Below, one piece after another: positions 1 through 64,000 of a DNA stretch of 64,000 nucleotides. How positions within the stretch are numbered: the first letter of the stretch is position 1; each line of letters opens with the position of its first letter. The stretch is from Shinella sp. PSBB067. Lineage in GTDB: Bacteria; Pseudomonadota; Alphaproteobacteria; Rhizobiales; Rhizobiaceae. Made by a program: the position numbers and the translations under genes. The notes under the pieces were generated by a model. The model saw nothing but the letters and a program-made list of their open reading frames with translations, did no database searches and was not told where the DNA came from. The stretch spans positions 4,331,001-4,395,000 of the forward strand of contig NZ_CP069303.1 of assembly GCF_016839145.1 (NCBI RefSeq), written 5' to 3'.

Positions 1-32
1 GAAAATGCCCCTCGCGTTTCCGCAAGGGGCAT
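1..32 (-). terminator. Rho-independent terminator of the fadJ operon
   Basis: Read on the minus strand, an 8-bp GC-rich stem (ATGCCCCT paired with AGGGGCAT), extended towards the loop, is followed by TTTTC. It lies 26 bases past the fadJ stop codon, where the leftward beta-oxidation operon should end. Confidence 0.8.
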
Positions 33-57
33 CGGTCGGATCGTGGCGAAGGGTGGC

Positions 58-2268
58 TCAGGCCGCCTTCTTCGTTTCCGGCGCAAAGCGGGTGTAGAAG
101 GTCTCGCCCTTGGCGGCCATGTCCTTGAGGAGCGGCGTCGGCTGGAAGTGGCTGCCGTATTTCGCGGCGAGCTTCTCGCAGAGGGCGACGAAGGTCTTCA
201 CGCCCATGCCGTCGATGTAGGAGAGCGTGCCGCCGGTATAGGGCGCGAAGCCGAAGCCGAGGATGGAGCCGACATCGGCCTCGCGCGGATCGGTGACAAT
301 GCCCTCTTCCATGGTGCGGGCCGCTTCCAGCGCGATGGTGGCGAGCAGGCGCTCCTTGATCACCTTGATATCGACGTCCTCGGGTTTGAGCTGCGGGTAG
401 AGGTCCTTCAGGCCCGGCCACAGCTTCTTCTTGGCCGGCTTCGGCGGGTAGTCGTAGAAGCCCTTGCCGGCCTTGCGGCCGAGGCGGCCTTCGCCTTCCA
501 CCAGCTTCGTGACCAGCTCCATGTGGCGCGGATCGACGGACTGGGACCCGAGATCGGCGATGGAAGCCTTGAAGATCTTGTAGGAGAGATCGACGGCGAC
601 CTCGTCGTTGAGCGACAGCGGCCCGACCGGCATGCCCGCCATCTTGGCGGCATTCTCGATCATCGCCGCCGGCACGCCCTCGATCAGCATGTCATAGGCT
701 TCGGCCATGTAGCGGAAGACGCAGCGGTTGACGTAGAAGCCGCGCGTGTCGTTGACGACGATCGGCGTCTTCCTGATGGCTGCGACATAGTCGAGCGCGG
801 TGGCGAGCGCCCTGTCGCCCGTCTCCTTGCCGAGGATCACCTCCACCAGCATCATCTTGTCGACCGGCGAGAAGAAGTGGATGCCGATGAACTGGCCCGG
901 GCGCCTGGAGTTCTTCGCAAGCCCGGTGATCGGCAGCGTCGAGGTGTTGGAGGCGAAGATGGCGTCCTCGCGCAGCACGGCCTCGATCTTCTCGGTGACC
1001 TCTTTCTTGACCGTGCGGTCCTCGAAGACCGCCTCGATGACGAGGTCGGCATCGGCCAGGCTCGCATAGTCCGGCGTCGGGGTGATGAGGGACAGCAGCG
1101 TCTCGCCGTCCTCCTTCGACATGCGTCCCTTGCCGATCGCGCCAGTAACCAGGCCCTCGGAATGCGCCTTGCCCTTGTCGGCGGCTTCCTGGTCGCGGTC
1201 GATCAGCACGACGGGAATGCCGGCGGCGGCGGTGACATAGGCGATGGAGGCGCCCATGAAGCCGGCGCCGACGACGGCGACCTTCTTCAACTCCGCTTTC
1301 GGCTGGCCCGCCGGGCGGCGCGCGCCCTTGCCGAGCTCCTGCATGGAGATGAACAGCGACCGGATCATCGAGAAGGCTTCGGTCGTCTGGAGGATATGGG
1401 TGAAGTAGCGCTGCTCGATCCTCAGGCCCGTCTCGAAGGGAACCTGCAGGCCTTCATAGACGCATTTGAGGATGGCGAGCGCGCCCGGATAGTTGCCGGC
1501 GGTCTCGCGGCGCAGGATCGCCGGGGCGGCCGGCCAGAGCTGGGCGGAAGCGGGCGTCCAGATGCCGCCGCCGGGAGCCTTGAAGCCCTTCTCGTCCCAG
1601 GGCTGAACGGGCTTGAGGCCGTCCTTGATCATCTGCTTGGCGGCCGGGACGAGCTGGTCCGGCTCGACCACCTGGTGCACGAGGTTCATCGCCTTGGCGC
1701 GCGCGGCCGTCAGCGAGGAGCCGGTCGTCATCATCTGCAGCGCGTCCTGCGCATTGGCAAGGCGCGGCACGCGCTGAGTGCCGCCGGCGCCCGGGAAGAT
1801 GCCGACCTTGACCTCGGGAAGCGCGATCTTGACCGACTTGGCATTTGAGGCGACGCGGCCGTGGCAGGCGAGCGACATTTCGAACGCCCCTCCCATGCAG
1901 GTGCCGTTGATCGCCGAGACCCACGGCTTGCCGCAGGTTTCGAGCTTCCGGAACAGCCAGGTCATGCGGCCGGTGGCGTCGAACAGCTTCTGCACGGCGG
2001 TCGCCGGATCGGTGGCCTCGGCCTCCTTCAGGAGATCGAAGCTTGCCTTGATCATCGAAAGGTCCGCGCCGCCGGAGAAGGAGGACTTGCCGGAGGTGAT
2101 GACCACGCCCTTGACGGCGGCATCGGCCACGACCTGGTCGATGATCGCGTCGAGTTCGTCCATCACCTCGACGGTGAAGACGTTCATCGACTTGTCCGGC
2201 ATATCCCAGGTGACCAGCGCGATGCCGTCGGCGTCGGTCTCGATGGAAAAGTTCTTGTATGCGCTCAT
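58..2268 (-). CDS. fadJ: 3-hydroxyacyl-CoA dehydrogenase / enoyl-CoA hydratase fusion (FadJ/FadB type)
   Basis: A 736-aa bifunctional beta-oxidation enzyme that hydrates trans-2-enoyl-CoA and oxidises the L-3-hydroxyacyl-CoA with NAD+. The N-terminal crotonase domain (about 5-190) shows the oxyanion segments SFSGGADLSM and NGTCMGGAFEMSLACHGR and the motif LPEVKVGIFPGAGGT, each with the acidic residue expected for hydratase chemistry. A Rossmann domain near residue 330 carries VGAGFMG, followed by the HFFSPVDKM segment and two C-terminal 3HCDH domains. Length matches the FadB/FadJ alpha subunit. It is the last gene of a leftward operon with thiolase and acyl-CoA dehydrogenase, together covering a full turn of fatty-acid degradation. 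FadJ versus FadB naming is uncertain. Confidence 0.95.
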   Translation of the reverse strand: MSAYKNFSIETDADGIALVTWDMPDKSMNVFTVEVMDELDAIIDQVVADAAVKGVVITSGKSSFSGGADLSMIKASFDLLKEAEATDPATAVQKLFDATGRMTWLFRKLETCGKPWVSAINGTCMGGAFEMSLACHGRVASNAKSVKIALPEVKVGIFPGAGGTQRVPRLANAQDALQMMTTGSSLTAARAKAMNLVHQVVEPDQLVPAAKQMIKDGLKPVQPWDEKGFKAPGGGIWTPASAQLWPAAPAILRRETAGNYPGALAILKCVYEGLQVPFETGLRIEQRYFTHILQTTEAFSMIRSLFISMQELGKGARRPAGQPKAELKKVAVVGAGFMGASIAYVTAAAGIPVVLIDRDQEAADKGKAHSEGLVTGAIGKGRMSKEDGETLLSLITPTPDYASLADADLVIEAVFEDRTVKKEVTEKIEAVLREDAIFASNTSTLPITGLAKNSRRPGQFIGIHFFSPVDKMMLVEVILGKETGDRALATALDYVAAIRKTPIVVNDTRGFYVNRCVFRYMAEAYDMLIEGVPAAMIENAAKMAGMPVGPLSLNDEVAVDLSYKIFKASIADLGSQSVDPRHMELVTKLVEGEGRLGRKAGKGFYDYPPKPAKKKLWPGLKDLYPQLKPEDVDIKVIKERLLATIALEAARTMEEGIVTDPREADVGSILGFGFAPYTGGTLSYIDGMGVKTFVALCEKLAAKYGSHFQPTPLLKDMAAKGETFYTRFAPETKKAA

Positions 2269-2280
2269 GGTTTCTCCCCC

Positions 2281-2679
2281 TCAGTAGAGAATGGGTTCGA
2301 TCTGCAGCGAGGCCTTGCCCCGGCCGCCATATCCCTGTTTCGTCGTGTTGGTGGCGATGAGGCGGCCGTGCCGCTCGAGCCGGACGGTGAAGCCCGGATC
2401 GACCGCCCTGCGGAGCGCCGAGCGCTTCACCCGCATCGAAAAGCGGATGGAATGCCGGTCGCCCTTGCTGATGACGGTGGTCGCGGCAATGCCTCTCGCG
2501 GGCGCATCCATGATGCCTTGCTCCTCCAGCCGGATCGTCAGCCGGCCGGGCGGAATGGCGCCCTTGGCTGCATAGGTGACAGTGCCCGACAGCACGAAGC
2601 TGTCGCTCGCCTCGGCCGAGGAGGCGATGAGACCGGCCCCTATGAGGGTCAGAAAGCTGCGCCGCGTCGGGCTCGTCAT
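2281..2679 (-). CDS. YbaY-like secreted protein with Tat-type leader
   Basis: A 132-aa protein starting MTSPTRRSFLTLIGAGL. The twin arginine (TRRSF) followed by a hydrophobic stretch suggests a Tat signal. The mature part contains GTVTYAAKGAIPPGRLTIRL and a later FTVRLERHGRLIATN stretch, resembling the beta-sandwich YbaY/YscW-type domain. An upstream in-frame start at 2805 would overlap the next gene and place the signal internally, so 2679 was chosen. It lies 12 bases upstream of fadJ in the same operon. A link to fatty-acid oxidation is suggested only by position. Confidence 0.7.
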   Translation of the reverse strand: MTSPTRRSFLTLIGAGLIASSAEASDSFVLSGTVTYAAKGAIPPGRLTIRLEEQGIMDAPARGIAATTVISKGDRHSIRFSMRVKRSALRRAVDPGFTVRLERHGRLIATNTTKQGYGGRGKASLQIEPILY

Positions 2680-2740
2680 GGACGGATCCTTTCGGTGATG
2701 AAATTGCCTGTCACGATGGATTCCTCTTTCCAGAAATTTC

Positions 2741-2971
2741 TTACCAGAGGTAGGCGATAGCGAGGCCTGCGAGACCGATGAACAGGAAGCAGAAGAGCAA
2801 CTCACCGCGGAGGCCGGCGCGCACTGTGCGGGCCTCCTCCTTGGTCTTGACCTTGGTAAAGGCCGCGTAGTCGTCTTTCATGTCCTTCTCGCGATGGAGA
2901 TGAGCGAATTCCTGCTGCACCTCGTTTCGCACCCGTTCATACAAGTCCCGGTCCGGCCGCCCGTCCCCCAT
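2741..2971 (-). CDS. small single-pass membrane protein in the beta-oxidation operon
   Basis: A 76-aa protein starting [14 protein letters not shown]. It has a charged, probably helical N-terminal half rich in Glu, Lys and Arg and one C-terminal hydrophobic segment (about 56-76, [20 protein letters not shown]), suggesting a tail-anchored topology. The start at 2971 is one base beyond the thiolase stop codon at 2973, so the gene is probably translationally coupled. The longer frame from 3037 would lie within thiolase. No family recognised; co-transcription suggests a membrane or scaffolding accessory role, which is inference only. Confidence 0.65.
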
Positions 2972-2972
2972 C

Positions 2973-4181
<1,209 letters not shown>

Positions 4182-4246
4182 GGGTCTCTCTTCTCCCTGG
4201 CGGCGCGAAGGCGCCCTAGAATTTCCTCGGCCCGGCCCGGCGGATG

Positions 4247-4350
4247 CCCCTCATCCGCCTGCCGGCACCTTCTCCCCGAAAGCGGGGCGAAGGGACTGCT
4301 TGGCTTGCGACTGTAGCCCCTCGCTCCGCTCGCGGGGAGAGGGGGGAAGC
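4247..4350. repeat. dispersed GC-rich intergenic repeat (copy 1)
   Basis: The 170-bp gap between the acyl-CoA dehydrogenase and thiolase genes holds two units of a family built on CCCCTC...CTCCCC...GCGGGGaGAagG. Related units occur near 6345, 15196-15370 and 35588-35735. Each unit can form a short CTCCCCG/CGGGGAG hairpin. Confidence 0.6.
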
Positions 4351-4351
4351 G

Positions 4352-6148
4352 TCAGAACGCCTCGGCGGCCAATTCCATGGTCGTGTCCGCGCCGGCTTCG
4401 ATGCGGGTCTTGCGCAGCGCCGTTTCCGGCATCAGGCGCTCCATGAAGAACTTCGCCGTGACGAGCTTGTTCTTCAGGAAATTCTCGCGCTCGCCTGCGT
4501 CGTTCGCAAGGCCCTCTTCGGCGGCCTTGGCGATCTTCGCCCACATGTAGCCGACGACGACGAGGCCGAAGAGGTGCATGTAGTCGGTCGAGCCGGCGCC
4601 GGCATTGTCGGGCTTGGCCATGGCGTTCTGCATGAACCACATGGTTCCGGCCTGCAGGTCGTTCAAGCCCTTCTTGAGGGCCTTGGTGAAGGGGGCGAGT
4701 TTCTCGTCGCCGCGGTTCTCCTCGCAGAAATCGCCGACCTCCTTGAAGAGCGCCATGACGGCACGGCCGCCGTTCATGCCGAGCTTGCGGCCGACGAGGT
4801 CGAGCGCCTGGATGCCGTTGGCCCCCTCGTAGATCATGGCGATGCGCGCGTCGCGCACATACTGGCTCATGCCGTGCTCTTCGATATAGCCGTGGCCGCC
4901 GAAGACCTGCTGGGCCATGACCGCATGGTCGAAGCCCTTGTCGGTGAGCACGCCCTTGAGGATCGGCGTCATCAGGCCGAGGATGTCGTCGGCGGCCTGG
5001 CGTTCCGCCTCGTCAGCGGCGCGGTGGGCGATATCGGATTTCAGCGCCGTCCAGAGCGTGAAGGCGCGGCCGCCCTCCGTCCAGGCCTTGATGGTCATCA
5101 GCGCGCGGCGGATGTCGGGGTGCACGATCAGCGGATCGGCCTTGCCGCCGGGGTTCTTGACGCCGGAGAGCGAACGGCCTTGCAGGCGCTCGCGAGCGTA
5201 GTGGGCGGCGTTCTGGTAGGCGATCTCGGCAATGGAGAGGCCCTGCAGGCCGACGCCGAGGCGCGCTTCGTTCATCATCACGAACATGGCGTTGAGGCCC
5301 TTGTTCTCCGCGCCGATGAGGAAGCCCTTCGCCTCGTCATAGTTCATGACGCAGGTGGCGTTGCCGTGGATGCCCATCTTGTGCTCGATGGCGCCGCAGG
5401 AGACCGTGTTCCGCTCGCCCGGCGTGCCGTCGTCTTTGAGGAGGTATTTCGGCACGATGAAGAGCGAGATGCCCTTGGTGCCCTCCGGCGCGCCCTCGAT
5501 GCGGGCGAGGACGAGGTGCACGATGTTCTCCGACATGTCGTGCTCGCCGGCGGAGATGAATATCTTCTGGCCGGAAATCCTGTAGGAGCCGTCCGCCTGC
5601 GGCAAGGCCTTGGTGCGCAGGAGCCCGAGGTCGGTGCCGCAATGCGGTTCCGTCAGGTTCATCGTGCCGGTCCAGGTGCCTTCCACCATCTTCGGCAGGT
5701 AGGTGGCCTTCTGCTCGTCGGAGCCGTGCACGAGGATCGCGGCGATCGCGCCCTGCGTCAGGCCCGGATACATGGTGAGCGCCATGTTGGCCGAGGACAT
5801 GTATTCGCCGACGGCGGTGTGCAGCACGTAGGGCAGGCCCTGGCCGCCGAATTCCTCCGGCACGGCAAGGCCGATCCAGCCGCCCTGGCGGTAGAGGTCG
5901 TAAGCCTCCTTGAAGCCCTTCGGCGTCACGACGCTCGCGTCGTCATTGCGCCTGCAGCCTTCCTGGTCGCCGGAAAGATTGACAGGGAACAGCACCTCCT
6001 CGGCAAGCCTCGCCGCCTCGCCGGCAATCGCCTCCAGCATGTCGCCCGTCGTATCGGCAAAGCCGGGGAGATTGTTGTAGCGCTCGAGCGAGAGCACGTC
6101 GTTCAGGATGAAAAGCGTGTCATTCACGGGGGCCTTGTAGATCGGCAT
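4352..6148 (-). CDS. acyl-CoA dehydrogenase, long C-terminal-extension type
   Basis: A 598-aa FAD-dependent acyl-CoA dehydrogenase introducing the trans-2 double bond. The N-terminal helical domain is followed by the flavin and substrate segment [17 protein letters not shown], a central beta domain, and the C-terminal motifs [22 protein letters not shown] and [18 protein letters not shown], where the YEG glutamate is the predicted catalytic base. The extra C-terminal 150 residues are typical of the DmdC-like subgroup rather than classical 380-aa enzymes. It is the first gene of the leftward beta-oxidation operon and lies 64 bases from a palindromic operator. Chain-length preference cannot be read from sequence. 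Confidence 0.92.
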
Positions 6149-6211
6149 TTCTCGCGTTCCTCACCTATGCCACGGACAGGAGTCCGGTCCTTGGAGGGGA
6201 GTGTATAAAAC

Positions 6212-6235
6212 TTTGACGTTTGCGTAAACGTCAAA
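6212..6235. promoter_or_regulatory. perfect palindromic operator upstream of the beta-oxidation operon
   Basis: Two 10-bp arms, TTTGACGTTT and AAACGTCAAA, are separated by GCGT. The site starts 63 bases upstream of the acyl-CoA dehydrogenase start. The shape recalls sites of MerR-type regulators of acyl-CoA degradation such as LiuR. That assignment is inference; the symmetry is seen directly. Confidence 0.7.
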
Positions 6236-6499
6236 AGACGAGAGGCGCGTCGAATTTTTCGTCGCAGGAGAGGAGGGCGGGACGGTGAGGCAGGCGCGTT
6301 GCTTGCCGGCGCTTGCCCGAGGAAGGCTCACGCGCGGGGCAGACGCAGGCCCCACCCACCCTCTCCCCGCAGGCGGCAAGAAGGCGGAACCGTCTCGTTC
6401 ATATGCAACCCCGCAGGCAGTCTATCCTGTGCCGCAACCGCTCATCTTTCGCCTCCGGCCGCAGTCTATGAGCAAAACGTTAAAAAATTTCCGGGCGAG

Positions 6500-6514
6500 T
6501 TAACCCCTTGTTTA
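6500..6514 (+). promoter_or_regulatory. CtrA-like box upstream of podJ, with a nearby GANTC site
   Basis: TTAA-N7-TTTA matches the CtrA consensus TTAA-N7-TTAA with one mismatch. A CcrM methylation site (GAATC) lies at 6556-6560. The remainder of the 600-bp gap (6149-6748) holds the palindromic operator at 6212-6235, a fragment of the dispersed CTCCCC repeat near 6345 and a long podJ leader with no other recognisable element. Confidence 0.5.
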
Positions 6515-6748
6515 CCACGTTTCATGAATTGTGGCGCTTGAGGGTGTGGGATCGGGAATCATTTCGGCTTCCCTTTGCAGGGCCCGGGCGCACGGTCCGG
6601 GCGGGCAGGGACGATACTGTTTCCCAGCGCATGCGGTGATTGACGGCGGCGGGGAACCGCACGCCGGTATGGAAGAGGGGCGCAGCCGCGGCAGCGCCGT
6701 CAAGGGTATCTCCCGGCAGGCCGCACGGCCGCCAAAGCGAGGCGAAAG

Positions 6749-9700
6749 ATGAACGGATCGCGAAACCCGCAACGTCATGGCGAACGGTCTTCGCTCGACG
6801 CGCTCAATCGCACCATCGAGGGGCTCGAGGCCCGCATCGAGGGCCTGATGGCAAACGGTCGCGGCGTGCGCGGCCATGCCGAGGAGCGGCCTGCGCCGCG
6901 CGGCGAGCCGGCGCGCTACGAGCACGTCCGCCCCGCCCCGCTGCGCGAGGATCCCGTCTCGGAGATCATGCAGCGCCAGCGCGCCATCGACGGCAGCCGC
7001 GAGCGCGTCGCCCAGCGCCTGGAACGCCGCCCGCTTTCCGCCGATCATCATGCCGCCGCCCAGCAGGCCCACAGCGTCTATGGCGGCCACCAGGCCGCGG
7101 CACCCGCAAGCCCCGACAATTCCGTCGAGGACATCGCCAAGGCGCTCGTCTCGCTCCGCCAGGACCTGAAGAAGGACATCGCCGACGGCCTCGAACGCGA
7201 GATGCAGTCGCTGCGCTCGGAAATCCGTGGCATCCGCCAGATGGCCGAAGGCCGTGGCAATGCCGACGACCTGCGCGACGAGCTGCACCGGCTTTCCACC
7301 GGCATCAACCAGCTCGGCCGCCAGTCCGGGCACACGGATGGCCTGCGCGTCGAGTTCGACGAGCTGCGCTCCGTGCTCGACGGCCTTGCCCGCGAGGATT
7401 CCGTTCGCCGCATGGAGGATCGCTGGAACGGCGTCGAGCAGAAGCTCTCGGCCTTCGACCAGACGCGCGATGACGAGCTGGTGGCGCTCGCCTACCGGCT
7501 CGACGAGTTGAAGAACCAGATCAACGCGATGAGCGCGACGCCCGCGATCCGGGCGCTGGAAAGCAAGATCGAGACGATCGCCCAGTCCGTCGACATGCTT
7601 GGCCGCCATGCCGAGCCCGACAGCGGCCGCTTCGTTTCCGCCGTCGCCCCGCGGTTCGAGGGCCTGGATGCGCGCCTCGACGAGATCAGCCGCGCCATCG
7701 CCGCCGCCGGCCGCATGCAGCAGGCCTCCTCCGTCGACCACGGCATGATGCAGCGCCTGGAGAGCCGCATCGCCGATCTCGCCGGCCAGCTCGACCTGAT
7801 GGCCCGACGCCCAGCGCCGGCCGACCAGGGCCTGTCCTCGCGCATCGAGGCGCTGGCGGGCCGCATCGAGGAAATGTCGAACGAGCGGGCGGCCCTGCGC
7901 CTGGAAGAGCGTCTTGAGCAGCTTTCGCTGATGCTGGAGCAGAGCCAGCAGGCCGCACCCGCGCTTGCCGCGGGGGACGATCTTGCCCACTACCTTTCCG
8001 ACATTTCCCGCAAGATCGACGCGCTCGACCAGGGCAGCCTCAACAACGAGCTCACCCACCGGCTGGATGCGCTCGCCCGCCGCATCGACGATCTCGATGC
8101 GCCCGTCGGCAGCCCGTTCCAGGACGATCGCTTCTCGCATATCGAGGGCCGTCTTTCGGCCATCGCCGACCGGCTCGACGCCACGAGCGCCGCTCCCGCC
8201 GGCGAGCACGAGGCGCTGCGCGGCCTCGAGGCGCAGATCGCCCATCTCTCCACGCTGATCAGCGCGCCGTCCTCGTCTGCCGCCGCGCTGCCCGCGGATG
8301 TCGAGAACCGGCTCGCGACCATCGAGGACTACATGGCGACCAACGACGAATATATCGTCGAGGCCGCCCGCCAGGCGGCGGAAGCCGTGATGGAAGCCTA
8401 TCGCCATGCCGGCCCGACCGCAGCCGCCAATACGGACATGGACGCCATCGCCGGCCTTGCCGGGGACCTGCGCGCACTGGAGGAACTCACCCGCTCCAGC
8501 GAGGATCGCACGGCGCGCACCTTCGACGCGCTGCACGACACGCTGGTGCAGATCGCCAGCCGTCTCGAACATCTCGACAGCCCGCGCGAGACCTTCGGTC
8601 GCCGGGAAGCGGAAATGCCCCGGGCGGAAATGCCGGCGATGGATTTCGGCCGCCGCAGCGAACCGGCCGCCGGCCTCGGCGGCAACGACTACCCTTTTGA
8701 CGACGACGGCTTCGGCGCTTCGGACCTGAAGACGGAAGCCGTCGCGCCCCAGGAGGAAAGCCGCTTCGCCGAGATCGAGGTGGAGCATATTCCCGCGCCC
8801 GAGCACGCCGAAATGCTGGATGCCGCATCCGACGGCATGGCTGCCGTTGCCGGCGACGTCGACGCCCGGCCGAAGGGCGGCCTGCTCGCCGGCCTGAAGC
8901 GCCGCTTCGCCCATGGCCGCAAGGAAGCCGCTCCCCCTGCCGAGCGCCGCCAGATCGACCCGACGCCGTCCATCGACCCCACCGACGAACTGGAGCCGGA
9001 AGAGGCCAACCAGCTTCTGGAGCCGGGCTCCGGCGTGCCCGACGTCCGCCGCATCCTGGAGCGCGTGCGCGCCGGCCAGGCATCGGGCAACCGGGCAGGC
9101 AACGGCAACGAGGGCGAGAAGGCCGATTTCATCGCCGCCGCCCGCCGCGCCGCCCGGCTTGCTGCCGAGGAAGCCGAAACGATCTCCCGCGTCGCGCCGG
9201 CCAGGAAGCCGGAAAAGGCGGCCAAGGGCGACAAGCCCGCCTCCGCCCTCGCGCGTCACCGCCGGCCGATCCTTCTGGCCGTCGGCGCCGTGCTGCTCGC
9301 CATCATGTCCTATCCGCTCGTCAACACGCTGATCCGCGGCGACGACGCGCCGGTGGTCGTCGAGCAGACCGCCGCGAACGAAGAGGCACGGCCTGCCGCG
9401 ACGACGGACGGCGCGGGCGAAACCGTTGTCGCCGACACCACGGCAGCACCCCTCGTCGAGGAAAAGGCCGTGGCCGATCCGGTGCCGGCCGAAAGCGGCC
9501 CCGAACGCAGCCTTGCCGGTGCCGATGGAAACGCGGTAGCCGGCACGATGCCGCTCCAGACCTCCGCCAAGGGCGCGAACGCCCTGACGGCGCCGGCGAC
9601 GGTGGACGACAACGCCACCGCGGGCTTCGAGCCGATAACGGTGCCGGAAGCCGGCAAGGATATGGCGCCTGCCGTGACGGACGCCGCAACGCAGACGGCG

Positions 9701-10570
9701 GCGATCCTCGTGCCTGACGCCATCACCCCGGCCTCGCTGTCCAAGGCCGCGACGGAAGGCGATCCGCTGGCCCTGTTCGAGGTCGCCGCCCGCTATACGG
9801 ACGGCCGCGGCGTTGCCACCGATCTCAAGGAAGCCGCCCGCTGGTACGAGCTTTCCGCCGCCCGCGGCTTCGCGCCGGCCGAATACCGCCTCGCCAACCT
9901 CTACGAGAAGGGCCAGGGCGTCGAGCGCGACCTGAACCGGGCGCGCAAGCTCTACGAGGACGCGGCCGGCAAGGGCAATGCGAGCGCCATGCACAACCTC
10001 GCCGTCCTGCTGGCGACCGGCATCGGCGATGCCGCGCCGGACTTCGACGGCGCCGCCAAATGGTTCCAGAAGGCCTCCGAACTCGGCGTGCGCGACAGCC
10101 AGTTCAACCTCGCCATCCTCTATGCGCGCGGCAACGGCGTGAAGCAGGACCTGGAAGAATCCTACAAGTGGTTCGCCATCGCCGCCCGCGACGGCGACCG
10201 CGACGCGGCGGAAAAGCGTGACGAGGTGGCCAACGCCATGCAGCCGGAGCAACTGGCCGGCGCCAAGGCCAAGGTCGACCTCTGGAAGCCGCAGGCGCTG
10301 GACGAGAAGGCGAATTCGGCGGACCTGCCCGACGAATGGGTCGGCAAGCCCACCAAGACCGCCAGCGTCGACATGAAGAAGGCCATCCGCAACATCCAGG
10401 CCATCCTCAACAACAACGGCTTCAATGCCGGCACGCCGGACGGCGAGATGGGCAAGAAGACCGTCGCCGCCATCAGGGCCTTCCAGAAGTCCGTCGGCCA
10501 GAAGGAGACCGGCGAGATCGACGACGCGCTCGTCACCGAGCTTCTGAAGCGCAACAAGCAGCCGGGCTGA
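6749..10570 (+). CDS. podJ: polar localization protein PodJ
   Basis: A 1273-aa protein starting MNGSRNPQRHGERSSLDALN. Residues about 1-620 are dominated by coiled-coil heptads (repeated RLDALARRIDDL-type and ARLDEISRAI-type segments). An Ala/Pro/Glu-rich linker leads to one membrane span near 838-862 (RRPILLAVGAVLLAIMSYPL). The periplasmic part has a low-complexity stretch, Sel1-type TPR repeats (about 1000-1150; for example ALFEVAARYTDGRGV and AEYRLANLYEKGQGV) and a C-terminal peptidoglycan-binding domain (AIRNIQAILNNNGF...GKKTVAAIRAFQ). This order matches PodJ, which organises the new cell pole in Caulobacter and Sinorhizobium. A CtrA-like box upstream fits cell-cycle control. Confidence 0.93.
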   Translation: MNGSRNPQRHGERSSLDALNRTIEGLEARIEGLMANGRGVRGHAEERPAPRGEPARYEHVRPAPLREDPVSEIMQRQRAIDGSRERVAQRLERRPLSADHHAAAQQAHSVYGGHQAAAPASPDNSVEDIAKALVSLRQDLKKDIADGLEREMQSLRSEIRGIRQMAEGRGNADDLRDELHRLSTGINQLGRQSGHTDGLRVEFDELRSVLDGLAREDSVRRMEDRWNGVEQKLSAFDQTRDDELVALAYRLDELKNQINAMSATPAIRALESKIETIAQSVDMLGRHAEPDSGRFVSAVAPRFEGLDARLDEISRAIAAAGRMQQASSVDHGMMQRLESRIADLAGQLDLMARRPAPADQGLSSRIEALAGRIEEMSNERAALRLEERLEQLSLMLEQSQQAAPALAAGDDLAHYLSDISRKIDALDQGSLNNELTHRLDALARRIDDLDAPVGSPFQDDRFSHIEGRLSAIADRLDATSAAPAGEHEALRGLEAQIAHLSTLISAPSSSAAALPADVENRLATIEDYMATNDEYIVEAARQAAEAVMEAYRHAGPTAAANTDMDAIAGLAGDLRALEELTRSSEDRTARTFDALHDTLVQIASRLEHLDSPRETFGRREAEMPRAEMPAMDFGRRSEPAAGLGGNDYPFDDDGFGASDLKTEAVAPQEESRFAEIEVEHIPAPEHAEMLDAASDGMAAVAGDVDARPKGGLLAGLKRRFAHGRKEAAPPAERRQIDPTPSIDPTDELEPEEANQLLEPGSGVPDVRRILERVRAGQASGNRAGNGNEGEKADFIAAARRAARLAAEEAETISRVAPARKPEKAAKGDKPASALARHRRPILLAVGAVLLAIMSYPLVNTLIRGDDAPVVVEQTAANEEARPAATTDGAGETVVADTTAAPLVEEKAVADPVPAESGPERSLAGADGNAVAGTMPLQTSAKGANALTAPATVDDNATAGFEPITVPEAGKDMAPAVTDAATQTAAILVPDAITPASLSKAATEGDPLALFEVAARYTDGRGVATDLKEAARWYELSAARGFAPAEYRLANLYEKGQGVERDLNRARKLYEDAAGKGNASAMHNLAVLLATGIGDAAPDFDGAAKWFQKASELGVRDSQFNLAILYARGNGVKQDLEESYKWFAIAARDGDRDAAEKRDEVANAMQPEQLAGAKAKVDLWKPQALDEKANSADLPDEWVGKPTKTASVDMKKAIRNIQAILNNNGFNAGTPDGEMGKKTVAAIRAFQKSVGQKETGEIDDALVTELLKRNKQPG

Positions 10571-10690
10571 CCGGCAGGCCGGAGGGGCCGGCAGGCCACC
10601 TCGGGTCGACTTGTCCATAGCCCCGGGCATGACGCTCATCCGGGCGCTCGTCGTTCACGTTGTGCGACGGGCGCCGGGGCATTTTGATCT

Positions 10691-10740
10691 GCTGCATGAT
10701 TTCATCCTTAAATCGGCCCCGATTTGCGGATTATGCAATA
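10691..10740. repeat. rhizobial-type intergenic palindrome
   Basis: An imperfect palindrome centred on AAATCGG-CC-CCGATTT, with outer arms GCATGATTTCATCC and GGATTATGC. It lies in the 443-bp gap between podJ and the TauE gene (10571-11013). The design resembles palindromic elements common in rhizobial intergenic DNA. The rest of the gap contains GC-rich repeat-like sequence around 10850-10960 and no convincing gene. Confidence 0.6.
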
Positions 10741-11013
10741 GAAAATTCATGTCCCTCCAAGATGATAACGCCTTTGACAAACGTCATCATCCATGAGGGC
10801 GCAAGGGCGCGCCGCGATGGCCGCGCTCCATGACCGATCCTTGCAGGATGCAGGGCGCGACCGGCCGAGAAAGGGGCATCCCTTTTCGCGGCGGGGCGCT
10901 TCCCTGCATTCGCCGACGCCGACGAGGGAGCCGCGGCGGGGCGAAGGGGACAAAGCGGCTGCCGGACATGTAGCCTCCGCGTGAGCGGAAGAATTGCCGA
11001 TCGGGGTATCGTT

Positions 11014-11940
11014 GTGACTGTCTATCTGCCCATCGCAGAGCTCTCGGTGAATATCTTCATCATTCTCGGCATGGGCGCGGCCGTCGGCTTCCTTTCCGGC
11101 ATGTTCGGCGTCGGTGGCGGCTTCCTCATCACGCCGCTCCTCATCTTCTACAACATCCCCCCGGTCGTCGCGGTGGCGACGGGCGCCAACCAGGTCGTCG
11201 CCTCGTCGATCTCGGGCGCGCTGTCGCATTTCCGGCGCGGCACGCTGGACGTCAAGCTCGGCACGGTGCTGCTCGTCGGCGGCCTTGCCGGCGCCACGGT
11301 CGGCATCTGGATTTTCGCGATGCTGCGCAGCGTCGGCCAGCTCGATCTCGTCATCTCGCTGCTCTATGTCGTGCTGCTCGGCACCGTCGGCACGCTGATG
11401 CTGCTCGAAAGCATCCGCGCCCTGCGCCGCTCGGCCAACAACCAGCCCGTCTCGCTGCGCCGGCCCGGCCAGCATAGCTGGGTGCACCGCCTGCCGCTGA
11501 AGATGCGCTTCAAGAAGTCGAAGATCTATCTGTCGGTCATCCCGGTGATCGGGCTCGGCTTCGGCATCGGCATCCTCACCTCGGTCATGGGCGTCGGCGG
11601 CGGCTTCATCATGGTGCCGGCGATGATCTATCTGCTGCGCATCCCGACCAATGTCGTCGTCGGGACCTCGCTGTTCCAGATCATCTTCGTCACGGCCTAT
11701 ACGACCGTCGTGCAGGCGACGACCAACTATTCCGTCGACATCGTGCTCGCCTTCATCCTGATGGTGGCCGGCGTCATCGGCGCGCAATACGGCGTGCGCG
11801 TCGGCCAGAAGCTGCGCGGCGAACAGCTGCGCGCGCTGCTCGCGCTGCTCGTCCTTGCCGTCGGCGCCCGCCTTGCGGTCGACCTTGTCGTCACGCCGGC
11901 CGACATCTATTCCATCGTCAGCGAGGGGGTCTATCGATGA
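11014..11940 (+). CDS. TauE/SafE-family membrane exporter (sulfite / organosulfonate type)
   Basis: About 308 aa from a GTG start, MTVYLPIAELSVNIF. Roughly eight hydrophobic segments and two copies of the family hallmark (LSGMFGVGGGFLITPLL near the N-terminus and SVMGVGGGFIMVPAMIYLL in the second half) show the duplicated TauE/SafE fold, linked to export of sulfite, sulfoacetate or other small anions. A GGGG Shine-Dalgarno lies 7 bases before 11014; an earlier in-frame GTG at 10981 lacks one. The gene overlaps the next by 4 bases, so both products probably act together in the inner membrane. Substrate is not determined. Confidence 0.85.
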   Translation: MTVYLPIAELSVNIFIILGMGAAVGFLSGMFGVGGGFLITPLLIFYNIPPVVAVATGANQVVASSISGALSHFRRGTLDVKLGTVLLVGGLAGATVGIWIFAMLRSVGQLDLVISLLYVVLLGTVGTLMLLESIRALRRSANNQPVSLRRPGQHSWVHRLPLKMRFKKSKIYLSVIPVIGLGFGIGILTSVMGVGGGFIMVPAMIYLLRIPTNVVVGTSLFQIIFVTAYTTVVQATTNYSVDIVLAFILMVAGVIGAQYGVRVGQKLRGEQLRALLALLVLAVGARLAVDLVVTPADIYSIVSEGVYR

Positions 11941-12731
11941 GAACCCTCGCGACGCTCCTCTTCGTCCTTGGCCTTGCCCTTCCCGCCGGCGCGCAGGTGC
12001 TGGAGGACAAGCCGGTGGAATTTCCCGAGAAGCTGGAGATCGGCATCTCGACGGACGAGATCGCCATATCCTCGGATTTCCGCGGCGCGGACCTGACGAT
12101 CTTCGGCGCCATCGAGGGCTACGATCCAGCCCTGCTGGCCCAGAGCAAGTACGACATCGTCGTGGCGCTGGAAGGGCCGAAGGACAACAACACGGTGCGC
12201 ATCAAGGAGCGCGTCTTCGGCATCTGGGTCAACCGCCGCTCGATGACCTTCGAGCTGGTGCCGGAATCCTATTCGCTGTCGAGCACGCGCGACGTCGAGA
12301 CCATCGCCGAGCCCGCCATGCTCAACGGCGTCGGCGTCGGCATCCAGCATATCCGCCTCTCGCCCATCGGCTATGTCGGCGACGGCAGCAACCTTGCCGA
12401 GTTCCGCGAGGCCTTCCGCCGGCTCAAGGAGAGCGGCGGTTTCTACCAGCGCGATCCGGGCGGCGTGCAGTTCATCAGCGCGAGCCTCTTCAAGGCGACG
12501 GTGAAGCTCCCCGCCAACGTGCCGAACGGCACCCATGTCGTGCGCGCCCACCTTTTCCGCGACGGCGTGTTCATCGCGGAAAAGGCCCTGCCGCTGCGCG
12601 TGATGAAGACCGGCATCGAGCAGATGATCTCCAACGCCGCCTATAACAACTCGCTCGCCTACGGCGCCTTCTCCGTGTTTCTGGCGGTGCTGACGGGCTG
12701 GCTGGCGAACGTGGTGTTCCGCAAGGAATAG
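11937..12731 (+). CDS. TIGR02186-family exported membrane protein
   Basis: A 264-aa protein with an N-terminal signal (RTLATLLFVLGLALPAGAQ) and a C-terminal span (AFSVFLAVLTGWLANVVF), leaving about 210 residues outside the cytoplasm. The body has segments EKLEIGISTDEIAISSDF and GIWVNRRSMTFELVP of the alphaproteobacterial family annotated TIGR02186. Its ATG overlaps the TauE/SafE stop (ATGA), a pairing common in alphaproteobacteria, which suggests it is a partner of that exporter. No biochemical role is established. Confidence 0.82.
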   Translation: MRTLATLLFVLGLALPAGAQVLEDKPVEFPEKLEIGISTDEIAISSDFRGADLTIFGAIEGYDPALLAQSKYDIVVALEGPKDNNTVRIKERVFGIWVNRRSMTFELVPESYSLSSTRDVETIAEPAMLNGVGVGIQHIRLSPIGYVGDGSNLAEFREAFRRLKESGGFYQRDPGGVQFISASLFKATVKLPANVPNGTHVVRAHLFRDGVFIAEKALPLRVMKTGIEQMISNAAYNNSLAYGAFSVFLAVLTGWLANVVFRKE

Positions 12732-12735
12732 CCGT

Positions 12736-13176
12736 TCAGGAGCGGTAGACCAGCACCGGCACCTTCGCGTGGCTGAGCACCTTCGTCGTGACGCTGCCCA
12801 TCAGGAAGGCGCTGACGCCGCGTCGGCCGTGCGAGGCCATGGCGATGAGGTCGCAGCCGTGCTTTTCCGCCGTGTCGATGATCGCCTGCCACGCATCGCC
12901 CGCAGCCACCTGGACGGTCTCGACCGGAATGCCGGCCGCCGCCGCCTTCGCCTCGACCGCGCCGAGGATGCGGACGCCGTCCTCCCTGAGCTGTTTTTCG
13001 TATTCCGCGCGCAGGTTGACCGTGGCGCCGGGCGTCACGGGCAGGAAATGCAGGGGCTCTGCCACCGTGAGCGCCGTCACCTTCGCGCCGAGCGTCCTTG
13101 CGAGCTCCAGCGTTTGATCGACGGCGGCGGCGGACAGTTCGGAACCGTCCGTCGGAACGAGGATATGCCTGTACAT
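12736..13176 (-). CDS. universal stress protein, UspA family
   Basis: A 146-aa single Usp domain starting MYRHILVPTDGSELS. The ATP-binding-type motif near residues 112-131 reads MASHGRRGVSAFLMGSVT, matching G-2x-G-9x-G(S/T), so it likely belongs to the nucleotide-binding class. Longer in-frame starts up to 13809 run into the HxlR gene and were rejected; a GGAGG-like site precedes 13176. It converges on the TIGR02186 gene with a 4-base gap. Known family members act in general stress survival; the trigger here is unknown. Confidence 0.9.
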   Translation of the reverse strand: MYRHILVPTDGSELSAAAVDQTLELARTLGAKVTALTVAEPLHFLPVTPGATVNLRAEYEKQLREDGVRILGAVEAKAAAAGIPVETVQVAAGDAWQAIIDTAEKHGCDLIAMASHGRRGVSAFLMGSVTTKVLSHAKVPVLVYRS

Positions 13177-13253
13177 GGTTGCAGCCTCCTTTTTGCCCAC
13201 ACTAGGCCCGGCACCGGGCGCTGCCATGATGGAAATCAACTGCGGGGCTTTCG

Positions 13254-13757
13254 TCAAGCGCCGGTTGCGGCCCTGCGGGCGACGACCGCCTCGTAGGCGG
13301 CCCTGAGCTCGCCGAAGACGGAGCGTGCCGGCGGCGGGCCGCCGAGGTGGATGGCGCGCAGCTCCTCCATGAAGGCCTCCCACATCGCCGGCCCGCCGTC
13401 TTCGAGCAGTTCGGCGCGGATCGACAGGTCCTCCGTCACCGGCAGGAAGCGCCGGCCCCAGGCGCCCATCATCGCAAAGACGGGCACGAGCGCGATGCCC
13501 ATCTCGGTGAGGCTGTAGATGGCCTTCTGCCGGTGGCTCGGGTCGTCCGCCCTGGTGATCAGCCCTTCGGCGAGCAGCCGGCGCAGCCGGTCCGCCAGGA
13601 TGTTCGAGGCGATGCCTTCCTCCGATCCGGTCAAGAGCTCGCGGAAGTGCCGGCGATTGCCGAACATCATGTCGCGCAGCACGATCAGGCTCCAGCGGTC
13701 CCCGAGGATCTCGAGGGTCAGGTTGATCGGGCAGCCCGAGCGGCGGGTATCCTTCAT
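13254..13757 (-). CDS. HxlR-family winged-helix transcriptional regulator
   Basis: A 167-aa regulator. The HxlR domain (about 5-110) begins SGCPINLTLEILGDRWSLIVLRDMMFGNRRHFREL, with the conserved cysteine near residue 9, the recognition-helix region EGIASNILADRLRRLLAEGLITR and a wing HRQKAIYSLTEMG. The C-terminal 60 residues are less conserved. It is divergent from the sugar dehydrogenase gene and preceded by a short CTTG/CAAG palindrome, suggesting autoregulation and possibly control of that dehydrogenase. The sensed signal is unknown. Confidence 0.9.
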   Translation of the reverse strand: MKDTRRSGCPINLTLEILGDRWSLIVLRDMMFGNRRHFRELLTGSEEGIASNILADRLRRLLAEGLITRADDPSHRQKAIYSLTEMGIALVPVFAMMGAWGRRFLPVTEDLSIRAELLEDGGPAMWEAFMEELRAIHLGGPPPARSVFGELRAAYEAVVARRAATGA

Positions 13758-13775
13758 TCAAGGTCTCCAGAACTG

Positions 13776-13790
13776 CTTGCACGTTACAAG
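13776..13790. promoter_or_regulatory. candidate HxlR operator
   Basis: CTTGCACGTTACAAG has CTTG and CAAG arms around 7 bases and lies 18 bases upstream of the hxlR-type start, in the divergent promoter region. Single occurrence and short arms keep this tentative. Confidence 0.35.
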
Positions 13791-13953
13791 CGGTTCGGCC
13801 ATCCATCAACGGGCGCAGCCCGCAACCGGCCCGGCATGGCGCTCAAGCGCGATAAACATTTCTTGAACAGGCGTGTTGAAACAAATCATGATGCCGTCTC
13901 CTTGGGCGGGCAGGATGCGATCCGCATCTTTCGCGACAGGACAAGGAACCATC

Positions 13954-15180
13954 ATGCGCACGACCAGAGCTCTTCTTGCCGGCACCATGCTTGCCGCCTC
14001 GCTGTTATCAGTCCCGGCCTTCGCCCAGACCGCCAGGACCGCCGAAACCCGGGAAGCGAACGCGCCGGACCAGAAGCCGGCCTTCGAGAACCAGACCCGC
14101 GCCGCGCTTCCCGATGCCGTGCCCGAGATCGGAGTCGATGTCGTGGCGGAGGGCCTGCCGCATCTGTGGGCCATGGAATTCCTGCCGGACGGCCGGATGC
14201 TGGTGACGACCAAGGACGGCGCCATGCATGTCGTCTCGCAGGAGAACGGCGAGGCGAGCCCGCCGATCGACGGCGTTCCCGCCGTGATGTCGCAAGGGCA
14301 GGGCGGCCTGCTCGACGTGGCGCTCGCCCCCGATTTCGAAAGCTCCGGCCGCATCTACTTCTCGTTCTCCGAACCGCGCGAGGGCGGCAACGGCACGTCC
14401 GTGGCATCCGCGCGGCTGACCGAGGAGGAGGGCAGGCTCGCCTTGCAGGACGTGAAGGTGATCTTCCGGCAGATGCCGACCTATGATGGCGACAAGCACT
14501 TCGGCTCGCGCCTCGTCTTCGGGCCGGAAGGGCAGCTTTACGTCACCGTCGGCGAGCGTTCCGACCGCGAGACCCGCGTCGGGGCGCAGGACCTCGGCAG
14601 CGGCTTCGGCAAGGTCTTCCGCATCGATGCGGAGGGCAAGGCCTTTGACGGCAACCCCTTCGCGGGCACGGAGGGCGCACAGCCGGAAATCTGGAGCTAC
14701 GGCCACCGCAACCTGCAGGCCGCCACGCTGGACGGACAGGGGCGGCTTTGGACCGTGGAGCACGGTCCGAAAGGCGGCGACGAGCTGAACCGGCCGGAAG
14801 CCGGCAAGAACTACGGCTGGCCGAAGGTGACCTACGGCGTCGAATATAGCGGCGGCCCGGTCGGCGAGGGCATCACCGCGCTCGAAGGTACCGAGCAGCC
14901 GGTCTATTACTGGGATCCGGTGATCGGCCCCTCGGGCATGGCCTATTACCAGGGCGACGCCATTCCGGAATGGAAGGGCGCGTTCCTCATCGGCGGCCTC
15001 GTCAGCCAGGGGCTCGTCGTGCTGCACATGGACGGCGACAGGGTTGCGCACGAAGAGCGCGTGCCGCTCGACGCCCGCATCCGTGACGTCAAGGTCGCGC
15101 CCGACGGGACGGTGTTTGCGGTGACGGAGCAGCAGGGCGGCGGGGAATCGACGATCCTGCGGCTGGTGAAGCGGGACTGA
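13954..15180 (+). CDS. PQQ-dependent sugar dehydrogenase (aldose dehydrogenase type)
   Basis: About 408 aa with a cleavable signal (MRTTRALLAGTMLAASLLSVPAFA) and a six-bladed beta-propeller of the soluble glucose dehydrogenase/YliI family. Recognisable pieces are LPHLWAMEFLPDGRMLVTTK near the first blade, QGGLLDVALAPDFESSG, GDKHFGSRLVFGPEGQLY, the calcium/PQQ region SYGHRNLQAATLDGQG and EHGPKGGDELN. Predicted to oxidise aldose sugars in the periplasm with PQQ. The start at 13954 was chosen because AAGGA precedes it and it begins the signal peptide; the upstream start at 13873 does not. PQQ synthesis genes are not in the window. Confidence 0.88.
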   Translation: MRTTRALLAGTMLAASLLSVPAFAQTARTAETREANAPDQKPAFENQTRAALPDAVPEIGVDVVAEGLPHLWAMEFLPDGRMLVTTKDGAMHVVSQENGEASPPIDGVPAVMSQGQGGLLDVALAPDFESSGRIYFSFSEPREGGNGTSVASARLTEEEGRLALQDVKVIFRQMPTYDGDKHFGSRLVFGPEGQLYVTVGERSDRETRVGAQDLGSGFGKVFRIDAEGKAFDGNPFAGTEGAQPEIWSYGHRNLQAATLDGQGRLWTVEHGPKGGDELNRPEAGKNYGWPKVTYGVEYSGGPVGEGITALEGTEQPVYYWDPVIGPSGMAYYQGDAIPEWKGAFLIGGLVSQGLVVLHMDGDRVAHEERVPLDARIRDVKVAPDGTVFAVTEQQGGGESTILRLVKRD

Positions 15181-15195
15181 GGCGACGGCGGCGGC

Positions 15196-15370
15196 CCCTC
15201 ATCCGACCCTTCGGGCCACCGTCTCCCGCAAGCGGGGAGAAGGAGAGATGCGGCACGCGTATCCCGCTATCCGCAACCTCCTTCGCCGACCCGCTGGTTT
15301 TGAGGAAGCGAAGCATCCTTCCCTTCGCCCCGCTTGCGGGGAGACGGTGGCCGGCAGGCGGATGGATGCG
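15196..15370. repeat. inverted pair of the dispersed GC-rich intergenic repeat (copy 2)
   Basis: The 192-bp gap between the sugar dehydrogenase and pdeM holds two units facing each other: CACCGTCTCCCGCAAGCGGG at the left and, on the opposite strand, CACCGTCTCCCCGCAAGCGG at the right. Together they could form a long hairpin between the convergent genes. Confidence 0.65.
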
Positions 15371-15372
15371 GT

Positions 15373-16098
15373 TCAGCCGCGCAGATTGGCAAACCGCACC
15401 GAATAGATGCGGTCTCGGCCGAGCATGTGGGCGACGAGGCTTTGGCGGTCGAAGAGGCCTGTCATCGCCCTGTGCCGCAGGTCGAGCCCGCCGGTCATGA
15501 TGCCGAAGGCGGGCATCAAAAGGCGCCTGCCGTCCGTCGCGAAGCACGGGCGGCGCACCGCCTTCTCGCGGCGGATCACGGTGGCGGCCGGATGCAGGTG
15601 CCCGGCGATCTCGCCGGCCGGCGCCAGAAGCGACGGCTCGTGCCGGAAGGCAAGGCCCGCATAGTGCAGTTCGTCGGCCGACTGGCCGGGCAGGTCCACC
15701 GTGCCGTCCGGATCGTGGTTGCCGTTGATCCAGATCCATTCGCGCCCGCGCGCCAGCTCCGCGATCTTCGCGCGGAAGATGTCCGGCAGATGGGCCGAAC
15801 CGACGCGGTCGTGGAAATTGTCGCCGAGGCTGACGACGATGGCGGGGTCGTGCCTGACGATGACGGCCTCCAGCACCTTGAGCGTCGCGAGCGTATCGTA
15901 GGGCGGCAGCATCATGCCGCGGCGGGCGAAGGCCGCACCCTTTTCCAGATGCAGGTCGGAGACGACGAGGAGGCGCGTTTCCGGCAGGTAAAGCGCGCCG
16001 AGCGGATCGCACACGGCCTCGACGCCGGCGACGACGGTGCGCGCGGAAACCGCGCCGAAATCCTGTATTTCCACCGATGCCAGTGCCAGTCTCTGCAT
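15373..16098 (-). CDS. pdeM: PdeM, ligase-associated DNA damage response endonuclease (metallophosphoesterase)
   Basis: A 241-aa calcineurin-like metallophosphoesterase. Metal-binding motifs are SDLHLEKGAAFARRG, SLGDNFHD, WINGNHDPD and GEIAGHLHPAA, in the expected order. The family is annotated as part of a ligase-associated DNA repair set with a DEXH helicase, an exonuclease and an ATP-dependent ligase. Here it lies 16 bases downstream of that helicase in the same operon, which fixes the assignment within the broad superfamily. The ligase and exonuclease partners are not adjacent. Confidence 0.88.
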   Translation of the reverse strand: MQRLALASVEIQDFGAVSARTVVAGVEAVCDPLGALYLPETRLLVVSDLHLEKGAAFARRGMMLPPYDTLATLKVLEAVIVRHDPAIVVSLGDNFHDRVGSAHLPDIFRAKIAELARGREWIWINGNHDPDGTVDLPGQSADELHYAGLAFRHEPSLLAPAGEIAGHLHPAATVIRREKAVRRPCFATDGRRLLMPAFGIMTGGLDLRHRAMTGLFDRQSLVAHMLGRDRIYSVRFANLRG

Positions 16099-16114
16099 GC
16101 GCGCCGTTCAGTCC

Positions 16115-18640
16115 TTAAATGCCCCCATCGCCCATCGCCTCGGCGATCAGATCCTCCGCGGCTTCCGCCAGCAGGGAATCCTGCGCCTCGCCCGCCACCG
16201 TCTCCCTGCCGATCTCCAGCATGATCGGCACGGCGAGCGGCGAGATGCGGTCGAGCCGCCGGTGGGCGATGTGGCCCTTGATTCGCGCCAGCATATCGCC
16301 CAATCGCTGAATATCCAAAAGCCCCGCCGCCGCATCGGCGCGCGTGGCCTCCAGCAGGATATGGTCCGGCTCGTGGCTCCTGAGCACGTCGTAGATGAGG
16401 TCGGCGGAAACCGTGACCTGCCGCCCGGTCTTTTCCTTGCCCGGATGGCGCTGCTCGATCAGCCCCGCGATCACGGCGCAATTGCGGAAGGTGCGCTTCA
16501 GCATGAAGCTTTCGTCGAGCCAGGCTTCCAGATCGTCGCCCAGCATGTCCTCGTCGAAGAGGTTTTGGAGCGACGGCCGCTCGACGGCGAAGGCATGGCC
16601 GAGATCGTCCAGCGCCCAGATCGCCAGCGAATAATCGGTGGCGACGAAGCCGAGCGGCCGGCGGCCGGCGCGCTCCAGCCGGCGCGTCAGCAGCATGCCG
16701 AGCGTCTGGTGCGCCAGCCGTCCCTCGAAGGGATAGGCGACCATGTAATGCCGGCTGCCGCGCGGAAAGGTCTCGATAAGGAGTTCGTCGCGCTTCGGCA
16801 GGGCGGAGACGTCGCATTGCAGCGCGAGCCAGTCGCGCACCTGCTCGGGCAGTTCGCCCCAGCGCTGCGGATCGTCCAGCATGCTGCGCACCTGGTCGGC
16901 AAGATAGGTGGAGAGCGGGAACTTGCCGCCCGCATAGGCCGGCACCTTCGGATCGAGCGAGAAGGCCTGGGAGACGAGGCATTCGTTCTCGCGGATGCCT
17001 TCGAAGCGCAGCACCTTGCCGGAGAACAGGAAGGTGTCGCCGGGCGAAAGCATTTCGAGGAAATATTCCTCCACCTTGCCGAGCGAGGCCCCGCCGCGCC
17101 CGACCGCCCCCTTCGCGCCGCGTTTGACCATGCGCACGTTCAGCATCGGCATCTCGACGATGGTGCCGAGATTGAGGCGGTATTGCTGGGCGACCCCCGG
17201 ATTGGAGACGCGCCAGAGGCCGTCGACGGTCTTGCGGATGCGGGCATAGCGCTCGTAGGTCTTCAGCGCATAGCCGCCGGTCGCGACGAACTGCACGATC
17301 CGCCCGAATTTTTCGCGCGAAAGGCCGGTATAGGGCGAGGCGGTGGTGACTTCGGAAAACAGCGCGTCCTCGTTGAAGGGCGCGGCGCAGGCCATGCCGA
17401 GGACGTGCTGGGCGAGCACGTCGAGCGTGCCCTCGCCGACGGGGGGCGTGTCCTGCGCGCCGAGATAGTTGGCGTCGAGCGCCGCCTGGCACTCCATCAC
17501 CTCGAAACGGTTGGCCGGCACGAGGATGGCGCGGCTCGGCTCGTCCATGCGGTGGTTGGCACGGCCGATGCGCTGGGCGAGCCGCGAGGCGCCCTTCGGC
17601 GCGCCGACATGGATGACGAGATCGACATCGCCCCAGTCGATGCCGAGGTCGAGCGTCGAGGTGGCGACGACGGCGCGCAGGCGGTTCTCCGCCATGGCCT
17701 CTTCCACCTTGCGCCGCTGGCCGACATCGAGCGAGCCGTGGTGCAGGGCGATCGGCAGCGTGTCCTCGTTGATGCTCCACAGCTCCTGGAAGAGGATTTC
17801 CGCCTGGCTGCGCGTGTTGACGAAGAGCAGCGACGTCCTGTGCGCCTTGATCGCCGCATAGACCTCGGGCATCGCATATTTCGCCTGATGGCCCGACCAC
17901 GGCACCCGCTCCTCGCTTTTGAGGATGGTGATGATCGGCTTCGCCCCGCCCGGCGCGGTGACGAGCCCGGCATGGCTTTCCGCATCGGGCGACTGCGCGA
18001 CCAGCCAGCGGCGAAGGTCCATCGGCTCGGCGACGGTGGCCGAAAGACCGATGGTCCTGAGCCCCGGCGCAAGCCGGCGCAGGCGCGCGAGACCGAGCGA
18101 GAGGAGATGGCCGCGCTTGGAGGTGACGAGCGAATGCAGTTCGTCGAAGATCACGTATTTCAGATCCTTGAAGAAGCGCGGGGCCTCGCCGTTGGCGATG
18201 AGGAGGGCGACCTGTTCCGGCGTCGTCAGCAGGATGTCCGGCGGGTTGAGGCGCTGGCGCTGGCGCTTGGCCTGCGGCGTGTCGCCGGTGCGCGTCTCGA
18301 TGGTGATGGGCAGGCCCATTTCCGAGACGGGCTTCATCAGGTTGCGCTCGATATCGACGGCGAGCGCCTTGAGCGGCGAGATATAGAGCGTGTGGATGCC
18401 GGTGAAGGCGGAGCCGGGCGGGATTTTGCCGCGCTGCGCAAGGTCCGTCAGCGCCGGCAGGAAGCCGGCCAGCGTCTTGCCCGCGCCGGTGGGCGCGATC
18501 AGCAGCAGGCTTTCCCCCGCCGTGGCGCGGGCCAGGAGCTCCATCTGGTGGGCGCGCGGCTGCCAGCCCTTGGCCGCGAACCAGTCGGCGAAGGATTTGG
18601 GGAGAAGGGAAAGGCCGGCGGCGGAATCGATGATGCTCAC
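16115..18640 (-). CDS. ligase-associated DNA damage response DEXH-box helicase (Lhr-like)
   Basis: An 841-aa superfamily 2 helicase. Motif I is LLIAPTGAGKTLAGFLPAL, motif Ia includes YISPLKALAVDIERN, motif II is FDELHSL (DELH, slightly different from DEXH-canonical), motif III is GLSATVAEP, and the second RecA domain has ATSTLDLGIDWGDVDLVIHVG and QRIGRANHR. The C-terminal third (WH and Lhr-type domains) completes the usual length. Predicted to unwind DNA during repair together with PdeM, encoded next in the operon. Start MSIIDSAAGLSLLPKSF is the only plausible one. Confidence 0.92.
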   Translation of the reverse strand: MSIIDSAAGLSLLPKSFADWFAAKGWQPRAHQMELLARATAGESLLLIAPTGAGKTLAGFLPALTDLAQRGKIPPGSAFTGIHTLYISPLKALAVDIERNLMKPVSEMGLPITIETRTGDTPQAKRQRQRLNPPDILLTTPEQVALLIANGEAPRFFKDLKYVIFDELHSLVTSKRGHLLSLGLARLRRLAPGLRTIGLSATVAEPMDLRRWLVAQSPDAESHAGLVTAPGGAKPIITILKSEERVPWSGHQAKYAMPEVYAAIKAHRTSLLFVNTRSQAEILFQELWSINEDTLPIALHHGSLDVGQRRKVEEAMAENRLRAVVATSTLDLGIDWGDVDLVIHVGAPKGASRLAQRIGRANHRMDEPSRAILVPANRFEVMECQAALDANYLGAQDTPPVGEGTLDVLAQHVLGMACAAPFNEDALFSEVTTASPYTGLSREKFGRIVQFVATGGYALKTYERYARIRKTVDGLWRVSNPGVAQQYRLNLGTIVEMPMLNVRMVKRGAKGAVGRGGASLGKVEEYFLEMLSPGDTFLFSGKVLRFEGIRENECLVSQAFSLDPKVPAYAGGKFPLSTYLADQVRSMLDDPQRWGELPEQVRDWLALQCDVSALPKRDELLIETFPRGSRHYMVAYPFEGRLAHQTLGMLLTRRLERAGRRPLGFVATDYSLAIWALDDLGHAFAVERPSLQNLFDEDMLGDDLEAWLDESFMLKRTFRNCAVIAGLIEQRHPGKEKTGRQVTVSADLIYDVLRSHEPDHILLEATRADAAAGLLDIQRLGDMLARIKGHIAHRRLDRISPLAVPIMLEIGRETVAGEAQDSLLAEAAEDLIAEAMGDGGI

Positions 18641-18731
18641 GCGCCTAAGCTAGTGACGGCGGGACGAATGTGAAGCGGTCCCGCGAAATATCCCGGTTTC
18701 GATACCGCGGCCGGCGCCATGGATGCGGGGC

Positions 18732-19673
18732 CTATCCGAGCCGCCGTGCGAGGAAGACGAGGCCGTGCACGGGCTGGCCGGCATCGCGCCGGATCACGCT
18801 TTTCTCCACGGCGAGGAGCTCGAAGCCGCTCTCGGCAAGCTTCCGGCGGATGAAGGCTTCGGGATGGGCATAGCGCAGCGACGGGCGCAGCAACGGCGCA
18901 TCGCCTTCGCCGCCGTCCTCGACGGAAAAGGCGAAGAGCCCGCCCGGCCTTGCAAGGCGCGCGGCACTCGGGAAGACCTCGGCGAGGTCGCCGAGATACA
19001 TCAGCACGTCCGCGGCGCTGACGAGGTCGGCGCGTGATTGCGGCGCGGTGGCAAAGAGGCCGCTCGCTTCCGCCGGCAGCGACAGGTCCGCCTGGGCGAG
19101 GTGGTCGTAGACGGCCTTTTCCTGCGCCTTGGCGAGCATTCCGGCGGAAAGGTCGAAGCCTTCCAGCCGGCCGGCGTTGGCGCGGAACGCGACGCCGAAG
19201 AGGCCGGTGCCGCAGCCGATATCGCAAACGAGGCCGAAGGATGTGTCCTCGCCCGCATGCCGGCGCACCAGCCGGGCGAGCGTCTGGGGAACCGTGTAGT
19301 CCAGCTTTTCGACGAGCGCGGTGTCGAAGCGGTCGGCATAGTCGTCGAACAGACGCTCCACATAGGGCGTCGGGGGTGCGGCGGGAACATCGGCGGCGCC
19401 GAGCACGGCGAGTTTCAGGCTCGCGCCGAAGATGTCGGAAGGGTCGAGCGCGACGACCTTTTCGAGCGCAGCGGTCGCCGCCTCCTTCCGGCCCGATTTC
19501 TCGGCATATTCGGCGAGCCGGAACCAGCCGGCGGCCCAGGAGGGCACCTGTTCGAGCGCCTGTTCCATGAGTTCCGCAGCCTCCGCGAACTCGCCCGATT
19601 CCGCGAACATGCGGGCATAGTCGGCGCGGCGATCGGCGATGAGGTCGCCGGAGGAGAAATGCGGGCTCGTCAT
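18732..19673 (-). CDS. TPR-containing SAM-dependent methyltransferase
   Basis: A 313-aa protein with two to three TPR-like helical repeats at residues about 15-85 (GEFAEAAELMEQALEQVPSW and AATAALEKVVALDPSD), then a class I methyltransferase domain with the SAM-binding motif FGLVCDIGCGTGLFGVAF, an acidic loop GFDLSAGMLAKA, and the later SAADVLMYLGDLAEVFPSAARL. The fold binds S-adenosylmethionine; the acceptor is unknown. It is transcribed leftward and is divergent from the small membrane protein at 19817. The lone leftward position suggests its own promoter within 19674-19816. Confidence 0.85.
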   Translation of the reverse strand: MTSPHFSSGDLIADRRADYARMFAESGEFAEAAELMEQALEQVPSWAAGWFRLAEYAEKSGRKEAATAALEKVVALDPSDIFGASLKLAVLGAADVPAAPPTPYVERLFDDYADRFDTALVEKLDYTVPQTLARLVRRHAGEDTSFGLVCDIGCGTGLFGVAFRANAGRLEGFDLSAGMLAKAQEKAVYDHLAQADLSLPAEASGLFATAPQSRADLVSAADVLMYLGDLAEVFPSAARLARPGGLFAFSVEDGGEGDAPLLRPSLRYAHPEAFIRRKLAESGFELLAVEKSVIRRDAGQPVHGLVFLARRLG

Positions 19674-19816
19674 GGGCTCTCGGAAACGGCAACACTGGCG
19701 GAGCTACATGGCAGGGTCGCGGCAAAAGGCAAGCGAATTCTCGTGCGGCCCGCTTGCTTGCGGCAGGGCCGGGGACGGCTTATCTGGAACGGGCACGAAT
19801 TTTTGGAGAATCACCG

Positions 19817-20083
19817 ATGTCGAATGGCGTGAACGGCTTCCTCGGCGACACACCGGTCCGCGTGATCGTCAAGCTCCTGATCCTGTCGGTGGCCGTCGGC
19901 TTCCTGATGTCGATCTTCGGGCTCTACCCGCACGACATCCTCATGGCCGCGCGCGATTTCGTCATCGACCTCTGGAACACCGGCTTCAAGACGCTGGGGC
20001 GCATCGGCGACTACCTGCTGCTCGGCGCCGCCATCGTCGTTCCGGTCTTCATCGTCATCCGTCTCCTGAGCTACCGTCGCTGA
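19817..20083 (+). CDS. small two-pass membrane protein (DUF6460-like)
   Basis: An 88-aa protein starting MSNGVNGFLGDTPVRVIVK, preceded by GGAGAA. Two hydrophobic segments (about 17-36, VKLLILSVAVGFLMSIFGLY, and 64-84, YLLLGAAIVVPVFIVIRLL) flank a loop FVIDLWNTGFKTLGRIG. This matches a small rhizobial family I recognise as DUF6460, without known function. It ends 2 bases before the CAP-domain lipoprotein-like gene, so the two are probably co-transcribed. Confidence 0.75.
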   Translation: MSNGVNGFLGDTPVRVIVKLLILSVAVGFLMSIFGLYPHDILMAARDFVIDLWNTGFKTLGRIGDYLLLGAAIVVPVFIVIRLLSYRR

Positions 20084-20085
20084 CC

Positions 20086-20568
20086 ATGTTTTCCCGCAGA
20101 ACCTTCCTTGCCGCCTCCGGAGCGGCCGTCGCCGCTCTTGCCGCGGGCTGCACCACCCGCCCGCCGGCGCCTTCCGCCGGCACCGGCAGCGACCAGACCG
20201 CCGCCTCGCTCGCCTTCGTCAACAAGCTGCGCGCCGCGCATGGCCTGCCGGCGCTTGCCCTCGACGGCGCGGCGCAGCGCGCGGCGATGGACCAGGCAGG
20301 CCGCATGGCGGCCGCCGGCCGGATGGAGCACAATATCGGCTTCGGCGCGAATTTCGGCAAACGCATGAAGGGCATGGACGTCGCCCTGCCGGCCGCCGAG
20401 AACATCGCCGCCGGGCAGGCGAGCGCGGCGGAGGCCTTCGAGGCCTGGTATCGCTCGCCCAAGCACCTCGCCAACATGCTGGGCAGCTATCGCGGCCTCG
20501 GCGTCGCGGTCGTCTCCAATCCGGCCTCCGGCAACCGGCGTTACTGGGCAATGGTACTTTCGGGCTGA
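20086..20568 (+). CDS. CAP/SCP-domain exported protein
   Basis: A 160-aa protein starting MFSRRTFLAASGAAVAALAAGCTTRPP. The leader has both a twin arginine (SRRTF) and a lipobox-like AAGC, so a Tat-exported lipoprotein is plausible. The remaining 120 residues form a CAP (SCP/PR1) domain: FVNKLRAAHGLPALALDGAA, the histidine of GRMEHNIGF, PAAENIAAG and AFEAWYRSPKHLANMLG. Bacterial CAP proteins are mostly of unknown function at the cell envelope. Two-base spacing from the preceding membrane protein gene indicates one transcript. Confidence 0.87.
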   Translation: MFSRRTFLAASGAAVAALAAGCTTRPPAPSAGTGSDQTAASLAFVNKLRAAHGLPALALDGAAQRAAMDQAGRMAAAGRMEHNIGFGANFGKRMKGMDVALPAAENIAAGQASAAEAFEAWYRSPKHLANMLGSYRGLGVAVVSNPASGNRRYWAMVLSG

Positions 20569-20690
20569 GCGGAAGAATGCGCCTCACCCACAAGCGGGGG
20601 GAGGGAGCACGTCATGCGTAGGTTTGCGGGTTAAGGAAAACGGTGCCGGCAGGCGGAAGAGGGGCTGCAAGGGCAGCGGGGAACGGGAAC

Positions 20691-22052
20691 ATGAGCGCAG
20701 CGACGATAGAGGAAAACGACGGGGCCGGCCCCTTCGAGGTGACGCACCGGCTGGTGCTGTCCATCGCCATTCCCATGACGCTCGGCTTCCTGACGACGCC
20801 GCTGCTCGGCCTCACCGACACGGCGGTCGCCGGGCGGCTCGGTTCGGCGGATGCGCTCGCCGGCATGGCGGTCGGGGCGGTGCTCTTCGATCTCCTGCTC
20901 GGCAGCTTCAATTTCCTGCGCGCCTCCACCACCGGGCTCGTCGCGCAGGCCTTCGGGCGTGGCGATAGGCGCGATGAGCAGGCGGTCTACTGGCGCTCGC
21001 TGACCATCGCGCTGTGTTGCGGCCTCGCGATCGCGCTGCTCTCCCCCCTGCTGCTCTCCGCCGGGCTCTTCCTGATGGCGCCCCCACCCGCCGTGGCCGA
21101 GGTGACCTCGACCTATTTCACCATCCGCGTGCTCGCCGCGCCCATGGCGCTCGCCAACTATGCGCTGCTCGGCTTCGTGCTCGGACGCGGGCAGGGCATG
21201 ACGGGGCTGATGCTGCAGGCGATCATCAACGGCATCAACATCGTGCTGTCGATCACCCTCGGCCTCGGTCTCGGCTGGGGCATCGCCGGCATCGCCTGGG
21301 GCACCTTCACGGGCGAGACGGTCGGTATGCTCGCCGGCCTCCTCATCGTCGTCACGCGCTTCGACCGCGCGCACCGGCCGGGACGGGCGGAGATCTTCGC
21401 TCGCTCGCGGATGAAGGCGTTGTTCTCGCTCAACCGCGACATCATGATCCGCACCTTCGTGCTGATCGGCGCCTTCGCCGTGATGACGCGCATCGGCTCT
21501 TCGATGGGACCGCTGGCGCTGGCGGCCAATGCCGTGCTGATGAACATCTTCCTCGTCGCCGGCTATTATCTCGACGGCCTCGCCAATGCCGCCGAACAGC
21601 TCGTCGGCCGGGCCTTCGGCGCGAACTTCCGCCCCGCCTTCGACCGCGCCGTCAAGCTCACGCTGCTCTGGTCCTTCGGCCTCGGCGTCGTGACGACGAT
21701 GCTCTTCCTCGTCTTCGGCGCGGATGTGATCGGCCTCCTGACGACGACGGAGAGCGTGCGGGCGGAGGCGGTGAAATACCTGCCCTGGGCGGCGCTGACC
21801 GCGCTGACCGGCGCGCTGGCCTTCCAGATGGACGGAGTGTTCATCGGCGCGACATGGTCGTCGGCCATGCGAAACATGATGCTGCTGGCCTTTGCCGGCT
21901 ATATCGCGGCGCTCGCGCTCTTCGTGCCGCTTCTCGGCAATCACGGGCTCTGGCTCGCGCTCAATCTGTTCCTGGCGTTTCGGGGCATCTTCCTGGCGCT
22001 GCGGCTGCCGGCGCTGGCCGGACGGCAGTTTTCCGCGGCGGGCCGGAGCTGA
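20691..22052 (+). CDS. MATE-family efflux transporter
   Basis: About 453 aa with twelve predicted membrane segments in two homologous halves. The first half has LSIAIPMTLGFLTTPLLGLTDTAVAGRLGSADALAGMA and FLRASTTGLVAQAFGRGD; the second has ALAANAVLMNIFLVAGYYLDGLANAAEQLVGRAFG. This is the MATE (DinF/NorM-like) antiporter pattern for Na+- or H+-coupled export of cationic compounds. Start 20691 was chosen because GGGAAC precedes it and MSAATIEENDG begins the soluble N-terminus. Substrate unknown. Confidence 0.92.
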   Translation: MSAATIEENDGAGPFEVTHRLVLSIAIPMTLGFLTTPLLGLTDTAVAGRLGSADALAGMAVGAVLFDLLLGSFNFLRASTTGLVAQAFGRGDRRDEQAVYWRSLTIALCCGLAIALLSPLLLSAGLFLMAPPPAVAEVTSTYFTIRVLAAPMALANYALLGFVLGRGQGMTGLMLQAIINGINIVLSITLGLGLGWGIAGIAWGTFTGETVGMLAGLLIVVTRFDRAHRPGRAEIFARSRMKALFSLNRDIMIRTFVLIGAFAVMTRIGSSMGPLALAANAVLMNIFLVAGYYLDGLANAAEQLVGRAFGANFRPAFDRAVKLTLLWSFGLGVVTTMLFLVFGADVIGLLTTTESVRAEAVKYLPWAALTALTGALAFQMDGVFIGATWSSAMRNMMLLAFAGYIAALALFVPLLGNHGLWLALNLFLAFRGIFLALRLPALAGRQFSAAGRS

Positions 22053-22082
22053 TCCCCGGCCCTTTTCCTGCTTGTCCGGCGC

Positions 22083-22286
22083 TCAGGCCGGCTGGATGCG
22101 GCCGACGATGCCGAGGCCGAGCAGATCGAGCGGATTGGTTTCCCCCCGCCCCGCTCTTTCGCCGTCTTCTGCGCGAATGTCGGCCCTCGCGCGCAGCCAG
22201 TGCGAATATTCACGGCCTTCCGGACGGCCTTCTTCTTCCCAGATTTCATGGGCCCTTTTCCGGACACGTTCGTCGTGATCGTCCAT
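22083..22286 (-). CDS. DUF2934 domain protein
   Basis: A 67-aa acidic/basic protein starting MDDHDERVRKRAHEIWEEEG. The segment RAHEIWEEEGRPEGREYSHW is the core of the DUF2934 family, widespread in rhizobia. It converges on the MATE gene, 30 bases away. The longer frame to 22370 has no added conserved residues. Function unknown. Confidence 0.78.
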   Translation of the reverse strand: MDDHDERVRKRAHEIWEEEGRPEGREYSHWLRARADIRAEDGERAGRGETNPLDLLGLGIVGRIQPA

Positions 22287-22424
22287 CTTGCGTCCCTTCC
22301 TGGCCTTTTTGGCCGTTTGGGCGGGATCGGCGCAGGCTACCGTCGATGTGAACCGGCTTCTGCCGTACACTCCACCCGCATGGACGAAACCCGTAGCGGG
22401 GGACTTTGGTTCCCTTGTGACGAT

Positions 22425-23510
22425 TCAGAGGGTGCGGTCGGCCCAATTGGCCGTGCGGGTGCCGCAAAGCGCGGAAATCGAGGCGATCTGCTCGCGATCA
22501 CAAATGCGCGAGAGGCCGTTCACGATTTCGCCCGGCAGCGTCGGGCCGGCATAGATCATGCAGGAATAGAGCTGCACGAGGTCCGCCCCCGCGCGGATCT
22601 TCTCCGCCGCCGTCTCCGCCGAGGAGACGCCGCCGACGCCGATGATCGGCAGGTTCCCGCCGACGCGCCGGCGCATCTTGGCGAGCACGACGGTCGACTT
22701 CTCGAAGAGCGGCTTGCCGGAGAGCCCGCCTGCCTCGCCCGCGTGGCGCGTGTCGCGAAGGCCCGCGCGCGACAGCGTGGTGTTGGAGACGATGAGGCCG
22801 TCGAGCGGATGGGCGAGCGCCACCTCGGCGATGTCGTCGAGGCCTTCCTCGGTCAGGTCGGGCGCGATCTTCAGGAAGACGGGCACCTGCCGGCCGCTGC
22901 GCGCCTGTTCCTCGGCGCGGGCGGCGAGCACGGCGGAAAGCAGCGCGTGCAGGCTTTCCCTGGCCTGGAGGTCGCGCAGGCCCGGCGTGTTGGGCGAGGA
23001 GATGTTGGCGGTGAAGTAGCGTGCGACGTCGTAGAAGGTGCGGATGCCCTGGACGTAGTCCGCGATGCGATCCTCGCTGTCCTTGTTGGCGCCGATATTG
23101 ACGCCGATCAGCGCATCGCGCCGGCAGCCCTTCAGGCGCGCGAGGGCGGCGGCGTGGCCTTCGTTGTTGAAGCCCAGCCGGTTGATGACGGCGTCGTCCG
23201 CGGTGAGGCGGAAGATGCGGGGCTTCGGATTGCCTTCCTGCGGGCGCGGCGTCACCGTGCCGATTTCGGCAAAGCCGAAGCCGAGGCGCAGCAGCGCTTC
23301 CGGCACTTCGGCATTCTTGTCGTAGCCGGCGGCGATGCCGAGCGGATTGGGGAAGGCGATGCCCGCGACCGTCTGGGCAAGCCGCGGGTCGGCCTTTGCG
23401 GGGCAGGCGGGCACGATGCCGGCTTTCAGCGCGGCGATCGACAGGCCGTGGGCGGTTTCCGGATCGAAAAGGAAGAGGCCCTTGCGGCCGAGGCTGGACA
23501 GGAACGACAT
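22425..23510 (-). CDS. pyrD: dihydroorotate dehydrogenase (quinone)
   Basis: A 361-aa class 2 dihydroorotate dehydrogenase that oxidises dihydroorotate to orotate with FMN and passes electrons to quinone, the fourth pyrimidine synthesis step. The N-terminal helices for membrane association start MSFLSSLGRKGLFLFDPETAH. Motifs include PNPLGIAAGYDKNAEV, EIGTVTPRPQEGNPKPRIFR, the serine catalytic region YFTANISSPNTPGLRDLQ, VSNTTLSR and the phosphate-binding VGGVSSAETAAEKIRAGA. It overlaps the upstream DUF952 gene by one base, indicating coupled translation. Confidence 0.95.
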   Translation of the reverse strand: MSFLSSLGRKGLFLFDPETAHGLSIAALKAGIVPACPAKADPRLAQTVAGIAFPNPLGIAAGYDKNAEVPEALLRLGFGFAEIGTVTPRPQEGNPKPRIFRLTADDAVINRLGFNNEGHAAALARLKGCRRDALIGVNIGANKDSEDRIADYVQGIRTFYDVARYFTANISSPNTPGLRDLQARESLHALLSAVLAARAEEQARSGRQVPVFLKIAPDLTEEGLDDIAEVALAHPLDGLIVSNTTLSRAGLRDTRHAGEAGGLSGKPLFEKSTVVLAKMRRRVGGNLPIIGVGGVSSAETAAEKIRAGADLVQLYSCMIYAGPTLPGEIVNGLSRICDREQIASISALCGTRTANWADRTL

Positions 23511-23857
23511 CAGGGGAGCATCTCCGGGAACTGGTGGGCGCCATCGGGGCCGAGCGGCAGCGGCCTTTCCCACAGGACGGCGGAGAGCGGCAGGTCGGCG
23601 TAAAGGTGCGGGAAGAGATCGCCGCCGCGCGAGGGCTCGAAGACCAGCTTTTCGCCGAGCGCCTCGCCGTCGACGGCAACGAGGAGGAGGTCGCCCTGGC
23701 CGGCGAAATGGCGGGCGGCGGTTTCCCGCGCCTGCGGAGCGGTGGAGAAGTGGATGTAGCCGTCTGAAAGGTCGATGGCGGCGCCCTTGAAAATCCCCGC
23801 GTCCTTCGCATCTTGCCACAGACTTGCCGGAACGATCTTGTAGATTGTCTTGGCCAT
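23510..23857 (-). CDS. DUF952 family protein
   Basis: A 115-aa protein starting MAKTIYKIVPASLWQDAKDAG. The segments IDLSDGYIHFSTAPQARETAARHF and GGDLFPHLYADLPLSAVLW define DUF952, which is related to ADP-ribosyltransferase-like folds in some annotations; activity is unproven. It is directly upstream of pyrD with a one-base overlap, a linkage seen in other alphaproteobacteria to my knowledge. The frame upstream of 23857 is not coding-like. Confidence 0.88.
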   Translation of the reverse strand: MAKTIYKIVPASLWQDAKDAGIFKGAAIDLSDGYIHFSTAPQARETAARHFAGQGDLLLVAVDGEALGEKLVFEPSRGGDLFPHLYADLPLSAVLWERPLPLGPDGAHQFPEMLP

Positions 23858-23965
23858 CTCGCCCGTTTCTCCATAGGCTGCCGCGTTCAACGGTAGCGCT
23901 TGCCGCAAAGAACGGCGAATGTCCACCGGCGACAGGCCCGCAAACCGGCTCTTGGAGGATTTTGC

Positions 23966-24394
23966 ATGCGAATTCACGCTCTGCCCATCACCTTCCTCGC
24001 CCTGTTGCTGACCGGCTCGGCCCATGCCGAGGGCGAAGGCCGCTACCGCATGGAGAAGACCGAGACCGGCTTCGTCAGGCTCGACACGGTGTCCGGCGAC
24101 ATTTCGCTGTGCCGCGAGCAGGACGGCCAGATCGTCTGCCGCATGGCCGCGGACGAGCGCGCGGCCTTCGAGAAGGAGCTGGACCTCCTGGCAAAACGCA
24201 TCGAAGCCCTCGAAAAGGGCGGTACAACCGGCCAGACGGCTGCAAAACCTTCTCTACCGACGGATGAAGAGATTGACCGGACCATGAGCATCATGGAAAA
24301 GATGATGAAAAGGTTCATGGGCATCGTGAAAAACCTGGAGGACGGCGCGGAGGAACCCGCCCCCGGTAAGGACGCGGCGCCGCAGAAGACCTGA
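23966..24394 (+). CDS. secreted coiled-coil protein, unknown function
   Basis: A 142-aa protein with signal MRIHALPITFLALLLTGSAHA and a GGAGG site 7 bases before the ATG. The mature protein starts with a short beta-type segment containing two cysteines (SLCREQDGQIVC), possibly a disulfide, then a charged helical stretch (ADERAAFEKELDLLAKRIEAL) and a Met-rich helix ending in a Pro/Glu/Lys tail. It precedes the response regulator by 66 bases on the same strand. No family recognised. Confidence 0.75.
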   Translation: MRIHALPITFLALLLTGSAHAEGEGRYRMEKTETGFVRLDTVSGDISLCREQDGQIVCRMAADERAAFEKELDLLAKRIEALEKGGTTGQTAAKPSLPTDEEIDRTMSIMEKMMKRFMGIVKNLEDGAEEPAPGKDAAPQKT

Positions 24395-24460
24395 CGGGCC
24401 CCTGCTGCCGGAAATGCCGTGCCGCGCCCGTCGCAAGGTCATACTCTTGGGAGGGAGCGC

Positions 24461-25114
24461 ATGGCATCGGCACTCACGATCATCATCGCGGACGACCATC
24501 CGCTGTTCCGGGGCGCGCTGAAACAGGCCCTGACCGGAATGGCGGGGGATCCCGACATCGTCGAGGCCGGCGATTTCGAGGCGGCGCGCAAGGCCGCCTC
24601 CGACCATCCGAACGCCGACCTCCTGCTGCTCGACCTCGCCATGCCGGGCGTCAGCGGCCTTTCCGGCCTGATCTCGCTCCGGGCGGAATTCCAGAGCCTT
24701 CCCGTCGTCATCGTCTCGGCCAGCGACGATCCGGCCACCATCCGCCGCGCGCTCGATCTCGGCGCCTCGGGCTTCATCTCCAAGTCCGCCTCCATCGAGG
24801 ACATCCGCGAAGGCATCGGCTCGGTGCTCGACGGCAACATCTATACGCCCGGCGGCTATGTGCGCGGGGCGGAACAGGACAGCGAGGTGGCCGACCTCAT
24901 CGCGCGGCTGCGCACGCTCACCCCGCAGCAGTCGCGGGTGCTCGCCATGCTGGCCGAAGGCCTGCTCAACAAGCAGATCGCCTACGAGCTCGGCGTCTCC
25001 GAGGCGACCATCAAGGCGCATGTCTCCGCGATCCTCCTGAAGCTCAATGTCGACAGCCGCACCCAGGCGGTCATCCAGCTCGGCAAGATCGGCGCGGCGC
25101 AGGCGGCGGCCTGA
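24461..25114 (+). CDS. LuxR/NarL-type response regulator (CrbR-like)
   Basis: A 217-aa regulator. The receiver domain (about 4-120) has acidic residues in IIIADDHPLFRGAL, the phosphoacceptor Asp in LLLLDLAMPGVSG, the Ser of VVIVSASDD and the Lys of GFISKSAS. The C-terminal LuxR helix-turn-helix (about 146-205) reads LTPQQSRVLAMLAEGLLNKQIAYELGVSEATIKAHVSAI. GGGAGGGA precedes the start at 24461. It converges on a transporter-fused hybrid kinase with only 3 bases between stop codons, the arrangement of CrbS/CrbR systems that control acetate use. The acs target is not in the window. Confidence 0.9.
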   Translation: MASALTIIIADDHPLFRGALKQALTGMAGDPDIVEAGDFEAARKAASDHPNADLLLLDLAMPGVSGLSGLISLRAEFQSLPVVIVSASDDPATIRRALDLGASGFISKSASIEDIREGIGSVLDGNIYTPGGYVRGAEQDSEVADLIARLRTLTPQQSRVLAMLAEGLLNKQIAYELGVSEATIKAHVSAILLKLNVDSRTQAVIQLGKIGAAQAAA

Positions 25115-25117
25115 ACC

Positions 25118-28100
25118 TCACTCCGCCGCTTCCCGCTGCATCATCGAAAGCTGCGTCAGCCAGGCCCGCATGGAGCCGGGGCGGACGGGCTTGTTCTGCA
25201 CGAGGATTTTGTCGCGCTCGGCCTCGGCGCGGACATCCGGCGTGCGGTCGGCGGTGACGAGGAGGGCCGGCACCGCGCGGCCGAGCGCCGCGCGCAGCTT
25301 GCCGATCGCGGCGATGCCGGTGCCGTCGTCGAGGTGATAGTCGGCGATCACGGCGTCGATGGCGGGCAACGGGTCTGTGGCGGCCAGCGCTTCGACCGCG
25401 GCGACCGATTCCGCCAGCACGACCGTGCAGCCCCAGCCGGAAAGAAGCAGCCGCATCCCGTCGAGGATCTTCGGCTCGTTGTCGATGCACAGCACGCGCA
25501 GACCTTTCAGCGGCTCGTCGACAACAGGCACGACGGCGGGCTTGTCGGCGACGTGGCGGCTGGCGGCCATGTCGATCGGCACGCGCACCTTGAAGCTGGT
25601 GCCGCGTCCCGGCGTCGATTGCAGCTCGACGGGATGAGACAGCACCCGCGAGATGCGGTCGACGATGGAAAGGCCGAGCCCGAGGCCCGGCGCCGTGCGC
25701 GCGCCCTCGTCCAAGCGGGCGAATTCCTTGAAGACGGTGCGGAATTTCGAGGAGGGGATGCCGATGCCCGAATCGAGCACCTGGATGAAGGCATGCCCGC
25801 CCTTGCGCCGCACGCCGACGAGCACCTTGCCCGAATTCGTGTATTTGATCGCGTTCGAGACGAGGTTCTGCACGACGCGGCGCAGCAGGTTCGGGTCGGT
25901 GCGGATGGCGAGCGAGGACGAGAGCACGGTGAACTTGAGGTTCTTCGCCCGCGCGATGGGGGCGAAATCGGTCTCGATGCGCTTGAGGAGATCCTTCAGC
26001 GCCACCGTCTGTACGCGCGGCTTCATGGCCCCCGTGTCGAGGCGGGAGATGTCGAGCACGGCGCCGAGGATCGCTTCCACCGATTCCAGCGAGGAATCGA
26101 TGTTGCGGACCATCTCGCGGTTCTCCGTGTCGCCCAGCCGCTCGACCAGCGATGAGGAGTAGAGCCGCGCCGCGTTGAGCGGCTGGAGGATGTCGTGCCC
26201 GGCGGCGGCGAAGAAGCGCGTCTTGCTGATATTGGCTTCTTCCGCGGCGGCGCGGGCCTCGGCAAGCTCGGTATTGACGCGGGTGAGCTCGACGGTGCGC
26301 TCGGCGACGCGCTGCTCCAGCGTCTCGTTGACCTGTTTCAGCGCGCGGTCGGAGGCGACGCGGTCGGTGATATCAGTATAGGTGGAGACGAACCCCTTTT
26401 CCGGCATGGCGTTGGTGCGGATTTCCAGGATGCGTGCGCCGTCGCCGAGCACCAGCGCGAAAGGTTCGTCGAAGGTCATGGTGCGGGTGATCGCGGCCTG
26501 GCGGTCCGCCTCCGCGATGTCGCCGCGCTCGACGAGGATGTCCACGATGTCGGCCAGCGGAAAGCCGACCTGGCCGACATATTCCGGCAGGTCGAGGAGC
26601 TGGCGGAATCGGCGGTTCCAGACGGTGAGGTTGCCCTCGCTGTCGAAGACTGCGATGCCCTGATCCATCTGGCCGAGCGCGGTCTGCAGCATGTCCTGGT
26701 TGTATTGCAGGGCCTCGCTGGCCTGGTCGAGCAGCCAGTCGGTGTCCGTCGGCGTGTCGTCGATGCGCTGGAGCACGAGCGAGAGCACGAGGCGGGCGGA
26801 GGACGAGCCGATGGCGCTGCCGAGGAGCTGCTCGGAGAAATGCACGATGGCCGCATCGGCCGGCGCATTGTCTTCCAGCCAGCGCCCGACCTGCCGCTCA
26901 TAGGTATGGAAGGAGCGCTGCATGCGCTCCTCGCCGAGATATTTGGCGATTGTGCTCTTGAGGTCCTTCACCGTCACCTTCGTGCGCCGGCCGCGGAAGG
27001 CGCGCTCGAGGCGTGGCTTGGCGCGGATGAAGGTGCCGGCCTGGAGGCGTTCCAGCGAGGTCGGGTTGCGGGTGAGCGAGCCGACCACATAGGCGCCGAT
27101 ATTGACCATCATGGCGATGAGGGTCGCGTTGACCAGCGGATCGGCGGCCGCGCCCGTGAAGATGGTGGAGCCGGGGAAGAGGAAGCCGAGCACGGTTTCG
27201 GCGACATAGGCGTTGTCCGCGACCCCGATGCTCGGCAGGAAGAGCAGGTAGGCCCAGACGACGAGGCCCGAGATCATGCCCGCCATCGCGCCGCGGGCAT
27301 TGGCGTTGCGCCAGAAGAGGCCGCCGAGCAGCGCGGGGGCGACCTGCGCCGCCGCGGCGAAGGCGAGGAGGCCCATCGAGGCAAGGCCCGCATTGGCCGT
27401 CGCCGCGCGGTAATAGGCATAGCCGAGCAGGAGCACGAAGAAGATGGCGAGCCGCCGGATGCGCAGTAGCATGCGCGAGAGGTCGTCCTGCTGCTCGACG
27501 CCGCCGATGAGGCTGCGGCGCAGCACGACCGGGATGACGATGTCGTTCGACACCATGATGGACAGCGCCACCGAGGCGACGATGACCATGGCGGTGGCGG
27601 CCGAAAAGCCGCCGATGAAGGCGACGAGCGTCAGGACGTGCTGGTCGAGCGCGAAGGGCAGGGTCAGCACATAGAGGTCGCCGTCGCCCTGGCCGTTGAA
27701 GGTCATGACGCCGCCGATGGCGACGGGCAGGACGAAAAGGTTGATGGCGATGAGGTAGAGCGGGAAGAGGATGCCCGCCATGCGCAATTCGCCCGCCGTG
27801 CGGTTCTCGACGACCGTGACGTGGAACTGGCGCGGCAGCATGACGATGGCGAAGGCCGAAAGCACGATCAGCAGGATCCAGCGGGCGACCGGCGTCTCGT
27901 AGGTCAGCGACCGCATGACACGCTCGTTCTGAGAGGCGCGCTGCCACAGGTCACCCGGCCCGTCGAACAGGAAATAGACGACATAGATGCCGACGGAGGC
28001 GATGGCGACGAGCTTGACCAGCGATTCCATCGAGATCGCGAGGATGAGGCCGTCCTGGTGCTCGGTCGCGTCCGTGTGGCGCGTGCCGAAGACGATGGCG

Positions 28101-28621
28101 AAACAGGTGAGCGAGAGCGTGACGACGAGCGGCAGGTCGATGATCCCGCCCGAGGCGGCTATGCCGAACCCGGTCGTGTCGACCATGGCGGCGACGGAAC
28201 TGGAGACCGCCTTCAACTGGAGGGCGATGTAGGGGATGTAGGCGATCAGCGAGATGAGGGCGACGACGGCGGCAACGCCCGGATTCTTCCCGTAGCGGGC
28301 GGCGATGAAGTCGGCGATGGAGGTGAGGCGTTCGGATTTCGCCAGCGTCACGATACGGCGGATGAGCGGCATGCCGAGCGTGAACATCAGGATCGGGCCG
28401 ATATAGATGCCGGCGAATTCCAGCCCGTTGGTGGTGGCAAGCCCGACGCCGCCGAAATAGGTCCAGGAGGTGCAGTAGATGGCGAGGCTGAGCGCATAGA
28501 CGAGCGGCCGGCCCTTGGTCGAGCGGCCGGAATGCTTGGCCTTGCGGTCGCCGTAACTTGCGACCGCGAAGAGCAGGAGCAGATAGGCGAGCGCCAAGGC
28601 GAATATCAGCGAGCCCGGCAT
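25118..28621 (-). CDS. hybrid sensor histidine kinase with N-terminal sodium/solute symporter domain (CrbS-like)
   Basis: About 1167 aa. Residues 1-520 form an SLC5-type transporter with roughly 13 membrane segments (for example YALSLAIYCTSWTYFGGVGL). A PAS domain follows near 645-750 (GQMDQGIAVFDSEGNLTVWN), then a HisKA helix with the phosphorylatable His near 805 (FFAAAGHDILQPLNAARLYS), an ATPase domain near 905-1010 (VVQNLVSNAIKYTNSG; GLGLGLSIVDRISR), and a receiver domain near 1037-1157 with the Asp of IADYHLDDG. The start at 28621 has a GGGAGG site; the extension to 28723 lacks it. Known relatives couple transport or sensing of small carboxylates to phosphorelay. Confidence 0.92.
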   Translation of the reverse strand: MPGSLIFALALAYLLLLFAVASYGDRKAKHSGRSTKGRPLVYALSLAIYCTSWTYFGGVGLATTNGLEFAGIYIGPILMFTLGMPLIRRIVTLAKSERLTSIADFIAARYGKNPGVAAVVALISLIAYIPYIALQLKAVSSSVAAMVDTTGFGIAASGGIIDLPLVVTLSLTCFAIVFGTRHTDATEHQDGLILAISMESLVKLVAIASVGIYVVYFLFDGPGDLWQRASQNERVMRSLTYETPVARWILLIVLSAFAIVMLPRQFHVTVVENRTAGELRMAGILFPLYLIAINLFVLPVAIGGVMTFNGQGDGDLYVLTLPFALDQHVLTLVAFIGGFSAATAMVIVASVALSIMVSNDIVIPVVLRRSLIGGVEQQDDLSRMLLRIRRLAIFFVLLLGYAYYRAATANAGLASMGLLAFAAAAQVAPALLGGLFWRNANARGAMAGMISGLVVWAYLLFLPSIGVADNAYVAETVLGFLFPGSTIFTGAAADPLVNATLIAMMVNIGAYVVGSLTRNPTSLERLQAGTFIRAKPRLERAFRGRRTKVTVKDLKSTIAKYLGEERMQRSFHTYERQVGRWLEDNAPADAAIVHFSEQLLGSAIGSSSARLVLSLVLQRIDDTPTDTDWLLDQASEALQYNQDMLQTALGQMDQGIAVFDSEGNLTVWNRRFRQLLDLPEYVGQVGFPLADIVDILVERGDIAEADRQAAITRTMTFDEPFALVLGDGARILEIRTNAMPEKGFVSTYTDITDRVASDRALKQVNETLEQRVAERTVELTRVNTELAEARAAAEEANISKTRFFAAAGHDILQPLNAARLYSSSLVERLGDTENREMVRNIDSSLESVEAILGAVLDISRLDTGAMKPRVQTVALKDLLKRIETDFAPIARAKNLKFTVLSSSLAIRTDPNLLRRVVQNLVSNAIKYTNSGKVLVGVRRKGGHAFIQVLDSGIGIPSSKFRTVFKEFARLDEGARTAPGLGLGLSIVDRISRVLSHPVELQSTPGRGTSFKVRVPIDMAASRHVADKPAVVPVVDEPLKGLRVLCIDNEPKILDGMRLLLSGWGCTVVLAESVAAVEALAATDPLPAIDAVIADYHLDDGTGIAAIGKLRAALGRAVPALLVTADRTPDVRAEAERDKILVQNKPVRPGSMRAWLTQLSMMQREAAE

Positions 28622-28808
28622 GCTTCCTCCCGCAGTCCTTCGGCCTTTCCGGCCAGAATAGGCCAAAGCGCGCGGGAAGGAAATTGCGCCGAAGGTCGGG
28701 GTTGGAAATGTTCGCCTGTGCAAAGCGCCGCAAGTTTGGCAATTGGCAGTTTCAACCCATGAAAAACTAAATTAGTCTGCTTTTGCGTCGCAGCAAAAGG
28801 AGACCCTC

Positions 28809-29249
28809 ATGCTCAATGAGTTCAAGGCGTTTATCGCCCGCGGCAATGTCATGGACCTCGCCGTGGGTGTCATCATCGGTGCAGCCTTCAACAAGATCGT
28901 CGAATCCGTCGTGAACGACCTTGTCATGCCGATCGTCGGCGCCTTGACGGGGGGAGGTTTCGACTTTTCCAACTACTTCATCGCCCTGTCGGGCAACGTG
29001 ACCGCCTCTTCGCTGGCCGCCGCGCGCGAACAGGGCGCGGTCTTCGCCTATGGCAATTTCATCACCGTCTTCATCAACTTCCTCATCCTCGCCTGGATCA
29101 TCTTCCTGATGATCAAGGCCGTGAACCGCATGCGCGCCTCGCTGGAGAAGGAAAAGGCCGAGGGCGCCGCCGAGCCGGCTCCGCCGCCGGAAGACGTGCT
29201 GCTCCTCACGGAGATCCGCGACCTGCTCAAGAGCCGCCCGGCGGTCTGA
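28809..29249 (+). CDS. mscL: large-conductance mechanosensitive channel
   Basis: A 146-aa inner-membrane channel opening under tension to release solutes in hypo-osmotic shock. The N-terminal helix and first span read [20 protein letters not shown] and [21 protein letters not shown], with the Gly/Ala packing of the gate. The second span is [20 protein letters not shown], followed by a charged cytoplasmic helix. Length matches the pentameric family. AGGAGA precedes the start. A strong terminator follows. Confidence 0.97.
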
Positions 29250-29269
29250 GTGTCTTGCATCGCGTTTGG

Positions 29270-29300
29270 AAAAGGCCCGGTTTCGACCGGGCCTTTTTGT
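29270..29300. terminator. bidirectional terminator after mscL
   Basis: A 12-bp stem (AAAAGGCCCGGT / ACCGGGCCTTTT) with a TTCG loop and T runs on both strands. It separates mscL from the converging aru operon. Confidence 0.88.
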
Positions 29301-29382
29301 TGGGCGGCTTGAAGAGTTGGCGTCGCGCTTGGCGCGTGGATCCTCGGGCTCGACCCGACAATCCATTCCACGCCGTCCGCCG

Positions 29383-30990
29383 TCAGGCCGTAGCGCCGGC
29401 CGTCTTCGTCTGGTGGATCTCGACGAGGCTGGGACCCTCGCGTTCCGCCGCCCGCTCCAGCGCCGCCGGCAGGTCCTTCACGTCGGCGAGCCGCTCGGAA
29501 GGCACGCCGTAGGCGGTGCCGATGGCGATGAAATCGGGGGCGGAGGGTTTTACGCCCTCGGGCGTGATGCCAGCCTCGACCATGTAGTTCTCGATCTCCT
29601 GGTAGCCGTCATTGTTCCAGACGAGGAAGATCACGCGCGCCCCGGCATCCGCCGCCGAGCCGATCTCCGACAGCGAGAATTGCAGCCCGCCGTCGCCGAC
29701 GAGGCAGATGATCGGCGCATCGGGTTCGGCCAGCGCCGCGCCGACGGCGGCGGGCGGGGCATAGCCGAGCGCGCCGTAGCCCGTCGCGGCGTTGAACCAG
29801 CTTCGCGCGCGCGGCGCGTCGCAATAGTAGTTGCCGGCATAGACGGCCTGGGTCGAGTCGCCGACGATGATCGCCTTCGGCAGCGTGCGCCAGATCGCGT
29901 CGATGACGCCGATTTCCGTCTGCATCTTGGGCGTCAGTTCCTTCCAGGCCGCCTTGCGGGCGGCCTCGGCGCGAAACGCGCCCTCGCTGATCGCCTTGTG
30001 GCCTTCGAGGAAGCCGAGCATGCCGGCGGCCGCCGTCTTGGCGCTGGAGAAGATGGAAAGGCCTGACTGCGGCGTGCGGGCAAGCTGCGCCGCGTCGATG
30101 TCGACGCGGATCAGCGTCTTCAGCCGCGGGAAGCCGGCGTCGGCATTGATGTCATAGTCCGTCGGGCCGAATTCCGTGCCGAAGGCGACGACGAGGTCCG
30201 CATCGGCAAGAAGGCGGCGCACCGCCTTGAGGCTGGGACTGGCCGGCACGCGCAGCGGGTGGCCGGCGAGCATGCCGCGGGCGTTGACGGTGGTGATGAC
30301 AGGTGCGCCGATACGCTCGGCAAGGTCGCGGATCTCTTCTTCCGCCGTCACCGCGCCGCCGCCGGCGAGGATGACCGGGCGCGAGGCGTTGGTGCAGAGG
30401 ATCGCGGCACGCTGCAGCGTCTCCGCATCGGCGCGCGGGCGCGTGGCGACCGCGGCCGGGAAACTGCCGGTCTCGATGGGCTTGGCCATCACGTCCGTGG
30501 GAATCTCGATATGCACCGGGCCGGGGCGGCCGGAGAGCAGCACGGCGAAGGCGCGCTCGACGACGAGCGGCAGGTCGGCGGGATTGAGCAGCGTGTGCGA
30601 ATAGAGCGCCAGCGTCTTCATCATGCCGTGCTGGTCCGGCAGTTCATGCAGCAGGCCGCGGCCGTGGCCGAGCGAATCGCGCTTGTTGACGCCTGATATC
30701 ACCAGCATCGGCACGGAATCCTGCCGCGCCTGCGCCATCGCCGTGATGGTGTTGGTCAGGCCCGGGCCGGTGATGACGAGCGCCACGCCCGGTTTGCCGG
30801 AAACGCGCGCATAGCCGTCGGCCATGAAGCCCGCGCCCTGTTCGTGGCGCGGCGTGATGTGGCGGATCTTCGAGGCGGCAAGGCCGCGGTAGAGCTCCAC
30901 CGTGTGCACGCCCGGAATGCCGAACACGACCTCGACGCCGTTGGCTTCCAGGAGGTCGACGAGAACTTCCCCGACGGTCTTCGTGGTCAT
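29383..30990 (-). CDS. aruI: 5-guanidino-2-oxopentanoate decarboxylase-like ThDP enzyme (AruI)
   Basis: A 535-aa thiamine diphosphate enzyme. The N-terminal domain has the catalytic Glu in HITPRHEQGAGFMADGYAR; the C-terminal cofactor motif runs from GDGGLQFSLSEIG to WNNDGYQEIENY. The sequence looks like an acetolactate-synthase-type large subunit, but no small subunit is present. It overlaps by 4 bases an aminotransferase resembling AruH, the gene pair of the arginine transaminase pathway, where AruI decarboxylates 2-ketoarginine to 4-guanidinobutyraldehyde. Function rests mainly on that pairing; other 2-keto acid substrates are possible. Confidence 0.8.
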   Translation of the reverse strand: MTTKTVGEVLVDLLEANGVEVVFGIPGVHTVELYRGLAASKIRHITPRHEQGAGFMADGYARVSGKPGVALVITGPGLTNTITAMAQARQDSVPMLVISGVNKRDSLGHGRGLLHELPDQHGMMKTLALYSHTLLNPADLPLVVERAFAVLLSGRPGPVHIEIPTDVMAKPIETGSFPAAVATRPRADAETLQRAAILCTNASRPVILAGGGAVTAEEEIRDLAERIGAPVITTVNARGMLAGHPLRVPASPSLKAVRRLLADADLVVAFGTEFGPTDYDINADAGFPRLKTLIRVDIDAAQLARTPQSGLSIFSSAKTAAAGMLGFLEGHKAISEGAFRAEAARKAAWKELTPKMQTEIGVIDAIWRTLPKAIIVGDSTQAVYAGNYYCDAPRARSWFNAATGYGALGYAPPAAVGAALAEPDAPIICLVGDGGLQFSLSEIGSAADAGARVIFLVWNNDGYQEIENYMVEAGITPEGVKPSAPDFIAIGTAYGVPSERLADVKDLPAALERAAEREGPSLVEIHQTKTAGATA

Positions 30991-32177
30991 GCGCAGCGCT
31001 CCTTGGGGCTCATGGATCGGGTGGCGAGCGCGCTCACGCGCCGGCAGGCTTCGTCTATATCGCCGTCGGGTACGGTAAGACTGAGGCGGATGAAGCCCTC
31101 CGCCTGCTCGCCGAAGGACGAGCCGGGCATGACGGCGACGAACTCCTCGCGCAGCAGCGCCCAGGCGAAGTCCTCGCCGCTCATGCCGGTATCCGAGACG
31201 TCGACCACGATGAACATGCCGGCTTCCGGCGGCAGCGGCACGAGGCCGGGCGCGCGGGAGAGCGCCTCGGCAAAGCGCGCGGCGCGCGCCTTGTAGCTCT
31301 GCCGCATCGTCGCGGCGGTCGGGATCGGGTTGTCGAGCGCATAGGCCGTCATGTCGGCGATGAAGGGCTGGCCGCCGAACAGCATGGTCTCGGAGACGGC
31401 GAGCAGCCGCGTGCAGAATTCCGCCGGGCCGATCGCCCAGCCGCTGCGAAAGCCCGGCGCGGCGTGCGACTTGGAGATGGAGGAGACGACGACGGTGCGC
31501 TCGGCAAGGTCGGGATTGTCGAAGGGCGAGGCGAAGGTGCCGTGGAAGACGAGCTGCTCGTAGACCTCGTCGCAGACGATCCAGAGGTCGTGCCTGCGGC
31601 AGACGGCGCCGATCTCGGCGATCTCCTCCGCCGTCAGCACCGCGCCGGTCGGGTTGTGCGGCGTGTTGAGCAGCAGCACGCGGCATTCCGGCGTGATGGC
31701 GGCCTCGAGGTCGGCCGCCTTCATGTGGAAGCCGTTTTCCGGGCGCAGCGGCACGGGCACGCATTGCGCCCCGGTGGAGCGGATGACGCCCTCGTAGCTG
31801 GCATAGAGCGGATCGCCGACGAGGACGGCATCGCCCGCCTCGACGAGGCCGAGCATCACGGCGAAGAGGGCGGTCTGCGTGCCGGGAAAGCACAAGACGT
31901 TCTCCGCGGTCACGTCGCTGCGGCGCTCCCGGTACTTGCGCACCAGCGCGCTGACGATGGCCGGCTCGCCCCGGCCGTTGGAATAGCGGTAGCGGCCGGC
32001 ATGCATGGCGCGGACGGCCTCGGCCAGAAGCGTCGGGTCGGGCGCTACGTCCGGCTCGCCGATGGTCAGCTCGATGACGGGCTTGCCCTCGGCCTTCATG
32101 CGCCGCGCCTCGGCATGGATGGCCCACTTCTCCGAGCCGAGATTTTGAAGCCGGTCTGTGATGGATGCATAGCGCAT
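30987..32177 (-). CDS. aruH: arginine:pyruvate transaminase-like class I aminotransferase (AruH)
   Basis: About 396 aa, PLP-dependent. Motifs are ELTIGEPDVAPDP, FPGTQTALFAVMLGL, LNTPHNPTGAVLTAEEI, CDEVYEQLVFHG and the Schiff-base lysine in VVSSISKSHAAPGFRSGWAIG, with the C-terminal Arg in FIRLSLTVPD. The overall sequence, including the pairing MRYASIT...PHNPTGA...EVYEQL, resembles Pseudomonas AruH, which transfers the arginine amino group to pyruvate. Start 32177 fits the conserved MRY N-terminus. Overlap with the AruI-like gene supports a two-step pathway. Confidence 0.8.
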   Translation of the reverse strand: MRYASITDRLQNLGSEKWAIHAEARRMKAEGKPVIELTIGEPDVAPDPTLLAEAVRAMHAGRYRYSNGRGEPAIVSALVRKYRERRSDVTAENVLCFPGTQTALFAVMLGLVEAGDAVLVGDPLYASYEGVIRSTGAQCVPVPLRPENGFHMKAADLEAAITPECRVLLLNTPHNPTGAVLTAEEIAEIGAVCRRHDLWIVCDEVYEQLVFHGTFASPFDNPDLAERTVVVSSISKSHAAPGFRSGWAIGPAEFCTRLLAVSETMLFGGQPFIADMTAYALDNPIPTAATMRQSYKARAARFAEALSRAPGLVPLPPEAGMFIVVDVSDTGMSGEDFAWALLREEFVAVMPGSSFGEQAEGFIRLSLTVPDGDIDEACRRVSALATRSMSPKERCA

Positions 32178-32220
32178 GGCCGTTCTCCGTATGCGGATAA
32201 TGCGGTAAAACAAAAAGCTG

Positions 32221-32258
32221 GAGCATTTCCGGTGAACCAGGGTTCACCGGAAATGCTC
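32221..32258. repeat. perfect 18-bp-arm palindrome between aruH and tetR
   Basis: Arms GAGCATTTCCGGTGAACC and GGTTCACCGGAAATGCTC are separated by AG and end on the first base of the tetR stop codon. A GAGCATTTCC-type element is typical of rhizobial intergenic palindromes. It could also act as a hairpin limiting read-through from tetR into aruH. Confidence 0.85.
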
Positions 32259-32881
32259 TAGTTCGCGGCGGGCTTGAAGGGCACGCCGAGAAGCGTCTCG
32301 ATGGTGGCGAGCGCGATGCCGACGAGTTCGCTCTCGCCGAACAGCTCGCCGGCAAGGCAGCCCTCCAGCCATAGGCCGTCGAGCAGGCCGTTGATGGCGA
32401 TAGCAAGCTGCCGGCAGCGTTCCGGCGAGGCGTCGACGCCGCGCTCGGTGAGGAAATCCGCCAAAAGACCTTCCAGCGCGTTGCGGAAGCCGAGATAGCC
32501 CTCGCGGTGGATGGCGGCAAGCTCGGGATCGACGCTGACGCGGCTGATGAACGAGGCCCAGAGCGAGAGGCTGCGGCTGTTGGCGACCGGCTCCGTCAGG
32601 TTGATGACGATGAAGTCGCGCAGCCGCGTTTCCGGATCGCCCGTCACCCGCTCGGCCTTTTCGGTGAGCCGGGCAATGACGATGCGGTAGGCCTCCTGGA
32701 GGATATGCTCCTTCGACTGGAAGTAATGCCGGATGAGGCCGGCCGTCACGCCCGCCTTGATGGCGATCTGCCGGACCGTCGCGCCTTGCAGGCCGTATTC
32801 GGCGATGCAGTCGAGCGTCGCCTCGATCAGGTCGTGGCGGCGTTCGGCTTCGGGAGCGCGATGAAAGGTCCGGCGGGCCAT
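32258..32881 (-). CDS. TetR-family transcriptional regulator
   Basis: A 207-aa regulator starting MARRTFHRAPEAERRHDLIE. The helix-turn-helix (about 18-60) reads IAEYGLQGATVRQIAIKAGVTAGLIRHYFQSKEHIL. The C-terminal ligand domain resembles BetI-type regulators (SLSLWASFISRVSVDPELAAIHREGYLGFRNALEG). It sits between the amidinotransferase-fold gene and the AruH/AruI pair, all leftward, and is the natural candidate to control the guanidino cluster and the divergent transporter. Its effector is unknown. Confidence 0.88.
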   Translation of the reverse strand: MARRTFHRAPEAERRHDLIEATLDCIAEYGLQGATVRQIAIKAGVTAGLIRHYFQSKEHILQEAYRIVIARLTEKAERVTGDPETRLRDFIVINLTEPVANSRSLSLWASFISRVSVDPELAAIHREGYLGFRNALEGLLADFLTERGVDASPERCRQLAIAINGLLDGLWLEGCLAGELFGESELVGIALATIETLLGVPFKPAAN

Positions 32882-32892
32882 GAGTGCCTCTC

Positions 32893-33771
32893 CTATGCGG
32901 CCCGGCGCAGCACCGGCCGCGTCAGGCAGGTCGGGCCGCCCTCGCAGGCGATGCACAGTGCATCGGCTTCGAACGTCTCGACGGTGCAGCCGGCCGCTTC
33001 CATGGCCGCCCTGGTGGCGGGGAAGCCTTCCACCATGATGACCTCGTAGGGCCGGGTCGGCAGCACGTTGAGCGACAGTCCGTTGCTGGCGTGGAATTCT
33101 TCCGCCGGTGCCTCGATGAGGCGCACGCCGCGCTTCTTCAGGAGCTGGTAGAAGGCGGCCGGCAGCAGCGGCGCGAAGACGAGCGCGAGGTCCTTGGCGA
33201 GCGGGCTCATCACGCTCATCAGGTGGAGGCAGGCTTCCTCCCCCTGCCAGAGCGGCAGGTCGTAGGCGAGCACGGCGACGCCGTGCGGCGCGAGCATTTT
33301 CGTCAACTGGTCGATGCCTTCCTGGTTGGTGCGCACGCCGCGACCGACGACGAGGGTCTTCGCGTCGAGCCAGATGCAGTCGCCGCCCTCGACAGTGCCG
33401 TCGCCTTCGATGCGGCCGAGGATCGGGATCTGCCGTTCCGCATAGGCCTTTTCGTGCAGGGCCGTTTCGGAAACGCGCAGCGGCTTGCCCATGCGCAGCA
33501 GGATCGCGCCGTGGTCGGACATCAGCGACGGGTCGTGCGTGAACATGGCATCGGCCAGCCCGTCGCCGTCATCCTCCAGCCAGATGATCTCGGTGCCGGA
33601 TTTTTCGACGAGGTCGGCGAAGGCCTTGTACTGGTGGACCGCGCGGGCGCCGTCGAAGGTCGGGCCGTAATGCCACTTGGCCGGATCGGCCGCCGCAAGG
33701 CTTGCGCCCGGACGGCGCATCAGCACGCGCTTCAGGGGGGCCGACATTTCCTGCGAACCGTAGGCGGTCAT
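32893..33771 (-). CDS. amidinotransferase-fold hydrolase (arginine deiminase / dimethylargininase family)
   Basis: A 292-aa protein of the pentein (guanidine-modifying) superfamily. The acidic motif VEGGDCIWLDAK, the catalytic-type histidine region EEACLHLMSVMSPLA and the C-terminal nucleophile CEGGPTCLTRP are in the expected order. Length fits dimethylargininase-like or small arginine deiminase-like enzymes, which hydrolyse the guanidino carbon to release ammonia or methylamines and form citrulline-type products. Adjacent AruH/AruI genes and amino-acid transporter point to arginine or a substituted guanidine as substrate. Start 33771 or the internal Met at 33747 are both possible. Confidence 0.82.
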   Translation of the reverse strand: MTAYGSQEMSAPLKRVLMRRPGASLAAADPAKWHYGPTFDGARAVHQYKAFADLVEKSGTEIIWLEDDGDGLADAMFTHDPSLMSDHGAILLRMGKPLRVSETALHEKAYAERQIPILGRIEGDGTVEGGDCIWLDAKTLVVGRGVRTNQEGIDQLTKMLAPHGVAVLAYDLPLWQGEEACLHLMSVMSPLAKDLALVFAPLLPAAFYQLLKKRGVRLIEAPAEEFHASNGLSLNVLPTRPYEVIMVEGFPATRAAMEAAGCTVETFEADALCIACEGGPTCLTRPVLRRAA

Positions 33772-33939
33772 TCAATGCTCCTCAAGAAAATGGGTCGTGG
33801 ACGGGCGCTGCCGGAAAAGTCAGCGGTGCAGCTATTATACGCTTGAATAATTTCTTAACAAGTGCCACGATGGGATCAACAAGACGAAACGACGGGCCGA
33901 AGACGCCCGCGGGAACGCTGAAAAACAGGGGAATTTGGC

Positions 33940-33987
33940 ATGGCTCATGCATCGATTTTCCGTGCGCCGAGGGCAGCTCCGCGATGA
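33940..33987 (+). CDS. putative 15-residue leader peptide
   Basis: ATG at 33940 is preceded by a strong AGGGGA site 7 bases upstream and opens MAHASIFRAPRAAPR, whose TGA stop (33985-33987) overlaps the ATG of the ABC ATPase gene (33984). Three of the last eight residues are arginine, coded CGT, AGG and CGA. In an operon that appears to import arginine-like compounds, an arginine-sensing coupled leader is conceivable. A frame this short may be chance. Confidence 0.35.
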   Translation: MAHASIFRAPRAAPR

Positions 33988-34757
33988 CGGAACGCGCCGA
34001 GGCAATCGCGGTCACGGACCTGCACAAGCGCTTCGGGCCGCTGGAGGTTCTCAAGGGCGTATCGCTGACCGCGCATGAGGGCGACGTCATCGCCATCATC
34101 GGCGGTTCGGGTTCCGGCAAGTCGACCTTCCTTCGCTGCATCAACATGCTGGAGCTGCCGAGCGCCGGCACGGTGACGATCCACGGCGAGACCATCGCCA
34201 TGAAGAAGGACGGCCACGGCGGCATGATGCCTTCGGATCGAAAGCAGGTCCAGCGCATCCGCTCCCGCCTCGGCATGGTCTTCCAGAGCTTCAACCTGTG
34301 GCAGCACATGACGATCCTCGAAAACGTCATCGAGGCGCCGGTCCATGTGCTCGGCGTCAGGAAGGGCGAGGCGGTCGACCGGGCCGAGGCGCTTCTGCGC
34401 CGCGTCGGGCTTTACGAAAAGCGCGACGCCTATCCGGCCTTCCTTTCCGGCGGCCAGCAGCAGCGCGCGGCCATCGCAAGGGCGCTCGCCATCCAGCCCC
34501 ATGTCATGCTCTTCGACGAGCCGACTTCCGCGCTCGATCCCGAACTGGTCGGCGAGGTGCTTTCCGTCATCGGCGATCTCGCCAGGGAGAAGCGCACGAT
34601 GATCCTCGTCACCCACGAGATGAAGTTCGCGCGCAACGTGGCCAGCCATGTCGTGTTCCTGGCGGGCGGCGTTATCGAGGAACAGGGACCGCCCGACGAG
34701 ATCTTCGGCGCGCCGAAATCCGAGCGGCTGAAGAAATTCATCAGCTCCATCCACTGA
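33984..34757 (+). CDS. polar amino acid ABC transporter ATPase
   Basis: A 257-aa ABC ATPase of the HisP/GlnQ class. Walker A is IIGGSGSGKSTFLRC, the Q-loop is GMVFQSFNLWQHMTIL, the signature is LSGGQQQRAAIARAL, Walker B is VMLFDEPTSALDPEL and the H-loop is LVTHEMKFARN. The insertion MKKDGHGGMMPSDRKQVQ is typical of histidine/arginine-type importers. It is the first transporter gene, followed by binding protein, two permeases and an amidohydrolase. It begins in the stop of a possible leader peptide. Confidence 0.93.
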   Translation: MTERAEAIAVTDLHKRFGPLEVLKGVSLTAHEGDVIAIIGGSGSGKSTFLRCINMLELPSAGTVTIHGETIAMKKDGHGGMMPSDRKQVQRIRSRLGMVFQSFNLWQHMTILENVIEAPVHVLGVRKGEAVDRAEALLRRVGLYEKRDAYPAFLSGGQQQRAAIARALAIQPHVMLFDEPTSALDPELVGEVLSVIGDLAREKRTMILVTHEMKFARNVASHVVFLAGGVIEEQGPPDEIFGAPKSERLKKFISSIH

Positions 34758-34786
34758 AGAACCAGAAAACCAACAGAGGGAAGACC

Positions 34787-35569
34787 ATGAAGAATGCCTT
34801 GAAGACAATCGCCCTTGCCGCCGCCATCGGCCTTGCGGCCATTTCGGGCGCGGCGGCCCAGCAGGTTCGCGTCGGCTTCGCCGCCGAGCCCTATCCGCCC
34901 TTCACCTCGCCGGATGCCTCGGGCAACTGGGAAGGCTGGGAAGTGGACTTCATGAAGGCGATCTGTGCCGAAGCCAAGCTCGACTGCGTCGTCGCGCCGG
35001 TCGCCTGGGACGGCATCATCCCGGCGCTGACCTCCGGCAAGATCGACATGATCATCGGCTCCATGTCGATCACGCCCGAGCGCCTGCAGACCATCGACTT
35101 TTCCGACAAGTACTACAACACGCTGCCGGGCGTCATCGGTCCGAAGGACCAGAAGTTCGAGCCGACGCCCGAGGGCCTTGCCGGCAAGACGCTCGGCGTT
35201 CAGGTGGCGACCATCCACCAGGTCTATGCCAACAAGTACTTCGCCCCGGCCGGCGTGACGGTCAAGGAATACCAGACGCAGGACGAGGCCAACAACGACC
35301 TCGCCTCCGGCCGCATCGATGCGGTGCAGGCCGATTCCGTCGCCATGCTGGAATTCCTCAAGTCCGAGCAGGGCGCGGCCTGCTGCGACATGAAGGGCAT
35401 GGTCAAGGACGATCCGGAAGTCCTCGGCCTCGGCGTCGGCGTCGGCCTGCGCAAGGGCGAGACGGAGCTGAAGGACAAGATCAACGCCGCCATCAAGGCG
35501 ATCCGCGAGAACGGCACCTATGACGCGTTCTCCAAGAAGTACTTCGACTTCGACATCTACGGCGGCTGA
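34787..35569 (+). CDS. periplasmic binding protein of a lysine/arginine/ornithine-type ABC transporter
   Basis: A 260-aa family 3 solute-binding protein with signal MKNALKTIALAAAIGLAAISGAA. The mature N-terminus VRVGFAAEPYPPFTSPDASG and the segments GWEVDFMKAICAEAKLDC, WDGIIPALTSGKIDMIIGSMSITPERL and the Asp of DAVQADSVAM match HisJ/ArgT/OccT-like proteins that bind the alpha-amino and carboxyl groups. Two adjacent cysteines (AACCDMKG) resemble the conserved pair in arginine-binding members. GAGGGAAG precedes the start. Ligand predicted to be arginine or a related guanidino or opine compound. Confidence 0.9.
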   Translation: MKNALKTIALAAAIGLAAISGAAAQQVRVGFAAEPYPPFTSPDASGNWEGWEVDFMKAICAEAKLDCVVAPVAWDGIIPALTSGKIDMIIGSMSITPERLQTIDFSDKYYNTLPGVIGPKDQKFEPTPEGLAGKTLGVQVATIHQVYANKYFAPAGVTVKEYQTQDEANNDLASGRIDAVQADSVAMLEFLKSEQGAACCDMKGMVKDDPEVLGLGVGVGLRKGETELKDKINAAIKAIRENGTYDAFSKKYFDFDIYGG

Positions 35570-35587
35570 TTTCGCCCGCGGGGCGCT

Positions 35588-35735
35588 TGCCCCTCACCCA
35601 AACCCTCTTCCCGCAGGCGGGGAGAGGGGACGTGCCCAACGTAATGCCGGAGTCCCGGGAAACCGGTGCGGCATAGTCCCCTCGCCCCGCAGCCAAGGAG
35701 AAGGTGGCCGGCAGGCCGGATAAGGGGCGAGCCTC
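35588..35735. repeat. inverted pair of the dispersed GC-rich intergenic repeat (copy 3)
   Basis: The 213-bp gap between binding protein and permease genes holds two repeat units: CTCTTCCCGCAGGCGGGGAG near 35605, and CCTCGCCCCGCAGCCAAGGA near 35680 followed by GGTGGCCGGCAGG. Such hairpin-forming units inside ABC operons may stabilise the upstream binding-protein mRNA, which is inference. Confidence 0.6.
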
Positions 35736-35782
35736 TCCCTGAAGAAACGCCGCGAGATTGACCTGAAGGAACCTGAAGCCCC

Positions 35783-36511
35783 ATGGCCGACGCCGGATCG
35801 CTGATCAACTGGAGCCTGCTTGCCCTCGAACCGCCCGGCTGGGGCGGGGTTCTCCTCGCCGGGCTCTGGAACTCCGTCCAGATCGCGGTCGGCGGATATG
35901 CGCTCGGCCTCCTGCTCGGCACGGGCGGCGCCATGGGCAAGCTCTATGGCGGCCCGATCACGAAGGACCTGCTGGAGGTCTATACGACGCTGGTGCGGGC
36001 AGTGCCGGAACTCGTGCTGATCCTCATTCTCTATTATGCCGGCACGGACATGTTGAACCAGATCTCCGCCGCCCTCGGCTGGGGTGCGGTCGATATCAGC
36101 GGCCTTGCGGCGGGCATCTTCGTCATCGGCGTCGTGCAGGGCGCCTATTCGACCGAAGTGCTGCGCGGGGCAATCAAGGCGGTGCCGGCGGGGCAGATCG
36201 AGGCGGCGCGCGCCTATGGCATGTCGCCCACCCGGATCATGCGCCGCATCACGCTGCCGGCCATGTTGCCGCACGCCATCCCCGGCCTTTCCAACCTCTG
36301 GCTGATCGCCACCAAGGATACGGCCTTGCTGGCCGTCGTCGGCTTCAGCGAGCTGACACTGGTCACGCGCCAGGCGGCGGGCAGCACCAAGGCCTACCTT
36401 CTCTTCTTCTGCGCGGCCGGCGTGCTGTACCTGACCCTCACGCTGGTCTCGAACGTGCTGATCGGCTTCATCGAGCGCCGCTACAGGCGCGGCATGGCGG
36501 AGCCGGCATGA
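35783..36511 (+). CDS. ABC transporter permease (HisQ-type)
   Basis: A 242-aa inner-membrane permease with five predicted spans. The N-terminal amphipathic part is followed by GLWNSVQIAVGGYALGLLLG and the permease signature loop EAARAYGMSPTRIMRRITLPAMLPHAIPGL, which contacts the ATPase. The polar segment VRAVPELVLILILYY is typical of HisQ. It overlaps the second permease gene by 4 bases. Predicted partner in the arginine-type importer. Confidence 0.92.
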   Translation: MADAGSLINWSLLALEPPGWGGVLLAGLWNSVQIAVGGYALGLLLGTGGAMGKLYGGPITKDLLEVYTTLVRAVPELVLILILYYAGTDMLNQISAALGWGAVDISGLAAGIFVIGVVQGAYSTEVLRGAIKAVPAGQIEAARAYGMSPTRIMRRITLPAMLPHAIPGLSNLWLIATKDTALLAVVGFSELTLVTRQAAGSTKAYLLFFCAAGVLYLTLTLVSNVLIGFIERRYRRGMAEPA

Positions 36512-37329
36512 TGAGCGACCAGACCGTTTCCGCCCTCGCGCTGACCGAACTGCCGACGAAGCGGAGCTTCTTCAAGCCGCACCGCATCGTGCTGATGGCC
36601 ATTGCCGCCGCGCTCGTCTTCTCTGCCGTGTGGTTCATGCGCTGGGACTGGTTGCCGCGATATTCCGGGCGACTTGCCCATGGCGTTGGCGTCACCCTGC
36701 TGCTGCTGGCCGGCACCTCGATCCTCGGTTTCCTCCTCGCCGTGCCGATCGGCCTCGTGCAGGTGACGGGGCCGTGGCCGCTGAAGATGCTGGCGCGCGG
36801 CTTCTGCACGGTCGTGCGCGGCACGCCGCTGCTCCTGCAGCTCTGGCTGCTCTACTATGGCCTCGGCTCGCTCTTCCCGCAGTTTCCGGAGATCCGCAAC
36901 TCGTTCCTCTGGCCCTATCTGCGCGAAGCCTGGCCCTACGGCATGGCGGCGCTGACCATATCCTTCGCCGCCTACGAGGGCGAAGTCATGCGCGGCGCCT
37001 TTGCCGGCGTGCCGCCGGGCGAGCTGGAGGCCGCCCGTGCCTATGGCATGGGCCGCTTCACCATGTTCCGCCGCATCTGGCTGCCGCGCGCCGTGCACCG
37101 CGCGCTGCCGACGCTGAACGGCGAGACGGTGCTCCAGTTGAAGTCGACGCCGCTCGTCGCGACGATCACGGTGATCGACGTCTACGCCGTCATCTCCAAG
37201 GTGCGGCAGGAGACCTATATCACCTACGAGCCGCTGCTGCTGCTGGCGCTCATCTATCTCTGCCTCACCGCCATTCTGGTGGTCGCCTTCCGCTATTTCG
37301 AGAGCAGGATCCCGACGCGCGGCGCCTGA
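36508..37329 (+). CDS. ABC transporter permease (HisM-type)
   Basis: A 273-aa permease with an extended cytoplasmic N-terminus and about six membrane spans. Motifs are VRGTPLLLQLWLLYYGLGSL, YEGEVMRGAFAGVPPGELEAARAYGMGRFTMFRRIWLPRAVHRALP and LKSTPLVATITVIDV. It pairs with the HisQ-type permease to form the membrane channel of the type I importer. GGAG-like sequence and the ATGA overlap support coupled translation. Confidence 0.92.
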   Translation: MMSDQTVSALALTELPTKRSFFKPHRIVLMAIAAALVFSAVWFMRWDWLPRYSGRLAHGVGVTLLLLAGTSILGFLLAVPIGLVQVTGPWPLKMLARGFCTVVRGTPLLLQLWLLYYGLGSLFPQFPEIRNSFLWPYLREAWPYGMAALTISFAAYEGEVMRGAFAGVPPGELEAARAYGMGRFTMFRRIWLPRAVHRALPTLNGETVLQLKSTPLVATITVIDVYAVISKVRQETYITYEPLLLLALIYLCLTAILVVAFRYFESRIPTRGA

Positions 37330-37345
37330 AGAAACGGACGATGTC

Positions 37346-38515
37346 ATGACGATCCACACGACCCTTCTCAATTCCATGCCGGAAATGGTGGCGATCCGCC
37401 GCGACCTGCACGAGCATCCGGAACTCGGCCTCGAGGAGGTCCGCACCTCCGAGGTCATCGCGCGCCATCTCGAAAGCTACGGCTACACGGTGACGCGCGG
37501 CCTTGCAAAGACCGGCCTCGTCGCGACGCTGACCAACGGGACGGGCCGCCGGTCCATCGGCATCCGCGCCGACATCGACGCGCTGCCGATCCACGAGGAG
37601 ACCGGCCTTGCCTATGCCAGCAAGACGCCGGGCAAGATGCATGCCTGCGGCCATGACGGGCACACGGCCATGCTGCTCGGCGCGGCGAAGGCGATTGCCG
37701 GGCGCCGCAACTTCGACGGCACGGTGCATCTCATCTTCCAGCCGGCGGAGGAAAATTTCGGCGGGGCGAAGATCATGGTGGAGGAGGGGCTGTTCGACAG
37801 GTTCCCCTGCGACGCCGTCTTCGCGCTCCACAACGAGCCGAACCTGCCCTTCGGCCAGTTCGCGCTGCGGGAAGGCCCGATCATGGCGGCGGTGGACGAG
37901 GCGCGCATCACGGTGAACGGCGTCGGCGGCCACGGTGCCGAACCCCAGGAGACGCAGGACCCCATCGTCTGCGGCGCCTCCATCGTCATGGCGCTGCAGA
38001 CCATCGTCTCGCGCAACATCCACCCGCTCGACCCGACCGTGGTGACGGTCGGTTCGTTCCATGCGGGCTCGGCCAGCAACATCATCCCCAGCCGGGCGGA
38101 GATCGTCGTCGGCATCCGCTCCTTCGACCCGGCGGTGCGCGACGAACTGGAGCGCCGCATCCGCCTGATCGCCGAGCGGCAGGCCGAGAGCTACGGCATG
38201 AGCGCCACGGTGAACTACCAGCGCTTCTACGACGCGACGATCAACCACAAGGCCGAGACCGATCTCGTGCGCGACCTTGCCGTGCGTTTTGCCGGGGCCG
38301 ACAAGGTCGTCGATCTCGACCGCCCCTTCATGGGCAGCGAGGATTTCGCCTATATGCTGAAGGAGCGGCCGGGCACCTATTTCTTCCTCGGCGGCAGGAG
38401 CGGGCAAAACGACAGGTCGCTCCACCATCCCGGCTACAATTTCAACGACGACCTGCTGCCGGTCGGCGCCGCCTTCTGGACGGAGCTCGCCGAACACTAT
38501 CTGCGGGCGGCCTGA
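37346..38515 (+). CDS. M20-family amidohydrolase (hippurate/N-acyl amino acid hydrolase type)
   Basis: A 389-aa metal-dependent amidohydrolase of the M20D group. Metal-binding motifs are HACGHDGHTAMLLGAAK, FQPAEENFGGAKIMVEEG and ALHNEPNLPFGQF; the dimerisation/lid domain includes NGVGGHGAEPQETQDPI, and the final metal ligand lies in HHPGYNFNDDLLPVG. Relatives cleave N-acyl or amide bonds of amino acids. Being last in an amino-acid transporter operon, it may process an acylated or conjugated guanidino amino acid after uptake. The exact substrate is not deducible. Confidence 0.87.
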   Translation: MTIHTTLLNSMPEMVAIRRDLHEHPELGLEEVRTSEVIARHLESYGYTVTRGLAKTGLVATLTNGTGRRSIGIRADIDALPIHEETGLAYASKTPGKMHACGHDGHTAMLLGAAKAIAGRRNFDGTVHLIFQPAEENFGGAKIMVEEGLFDRFPCDAVFALHNEPNLPFGQFALREGPIMAAVDEARITVNGVGGHGAEPQETQDPIVCGASIVMALQTIVSRNIHPLDPTVVTVGSFHAGSASNIIPSRAEIVVGIRSFDPAVRDELERRIRLIAERQAESYGMSATVNYQRFYDATINHKAETDLVRDLAVRFAGADKVVDLDRPFMGSEDFAYMLKERPGTYFFLGGRSGQNDRSLHHPGYNFNDDLLPVGAAFWTELAEHYLRAA

Positions 38516-38638
38516 GGCGGCCGCGGCGGAACGCCGGTGCTATGCACGGGTAGCCCGGGAAGGATGCAGGTGAGAATCGCCTCTGTCCTTCCGGTCGTGC
38601 AACCCGCCGGTTGACACATTCCTGTCACAATTGGACAT

Positions 38639-38670
38639 GCGCCCGAAGGTCTTCGGGGCGATTATTTTTT
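38639..38670 (+). terminator. probable terminator of the transporter operon
   Basis: A stem CGCCCGAAG / CTTCGGGGCG (one bulged G, small loop) is followed by ATTATTTTTT. It lies about 125 bases past the amidohydrolase stop, at the start of a 637-bp gap (38516-39152). A short palindrome TGACA-N6-TGTCA at 38612-38627 lies just upstream. Confidence 0.6.
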
Positions 38671-38840
38671 ACCGTCACACATTCGTGAAACTCTTGAAAT
38701 CGTTGCGTTGCGTGTTAGCGCCGCAATGGTTAACGCGAACCGTTCGCCCTGCATTTTCTGCGTGCGCTTGCGCCGATGCGCCCAGAGGCGCGAAAATTTC
38801 CGGTTTCAAATCAGTAAGTTAAGCTTAGCATTTCTGCTTC

Positions 38841-38865
38841 GAAAAAACCGTCCGCCAAGACGGTT
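38841..38865 (-). terminator. orphan leftward terminator-like hairpin
   Basis: On the minus strand, AACCGTC-TTGGCG-GACGGTT is followed by TTTT (GGTTTTTTCG). No annotated leftward gene lies to its right for several kilobases; the next one leftward is across the rightward array. It may end an unannotated small RNA. The rest of the gap up to 39152 is relatively AT-rich and presumably holds the promoter of the small-protein array; I see no gene in it. Confidence 0.5.
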
Positions 38866-39152
38866 CGCACGCTTTTCACCTGGCGTGGTTGTGCGCCGTC
38901 AGGGCCATTTCCACTGTTCAAAAAACGTTGACAGTTGTTTCCAAAATGAGACCCTTGCGTCCCACAAATTGAGGGACCATCTTTAATTCACGAAAGCGGC
39001 ACACCCCGCTTCCGGAAAGACAACCAAGGGAATGACGATGCCGGAACCGTTGACGCGAAGAGAGCAGTGAGCGCCCCCGAAATGGCCCGCCCCGCTACCG
39101 AGCAAGACCGCACCGCCGCTTCCACAGACACATATAGGAAAGGACGACCACA

Positions 39153-39410
39153 ATGACCAAGACCCTCAACACCGCTTTCGCCGCAGCCCTCGCCGCTGCC
39201 TCCCTCTTCGGCGCCTCCGCCGCCTTCGCCGGTGGCGACTACTATGTCGGCGGTTCGCCGGACGCCGTGAAGCCCGTCGAGCACCAGCGCCTCGACCGGT
39301 TCCAGACGAACAGCATCGAAAACGGGCACGTCGTGATCAAGCGCCAGGCTTCCGTGCCGCAGCCCTATGACCGCGGCGACTATCGCCCGGCCGGCAACTA
39401 TCAGGACTGA
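39153..39410 (+). CDS. small secreted protein, tandem paralog 1 of 5
   Basis: An 85-aa exported protein. Signal peptide MTKTLNTAFAAALAAASLFG continues to an AFA cleavage site; the mature protein starts GGDYYVGGSPDAVKP and ends RGDYRPAGNYQD. Mature length is about 59 residues, with aromatic, Gly and Asp/Arg residues and no cysteine. AGGAAAGGACGACCACA precedes the ATG. All five copies keep GG(D/N)YY(V)GG and a C-terminal GDYR. Similar small periplasmic proteins of unknown function occur in rhizobia. First copy after a 637-bp gap, so it probably carries the array promoter. Confidence 0.8.
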   Translation: MTKTLNTAFAAALAAASLFGASAAFAGGDYYVGGSPDAVKPVEHQRLDRFQTNSIENGHVVIKRQASVPQPYDRGDYRPAGNYQD

Positions 39411-39470
39411 TCACCGAAAACGGCATCCTCCCAGGACTTGCCCCCCAAACATTCAACCAGGAATACGACA

Positions 39471-39725
39471 ATGACCAAGACCTTTAACGCCACCTTCGCC
39501 GCAGCCCTCGTCGCTGCATCCGTCTTCGGTGCCTCCACGGCCTTCGCCGGCGGTAACTACTATGTCGGCGGCTCGCCGGACGCCGTGAAGACCGAGACCC
39601 ATGTCGACACCTTCCGCACGAACAGCGTCGACAGCAACGGCCACGTCGTGATCAGGCGCCAGGCTTCCGTGCCGCAGCCCTACGACCGCGGCGATTATCG
39701 CCCGGCCGGCAACTATCAGAACTGA
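39471..39725 (+). CDS. small secreted protein, tandem paralog 2 of 5
   Basis: An 84-aa paralog with signal MTKTFNATFAAALVAASVFG and mature start GGNYYVGGSPDAVKTE. Its last 21 residues are nearly identical to those of paralog 1 apart from the final residue, so these two are the closest pair and likely the most recent duplication. The middle reads HVDTFRTNSVDSNGHVVI. AAGGAATA-like leader (ACCAGGAATACGACA) precedes the start. The frame opening at 39438 adds no signal-like sequence. Confidence 0.8.
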   Translation: MTKTFNATFAAALVAASVFGASTAFAGGNYYVGGSPDAVKTETHVDTFRTNSVDSNGHVVIRRQASVPQPYDRGDYRPAGNYQN

Positions 39726-39785
39726 TCATCGGTACCCGCAGGCCCCGGGATCGGGGCCTGCCGACCCGAACCAAGGAATACGGAA

Positions 39786-40034
39786 ATGACCAAGACCCTC
39801 ACAACCACCTTCGCCGCCGCCCTCGTCGCGGCTTCCGCCTTCGGCGCTTCCACGGCCTTCGCCGGCGGCGACTACTATGTCGGCGGCGCGCCGGCTCCGG
39901 TCCAGTCGCAGAACGTCGACACGGTCCGCACGAACAGCATCGGCAGCAAGCACATCGTCAAGGGCCAGTCGGCCGAAGCCCAGCCCTACAACAGCGGCGA
40001 CTATCGCTCGATGGCTCCGAACGCCAACCACTGA
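39786..40034 (+). CDS. small secreted protein, tandem paralog 3 of 5
   Basis: An 82-aa paralog with signal MTKTLTTTFAAALVAASAFG. The mature protein begins GGDYYVGGAPAPVQSQNVDT and ends GDYRSMAPNANH, so its C-terminus belongs with paralogs 4 and 5 rather than 1 and 2. The internal segment VRTNSIGSKHIVKGQSAEAQ replaces the basic RQASVPQP segment of the first pair. The same AACCAAGGAATACG leader precedes it. Confidence 0.8.
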   Translation: MTKTLTTTFAAALVAASAFGASTAFAGGDYYVGGAPAPVQSQNVDTVRTNSIGSKHIVKGQSAEAQPYNSGDYRSMAPNANH

Positions 40035-40086
40035 TCGCCGGCGCATCGCCAATCCCCTCCCAAGATCTGAACCAAGGAATACGACA

Positions 40087-40338
40087 ATGGCCAGGACCCT
40101 CAACACTGCTTTCGCGGCAGCCCTTGCCGCCGCCTCCGTCTTCGGCGCCTCCGCAGCTCTCGCCGGCGGCAACTACTATGTCGGCGGTTCGCCGGACGCC
40201 GTGAAGTCGCAGAACGTCGATACGTTCCGCACCCACAGCATCGGCAGCAAGCACGTCGTCTACAAGGACGTCGCTGCCGACTCCCAGCCGACCGACCGCG
40301 GCGACTACCGCACGATGGCTCCGGGCAACGCCAACTGA
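40087..40338 (+). CDS. small secreted protein, tandem paralog 4 of 5
   Basis: An 83-aa paralog with signal MARTLNTAFAAALAAASVFG. The mature part GGNYYVGGSPDAVKSQNVDT joins an N-terminal half like paralogs 1/2 to a C-terminal half like paralog 3 (FRTHSIGSKHVV, GDYRTMAPGNAN). This mosaic pattern suggests recombination or gene conversion within the array. Leader AACCAAGGAATACGACA is conserved. Confidence 0.8.
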   Translation: MARTLNTAFAAALAAASVFGASAALAGGNYYVGGSPDAVKSQNVDTFRTHSIGSKHVVYKDVAADSQPTDRGDYRTMAPGNAN

Positions 40339-40388
40339 TCCCTGGCGTTACCGGATGACCGAATAGATTTTATGCAAGGACAAGAACA

Positions 40389-40640
40389 ATGACCTCCAAC
40401 ACCACTTTCGCAGCCGCCCTTCTGGCCGCCTCCGTCTTCGGTGCCTCGGCTGCCCTCGCCGCCCCGGGCGGCGACTATTTCCCGGGTGGCACCCGCCAGC
40501 CGGTCCAGGCCGAGCGCGTGGACAGCGTCCGCACGCACAGCATCGGCGACAAGCGCGTCCTCGTCCGCGACAACGCTGCCGACAGCCAGGGCGCAGCGCG
40601 CGGCGACTACCGTTCGGTTGCTCCGGTCAACGCCAACTGA
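40389..40640 (+). CDS. small secreted protein, tandem paralog 5 of 5 (most divergent)
   Basis: An 83-aa paralog. The signal is shortened and altered (MTSNTTFAAALLAASVFGAS), and the mature start APGGDYFPGGTRQPVQAERV differs from the other four. It keeps VDSVRTHSIGDKRVLV and GDYRSVAPVNAN. It is the last copy and is followed by a strong terminator, so the array is probably one transcription unit or ends here. Confidence 0.78.
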   Translation: MTSNTTFAAALLAASVFGASAALAAPGGDYFPGGTRQPVQAERVDSVRTHSIGDKRVLVRDNAADSQGAARGDYRSVAPVNAN

Positions 40641-40671
40641 TCCCCGGACGCCGCCTCTCCCGGCGTCTTTT

Positions 40672-40701
40672 AAAGCTCCCGGCGGCAACGCCGGGAGCTT
40701 T
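40672..40701 (+). terminator. terminator after the small-protein array
   Basis: A 13-bp stem (AAAGCTCCCGGCG / CGCCGGGAGCTTT) with a GCAA tetraloop, followed by TTTGTTCG. Directly downstream of paralog 5. Confidence 0.85.
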
Positions 40702-40859
40702 GTTCGTTTCCGCCTCCTGCAAGCAAAATGCCGCACGCGGGCGATTGTCGCGCTGCGGCAACATGGGGCAGGGGGCGGGAATTGACCTTTGCCTGTTTCG
40801 GCCCAAATCTTTCCTGACGCAGCCGGGTCAATCGCGGCGGCTCAGAAAGGACGTGGCCG

Positions 40860-42275
40860 ATGTTCGAAACGCTGGATGCAACGCTGCTCGCCCGGTTCCA
40901 GTTCGCCTTCACCGTCTCCTTCCACATCGTCTTTCCCGCCTTCTCCATCGGCCTTGCGAGCTATCTCGCCGTGCTGGAGGGCCTGTGGCTGTGGACGAAG
41001 GACGAGGTCTATTTCGCGCTCTTCAATTTCTGGAAGACGATCTTCGCGCTCGCCTTCGGCATGGGCGTCGTGTCGGGCATCGTCATGTCCTACCAGTTCG
41101 GCACGAACTGGAGCGTCTTTTCCGACAAGGCCGGGCCGGTCATCGGCCCGCTGATGGGCTACGAGGTGCTGACGGCCTTCTTCCTGGAGGCGGGCTTCCT
41201 CGGCGTCATGCTGTTCGGCCTCAATCGCGTCGGCCCGCGGCTGCATTTCTTCGCCACGCTGATGGTGGCCGTCGGAACGCTGATCTCGGCCACCTGGATC
41301 CTCGCCGCCAATTCCTGGATGCAGACGCCGGCCGGCTTTTCCGTCAACGCGGCGGGCCAGTTCGTGCCCACCGACTGGTGGGGGGTGATCTTCAACCCGT
41401 CCTTCCCCTACAGGCTCGTGCACATGGTGCTCGCCGCCTATCTCACCACCGCCTTCGTCGTCGGCGGCGTCGGGGCCTTCCACCTCCTGCGCGGCGATGC
41501 GCCGAAGCGGGCGAGGAAGATGTTCTCCATGGCGATGTGGATGGCGGCGCTCGTCGCGCCCATCCAGATATTCGCCGGCGACATGCACGGCCTCAACACG
41601 CTGGAGCACCAGCCGGCCAAGGTCATGGCGATGGAGGGCCACTTCCGGAGCCACCCGGACGGCGCGCCGCTCATCCTCTTCGGCCTGCCGAACGCCGCCG
41701 AGCAGCGCGTCGACTACGCCGTCGAGATCCCCAAGCTGTCGAGCCTCATCCTCAAGCACGACCTGAATGCGCCGCTGGCGGGCCTCGATACGGTGCCGCG
41801 CGAACTGCAGCCGCCGGTCGCGGTCGTGTTCTGGTCCTTCCGCGTCATGGTCGCCATCGGCTTTGCCATGCTCGGCCTCGGCCTGTGGTCGCTCTGGTGT
41901 CGCTGGCGCGGCACGCTCGGCGAGAACCGCTGGCTGCACCGCGCCGCCGTGCTGATGGGCCCCGCCGGCTTCCTCGCCGTGCTCGCCGGCTGGGTGACGA
42001 CGGAGGTAGGCCGCCAGCCCTATACGGTCTACGGCCACCTGCTGACGGCCGATTCCGTCGCGCCCGTCGACGCGCCTGCCGTCGCGACCTCGCTGATCGC
42101 CTTCATCATCGTCTATTTCCTCGTCTTCGGCGCGGGCACCTTCTATATCCTGCGCCTGATGGGCCGCCTGCCGCGCGATCCGATGCCCGAAATGGAAGGC
42201 CCCATCCGCACGGCTGGCATCACGCCCGCCGCCGCCGTCGCCAGCAAAGCCGGGAGCCCGCATCATGGCGCTTGA
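40860..42275 (+). CDS. cydA: cytochrome bd ubiquinol oxidase subunit I (CioA type)
   Basis: A 471-aa quinol oxidase subunit that reduces oxygen to water using ubiquinol. The N-terminal heme ligand lies in FTVSFHIVFPAFSIG; the acidic residues of the oxygen-reducing site are in GYEVLTAFFLEAGFLGVMLFG; a second histidine ligand is in YRLVHMVLAAYLTTAF; and the EVGRQPY motif is present. The quinol-binding loop after GLNTLEHQPAKVMAMEGHF is short, as in the cyanide-insensitive CioA branch. AGAAAGGACG precedes the start. It overlaps cydB by 11 bases. Confidence 0.93.
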   Translation: MFETLDATLLARFQFAFTVSFHIVFPAFSIGLASYLAVLEGLWLWTKDEVYFALFNFWKTIFALAFGMGVVSGIVMSYQFGTNWSVFSDKAGPVIGPLMGYEVLTAFFLEAGFLGVMLFGLNRVGPRLHFFATLMVAVGTLISATWILAANSWMQTPAGFSVNAAGQFVPTDWWGVIFNPSFPYRLVHMVLAAYLTTAFVVGGVGAFHLLRGDAPKRARKMFSMAMWMAALVAPIQIFAGDMHGLNTLEHQPAKVMAMEGHFRSHPDGAPLILFGLPNAAEQRVDYAVEIPKLSSLILKHDLNAPLAGLDTVPRELQPPVAVVFWSFRVMVAIGFAMLGLGLWSLWCRWRGTLGENRWLHRAAVLMGPAGFLAVLAGWVTTEVGRQPYTVYGHLLTADSVAPVDAPAVATSLIAFIIVYFLVFGAGTFYILRLMGRLPRDPMPEMEGPIRTAGITPAAAVASKAGSPHHGA

Positions 42276-43269
42276 CCTTCCCTTCCTCTGGGCGGCCATC
42301 ATCGCCTTTGCGGTGCTCGCCTATGTCATTCTCGACGGTTTCGACCTCGGCGTCGGCATCCTCTTTCCCTTCTTCAAGGAAAAGCACGACCGCGACGTGA
42401 TGATGAATTCCGTCGCGCCCGTCTGGGACGGCAACGAGACCTGGCTGGTGCTGGGCGGCGGCGGGCTGATGGCCGTCTTCCCGCTCGCCTATGCGACCAT
42501 CCTGCCGGCGCTCTACATGCCGCTCATCCTCATGTTGCTCGGCCTCATCTTCCGCGGCGTCGCCTTCGAATACCGCTGGCGCACCCGGCGTGGCGAGTTC
42601 CTCTGGGACATCGCCTTTGCCGGCGGCTCCATGGTGGCGGCCTTCATGCAGGGCGTGGCGCTCGGCGCGCTGGTGCAGGGCATTCCCGTCACGGGCCGCG
42701 CCTATGCCGGCGGCTGGTGGGACTGGCTGACGCCCTTCTCCGTTGCGACCGGCATCGCGCTGCTCGTCGGCTATGGCCTGCTCGGCGCCACCTGGCTGGT
42801 GATGAAGACCACCGGCGAGCTTGCCGCCCGCGCGCGCCGCCATGCCTTGCGTGCCGGCATCGGCACGCTGGCCGCCATGGGCGTCTTCAGCCTCTGGACG
42901 CCCTTCCTGGAGCCGCTCTATTTCGAGCGCTGGTTCGGCTGGCCGACGATCGTCTTCAGCCTGCTGGTGCCGCTGCTGGTGCTCGGCTGCTTCGCCATGC
43001 TGATCCAGGGCTTGAGGACCGAGCACGATTCGCGGCCGTTCATCGCCGCGCTCGGCCTCTTCGTGCTCGGCTTTGCCGGCATCGGCATCAGCTTCTATCC
43101 CTATATCGTGCCGGCCTCGCTGACGATCTGGGAGGCCGCGGCGCCTGAGGAAAGCCTTGCCTTCCTCATCGTCGGCGCGGTCGTGCTCGTGCCGATGATC
43201 CTCGGATACACCGCCTACGCCTACTGGGTCTTCCGCGGCAAGGTGGACCCGGAGGAAGGGTATCACTGA
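42265..43269 (+). CDS. cydB: cytochrome bd ubiquinol oxidase subunit II (CioB type)
   Basis: A 334-aa subunit with eight predicted membrane spans. The N-terminal signature WAAIIAFAVLAYVILDGFDLGVGILFP and the PVWDGNETWLVLGGGGLMAVFP segment are diagnostic for CydB/CioB. It stabilises subunit I and the heme pocket. The gene overlaps cydA at its start and a 32-codon third gene at its end (TGATG), so all three are co-translated. Confidence 0.93.
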   Translation: MALDLPFLWAAIIAFAVLAYVILDGFDLGVGILFPFFKEKHDRDVMMNSVAPVWDGNETWLVLGGGGLMAVFPLAYATILPALYMPLILMLLGLIFRGVAFEYRWRTRRGEFLWDIAFAGGSMVAAFMQGVALGALVQGIPVTGRAYAGGWWDWLTPFSVATGIALLVGYGLLGATWLVMKTTGELAARARRHALRAGIGTLAAMGVFSLWTPFLEPLYFERWFGWPTIVFSLLVPLLVLGCFAMLIQGLRTEHDSRPFIAALGLFVLGFAGIGISFYPYIVPASLTIWEAAAPEESLAFLIVGAVVLVPMILGYTAYAYWVFRGKVDPEEGYH

Positions 43270-43367
43270 TGGCGCGCAAGCTGCTGTGGTTCGCGGCCCT
43301 TTGGGCGGGCGGCGTTCTGGCGGTCGCCCTCGTCGGCCTTGCCATCAAGCTGGCGCTCGGAGCCTGA
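43269..43367 (+). CDS. DUF2474-type small subunit of the bd oxidase operon
   Basis: A 32-aa ORF whose ATG overlaps the cydB stop codon (TGATG). The product MARKLLWFAALWAGGVLAV continues as one hydrophobic helix and ends KLALGA. Tiny single-span proteins of the DUF2474 family are encoded in this position after CioAB, analogous to CydX in E. coli, which stabilises the oxidase. A stabilising role here is inferred from position and size. Confidence 0.72.
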   Translation: MARKLLWFAALWAGGVLAVALVGLAIKLALGA

Positions 43368-43412
43368 CTTCACGTAGCGTGATTGCATCCAGCCTCGCGC
43401 CAGCTTGCTTGC

Positions 43413-44387
43413 CTAGGTGTTCAGTCCCGGCATCTGGTGGATCGGGTTTAGGATGAATCTGTGAGGCTCTGATGTCCAGATCTTGCAGATGTATTCGTAT
43501 GGCGTGAGTCCACTGAGGGTCTTGAGCCTGCGGGCGAAGTTGTAGGCTGCCATGAAGTCCGTCAGGTGTGCTCGGAGCTGGTCGTGGCTATCGTAATGGA
43601 AGCGCTTGACGGTGGCCTCCTTGATCGTGCGGTTCATCCGCTCGACCTGCCCATTGGTCCATGGATGGTTGGGCTTGGTCAGCCGGTGTTCAATGCCGTT
43701 TGCCTCGCAGATCATGTCGAAGCGCAGCGGGCGGGAGTAGATGGTATTCCGATTCCGAGGCTGCTCTGCGAACTGGATGCCGTTATCAGTGAGAATAGTA
43801 TGGACCTGGTAGGGCACGGCTTCGAGCATATGCTGAAGGAATTCCCAAGCGGTCTCCCTGTCTGCCTTGTCAACGAGTTGGGTCACGGCGAACTTGCTCG
43901 TGCGGTCGATGCCGACGAACAAATATAGTTTGCCTTCAGCGGTCTGAACCTCGGCGATGTCGATATGGAAGAACCCTATGGGGTAGCGCTTGAACTTCGA
44001 CCGTTTAGGCTTGTCGCCTTCCACATCAGGCAGACGCGATATGCCATGCCGCTGCAAGCAGCGGTGCAGCGCGGATCGCGTCAGGTGGGGGATCGAGGGG
44101 TGCAGGGCGTAAAGGCAGTCGTCCAACGGCAGCAGTGTATGGCGCCGGAATGCTATGATCGCCGCCTCTTCATCCGCCGACAGGACTGTAGAGCGCGGTT
44201 CCGATGGCCCGGTCTTCATATCGTCCACCGTCGCGCGCTTGCGCCACTTCGCAACGGTCTTGGGGTTGATGCCCAGCTCCCGGCTCAGCTGCGCGAGCGA
44301 AGCTTGCGATCGCTGTATTGCTGCTCGGACAGCGTGCGTGGTCGTGGCGCTGCCGTGACGAACTTGTCCCATAGGGCTTCCTTCCAT
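43413..44387 (-). CDS. IS481-family transposase
   Basis: A 324-aa transposase. The N-terminal helix-turn-helix (ASLAQLSRELGINPKTVAKWRKRA) precedes an rve-type catalytic core with the DDE residues in FFHIDIAEVQ, TILTDNGIQF and TNGQVERMNRTIKEA. The C-terminus LTPYEYICKIWTSEPHRF is typical of IS481. The final codons are ACC TAG, and the TAG falls in the CCTAGG target duplication, not in the element itself. The reading frame is intact, so the copy may be active. Internal Met at residue 6 is an alternative start. Confidence 0.93.
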   Translation of the reverse strand: MEGSPMGQVRHGSATTTHAVRAAIQRSQASLAQLSRELGINPKTVAKWRKRATVDDMKTGPSEPRSTVLSADEEAAIIAFRRHTLLPLDDCLYALHPSIPHLTRSALHRCLQRHGISRLPDVEGDKPKRSKFKRYPIGFFHIDIAEVQTAEGKLYLFVGIDRTSKFAVTQLVDKADRETAWEFLQHMLEAVPYQVHTILTDNGIQFAEQPRNRNTIYSRPLRFDMICEANGIEHRLTKPNHPWTNGQVERMNRTIKEATVKRFHYDSHDQLRAHLTDFMAAYNFARRLKTLSGLTPYEYICKIWTSEPHRFILNPIHQMPGLNT

Positions 44388-44428
44388 TCCAAAGAAAGGA
44401 TCGCACCATCAAACCGTGGGATCAAACA
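43418..44428. mobile_element. complete IS481-family insertion sequence
   Basis: About 1011 bp with imperfect terminal inverted repeats, TGTTCAGTCCC at the left and TGTTTGATCCC (reverse strand) at the right. CCTAGG flanks both ends (43412-43417 and 44429-44434), giving a 6-bp duplication with a CTAG core, the target preference known for IS481. It lies between the bd oxidase operon and the chorismate mutase gene and interrupts no recognised gene. Confidence 0.85.
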
Positions 44429-44449
44429 CCTAGGTTCCGCCTCGGCCAG

Positions 44450-44514
44450 CATGCAGGCCCGCAGGCAGAAGACAGGACCGCACCCTCCTTCCGCCTAACC
44501 CCCGGGCCTGCATG
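44450..44514. repeat. long inverted repeat next to the insertion sequence
   Basis: CATGCAGGCCCG (44450-44461) and CGGGCCTGCATG (44503-44514) are perfect 12-bp arms around 41 bases, extended by GGCCA on the outside with one bulge. It begins 16 bases right of the IS target duplication and may be an original intergenic hairpin. Confidence 0.55.
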
Positions 44515-44589
44515 TGGCCTTGCGACACGCCACCGCCTTTTCCCCGCACCATTCCTCTGCTATCCGGGTCCGCAAAACAGGAGACCGGA

Positions 44590-44889
44590 ATGGCGAAGAC
44601 TGCGGCAGACTGCACGACGATGGCGGAAATCCGGGAAAACATCGACCGGGTCGACAACGGGCTGATGGCGCTCTTCGCCGAACGCTGGACCTTCATCCGC
44701 CGCGCCGCCGAGATCAAGGCGGGCCTCGGCATTCCCGCCGACGTGCCGGAGCGTGTGAGGGAAGTGCGCGACAACGCCCACCGCAATGCCGAGGCGCACG
44801 GCCTCGACGGCGATTTCTACGAGAAGATCTGGGCCGAGCTCGTCCGGCACGCCATCGCCTACGAGAAGGCGGAGCTCGGCGAGACCTGA
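44590..44889 (+). CDS. chorismate mutase, AroQ type
   Basis: A 99-aa all-helical chorismate mutase. The family pattern is visible as EIRENIDRVDNGLMALFAERWTFIRRAAEIKA near the N-terminus and the Arg/Glu-bearing VREVRDNAHRNAEAHGLD later. Predicted to convert chorismate to prephenate for phenylalanine and tyrosine, or to act as an isochorismate pyruvate-lyase-like variant; the short length cannot separate them. Start 44590 follows ACAGGAGACC. It converges with galE (3-base gap). Confidence 0.88.
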   Translation: MAKTAADCTTMAEIRENIDRVDNGLMALFAERWTFIRRAAEIKAGLGIPADVPERVREVRDNAHRNAEAHGLDGDFYEKIWAELVRHAIAYEKAELGET

Positions 44890-44892
44890 TCC

Positions 44893-45885
44893 TCAGAGCT
44901 GGTTGCGCCGGCCGAGATGATCCTCCCAGTCGAGCGCGGTGCGCACGATGAAGGCAAGGTCGTCGTGTTCGGGCGTCCAGCCGAGTTCCTTCATCGCGAC
45001 CGAGGGATTGGCGACGATGAGCACCGCGTCGCCAGGCCGCCGACCGGCAAAGCGCACCGGGAAATCCACGCCCGAGGCGGCCTTGACCTCGTCCAGCACC
45101 TCCAGCACCGAGAAGCCGCGGCCATAACCGCAATTGGCGACGATCGAGCCGCCGCCCGCCCGCATCCGCTGCAAGGCCTTCAGGTGCGCATTGGCAAGGT
45201 CGGAGACGTGGATATAGTCGCGGATGCAGGTGCCGTCCGGTGTCGGGTAGTCCGTGCCGTAGACGTCCATGCCGGCCCGCTTGCCGAGCGCGGCCTCGCT
45301 CGCCACCTTGATGAGATGGGTGGCGCCCCTGGTCGACTGGCCGGTGCGCCCGCGCGGATCGGCGCCGGCCACGTTGAAATAGCGCAGCGCCGTATAGGTG
45401 AAGTCATGCGCGGCGGCGGTGTCGCGCAGCATGATCTCGGTCATCAGCTTGGAGGAGCCGTAGGGCGATTCGGGCCGGAGCGCGGCGGACTCGAGCACCG
45501 GTTCCGTGCCGTCGGGCGTGCCGTAGACGGCGGCGGTGGAGGAGAAGACGAAATGCGGCACCTTCGCCGTGACTGCGGCGGTGATGAGCGCGCGTGACTT
45601 GACCGTGTTGTTCTCGTAATAGGCGAGGGGGTCGGCGACCGATTCCGGCACTATGATCGAGCCGGCGAAATGGATGATCGCGTCGATACGGTTCTCGGCG
45701 AAGATCTGCCCCAGCAGCGCGGCATCGGCGATGTCGCCCTGGTAGAAGCGGGCCTCGGGCGCAACGGCCCAGCGGAAGCCGGTGGAAAGCCGGTCGAGCA
45801 CCACGACCTCCTCGCCGGCATCGACCAGTGCCCACACCATGTGGCTGCCGATATAGCCCGCCCCGCCCGTCACCAGAACCGCCAT
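44893..45885 (-). CDS. galE: UDP-glucose 4-epimerase
   Basis: A 330-aa extended short-chain dehydrogenase. The NAD+ motif is LVTGGAGYIGSHMV, the catalytic Ser lies in FVFSSTAAVYGTPDG and the Tyr/Lys pair in ESPYGSSKLMTE. The substrate segment RYFNVAGADPRGRTGQ and the C-terminal FAGRRPGDAVLIVANP are typical of GalE. It interconverts UDP-glucose and UDP-galactose for surface polysaccharide synthesis. GGAGG precedes 45885. An alternative N-terminal extension to 46389 lacks conserved residues. Confidence 0.93.
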   Translation of the reverse strand: MAVLVTGGAGYIGSHMVWALVDAGEEVVVLDRLSTGFRWAVAPEARFYQGDIADAALLGQIFAENRIDAIIHFAGSIIVPESVADPLAYYENNTVKSRALITAAVTAKVPHFVFSSTAAVYGTPDGTEPVLESAALRPESPYGSSKLMTEIMLRDTAAAHDFTYTALRYFNVAGADPRGRTGQSTRGATHLIKVASEAALGKRAGMDVYGTDYPTPDGTCIRDYIHVSDLANAHLKALQRMRAGGGSIVANCGYGRGFSVLEVLDEVKAASGVDFPVRFAGRRPGDAVLIVANPSVAMKELGWTPEHDDLAFIVRTALDWEDHLGRRNQL

Positions 45886-45990
45886 GCCAACCTCCGAATC
45901 GTAAGAATTGGGAGGCATATCAGCCTGCCTGCCCGTGGGACGCAACCGCAATTGCGCCGGGCCCTTTTCCCGTCCGAGAAAGGTAACACT

Positions 45991-46524
45991 ATGTCCGATC
46001 GCTTCGTCGTGCTGTCCGGCTGCTCCGGCGGCGGAAAGTCCACCCTGCTGGAAGAGCTCGCCCGGCGCGGCCATGCCGTCGTCGAGGAGCCCGGCCGACG
46101 CATCGTGCAAGAGGAACTGGCCGCCGGCGGCAGCGCGCTGCCCTGGCTGGACCTCGCCGCCTTCGCCCGCTGCGCCGTCGCCGTCGCGCTCGCCGACCGG
46201 CAGCGCATGGCCGATCATCCCGGCCTCGTCTTCTTCGACCGCGGGCTGATCGATGCCGCATCCGCGCTGGAAGCGTCCGGCGGCGAGCCGGTCGTGGCGG
46301 CATTTGCCGCCGCGCATCGCTATAACCGCAAGGTCTTCCTCACGCCGCCCTGGCCGGAAATCTATGCCGGCGATGCGGAGCGCCGCCACGGCTTCGACGC
46401 CGCGCTCGCCGAATATGCCCGCCTGGAAATGACCTATCCCTTGCTCGGCTACGAGACGGTCGTCCTGCCGAAGGTGCCGGTATCGCAGCGCGCCGATTTC
46501 ATGCTCGCGCGGCTGGCGGAATGA
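45991..46524 (+). CDS. AAA-family ATPase (AAA_28-like)
   Basis: A 177-aa P-loop protein. Walker A is LSGCSGGGKSTLLEEL, followed by HAVVEEPGRRIVQEE and the Walker B-like LVFFDRGLID, with AHRYNRKVFLTPPWPEIY and later EYARLEMTYPLLGYETVVLPKV. The layout resembles small nucleotide-kinase-like predicted ATPases (AAA_28). Substrate unknown. It is divergent from galE and meets the aminotransferase gene end to end without a gap. Confidence 0.82.
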   Translation: MSDRFVVLSGCSGGGKSTLLEELARRGHAVVEEPGRRIVQEELAAGGSALPWLDLAAFARCAVAVALADRQRMADHPGLVFFDRGLIDAASALEASGGEPVVAAFAAAHRYNRKVFLTPPWPEIYAGDAERRHGFDAALAEYARLEMTYPLLGYETVVLPKVPVSQRADFMLARLAE

Positions 46525-47691
46525 TCAGCGCGCGGCGATGTAGCGGGCGAGCCGGTCCGCCGCTTCGGCGACCTGCGCGGGGTCCCGGAGGAAGCAGGCG
46601 CGCATGAAGAGCTCGCCGCCCTTTCCGAACGCCGTGCCGGGTGCCAGGCCGACATTGGTGCGGTCGGCGATGTCGAGCGCGGCCTGCCGCGAATCCGTCA
46701 CGCCGTCGATCTTGAGGAACGCATAGAGCGCGCCGTCCGGCTTCAGCGTTTCCACCCGGTTGGTGGCGATCAGCGCATCGCAGAAGACGTCCCGGTTGCG
46801 TGCCGCCTTGTCGATATTCGCCTGCACGAAGGCGTCGCCCTCGTCGAGCGCCGCGATCGCGCCCTGCTGCAGGAACTGCGGAACGCCGGAGGTGGAATAC
46901 TGGATGAGGTTTTCCAGCACCTGGCCGATTTCCGGCGGGGCGACGATCCAGCCGACGCGCCAGCCGGTCATCGACCAGTTCTTCGAGAAGGAGTTGACGA
47001 AGATCACCCGGTCGCCGTCCTCCATCACGTCGAGGAAGGAGGGCGCCCGGCCGCCGGCATAGTGGTAGAGCGCATAGATCTCGTCCGCCATGATCCACAG
47101 ATCATGCCGCCGCGCGATGGCGAGAAGGCTGGCAAGGTCCTCGCGCGTCGCCGTCCAGCCGGTCGGGTTCGACGGCGTGTTGACGAAGAGCACGCGCGTC
47201 TTCGGCGTGATCGCCGCCTCGACGCGGCCAAGGTCGAGCCGCCAGCGCCCGCCCGCAAAATCGAGCGGCACGGCGATGGTGTTGGCGCCGGAAAGCTCGG
47301 CGGCTGCGGCAAAATTCGGCCAGGCCGGCGTCAGGTAGACCATGTCGTCGCCCGGCGAGACGAGCGCCTCGATGGCAAGCTTGATCGCCTGCATGCCCGA
47401 GCCGACCACGTAGAAGTGCTCGGCCGGCAGCCTCGCCCCGAAGCGCCGCGCATAATAGCGCGACAGCGCCGCCCGAAGCTCCGGAATCCCGCGCTGCCAG
47501 GTATAGAAGGTCTCGCCGCGCAGCAGCGCATCGGAGGCGGCGCGCGCGATGAATTCCGGCGTCGGCAGGTCCCCTTCGCCCACCCAGAGCGGGATCAGCC
47601 CCTCGCGCCCGCGCGCATAGTTGACGACTTCGACGATCCCGCTCTCCGGTGCCCGGAGCGAACGGGGGCTGAGGCTTTCGACGATGCTCAT
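46525..47691 (-). CDS. class I/II PLP-dependent aminotransferase
   Basis: A 388-aa fold-type I aminotransferase. It has VGEGDLPTPEFIARAASDALL, YVVGSGMQAIKLAIEALVSPGD, FVNTPSNPTGWTATREDL, ADEIYALYHY and the PLP lysine in FVNSFSKNWSMTGWRVGW, and ends with an Arg in MRACFLRDPA. It is closest to aspartate/aromatic aminotransferases; specificity is not resolved. Distinct from the AruH-like enzyme at 30987. Stops abut the AAA ATPase stop at 46524. Confidence 0.9.
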   Translation of the reverse strand: MSIVESLSPRSLRAPESGIVEVVNYARGREGLIPLWVGEGDLPTPEFIARAASDALLRGETFYTWQRGIPELRAALSRYYARRFGARLPAEHFYVVGSGMQAIKLAIEALVSPGDDMVYLTPAWPNFAAAAELSGANTIAVPLDFAGGRWRLDLGRVEAAITPKTRVLFVNTPSNPTGWTATREDLASLLAIARRHDLWIMADEIYALYHYAGGRAPSFLDVMEDGDRVIFVNSFSKNWSMTGWRVGWIVAPPEIGQVLENLIQYSTSGVPQFLQQGAIAALDEGDAFVQANIDKAARNRDVFCDALIATNRVETLKPDGALYAFLKIDGVTDSRQAALDIADRTNVGLAPGTAFGKGGELFMRACFLRDPAQVAEAADRLARYIAAR

Positions 47692-47826
47692 GAAATCACT
47701 CCGGCAAACCGCAATCCCGCTTCGCCGAAGGAAGGCGAAGCGGCTAATGTCTAGCCGGTTTCCCGATCCGCTTCACGCGAGTTTCGCTGACATATCCATC
47801 GAATTCGGTGATGGAGCGATGCTGCC

Positions 47827-48201
47827 TCACGTCCGGTTCTCCTCGAACTGCTCGGCCCCCTCGACCGGCCGCAGCCAGGGCTCGCGGCGCCTCGTCCACA
47901 GCTCGTAGCGCGGCACGAGAGGGGTCGGGGCCTGCGACAGGATGCCGAGCTTGACCTCCACCTCCCGGCCATCAGCGCAAAACAGCCGTGCCCCGCAACG
48001 AGGACAGAAGCGCTGGCCGCGGAACTCGGCCGTTTCCCCCTCCCGCGCGAATTGCCCGTCGGGCCAGACGGCATAGAAGGTGAAGGCCGATCCGCTTTCC
48101 TTGCGGCAATCCATGCAATGGCAGATCCCGACGCGCAGGGGCTCGCCCCGCACGGAGATCCGCACCTGTCCGCAAAGGCATTTTCCCGAGAATTCCGTCA
48201 T
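47827..48201 (-). CDS. GFA-domain protein (glutathione-dependent formaldehyde-activating fold)
   Basis: A 124-aa zinc-binding protein. Cysteine motifs are GKCLCGQVRISV, GICHCMDCRKESGSAF and QRFCPRCGARLFC, the GFA fold pattern. Family members bind zinc and sometimes glutathione; most are uncharacterised and the formaldehyde role should not be assumed. Start 48201 places MTEFSGKCLCG in the conserved position; the frame upstream is not conserved. Confidence 0.87.
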   Translation of the reverse strand: MTEFSGKCLCGQVRISVRGEPLRVGICHCMDCRKESGSAFTFYAVWPDGQFAREGETAEFRGQRFCPRCGARLFCADGREVEVKLGILSQAPTPLVPRYELWTRRREPWLRPVEGAEQFEENRT

Positions 48202-48339
48202 GGCCGTCTCCTGTCCTTTGTTTCTGCCGGAAGAATGGCGCATCGACCGTCCGCACCATTGCGGGAAGGCCCGTTGCGGGGCCATCCCTGTGCTCGCATC
48301 GTCGCCGGCGATTGAGAGAGCCCCGGCCGGCGTCCGGCT

Positions 48340-50457
48340 TCAGGGCAGCTTGAGCGAAGGCTCCCTTGCCCAGACGCGAAGCGCGCCGAGGCTTTTCAGG
48401 AAGCCGGAAACGGCGCCGGCCCCGTCGATCAGCACCGTTCCCTCGTCCAGCATGTCGGCGGCGCCTGCCTTTTCCAGCAGCGGCAAGGCGGGCTTGGTGT
48501 AGCCGATGAACTTGCAGTGGGCGAAGGCGTCGGCGACGAAATCGCGCGCTGCCGCCTCCTGGAGGAGATCGTCGGCGCCTTCCTTCGACGCCAGCAGCAC
48601 CACCGCATCGTAGAGGACCGAGGGACCCCCGTCGATCATCTGCTGGGCGGCCAGCGGCGAGCCGTCGGACAGGGTCACGCCGCCGATCTTCGGGGCGATG
48701 ACTTCGATCGTCGCCTTTTCCTTCTCGATGCCCGCCTTCAGGGCCTTGAAGAGCGCGCTGTCCGCCCCGTCGGTGACGAGCACGCCGAGCTTGCGGCCTT
48801 CGAAGCGCTTCGGCCCGTTCTCGACGATGCTGAGCGCCGGCGAGGGATCGAGGTCCTGGCGAGGCTTGACCGCCGCATCGGCCGGCTTCGGCATGGCGCT
48901 GATGCCGAGGGCCGCGGCGACCTTGTTCGCCAGCGCTTCGTCGATATTCAGGAGATGGGAGATCACCCGCTCGCGAATGACCGGGGTCTCGACCTTGCTG
49001 AGCTCGAAGGTCAGCGCCATCGCGATGTGCCGCTGTTCGGGCGGTGTCTGGCTGATGTAGAACTGGCGCGCCTGGCTGTAGTGATCGGCAAAGCTCTCCG
49101 GCCGCAGACGCGCCTTCTCGCCGCTCTCCTGGGAGCGGAAATGCCGGTATCCGGCAAGCGGCGACTCGCGCGGACCCTCGCCCCAGGAGTTCGGCTGGTA
49201 GTTCACCCGGCCCGCCGGATTGCGCATCGCCATGTGGCCGTCCTGCTGGAAATGCGCGAAGGGACACTTCGGCGCGTTGATCGGCAGGTGGGTGAAGTTC
49301 GTGCTGCCGAGGCGCTTCAACTGCGTGTCGAGATAGGAGAAGTTGCGGCCCTGGAGCAGCGGGTCGTTGCTGAAATCGATGCCGGGCGGCACGTTCTGCG
49401 TCATGAAGGCGACCTGCTCGGTCTCGGCGAAGAAGTTCTCCGGCATGCGGTCGAGGACCAGTCGCCCGATCGGCTGCGGCTTGAGGATCTCTTCCGGGAT
49501 CAGCTTCGTCGGATCGAGCACGTCGAAGTCGAAGCTGTCGGCGAAGTCCTGGTCGAAGAGCTGCACGCAGAGCTCCCATTCCGGGAAATTGCCGGACTGG
49601 ATCGCCTGCCAGAGATCGCGGCGATGGAAGTCGGGATCCGCGCCGTTGATCTTCACCGCCTCGTTCCAGGCGACGGACTGCAGGCCGAGCTTCGGCTTCC
49701 AGTGGAACTTCACGAAGGTCGCCTCGTCCTTGCCATTGACGAAGCGGAACGTATGCACGCCGAAGCCTTCCATGAAGCGGAAGGAGCGCGGGATGGCCCT
49801 GTCCGACATGACCCACATGATCATGTGCATGCTCTCGGGCGTCAGGCTGATGAAGTCCCAGAAGTTGTCGTGCGCCGACTGTGCCTGCGGGAAGCCGCGG
49901 TCGGGCTCCGGTTTCACGGCATGGATGATGTCGGGAAACTTGATCGCATCCTGGATGAAGAAAACCGGGATGTTGTTGCCGACGAGGTCCCAGTTGCCCT
50001 CCCTGGTGTAGATCTTCACGGCAAAACCGCGCACGTCGCGCGCAAGGTCGAAGGAGCCCTTGCTGCCGGCGACCGTGGAGAAGCGGACGAAGGCCGGCGT
50101 CTTTTCGCCGGGCCGCTGGAAGAGGTCGGCGCGCGTATAGGCCGCAAGCGATTCATAGGTCTCGAAATAGCCGTGCGCACCGTAGCCGCGGGCATGGACG
50201 ACCCGTTCGGGAATGCGCTCGTGGTCGAAGTGGAAGATCTTTTCGCGGAAATGGAAGTCGTCGACGACGAGCGGCCCGCGCGGGCCGACCCGCAGCGTGT
50301 TCTGGTCGTCCGCGACGGGCGCACCCTGCGCCGTCGTCAGAACCGGGTGGCCGTCCTCGGCGATCTGGTGCAGTTCGCCGCCGTTGCCGCGCCGGAGCTT
50401 TTGATCATGCACGGAAGCCTCTTCCATCGTCGTGACGGGGCTCGCTTTCTTGGCCAT
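48340..50457 (-). CDS. katE: large-subunit catalase (KatE/HPII type)
   Basis: A 705-aa clade 2 catalase decomposing hydrogen peroxide. The catalytic His is in [15 protein letters not shown], the Asn in [12 protein letters not shown], and the proximal heme region in [15 protein letters not shown]. The C-terminal 150 residues form the DJ-1/flavodoxin-like domain ([35 protein letters not shown]), characteristic of HPII. Start 50457 follows CCCAGGAGATTTCC. A GGAAC-N16-GGTT element upstream suggests general-stress sigma control. The longer frame to 50724 is unlikely. Confidence 0.94.
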
Positions 50458-50488
50458 GGAAATCTCCTGGGAAGTGTTGCACCGCTCT

Positions 50489-50513
50489 AACCGGAAACGT
50501 CCCGCCTTGTTCC
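50489..50513 (-). promoter_or_regulatory. candidate EcfG/RpoE2-type promoter of katE
   Basis: On the minus strand GGAAC (50513-50509) is followed after 16 bases by GGTT (50492-50489), close to the alphaproteobacterial general stress consensus GGAAC-N16/17-CGTT and to the S. meliloti form GGAAC-N18-TT. It ends 31 bases before the catalase start. Confidence 0.5.
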
Positions 50514-50669
50514 CGGCTTGGTTGATATCGGTGCGCCGGCCGACCCCGCCGTCCCGGCCCGGCATGCAGGCCTCGTTCGGCCTTGCATGACCAGTTGACA
50601 ATATTCCTGGCTTGGCTTGTTTATGATGTTCCCGCGATTGTCTGGTCGCGCGGAGTGAACCATGGGCGT

Positions 50670-52118
50670 ATGAGGATTTTTGTGTCGGGTCCGGGGTTTG
50701 TTCGCCACAACGGCGAGTTGGCACGGTTGATCGGGTCGTTCGACTGGAGTCGCACGAGTGTCGGCCCCATTTCCCGGTGGCCGCCTTGCCTTAGATCCGC
50801 CGTCGACGTCATGCTCGGGGCGAATATCCAGATCGTCATCTTCTGGGGCCCGCAGTTTCTCGCGCTTTATAACGACGCCTATGCGCCGACCATCGGCACC
50901 AAGCATCCCCATGCGCTGGGCAGGCCCGCGCGCGAGCATTGGGCCGAGCTTTGGACGGACCTCGAGCCGCTGCTGAAGCGCGTCCTGGAGACCGGCGAGA
51001 CGGTCTCGGCGAAGGATCGGCCGTTCTACATAGAGCGGGGGCGCGGCCCCGAGACGGTCTATTTCGACATCTCCTATTCGCCCGTCCATGACGAGGAGGG
51101 TGCCGTCGCCGGCGTCTTCTGCATCGTCAACGAGACGACCGAGGTGAAGCGGGCGCAGGATCTCGAACGCCGGCTGGCAGCCATCATCGCGTCCACCGAC
51201 GACGCGATCCTGAGCACGGACCTCGACATGACCATCACGAGCTGGAACCGGGGCGCCGAGCGGCTCTATGGCTATCGGGCCGACGAGATGATCGGTCGCT
51301 CGGTGCTGGCGCTCAACCCGGAGGATCGCAGCGACGAGGAATACGAGCTCTTCCGCCGGGTCGGCCTCGGCGAACATGTGCCTCCCTACGAGACCGCGCG
51401 CCGGCGCAGCGACGGCACCCTTGTGGACGTATCGCTGACCGTGTCCCCCATCTACGGCGGGGCGGGCGAGATCGTCGGCGCCTCCAAGATCGCGCGGGAC
51501 ATCACGGCGAAAAAGCAGTTCGAGCGGTTCCAGGCGATGGCCATGGGCGAGCTCAAGCACCGCATCAAGAACGTTCTGTCGACGGTGACGGCGATCGCAC
51601 GCCAGACCTTCATCAACGGCGATGAGGAGCGCGCCGCGGCCAGGACATTCGATGAGCGTCTGGCGTCCCTTGCGCGCGCCCAGGACGTTCTGACGACCGG
51701 AAGCTGGGAAGAGGCTGACCTGCGCACCGTCATCGACACGGCCCTGCTGCCATATTCCCCCGATCGCTTCCGCATCGAGGGCCCCGCCATGAGCGTGGGG
51801 GCACATGCGGTGACGGCGCTGACGCTGGCATTCCACGAGCTTGCGACGAATGCCGCGAAATACGGTGCGCTCTCGCGAGACGGCGGGCTCGTCTCCATCC
51901 ATTGGCAAGCAAGCCGCGACCTCGCGCGTTTCAAGCTCCGATGGAGCGAGGAGGGCGGGCCGGAGGTGGTCATCCCGACCCGGCGCGGATTCGGCTCCAA
52001 GCTCATCGAGCGCCTCCTGGCCTCCGAACTCAAAGGCGAGGTTCGCCTGGAGTTCGCCCCTTCCGGCCTGATCTGCGAAGTCGATGCCTCGCTCAGGGCG
52101 GAGGCAGCGGGACGCTAG
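50670..52118 (+). CDS. PAS-domain HWE-family sensor histidine kinase
   Basis: About 482 aa without membrane spans. Two sensory domains precede the kinase: a PAS-like N-terminal region ([20 protein letters not shown] and [20 protein letters not shown]) and a canonical PAS (about 180-300; [31 protein letters not shown]). The kinase has the H-box in [19 protein letters not shown], the [15 protein letters not shown]-box and the WSEEGGP motif that names the HWE family. These kinases often feed the EcfG general stress response; it is divergent from katE, which has an EcfG-like promoter. Start 50670 is chosen as the first Met after the promoter region, but an upstream start at 50583 is open. Confidence 0.88.
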
Positions 52119-52239
52119 CGCCCAGCGTCTTTCATTTTGTCAGGGAGAAGGCGTGCATTTTCGCTCGACGTCCGGTGCACGGTCGGCCCTCGCCATGAGG
52201 GCCCGGCATGACGGAACTTATTGACGGACGGGGAGAATG

Positions 52240-52265
52240 ATGGTGCTGCTAGAGAGATTTGAACT
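52240..52265. repeat. left attachment repeat (duplicated tRNA-Thr 3' end)
   Basis: Twenty-six bases identical to 56370-56395; the match breaks at both sides. It contains the CCA end, acceptor arm and part of the T arm of tRNA-Thr on the minus strand, but the remaining tRNA is absent, so it is a fragment and not a gene. Confidence 0.9.
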
Positions 52266-52404
52266 ATAGGTACAAGTCTCGCAAGCCCTGAAAAACGGGC
52301 ATTCTCAAGGGCCAGTTCTCTTTTTCCGTAGCGTTAAACCGGAGCAGTTGCAAGCGATAGTGATTTGCCATTCTGCCCCATCACAACGCCATGGAGACCG
52401 ACCT

Positions 52405-52635
52405 ATGACCACCAATTCTTACGACGCCATCTACAAGCAGTCCGTCGCTGAAACCGTCCAGATGCTCAAGAATGCCGAGCAGGCCATCGGATGGGCCCTT
52501 GAACATCTTCCGCATCAGATGGTGGAATTCTTCACCGAATGGAAAGCCTACGAGGACGAGTACCTCTGGGCCATCAACATGACGGCCTGGGTGGAGTACG
52601 CCACGGCACCCCTTTGCGACGAAGACGCGGCGTAA
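52405..52635 (+). CDS. hypothetical protein of the tRNA-Thr element
   Basis: A 76-aa protein starting MTTNSYDAIYKQSVAETVQM, preceded by GGAGA 7 bases upstream. Predicted mostly helical, acidic, with several Trp and Tyr residues (EFFTEWKAYEDEYLWAINMTAWVEYA). No domain recognised. It is the first ORF inside the left attachment repeat. The region 52266-52404 holds a T-rich stretch but no clear promoter match. Confidence 0.6.
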   Translation: MTTNSYDAIYKQSVAETVQMLKNAEQAIGWALEHLPHQMVEFFTEWKAYEDEYLWAINMTAWVEYATAPLCDEDAA

Positions 52636-52713
52636 CGCGGCATCCGCATAAGTGAAGCTGGAGGGGCGGCAATAACCGCCGTCTCTCCCTCAATGACACA
52701 AAGGGAATGTATC

Positions 52714-53529
52714 TTGTCCAGCCCTCGTCATCATCACCTCCGTGCCCTCTTTGACTCAAACGTCTACCTCCTTTCCGTCGCTGGCCCTCTAATGCTGCCC
52801 GTTAGCTCCGTGGTGGTCTTCGCCGGATGTGCCATCTGGCAGAACCGTAACGATACCGCAGAGCCCATGTCCCTGGAGGAACTGGCAAGCCCACCGCTAT
52901 GGATGAGGCGAAGGCCCGTATTGTCGAGACCCCAGACGCCAAGATCGATCCGAGCGAAGTCCCTGGAGATGCCACAGCGGCCCGCACAGCGACAAGCGAA
53001 GCGGGAGAAGCCATCACGCCCACCAACGTCAAGGAAGCCGCCCTTGAGGTTCCTGGAGTCAAAGCGGCGGATGAAACCACCTACCACGCCACCGAGATTT
53101 CCGACGACGACTTGCGGGCGATCCTGAAGGGCTCCGTCGCCGAAGCGGAGGCAATCGCGAAGTACGGTTCCAAGGAGGCGGCGACGGAGGCCGGGCAAGT
53201 ACTCTCCCGCACCAGCAAACTCCCGTGGCAGAAACTCCGGGGAACGGAGGAGGTCCTATCCTTCGTCAACCGCTCCGCCCGCGTCCTCAAGACCCAGATG
53301 GACGACGCCAAAGGCGGAGACGTGGTGTCCGACGCCAAGGTCTCCGAGATGGTTCAGGCCCCATGAAGCCAAGACCGGAGGGGCGCTCCAGGAAACGCGA
53401 CACCGGGGCACCCTCCAGCCCCTGCTCCCGAACGCCGCCAAACGCCGCGCCTCGCGCCACTTCGATAAGGTACACCTCAAGCGAAGCTATCCGGACTCCA
53501 TCAAATCTCACTTCGATAAATCCTGTTGA
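52714..53529 (+). pseudogene. possible decayed membrane-anchored protein with two compensating frameshifts
   Basis: A TTG at 52714 preceded by AAAGGGA opens a frame with one hydrophobic segment (YLLSVAGPLMLPVSSVVVFA) and ends its coding-like part near SLEELASPP at 52893. Coding character then continues in the -1 frame from 52899 to a TGA at 53364, and the original frame resumes from about 53362 (HEAKTGGALQETRHRG) to a stop at 53527. The jumps lie near 52897 and in CCCC at 53360. It may be one broken gene of about 270 codons, or separate short genes. Confidence 0.35.
52899..53366 (+). CDS. hypothetical acidic protein, possibly the middle part of a frameshifted gene
   Basis: A 155-aa ORF starting MDEAKARIVETPDAKIDPSE. 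It is Ala/Glu/Asp/Lys-rich, likely helical, with segment EISDDDLRAILKGSVAEAEAIAKYG and a more basic SRTSKLPWQKLRGTEEVLSF. No signal or membrane span. No clear Shine-Dalgarno lies close to the ATG, which itself overlaps a coding-like membrane frame; this supports a frameshift origin. No family recognised. Confidence 0.5.
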   Translation: MDEAKARIVETPDAKIDPSEVPGDATAARTATSEAGEAITPTNVKEAALEVPGVKAADETTYHATEISDDDLRAILKGSVAEAEAIAKYGSKEAATEAGQVLSRTSKLPWQKLRGTEEVLSFVNRSARVLKTQMDDAKGGDVVSDAKVSEMVQAP

Positions 53530-53575
53530 CAACTTAAAGCGAAGCATTATTATCGAAGTTATCAAAAGCGAAGTA
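53459..53575. promoter_or_regulatory. promoter with six-copy CTTCG(A/C)T repeat array
   Basis: Copies lie at 53460-53466 and 53511-53517 (forward) and 53480-53486, 53538-53544, 53552-53558, 53567-53573 (reverse). Three are part of the longer ACTTCGATAA. A promoter TTGACA (53526-53531), 16-bp spacer, TATTAT (53548-53553) lies inside, with one repeat in the spacer and one overlapping the -10 end. It drives the 71-aa ORF and serine recombinase. It may be an operator or a recombination (res-like) site. Confidence 0.65.
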
Positions 53576-53586
53576 TGGAGCTTCTC

Positions 53587-53802
53587 ATGTCTCTCGATAT
53601 GCCCCACCACCTTCACCTCCAGACGCCCGCCTTCATGGTCCTATGTGATGGGGAGTGCGACCAGATTTGCGGAACCAAGCGGGAAGCGATGACGGAAGCC
53701 GCTGACTTGCGCAAGATGGGCTTCGATAGCGTCAAGGTGAAGGGCTTCAAGACCTGGGCAGAGGCCCATGCCTATGAGGACATGCTGAGGGAGAAGAACT
53801 AA
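53587..53802 (+). CDS. hypothetical 71-aa protein upstream of the serine recombinase
   Basis: Starts MSLDMPHHLHLQTPAFMVLC after GGAG at 53577-53580; an earlier in-frame Met at 53575 would contain that site. The C-terminal half (KREAMTEAADLRKMGFDSVKVKGFKTWAEAHAYEDML) looks like a small alpha/beta domain. No helix-turn-helix seen. Its stop overlaps the recombinase start (TAATG), so the two are co-translated. A directionality or regulatory role is possible but unproven. Confidence 0.65.
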   Translation: MSLDMPHHLHLQTPAFMVLCDGECDQICGTKREAMTEAADLRKMGFDSVKVKGFKTWAEAHAYEDMLREKN

Positions 53803-54440
53803 TGTCCAGCTACAATTTCATCCGCGCCTACCTCCGCGCCTCCACCAAAGAGCAAGACGCCTCCCGCGCCAGGGCAGACCTACAGCGGTTCGTTGATGAG
53901 CGCGGCTTGAGGATTGCCGCCTCCTATGTCGAGAACGAGAGCGGAGCATCCCTCCAGCGTCCCGAACTCTTCCGCCTCCTGTCAGATTGCCAGCCGGGGG
54001 ACGTGCTCCTGGTGGAACAAGTGGACCGCCTCAGCCGCCTCAATGCCGCCGACTGGGAGAAGCTCAAGGCGGAGATTGCTGCCAAGAGGGTCCGCGTGGT
54101 GGCCCTGGACCTCCCGACCTCCCACCAATTGATCCAGCAAGGAGGCGACGAGTTCTCCACACGAATGCTGGACGCGATTAACGGCATGATGCTCGACATG
54201 CTGGCAGCTATTGCCCGCAAGGACTACGAGGACCGCCGTAGAAGGCAGACCCAGGGCATCGAGAAGGCGAAGGCGGCAGGGGCCTACAAGGGAAGACCGG
54301 AAGACGCGGGGCGCAACGCCGCCTTGATGGACATGCTACGGAAAGGGCAGACCTGGGCGAGCATCGTGGCGGCAACTGGGGTATCGACCTCCACCCTTGC
54401 GCGACTGGCGAAGAGGATCAAGGAGGAAGCGCGGGCCTAG
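53802..54440 (+). CDS. serine recombinase (resolvase/invertase family)
   Basis: A 212-aa small serine recombinase. The catalytic Ser lies in FIRAYLRASTKEQDASRA; conserved parts are ENESGASLQRPEL, the Arg-bearing VLLVEQVDRLSRLNAADWEKL, and the E-helix region MLDMLAAIARKDYEDRRRRQTQGIEKAKAAG. The C-terminal helix-turn-helix reads MLRKGQTWASIVAATGVSTSTLARLAKR. Resolvases act at res sites often found just upstream of their gene, where this element has a repeat array. It may resolve, invert or excise DNA. Intact. Confidence 0.9.
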   Translation: MSSYNFIRAYLRASTKEQDASRARADLQRFVDERGLRIAASYVENESGASLQRPELFRLLSDCQPGDVLLVEQVDRLSRLNAADWEKLKAEIAAKRVRVVALDLPTSHQLIQQGGDEFSTRMLDAINGMMLDMLAAIARKDYEDRRRRQTQGIEKAKAAGAYKGRPEDAGRNAALMDMLRKGQTWASIVAATGVSTSTLARLAKRIKEEARA

Positions 54441-54540
54441 AACGGCCCGCAATTGGCCAGCCTCCCTCACCTGGATCAATCGTAGGGTCTTGTCCCAGGG
54501 TCCGCGACCTTAAAGCGGGGCAGCTTGTTAATCTCCCGGC

Positions 54541-56289
54541 TTAGCACCCCAGGAGGCCAGTCCCCGTAGCCCTCACGCGCATCCACCTTGGGGCGGCTCC
54601 CGAGCATGTAGTCGCGAGCCTCCTTATCCAGCCTTTCCCAGGCATCCTCCTCAGCCCCCCCCGTGAGGCCGTCGTCATGGCATGGCGGAAGGCATGATTA
54701 GAGCGCCCCAACGGCGCGGCGACGCCTAGCTCATCCCGTATCCATTCACCTACCCGCTTGTAGGATTGCTCCCACCTGGGGTTCTTGATGCGCTGGAGTG
54801 AGGCACCGGGAGGATATGGCGCATAGAACAAAGGGCCATCGCCTACGGAGCGCACGAACTCAAGGAAGCCAAGCTCCAGGAGGTGGGCGTGAAGGCCCGT
54901 CGCCCAGGCCCTACGGCTCTTGGTGCTGCCATCGTCTGGCGTGATGAGGAGATATGGGACGCCACGCTCCTCCAGGACACTCCGGCCTTGAAGTTGCGCC
55001 ACCTCTCCCGCCCGCAGTCCCGTGTAGGCCATAAGCCACGGCAACCAGAATATGGCACGTCTATGTGGCATCGACAGGCCGGACTTCTCAGACCCCTTGA
55101 ACGTGGCGGAGAGGATATCCGTCACCATCTCCCGGCTATAGTCCTTCTTCACGAAGGTGCTTGTGGTGTCGCGCCCATCCCTGATGCCGTGGGCAACGTT
55201 CTCCCCCAGGTCGAACTCCTTAACTGCATGCTCCAGGATTGCCCCGATGGCGGCTAGGTGTTTGCGATTGACAGTTGCCGGGGACAGCCCCTCCGCAATC
55301 ATCGAGTCCCGCCACTCCCGCACGTTCGCCTTAGTGACCCTGGAGGCGTCCGAATGGCCTATGAACTCCTTGAACCTACGAACCGACCCCGCATATAGCG
55401 CCAGGGTCTTTGCACTTGAGGAGGATGTGGACGCCTTGTGCTCCAGGAGGCGGAAGAGGTCGAATGGATTGGTGGCCCGCCCCTTTCGATGGGGCGTTCC
55501 GCCGGACATCTTCAAAGGCGGGACGCCCGCTTCCCAGGCCGGGGACGTATAGTCCATATCAATAAGCCGGGCCTGAAGAGCCTCTAGAGCGCGACCGGCA
55601 AAGACAGCCCCTGCCCTATCTAACTCCGCTCGACTATCCTCCGTCACCGCCAGGACGTGAGCCTCCAGGGCGCTCGACACAAGGTCGCGGCCCATTTGAT
55701 CGCGATAGGCTACAAGGACTTGCGTGAGGTAGTTGAGGAATAGGGTGCGATACGGCCCGATTTCCTTCCCACGTTCCCTGGTGATGAAATCCGGGAGCGC
55801 TGGTAGCGATGTCGCCTCAACCTCCTCCAGAAAGTCCGCCACGGGGTCTCCCATGTAAACGAAGAACGCGCCGTCCTGCTTGATGGCCATTGCCAGCCAT
55901 CCGAACGCAAAGCGGATGAACGTCATAGGTACAGGCAACGCCTTAGGATTGGCCTTGTATTGCCGCACGAACTCCAAGGCGGCATTTCCCGCGATGGCGA
56001 CTACCTGCTCATGGTCCAGGCTTACCGGGCCGAGCTTCAGCAGCGTCTGCCATTCGGCCATTCGCTTCTGATGGTCTTGTAGGCGATCCGTATAGACGCG
56101 CTCCGCGACACTTTTGGTCCGCTCGCCTAGCGATTTCAGATAGTCCTGGTTCTTGCCGACCTTCACCCCAAGCTCAATGAGTCGGCCCCGCTCATTCCAA
56201 ATCTCGGAGGGGATATAAAATCGACCCTGCCAGACCCCGGAGCCTTTACGCCTGGAGAGACCACGCATTTTCCAGCGCCTTCCGACCAT
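54541..56289 (-). CDS. tyrosine recombinase/integrase, C-terminus frameshifted at an 8-G run
   Basis: A 582-codon frame. After an unusually long N-terminal region (1-290), the core-binding domain runs about 300-390 (ALYAGSVRRFKEFIGHSDAS) and the catalytic domain from about 410. Arg (YTGLRAGEVAQLQ), Lys (GSTKSRRAW) and HxxR (SNHAFRHAMTTA) are present. The frame then reads SRGGLRRMPGK, unlike the family, and stops at 54541. Inserting one base at the C8 run (54655-54662) restores AEEDAWERLDKEARDYMLGS, then REGYGDWPPG with the expected catalytic Tyr, ending at 54476. It is either inactive, phase-variable or a sequencing indel. It lies beside tRNA-Thr as expected. Confidence 0.85.
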   Translation of the reverse strand: MVGRRWKMRGLSRRKGSGVWQGRFYIPSEIWNERGRLIELGVKVGKNQDYLKSLGERTKSVAERVYTDRLQDHQKRMAEWQTLLKLGPVSLDHEQVVAIAGNAALEFVRQYKANPKALPVPMTFIRFAFGWLAMAIKQDGAFFVYMGDPVADFLEEVEATSLPALPDFITRERGKEIGPYRTLFLNYLTQVLVAYRDQMGRDLVSSALEAHVLAVTEDSRAELDRAGAVFAGRALEALQARLIDMDYTSPAWEAGVPPLKMSGGTPHRKGRATNPFDLFRLLEHKASTSSSSAKTLALYAGSVRRFKEFIGHSDASRVTKANVREWRDSMIAEGLSPATVNRKHLAAIGAILEHAVKEFDLGENVAHGIRDGRDTTSTFVKKDYSREMVTDILSATFKGSEKSGLSMPHRRAIFWLPWLMAYTGLRAGEVAQLQGRSVLEERGVPYLLITPDDGSTKSRRAWATGLHAHLLELGFLEFVRSVGDGPLFYAPYPPGASLQRIKNPRWEQSYKRVGEWIRDELGVAAPLGRSNHAFRHAMTTASRGGLRRMPGKGWIRRLATTCSGAAPRWMRVRATGTGLLGC

Positions 56290-56370
56290 TACACATCACC
56301 ATTCCATAGCAGTCCAGGTTGCGGAAAGCCATTGAGAATGCTATGTTCTTGACGTTACAGGAAAAGAAAA

Positions 56371-56446
56371 TGGTGCTGCTAGAGAGATTTGAACTCTCGG
56401 CCTCTCCCTTACCAAGGGAGTGCTCTACCCCTGAGCTATAGCAGCA
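56371..56446 (-). tRNA. tRNA-Thr (GGT)
   Basis: A 76-nt gene with acceptor arms TGCTGCT and AGCAGCA, D arm AGCTCAGGGGTAGAGC, anticodon stem CTCCC/GGGAG with loop TTGGTAA (anticodon GGT), T loop TTCAAAT and encoded CCA. It forms the right boundary of the integrated element and its 3' 26 bases are duplicated at 52240. Confidence 0.95.
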
Positions 56447-56591
56447 TCCGGCGAAACAAGGCTGCTTCGCTTGAGCGAGGGCCTATTGCCACAGGTGATC
56501 GGGCAGCGCAAGCGGCCAATGCGCGATAATCGCAACAATCTGATGCGGGTGGCGCTTTTTTCGGGGTGTGGATTTGATTAAGAGAAGCGGC

Positions 56592-56780
56592 ATGGGCGGC
56601 AAGGACGAGACGGGAAGCGGCAGGATCAGGACGGAAGCGGAGCTTCGGGCCGAGCGGCTGGCGAAGACGCTCAGGGAGAACCTGCAGCGCCGCAAGCAGC
56701 AGGCGCGCGCGCGCCGTGCGGGCGATGCGGACGAAACGACAGGGCTTCCTGCCGCAAAAAAAGACGAATCGGACGGTTAG
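56592..56780 (+). CDS. small basic hypothetical protein upstream of murA
   Basis: A 62-aa protein starting MGGKDETGSGRIRTEAELRA. A highly charged helix (LRAERLAKTLRENLQRRKQQARARRAG) and a low-complexity tail. A rhizobial family of this type is commonly found just before murA. AAGAGAAG precedes 56592; start 56568 lacks a site. Function unknown. Confidence 0.65.
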   Translation: MGGKDETGSGRIRTEAELRAERLAKTLRENLQRRKQQARARRAGDADETTGLPAAKKDESDG

Positions 56781-56946
56781 TCGGTGGCGTCTTCACCACG
56801 AAGGCTGCGGGGACGGGTTCCGGAACCGGGCGCAAGTAACCATGCGGCCGGCACGGTCTTCATTTTTCGATCGCGATGCTCTAAAGAAGCCGCCATCTCC
56901 GAAAGCCGATAGTCTCAGGAAAGGCGGGCCCGGCCCGTAGTCACAC

Positions 56947-58239
56947 ATGGATCGTATCAGGATTGTAGGCGGCAACGAGCTTCGGGGCATCATCCCGATC
57001 TCCGGCGCCAAGAATGCCGCGTTGCCGCTGATGATCGCGTCGCTCCTCACCGACGACACGCTGACGCTGGAAAACGTGCCGCACCTTGCAGACGTCGAGC
57101 AGCTCATCCGCATTCTCGGCAACCACGGCGCCGACATCTCCGTCAACGGCCGCCGCGAGCGCCAGGGCGAGGGTTACTCGCGCACGATCCACTTCACCTC
57201 GCGCAACATCGTCGACACGACGGCGCCCTACGAGCTGGTCTCGAAGATGCGCGCCTCCTTCTGGGTCATCGGCCCGCTGCTTGCCCGCGAAGGCAAGGCC
57301 CGCGTGTCGCTGCCGGGCGGCTGCGCCATCGGCACGCGCCCGGTCGACCTCTTCATCGAGGGCCTGGCCGCGCTCGGCGCGAAGATCGAGATCGACGGCG
57401 GCTATATCGAGGCGAGGGCGCCGGAAGGCGGCCTGATCGGCGCGCGCTACACCTTCCCGAAGGTTTCCGTCGGCGCCACGCATGTCATGATGATGGCCGC
57501 GACGCTTGCCCGCGGCACGACCGTGATCGGCAACGCCGCCCGCGAGCCTGAGGTGCGGGACCTTGCCAAGTGCCTCAACGCCATGGGCGCGAAAATCACC
57601 GGCGCCGGCACCTCCACCATCACCGTCGAAGGCGTCGACCAGCTTTCCGGCGCGCGCCATCGCGTGCTTCCCGATCGCATCGAGACCGGCACCTATGCCA
57701 TGGCCGTCGCCATGACCGGCGGCGACGTCGTGCTGGAAGGCACGGATGCCGCGCTCCTCGACACGGCGCTCGAAGCGGTCCGCCGCTCCGGCGCGCAGAT
57801 TACCTCGACGGAAACCGGCATCCGCGTCGTGCGCAACGGCGGCGGCATCAAGCCGGTCGATGTCGTCACCGATCCCTTCCCGGGCTTCCCGACGGACCTC
57901 CAGGCGCAGTTCATGGGCCTGATGACCAAGTCGAGCGGCATCTCGCACATCACCGAGACGATCTTCGAGAACCGCTTCATGCACGTCCAGGAGCTTGCCC
58001 GCCTCGGCGCGAAGATATCGCTTTCCGGCCAGACGGCCAAGATCGAGGGCGTCGAGCGGCTGCGCGGCGCCCCCGTCATGGCGACGGACCTGCGCGCCTC
58101 CGTCTCGCTCGTCATCGCCGGCCTTGCCGCCGAAGGCGAGACCATGGTCTCGCGCGTCTACCATCTCGACCGCGGCTTCGAGCGGCTCGAGGAGAAGCTC
58201 ACCCATTGCGGCGCGGTCGTGGAGCGCGTCAGCGACTAA
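56947..58239 (+). CDS. murA: UDP-N-acetylglucosamine 1-carboxyvinyltransferase
   Basis: A 430-aa enzyme transferring enolpyruvate from PEP to UDP-GlcNAc, the first committed peptidoglycan step and fosfomycin target. N-terminal [20 protein letters not shown] carries the PEP-binding Lys/Asn; the catalytic Cys lies in [16 protein letters not shown]; later motifs are [19 protein letters not shown] and [15 protein letters not shown]. The presence of Cys rather than Asp predicts fosfomycin sensitivity. It is followed by DUF2948 and hisD on the same strand. Confidence 0.96.
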
Positions 58240-58298
58240 CGCGCAATCCAGCGAAAGTGCGCAGCGGTTTCGCGCCGTAAATTGCGTGATGGAAAAGA

Positions 58299-58326
58299 GG
58301 AAGCGTTTTCGAATGGAAACGCTTCC
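58299..58326. repeat. perfect 10-bp hairpin downstream of murA
   Basis: Arms GGAAGCGTTT and AAACGCTTCC around an 8-base loop, 60 bases after murA. No T run follows, so it is a structural or repeat element rather than a clear terminator. Confidence 0.55.
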
Positions 58327-58414
58327 CGCGCGGCGGAGTTGCAGTCCGCCGTGTGCCGTCCTATCTCGTGATCGAATATTCGGGATGCCGCGCCTCCGCG
58401 GGAAGGACTTGCCA

Positions 58415-58852
58415 ATGCACAGCCTGAAACTGCTCGCCCTCGACACGGAAGACCTTTCCGTCGTCTCCGCTCACCTGCAGGACGCGGTCTTCAAGACCGA
58501 CGGTCTCGCCTATGACGCACGCCACCACGTCTTCTCCCTCGCCGTCAACCGCTTCGTCTGGGAAAAGGCGGCGGGCCGCGGCAAGGCCTTCGAGCGCCGC
58601 CGCGCCGTCATCGCCTTCAAGCGCGTCAACGCCGTGCGCTCGATCGGCGTCGACCGCAAGGATACCGAGGCCGTCTTCTCCCTGCTCGCCGTCGACTTCA
58701 CGCCGAACGGCGAAGGCCCCGATGGCACGATCACGCTCGTCATGTCCGGCAACGCCTCCATCGCCCTCGATGTGGAATGCGTCGAAGTTCAGCTTGCAGA
58801 TACCGGCGGAGCATGGGAAACCAGCTTGAAACCCCGCCATCCGGCGGTGTGA
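58415..58852 (+). CDS. DUF2948 family protein
   Basis: A 145-aa protein starting MHSLKLLALDTEDLSVVSAHLQDA. The conserved stretches FSLAVNRFVWEKAA, RRRAVIAFKRVNAVRSIGVDR and GTITLVMSGNASIALDVECVEVQLAD define DUF2948, nearly always found next to hisD in alphaproteobacteria. GGAAGG precedes 58415. Function unknown; the linkage does not prove a role in histidine synthesis. Confidence 0.88.
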   Translation: MHSLKLLALDTEDLSVVSAHLQDAVFKTDGLAYDARHHVFSLAVNRFVWEKAAGRGKAFERRRAVIAFKRVNAVRSIGVDRKDTEAVFSLLAVDFTPNGEGPDGTITLVMSGNASIALDVECVEVQLADTGGAWETSLKPRHPAV

Positions 58853-58900
58853 GGCTTGGACCCGGCGGCCCTCGCCGGAAGACGACAGGGACGTGACCAC

Positions 58901-60199
58901 TTGGCGATCAGACTAGACTACCGGAGCAGCGACTTCGAAAGCCGGTTCGCTGCCTTCCTGACCACCAAGCGCGAGGTCTCCGAAGACGTCAACGCCATCG
59001 TGCGCGCCATCATCGACGATGTGCGTGCCCGCGGCGACAGGGCGCTGGCCGATTATTCGAAGCGGTTCGACGGCCTCGATTTCTCGGTCACCTCCATGCG
59101 CGTGTCGCTGGAGGAGATCGAGAAGGCCTACGATGCCGTCGACCCGAAGATCATCGCCGCGCTGGAACTCGCCGCCCAGCGCATCGAGAAGCATCACGCC
59201 CGCCAGAAGCCGAAGGACGACATCTACGAGGACGACATCGGCGTCGGTCTCGGCTCGCGCTGGACGGCGATCGATGCGGTCGGCCTCTACGTGCCGGGCG
59301 GCACGGCGAGCTATCCGAGCTCCGTGCTGATGAACGCCGTGCCGGCCAAGGTCGCCGGCGTGCCGCGCATCGTCATCGTGGTGCCGGCCAAGGATGGCGA
59401 GATCAACCCTGCGGTGCTTGCCGCCGCGCGCATTGCCGGCGTCGACGAGATATACCGCATCGGCGGTGCGCAGGCCGTCGCCGCGCTCGCCTACGGCACC
59501 GAGACGATCGCGCCCGTTGCCAAGATCACCGGCCCCGGCAACGCCTTCGTCGCCGCCGCCAAGCGCCAGGTCTTCGGCACGGTCGGCATCGACATGATCG
59601 CCGGTCCTTCCGAGGTGCTCGTCATCGCCGACGCCGGCAACGATCCGGACTGGCTCGCCGCCGACCTTCTCGCCCAGGCCGAACACGATGTCGGCGCCCA
59701 GTCGATCCTCGTCACCGACAGCCCGGCCCTTGCCGATGCCGTCGAGGCCGCCGTCGAGCGGCAGTTGAAGACGCTGGCGCGGGCGCAAACCGCCGCGGCG
59801 AGCTGGCGTGACTTCGGTGCCGTCATCCTCGTGCCGGACCTTGCGAAGGCCGTGCCGCTGGCCAACCGCATCGCCGCCGAGCACGTGGAGATCGCCACCG
59901 CCGATCCCGAGATGCTGCTGCCCGAAATCCGCAACGCCGGCGCCATCTTCGTCGGCCGCCACACGCCCGAGGTCATCGGCGACTATGTCGGCGGCTCCAA
60001 CCACGTCCTGCCGACCGCCCGTTCCGCCCGCTTCTCCTCGGGCCTGTCGGTGCTCGACTACATGAAGCGCACGTCGATCCTGCGCCTCGGCCCGGACCAG
60101 CTCCGCGCCCTCGGCCCCGCCGCCGTGACGCTCGCCGAAGCCGAAGGGCTCGGCGCTCACGCCCGCTCCGTCGCCATCCGGCTCAACATGGAGACGTGA
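58901..60199 (+). CDS. hisD: histidinol dehydrogenase
   Basis: A 432-aa zinc enzyme oxidising L-histidinol to histidine with 2 NAD+. Key segments are GLYVPGGTASYPSSVLMNAVPAKVAGV, AAARIAGVDEIYRIGGAQAVAALAYGT, ITGPGNAFVAAAKR and the metal/substrate motifs LLAQAEHDVGAQS and AEHVEIATADPE, then GDYVGGSNHVLPT. A TTG at 58901 gives MAIRLDYRSSDFE, matching the usual N-terminus and length; the upstream Met at 58856 has no conserved extension. It is followed after 3 bases by UPF0262. Confidence 0.95.
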   Translation: MAIRLDYRSSDFESRFAAFLTTKREVSEDVNAIVRAIIDDVRARGDRALADYSKRFDGLDFSVTSMRVSLEEIEKAYDAVDPKIIAALELAAQRIEKHHARQKPKDDIYEDDIGVGLGSRWTAIDAVGLYVPGGTASYPSSVLMNAVPAKVAGVPRIVIVVPAKDGEINPAVLAAARIAGVDEIYRIGGAQAVAALAYGTETIAPVAKITGPGNAFVAAAKRQVFGTVGIDMIAGPSEVLVIADAGNDPDWLAADLLAQAEHDVGAQSILVTDSPALADAVEAAVERQLKTLARAQTAAASWRDFGAVILVPDLAKAVPLANRIAAEHVEIATADPEMLLPEIRNAGAIFVGRHTPEVIGDYVGGSNHVLPTARSARFSSGLSVLDYMKRTSILRLGPDQLRALGPAAVTLAEAEGLGAHARSVAIRLNMET

Positions 60200-60202
60200 G
60201 GC

Positions 60203-60679
60203 ATGGGCACGAAGGGCAGCTACCGCCTGTGCGACGTGGTGCTGGACGACACGATCGGCCGGGCCACGCCGGACGTGGAGCACGAGCGTGCCGTCGCCAT
60301 CTTCGATCTCATCGAGGAAAACACCTTCGAGCCGATCGGCCATCCCGGGGGCCCCTACCGCCTGAACATTTCGCTCCTCGATTCCAAGCTGGTCTTCGCG
60401 ATCCGCACGGAGGCCGGCGAGGCTGTCGCCACGCACATCCTCTCGCTGACGCCCTTCCGCCGCATCGTGAAGGACTATTTCCTGATCTGCGAGAGCTATT
60501 ACCAGGCCATCCGCTCGGCGACGCCGAGCCAGATCGAGGCGATCGACATGGGCCGGCGCGGCATCCACAACGAGGGCTCGCAAACGCTGATGGACCGGCT
60601 CTCGGGCAAGATCAAGCTGGATTTCGACACGGCCCGCCGCCTGTTCACGCTCGTCTGCGTCCTCTACTGGCGCGGGTGA
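60203..60679 (+). CDS. UPF0262 family protein
   Basis: A 158-aa soluble protein, starting [19 protein letters not shown]. The block [38 protein letters not shown] is characteristic of UPF0262, restricted to alphaproteobacteria and placed between hisD and a low-molecular-weight phosphatase. No catalytic motif is seen. Close spacing on both sides (3 and 4 bases) indicates one operon. Confidence 0.9.
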
Positions 60680-60683
60680 GCGG

Positions 60684-61148
60684 ATGGAGGGCGTTTCCCC
60701 GGCAGCGCAGGAAGCCCGGCCGCGAACGCCCCGTTCGATCCTCTTCATGTGCCGCATGAACGCGGTTCGCTCGCCGATGGCCGAGGCCATCGCCCGCAGC
60801 GTGCTGCCCGCCGGCACCTATGTCGCCTCCGCCGGCGTGCGCCCGGGCGAGCGCGATCCCTTCGTCGATGCCGTGCTGGGCGAGGTGGGCCTGTCGCTCG
60901 GCCGCCATGCGCCCCATTCGCTCGACGAGCTGGAGGACGACTATTTCGACCTCATCGTCACGCTGGCGCCGGAAGCCCACCACGCCGCCCTCGAGCTCAC
61001 GCGTTCGATGGCCGTCGACGTCATGTATTGGCCGACGCCCGACCCGACGGTCGCGACCGGTACGCGCGAGCAGATCCTGTCGTCCTACCGCGACGTCCGC
61101 GAGTTCCTGAAGGCCCTGATAGAGAAGCGCCTGAAGGGCCCCGGCTGA
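60684..61148 (+). CDS. low-molecular-weight protein tyrosine phosphatase / ArsC-like protein
   Basis: A 154-aa protein with the CX5R loop CRMNAVRS near residue 23 and a downstream Asp in WPTPDPTVATG as general acid, the LMW phosphatase pattern. It is shorter on known substrate loops, so arsenate reductase-like activity is also conceivable. The phosphatase assignment fits the alphaproteobacterial order hisD-UPF0262-phosphatase-infA. Substrate unknown. Confidence 0.85.
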   Translation: MEGVSPAAQEARPRTPRSILFMCRMNAVRSPMAEAIARSVLPAGTYVASAGVRPGERDPFVDAVLGEVGLSLGRHAPHSLDELEDDYFDLIVTLAPEAHHAALELTRSMAVDVMYWPTPDPTVATGTREQILSSYRDVREFLKALIEKRLKGPG

Positions 61149-61293
61149 CCCGCGCGCACCCTGATTTCCGGCAAATGCAGAAAGCCGCCGCTTCGGTGTT
61201 CACAAAGCATCGGGGATTGTGTAGTTTCCGGCAACTTTTTCGAGGCGGGCATCCTGCCTCCCCGAATCCACCGCACAGGAATATCGCTCAAAG

Positions 61294-61512
61294 ATGGCAA
61301 AAGAAGAAGTCCTCGAATTTCCCGGCGTCGTGACGGAACTGCTTCCGAACGCGACCTTCCGCGTCAAGCTCGAAAACGAGCACGAGATCATCGCGCACAC
61401 CGCTGGCCGCATGCGCAAGAACCGCATCCGCGTTCTCGCCGGCGACAAGGTGCTGGTCGAGATGACCCCGTACGACCTCACCAAGGGTCGCATCACCTAC
61501 CGTTTCAAGTAA
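61294..61512 (+). CDS. infA: translation initiation factor IF-1
   Basis: A 72-aa OB-fold protein, [20 protein letters not shown]...[30 protein letters not shown], ending YRFK. It binds the ribosomal A site during initiation. The upstream 145 bases (61149-61293) should hold its own promoter. Confidence 0.97.
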
Positions 61513-61605
61513 GCTGCTTCTCGCAAGCCACGGGGGCCGCGCCTTCGCCCGGCGTCCCGCCGCAGAGCGAAGACCGGTGCATCCCGGAGCTTTCCCGGAG
61601 ACTTC

Positions 61606-62226
61606 ATGGCGCAGACCGAAAAGCTCATCCTCGCCTCCGGCTCGCCGCGCCGCGTCGAACTGCTCGCGCAGGCCGGTATCGCGCCGACGCGCCTGATGCC
61701 GATGGACATCGACGAGACGGCGAAGCGCTCCGAGCATCCCCGCTCGCTGGCCCGGCGCCTGTCGACCGGCAAGGCCGAGGCCGCGCTCGCCGCCACCAAG
61801 GGCGATCCGGCCTTTGCCGGCAGCTACATCCTCGCGGCCGACACGGTCGTTTCCGTCGGCCGGCGCATCCTGCCGAAGACGGAGATGATCGACGAGGCCT
61901 CGAGCGCGCTGCATCTCCTGTCCGGCCGCAGCCACCGCGTCTTCACCGGCGTCTGCCTGATCACGCCGGATCGCACCGTGCGCCAGAAGGTCATCGACAC
62001 GAAGGTCCGCTTCAAGCGCCTCTCCACCGCCGACATCGAGCATTACCTCGCCTCCGGCCAGTGGCGCGGCAAGGCGGGCGGCTATGCCATCCAGGGCATT
62101 GCCGGCAGCTTCGTCGTCAAGCTGGTGGGCTCCTATACCAATGTCGTCGGCCTGCCCCTCTACGAGACCCTCGCCCTTCTTGCCGGCGAAGGCTTCGATG
62201 TGCATGCCGGCTGGGCGGATGCCTGA
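61606..62226 (+). CDS. maf: Maf family nucleoside triphosphate pyrophosphatase
   Basis: A 206-aa Maf protein. The N-terminal motif [18 protein letters not shown] binds nucleotide phosphates; the central [18 protein letters not shown] contains the catalytic Asp; [12 protein letters not shown] and [16 protein letters not shown] are family blocks. Maf proteins hydrolyse dTTP/UTP or modified nucleotides, with effects on septum formation when overproduced. It overlaps or abuts yacG. Confidence 0.93.
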
Positions 62227-62227
62227 T

Positions 62228-62434
62228 ATGGCGAATGGAACCGAAAAGCCTTCGGCCACCGTCGCCCCCTTGCGCAAGGCCGTGCCGTGCCCGATCTGCA
62301 AGCGCCCTTCGGCGCGCGAGCACTATCCCTTCTGCTCGCCCCGTTGCCGCGACGTCGACCTCAACCGCTGGCTCTCCGGTTCCTATGCCATCCCCGTCGC
62401 CGACGACGAGGCGAAAGCCGACGACGACAACTGA
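62228..62434 (+). CDS. yacG: DNA gyrase inhibitor YacG
   Basis: A 68-aa zinc-binding protein. Four cysteines in PCPICKRPS and YPFCSPRCRDVDLNRWL coordinate zinc. E. coli YacG binds GyrB and inhibits gyrase. It begins one base after the maf stop, with an alternative start at 62219 overlapping it. The acidic C-terminal tail (DDEAKADDDN) is usual in rhizobia. Confidence 0.9.
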   Translation: MANGTEKPSATVAPLRKAVPCPICKRPSAREHYPFCSPRCRDVDLNRWLSGSYAIPVADDEAKADDDN

Positions 62435-62517
62435 GCGCGCCGCGACAAGACAAAAACGCAATCTTTTCCGCGACTTGAAAAGGCCGCCATTTTTACCGCA
62501 AAAAACCGCCGATAGGG

Positions 62518-62545
62518 CTGGACACATTTTTGCAAGATGCTATAA
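62518..62545 (+). promoter_or_regulatory. promoter of tRNA-Phe
   Basis: CTGGAC, 16 bases, CTATAA matches the rhizobial vegetative consensus (CTTGAC...CTATAT) well and lies 64 bases upstream of the tRNA. Confidence 0.6.
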
Positions 62546-62608
62546 CCCCGCTCGCTTCCGGGGCGAAACCAAGCGCCCCACGGATTTCAACCGAAATCCA
62601 AGCCGGAT

Positions 62609-62684
62609 GCCCGGATAGCTCAGTTGGTAGAGCAGCGGATTGAAAATCCGCGTGTCGGTGGTTCAAATCCGCCTCCGGGCACCA
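62609..62684 (+). tRNA. tRNA-Phe (GAA)
   Basis: 76 nt: acceptor arms GCCCGGA and TCCGGGC, D arm AGCTCAGTTGGTAGAGC, anticodon loop TTGAAAA (anticodon GAA), T loop TTCAAAT and encoded CCA. The following 62685-62918 holds no recognised gene. Confidence 0.97.
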
Positions 62685-62918
62685 CTTACTCCCCAAAAGA
62701 AACAGCGAAGTGCCGGCAAAGCGACGCCGCGTGCACACCCAGTTGCGCTGATCTGTGTGATTTCCATCCGTCCTTCTCGGCAAATCCTCGCGATACATGG
62801 GTAAAGGTTTTGCCCTTGTATCGGCGGCAGTCCGTTTCATTTTCATCAGTCTTCGCCCTGTTCGCCCCGGCCTTTTTCGGTTTAGAACTCCGGGCGAGGA
62901 TTTCATGAGGAGCGGTGC

Positions 62919-64000
62919 GTGGCGATGATCGGGGCAGGAGAGTTTTCGCGGGGGACCTTTGTCGGGCGCGTCTGGCGGCCGGATGTGCAGGGGCCGGCGG
63001 TGGTGGTGCTGCGGGACGGGAAGCTTTGCGACATCACGTCCCGTGACATTCCCACCATGCGCGACCTTCTGGAAAAGGACGATCCGGCGGCAGCCGCGCG
63101 CGCGGCGCCCTGCGAGGCCCTCGGCCCGCTCGATGCCGTGCTGGAAGCCTCCGTCGAAAGCACCGGCGATTTCTCCCGGCTCCACCTGCTTGCGCCCAGC
63201 GATCTCCAGGCGGTGAAGGCCTGCGGCGTCACCTTCGCCCGCTCGATGATCGAGCGCGTGATCGAGGAGAAGGCGGCGGGCGATCCGGCGCTGGCGGAGA
63301 AGATGCGCACGCGCGTCACGGCCATCATCGGCGACAGCCTGCGCGACCTGAAGGCGGGTTCGCAAGCCGCCGCGAAGGTCAAGGCCGCGCTGATCGAGGA
63401 AGGCGTCTGGTCACAATATCTCGAAGTCGGCATCGGGCCGGATGCGGAGGTCTTCACCAAGGCCCCGGTGCTTGCCGCCGTCGGCTGGGGCGCATCCGTC
63501 GGCCTGCACCCGATCTCCAGGTGGAACAATCCGGAGCCGGAAGTCGTGCTCGCCGTCGACAGCGCCGGCCGCGTCAAGGGCGCGACGCTCGGCAACGACG
63601 TCAATCTGCGTGACGTCGAGGGCCGCTCGGCGCTGCTGCTCGGCAAGGCGAAGGACAACAATGCCTCCGCCGCCATCGGCCCCTTCATCCGCCTCTTCGA
63701 CGAGACCTATTCCATCGAGGACGTGCGCAAGGCCGATCTCGACCTCCTGATCGAAGGCGAGGACGGTTTCGTGCTGAAGGGCCGCAGCACCATGCGCGAG
63801 ATCAGCCGCGATCCGCTCGATCTCGTTTCCCAGACCATCGGCAGGCATCACCAGTATCCGGATGGCTTCATGCTGTTCATGGGCACGCTGTTCGCGCCCG
63901 TCGAGGACCGCGACGCGCCGGGGCAGGGCTTCACCCACAGGATGGGCGACCGGGTGACGATCTCCAATGCGGAGCTCGGCGCGCTGGTCAACACCGTGCG
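62919..64000 (+). CDS. fumarylacetoacetate hydrolase-family protein (cut by window end)
   Basis: At least 360 aa without a stop before the window end. After a variable N-terminal part (GTFVGRVWRPDVQGPAVVVL), the FAH core is recognisable by FARSMIERV, the metal/active region SVGLHPISRWNNPEPEVVLAVDSAGRVKGATLGNDVNLRDVEGRSALLLGKAKDNNASAAIG given here only as positions 63493-63680, and FMLFMGTLFAPVEDRD. Relatives of this length hydrolyse or dehydrate 2-keto-3-deoxy sugar acids or related diketo compounds. A GTG at 62919 has GAGGAG 6 bases upstream; ATG at 62925 is the alternative. Confidence 0.83.
   Translation, partial: MAMIGAGEFSRGTFVGRVWRPDVQGPAVVVLRDGKLCDITSRDIPTMRDLLEKDDPAAAARAAPCEALGPLDAVLEASVESTGDFSRLHLLAPSDLQAVKACGVTFARSMIERVIEEKAAGDPALAEKMRTRVTAIIGDSLRDLKAGSQAAAKVKAALIEEGVWSQYLEVGIGPDAEVFTKAPVLAAVGWGASVGLHPISRWNNPEPEVVLAVDSAGRVKGATLGNDVNLRDVEGRSALLLGKAKDNNASAAIGPFIRLFDETYSIEDVRKADLDLLIEGEDGFVLKGRSTMREISRDPLDLVSQTIGRHHQYPDGFMLFMGTLFAPVEDRDAPGQGFTHRMGDRVTISNAELGALVNTV

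Follow-up and report, generated by a model that had tools for sequence, protein, structure and literature searches.

A 4.1-kb insert in tRNA-Thr(GGT) of Shinella sp. PSBB067 as the probable remnant of a larger satellite-like element

Described phage satellites are 7-20 kb long and carry integrase, regulation and replication genes, according to the part of the account cited here (PMC13376191). Like phage satellites, PICMI included (PMC10803314), the tRNA-borne elements reported here are small, bounded by att sites and equipped with an integrase and a replication gene, and they carry no head genes. They differ from the satellites of the cited excerpts in a constant serine recombinase, in podophage entry genes present in a subset and in being found in Hyphomicrobiales, and whereas the replication gene of PICMI encodes a primase, theirs encodes a compact family-A-like polymerase (PMC10803314). 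Satellite AH14b of Pseudomonas, 16.8 kb long, is packaged into capsids supplied by a larger prophage (PMC4936722). By its description it is like the elements in having a replication gene of its own and no terminase found; its gene, however, encodes a primase, and the excerpted description contains neither the term "internal virion" nor "serine recombinase" (PMC4936722). On the phage side, the PhiGT1-like podophage prophages of Rhizobiales are temperate, encode tubeB and internal virion proteins, and were sought as ~40-kb inserts beside tRNA genes (PMC10386132). They belong to the same order of hosts as our elements but are complete phages, and the cited part of their account makes no mention of satellites (PMC10386132).

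An insert at the 3' end of tRNA-Thr(GGT)

The window, the whole 64-kb stretch of Shinella sp. PSBB067 DNA that was analysed, contains one tRNA-Thr gene, the tRNA-Thr(GGT) called by ARAGORN. An exact 26-bp direct repeat bounds a 4.1-kb element (52240-56395); the second copy of the repeat is the 3' end of the intact tRNA, and the integrase adjoins that tRNA (Table 1). Because the 26-bp exact match coincides with the tRNA 3' end, the repeat is no coincidence, and in an independent element, L108, the same tRNA-Thr end is duplicated over 28 bp. The anatomy demonstrates integration at the tRNA, and the coordinates bear out the sequence-only reading both on the integrated element and on the position of its integrase.

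To examine the surroundings of the insert, we compared the window with genomes of the same genus. The DNA rightwards from the tRNA is present in 21 of 21 genus genomes, the window's own counted. The whole insert was found in none of the 20 others; partial matches occur in 7 of them, none at tRNA-Thr. At the tRNA-Thr of 9 of these 20 members, the DNA past the tRNA was read and gave no clear match to the element end (local alignment scores 6-9) or to the window's left flank (scores 6-11), and the exact empty site was not recovered among these nine. In genomes G017 and G011, which have the two strongest matches to the left-hand gene, this match and the tRNA-Thr are on different contigs. The flank comparisons and the location of the left-hand gene indicate that the region past tRNA-Thr is variable in the genus and that the left repeat lies outside any conserved host locus. 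Hence neither of the two findings that the sequence-only reading had named as evidence against itself, a left copy inside a conserved host locus or related strains keeping the 4.1 kb without the integrase, was encountered. We also observed partial tRNA-Thr(GGT) copies tens of kb from the intact gene in G019 (C1:241708-241766 and 248982-249009) and in G002 (C22:776416-776463), which suggests other insertions at the same tRNA.

The repeats enclose a serine recombinase and a tyrosine integrase together with four small ORFs: ORF1, two overlapping ones in the middle and one of 71 aa. No small ORF of the insert matched a family at a convincing level in profile searches that included Pfam and PHROGs; the G019 copy of ORF1 has 12 homologues, 5 of them also 76 aa long. 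The insert had been credited with two small ORFs without known function; its small ORFs are ORF1 and the 71-aa ORF, to which no function is assigned, and two further ORFs that proved to be gene fragments. It had also been credited with two unrelated recombinases. Both a tyrosine and a serine recombinase are indeed inside, but the ORF of the integrase (54541-56289) is broken, as the conserved C-terminal tail lies in another frame (54661-54485); the frame breaks at a C run, where a sequencing error is possible, and the deletions described below are independent of the integrase frame.

Table 1. Features of the insert and its integration site (positions in the window)
Feature	Position	Strand	Basis
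Left att repeat, copy of the tRNA-Thr(GGT) 3' end	52240..52265		exact 26-bp repeat
ORF1, 76 aa, function not assigned	52405..52635	+	homologue at same end of G012 and G019 elements
Winged-helix regulator fragment, residues 7-57 of the 125-aa G012 protein	52738..52890	+	sequence comparison
Internal virion protein fragment, residues 246-400 of 1173, 78% identity	52899..53360	+	sequence comparison
Six recombinase-like half-sites overlapping TTGACA and TATTAT hexamers; presumed resolution site and promoter	53459..53573		function inferred
71-aa ORF, stop overlaps recombinase start	53587..53802	+	ORF list
Serine recombinase, 212 aa	53802..54440	+	Pfam Resolvase, E 7.1e-24
Integrase C-terminal part, other frame	54485..54661	-	75% to G370 integrase over 59 residues
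Tyrosine integrase, main part in frame	54655..56289	-	phrog_1; 42% to G370 integrase
Right att repeat, within intact tRNA	56370..56395		repeat and tRNA call
tRNA-Thr(GGT), integration site	56371..56445	-	ARAGORN

Collinear relatives and two internal deletions

The genus member G012 carries a 16.0-kb element in tRNA-Val(TAC), bounded by a 23-bp repeat. In order, it encodes an ORF1-like protein of 148 aa, a winged-helix regulator of 125 aa, a protein of 1173 aa, a lysin-like protein of 985 aa and proteins of 217, 199 and 434 aa; then come cargo, the serine recombinase, further cargo and lastly the integrase. By its match to phrog_6651 the 1173-aa protein is an internal virion protein, with 24-29% identity to internal virion protein D of podophages among the 20 matches listed, and it was detected in 18 of 394 host-family genomes, the window's fragment counted. 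Among named homologues, the one nearest to the G012 polymerase comes from Shinella sp. (92%). A further tRNA-Val copy with a 23-bp repeat, in the genus member G019, is broken by insertion sequences, presumably of the IS3 and IS66 types, which its genes resemble (L043:4155-12165).

The gene order that the sequence-only reading proposed to seek at tRNA-Thr(GGT) elsewhere was found, collinear and complete, in L108, a locus of the Rhizobiales bacterium isolate AFS098815 in which the tRNA-end repeats are 17.0 kb apart. It runs ORF1-like protein, regulator, virion protein, P217, P199, polymerase, cargo, recombinase, cargo, integrase, tRNA. L108 thus has the window's order plus the part missing there and is a complete copy at the same tRNA. 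By sequence comparison it is a distant relative of the window element, its integrase being only 39% identical to the window's and its recombinase, 92% identical to that of G012, falling in the G012 subgroup and not in that of the window. L044 is likewise collinear with the window element.

Alignment with these relatives locates two internal deletions. The regulator in the window ends at residue 57 (52890) and the virion protein resumes at residue 246 (52899), the rest of both genes and all between them being missing. The virion protein then stops at residue 400 (53360) and the recombinase leader runs from 53355, all genes from the virion protein fragment to the recombinase having been lost in a second deletion. 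On the sequence evidence of the breakpoints and of the collinear relatives L044 and L108, the window insert is shown to be a deletion derivative of a ~16-17-kb element. In the relatives the stretch deleted from the window carries a polymerase and defence-like cargo, and its loss explains why no replication or defence gene is visible in the insert. The compact polymerase is absent from the insert and was not found in its own genome either, in a search without a known positive that shows little. As the polymerase is missing and the integrase broken, the window copy is very probably fixed in place unless it receives help in trans, and we file it as a relic of the family, not as a working member.

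These data bear on the two proposals made for the insert from its sequence. A minimal working mobile unit of 4.1 kb could account for the exact att repeats and the complete serine recombinase frame, but with breakpoints inside two proteins and a broken integrase frame it is almost certainly the wrong description; the genome-wide search for the polymerase, which shows little, points the same way. The proposal of a satellite element stands as the best description of the lineage and not as one of a working minimal unit, since the collinear relatives show the deletions.

The wider family and its relation to T7-like prophages

The family surfaced only through alignment of the polymerase, which found a single viral contig, a count that speaks against the satellite reading. 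The polymerase is also encoded on metagenome contigs of 14-17 kb. The window integrase alone as query gave no matches in genome contigs or viral contigs, and the G012 virion protein gave none in viral contigs; against the 394 host-family genomes, the window integrase matched in 141, mostly distant integrases. Of 33 loci, 15 have a tRNA repeat, and 13 of these were used, L125 and L132 being dropped (units of 7.1 and 2.7 kb). In all, 16 tRNA-bounded relatives of 8-18 kb, spread over many genera and nine tRNA species, carry the compact polymerase, the serine recombinase and the tyrosine integrase (16 of 16 for each, the polymerase being the search criterion). Repeats of 16-17 bp (L113, L114, L119 and L135) carry less weight as evidence than repeats of 18-30 bp. 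The predicted fold of the compact polymerase is family-A-like. We found no description of the polymerase-bearing element family in open-access PMC papers, and this satellite-like family seems to be widespread and undescribed in the literature found.

The elements contain 205 ORFs of at least 100 aa, of which 43 core ORFs were set aside; 145 of the 162 others were scanned, and 102 of these 145 again. In several elements the cargo is predicted to be defence-like. Pfam families recognised comprise Abi_alpha, CAP12/TIR, DUF4062, AbiJ, FRG, DarT and others, and the PADLOC defence candidates include AriA (among the matches listed, 25 of 182 families). Entry genes are unevenly distributed: six of the 16 elements have the virion protein, three the lysin, one the nozzle protein and two the regulator (plus 2 weak matches). 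The first three counts do not point to a T7-like helper for every element.

To learn about the relation between the elements and complete phages, we compared them with larger T7-like prophages located beside tRNA-Leu genes in G155 and G030. The prophage ends are not fixed, as no tRNA repeat was found in G155 and only a reversed 21-bp match in G030. By Pfam, the G155 prophage encodes a T7-type terminase, a head-tail connector, a family-A DNA polymerase, a T7-type primase-helicase and a nozzle protein, besides a 787-aa protein without a family call that we take to be an RNA polymerase from its resemblance. Of 82 minus-strand ORFs of at least 120 aa in the two loci, 10 match an element: two regulators, two virion proteins, three lysins, two nozzle proteins and one weak match in a frame overlapping a lysin. 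The T7-like temperate prophages thus share homologous regulator, internal virion protein, lysin and nozzle protein genes with the elements, whereas their terminase, connector, full family-A DNA polymerase and primase-helicase, as well as the presumed RNA polymerase, have matches in none of the 16 elements. As a control, the first four of these recur at 39-65% in the G030, G162 and G089 loci, and the presumed RNA polymerase recurs in G030 alone (57%). Conversely, the compact polymerase and the element recombinase have no match to prophage ORFs.

Profile searches gave a similar picture. No terminase, portal or capsid was seen among the PHROGs matches listed (25 of 51 families for the 145 proteins, 24 of 24 for the 102), and the sole head or packaging family among those listed was the internal virion protein (ORFs of at least 115 aa scanned). 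The general terminase family phrog_2 matched at 29 places in 16 of 16 genomes, L119's genome being left out of this check, and in none of the 15 elements checked; 24 places, in 12 genomes, lie outside the element loci, and the other 5 (in G000, G012, G241 and G370) are elsewhere by coordinates. Since phrog_2 misses the T7-type terminases of all four prophage loci (G155, G030, G162 and G089), the direct comparison of prophages and elements is the decisive packaging test. Judged by these matches, selected entry genes are present in part of the family, and no head was seen in any member.

Entry genes without a head could be prophage leftovers. The insert and its relatives would then be remnants of T7-like temperate prophages that lost head and replication genes. 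In line with this, full prophages have homologues of the regulator, virion protein, lysin and nozzle genes; the clear decay of the window copy, the fragmented virion protein gene of G370 and the IS-broken copy in G019 agree with it too. We nevertheless regard this origin as decidedly unlikely, because 16 att-bounded elements keep the integrase-recombinase-polymerase trio across such a range of hosts and tRNAs, two members of that trio gave no match among the prophage ORFs, and 10 of the 16 elements have no virion protein. That last count would suit another explanation, in which the intact relatives are phage-independent, integrative plasmid-like or defence-island vehicles, spread by conjugation in trans, transformation or generalised transduction, and the window again holds a relic. 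Their own polymerase and resolvase-type recombinase are plasmid-like features, and plasmids often carry recombinases close to the window's: 1444 plasmid records match element DNA, with all 20 among the matches listed falling at the recombinase. We consider such vehicles unlikely, though less so than prophage remnants: no relaxase occurs among the Pfam matches listed (25 of 37 families in one scan, 18 of 18 in the other), and the phage entry genes of a subset would be unnecessary for a plasmid. The same Pfam matches (25 of 37 and 18 of 18; ORFs of at least 115 aa) include no AlpA-type regulator and no P4-like, PICI or PICMI primase.

Together, we think it probable that the insert is what remains of a satellite-like element of ~16-17 kb whose intact form uses an integrase, a polymerase, a resolvase and podophage particles and carries defence cargo. 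We infer the following cycle for such an element. The tyrosine integrase would insert it at a tRNA 3' end and excise it as a circle, the compact family-A-like polymerase and two small neighbouring proteins would copy it, and the serine recombinase would resolve its multimers. It would travel in the particles of a T7-like temperate podophage, on which it would depend as a helper and to which one branch may bring its own versions of the injection proteins and a phage-related regulator, while the cargo would defend the host against other phages. In the window, the two internal deletions have cost the element the regulator's end, the greater part of the virion protein and all genes up to the recombinase, the polymerase included. 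The broader proposal, that the intact relatives form a Hyphomicrobiales-wide satellite family with its own compact polymerase, one branch with its own injection proteins and host-defending cargo, of which the window holds a fossil, is to us an even call. If true, satellites with their own ejection proteins and polymerase would represent a new mode of phage parasitism and would point to testable helper phages in rhizobia. The relatives show where defence-like cargo moves at tRNA genes in Hyphomicrobiales, and the window illustrates that a small two-recombinase insert can be a fossil whose meaning is visible only via intact relatives.

The serine recombinase and its half-sites

The window recombinase is 97% identical to that of L107 and 72-77% identical to those of G370, G241, L109 and L110. 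Half-sites of the form CTTCG[AC]T occur 30 times in the window, and six of them, in inverted and direct copies, form the cluster before the recombinase (Table 1); elsewhere there are at most two per 120 bp. The spacing 51/27/14/15 of the cluster recurs in L107, and 27/14 recurs in L119; in G241 and G370 two outer half-sites are 107 bases apart, equal to the window's total. Self-regulated resolvases usually have a site built with promoter hexamers among the half-sites, and the window cluster contains two such hexamers. No cluster of this kind precedes the recombinases of L044, L043, L108, L109, L110 and L134 (6 of 13 loci), which include the two nearest collinear relatives. As the cluster is absent from these loci and the L108 recombinase belongs to the other subgroup, a family-wide resolution site is not established. 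The half-sites lend some support to a role of the recombinase as a multimer resolver in the window's subgroup, and by analogy it may act likewise in other members.

Further recombinase genes were noted in the course of the comparison. About 130 kb away from the element, the window's genome encodes another serine recombinase, a distant one with 34% identity (G000:C2:4253143-4253589). In two genus members, recombinases with 85% DNA identity to the window's and a similar upstream region (L045:10478-11187 and L046:8163-8901) lie near tRNA-Ala(GGC), where no tRNA repeat was found. L107 contains two copies of one recombinase subsite 1.2 kb apart (16533-16569 and 17765-17801), and the recombinase might swap the intervening DNA.
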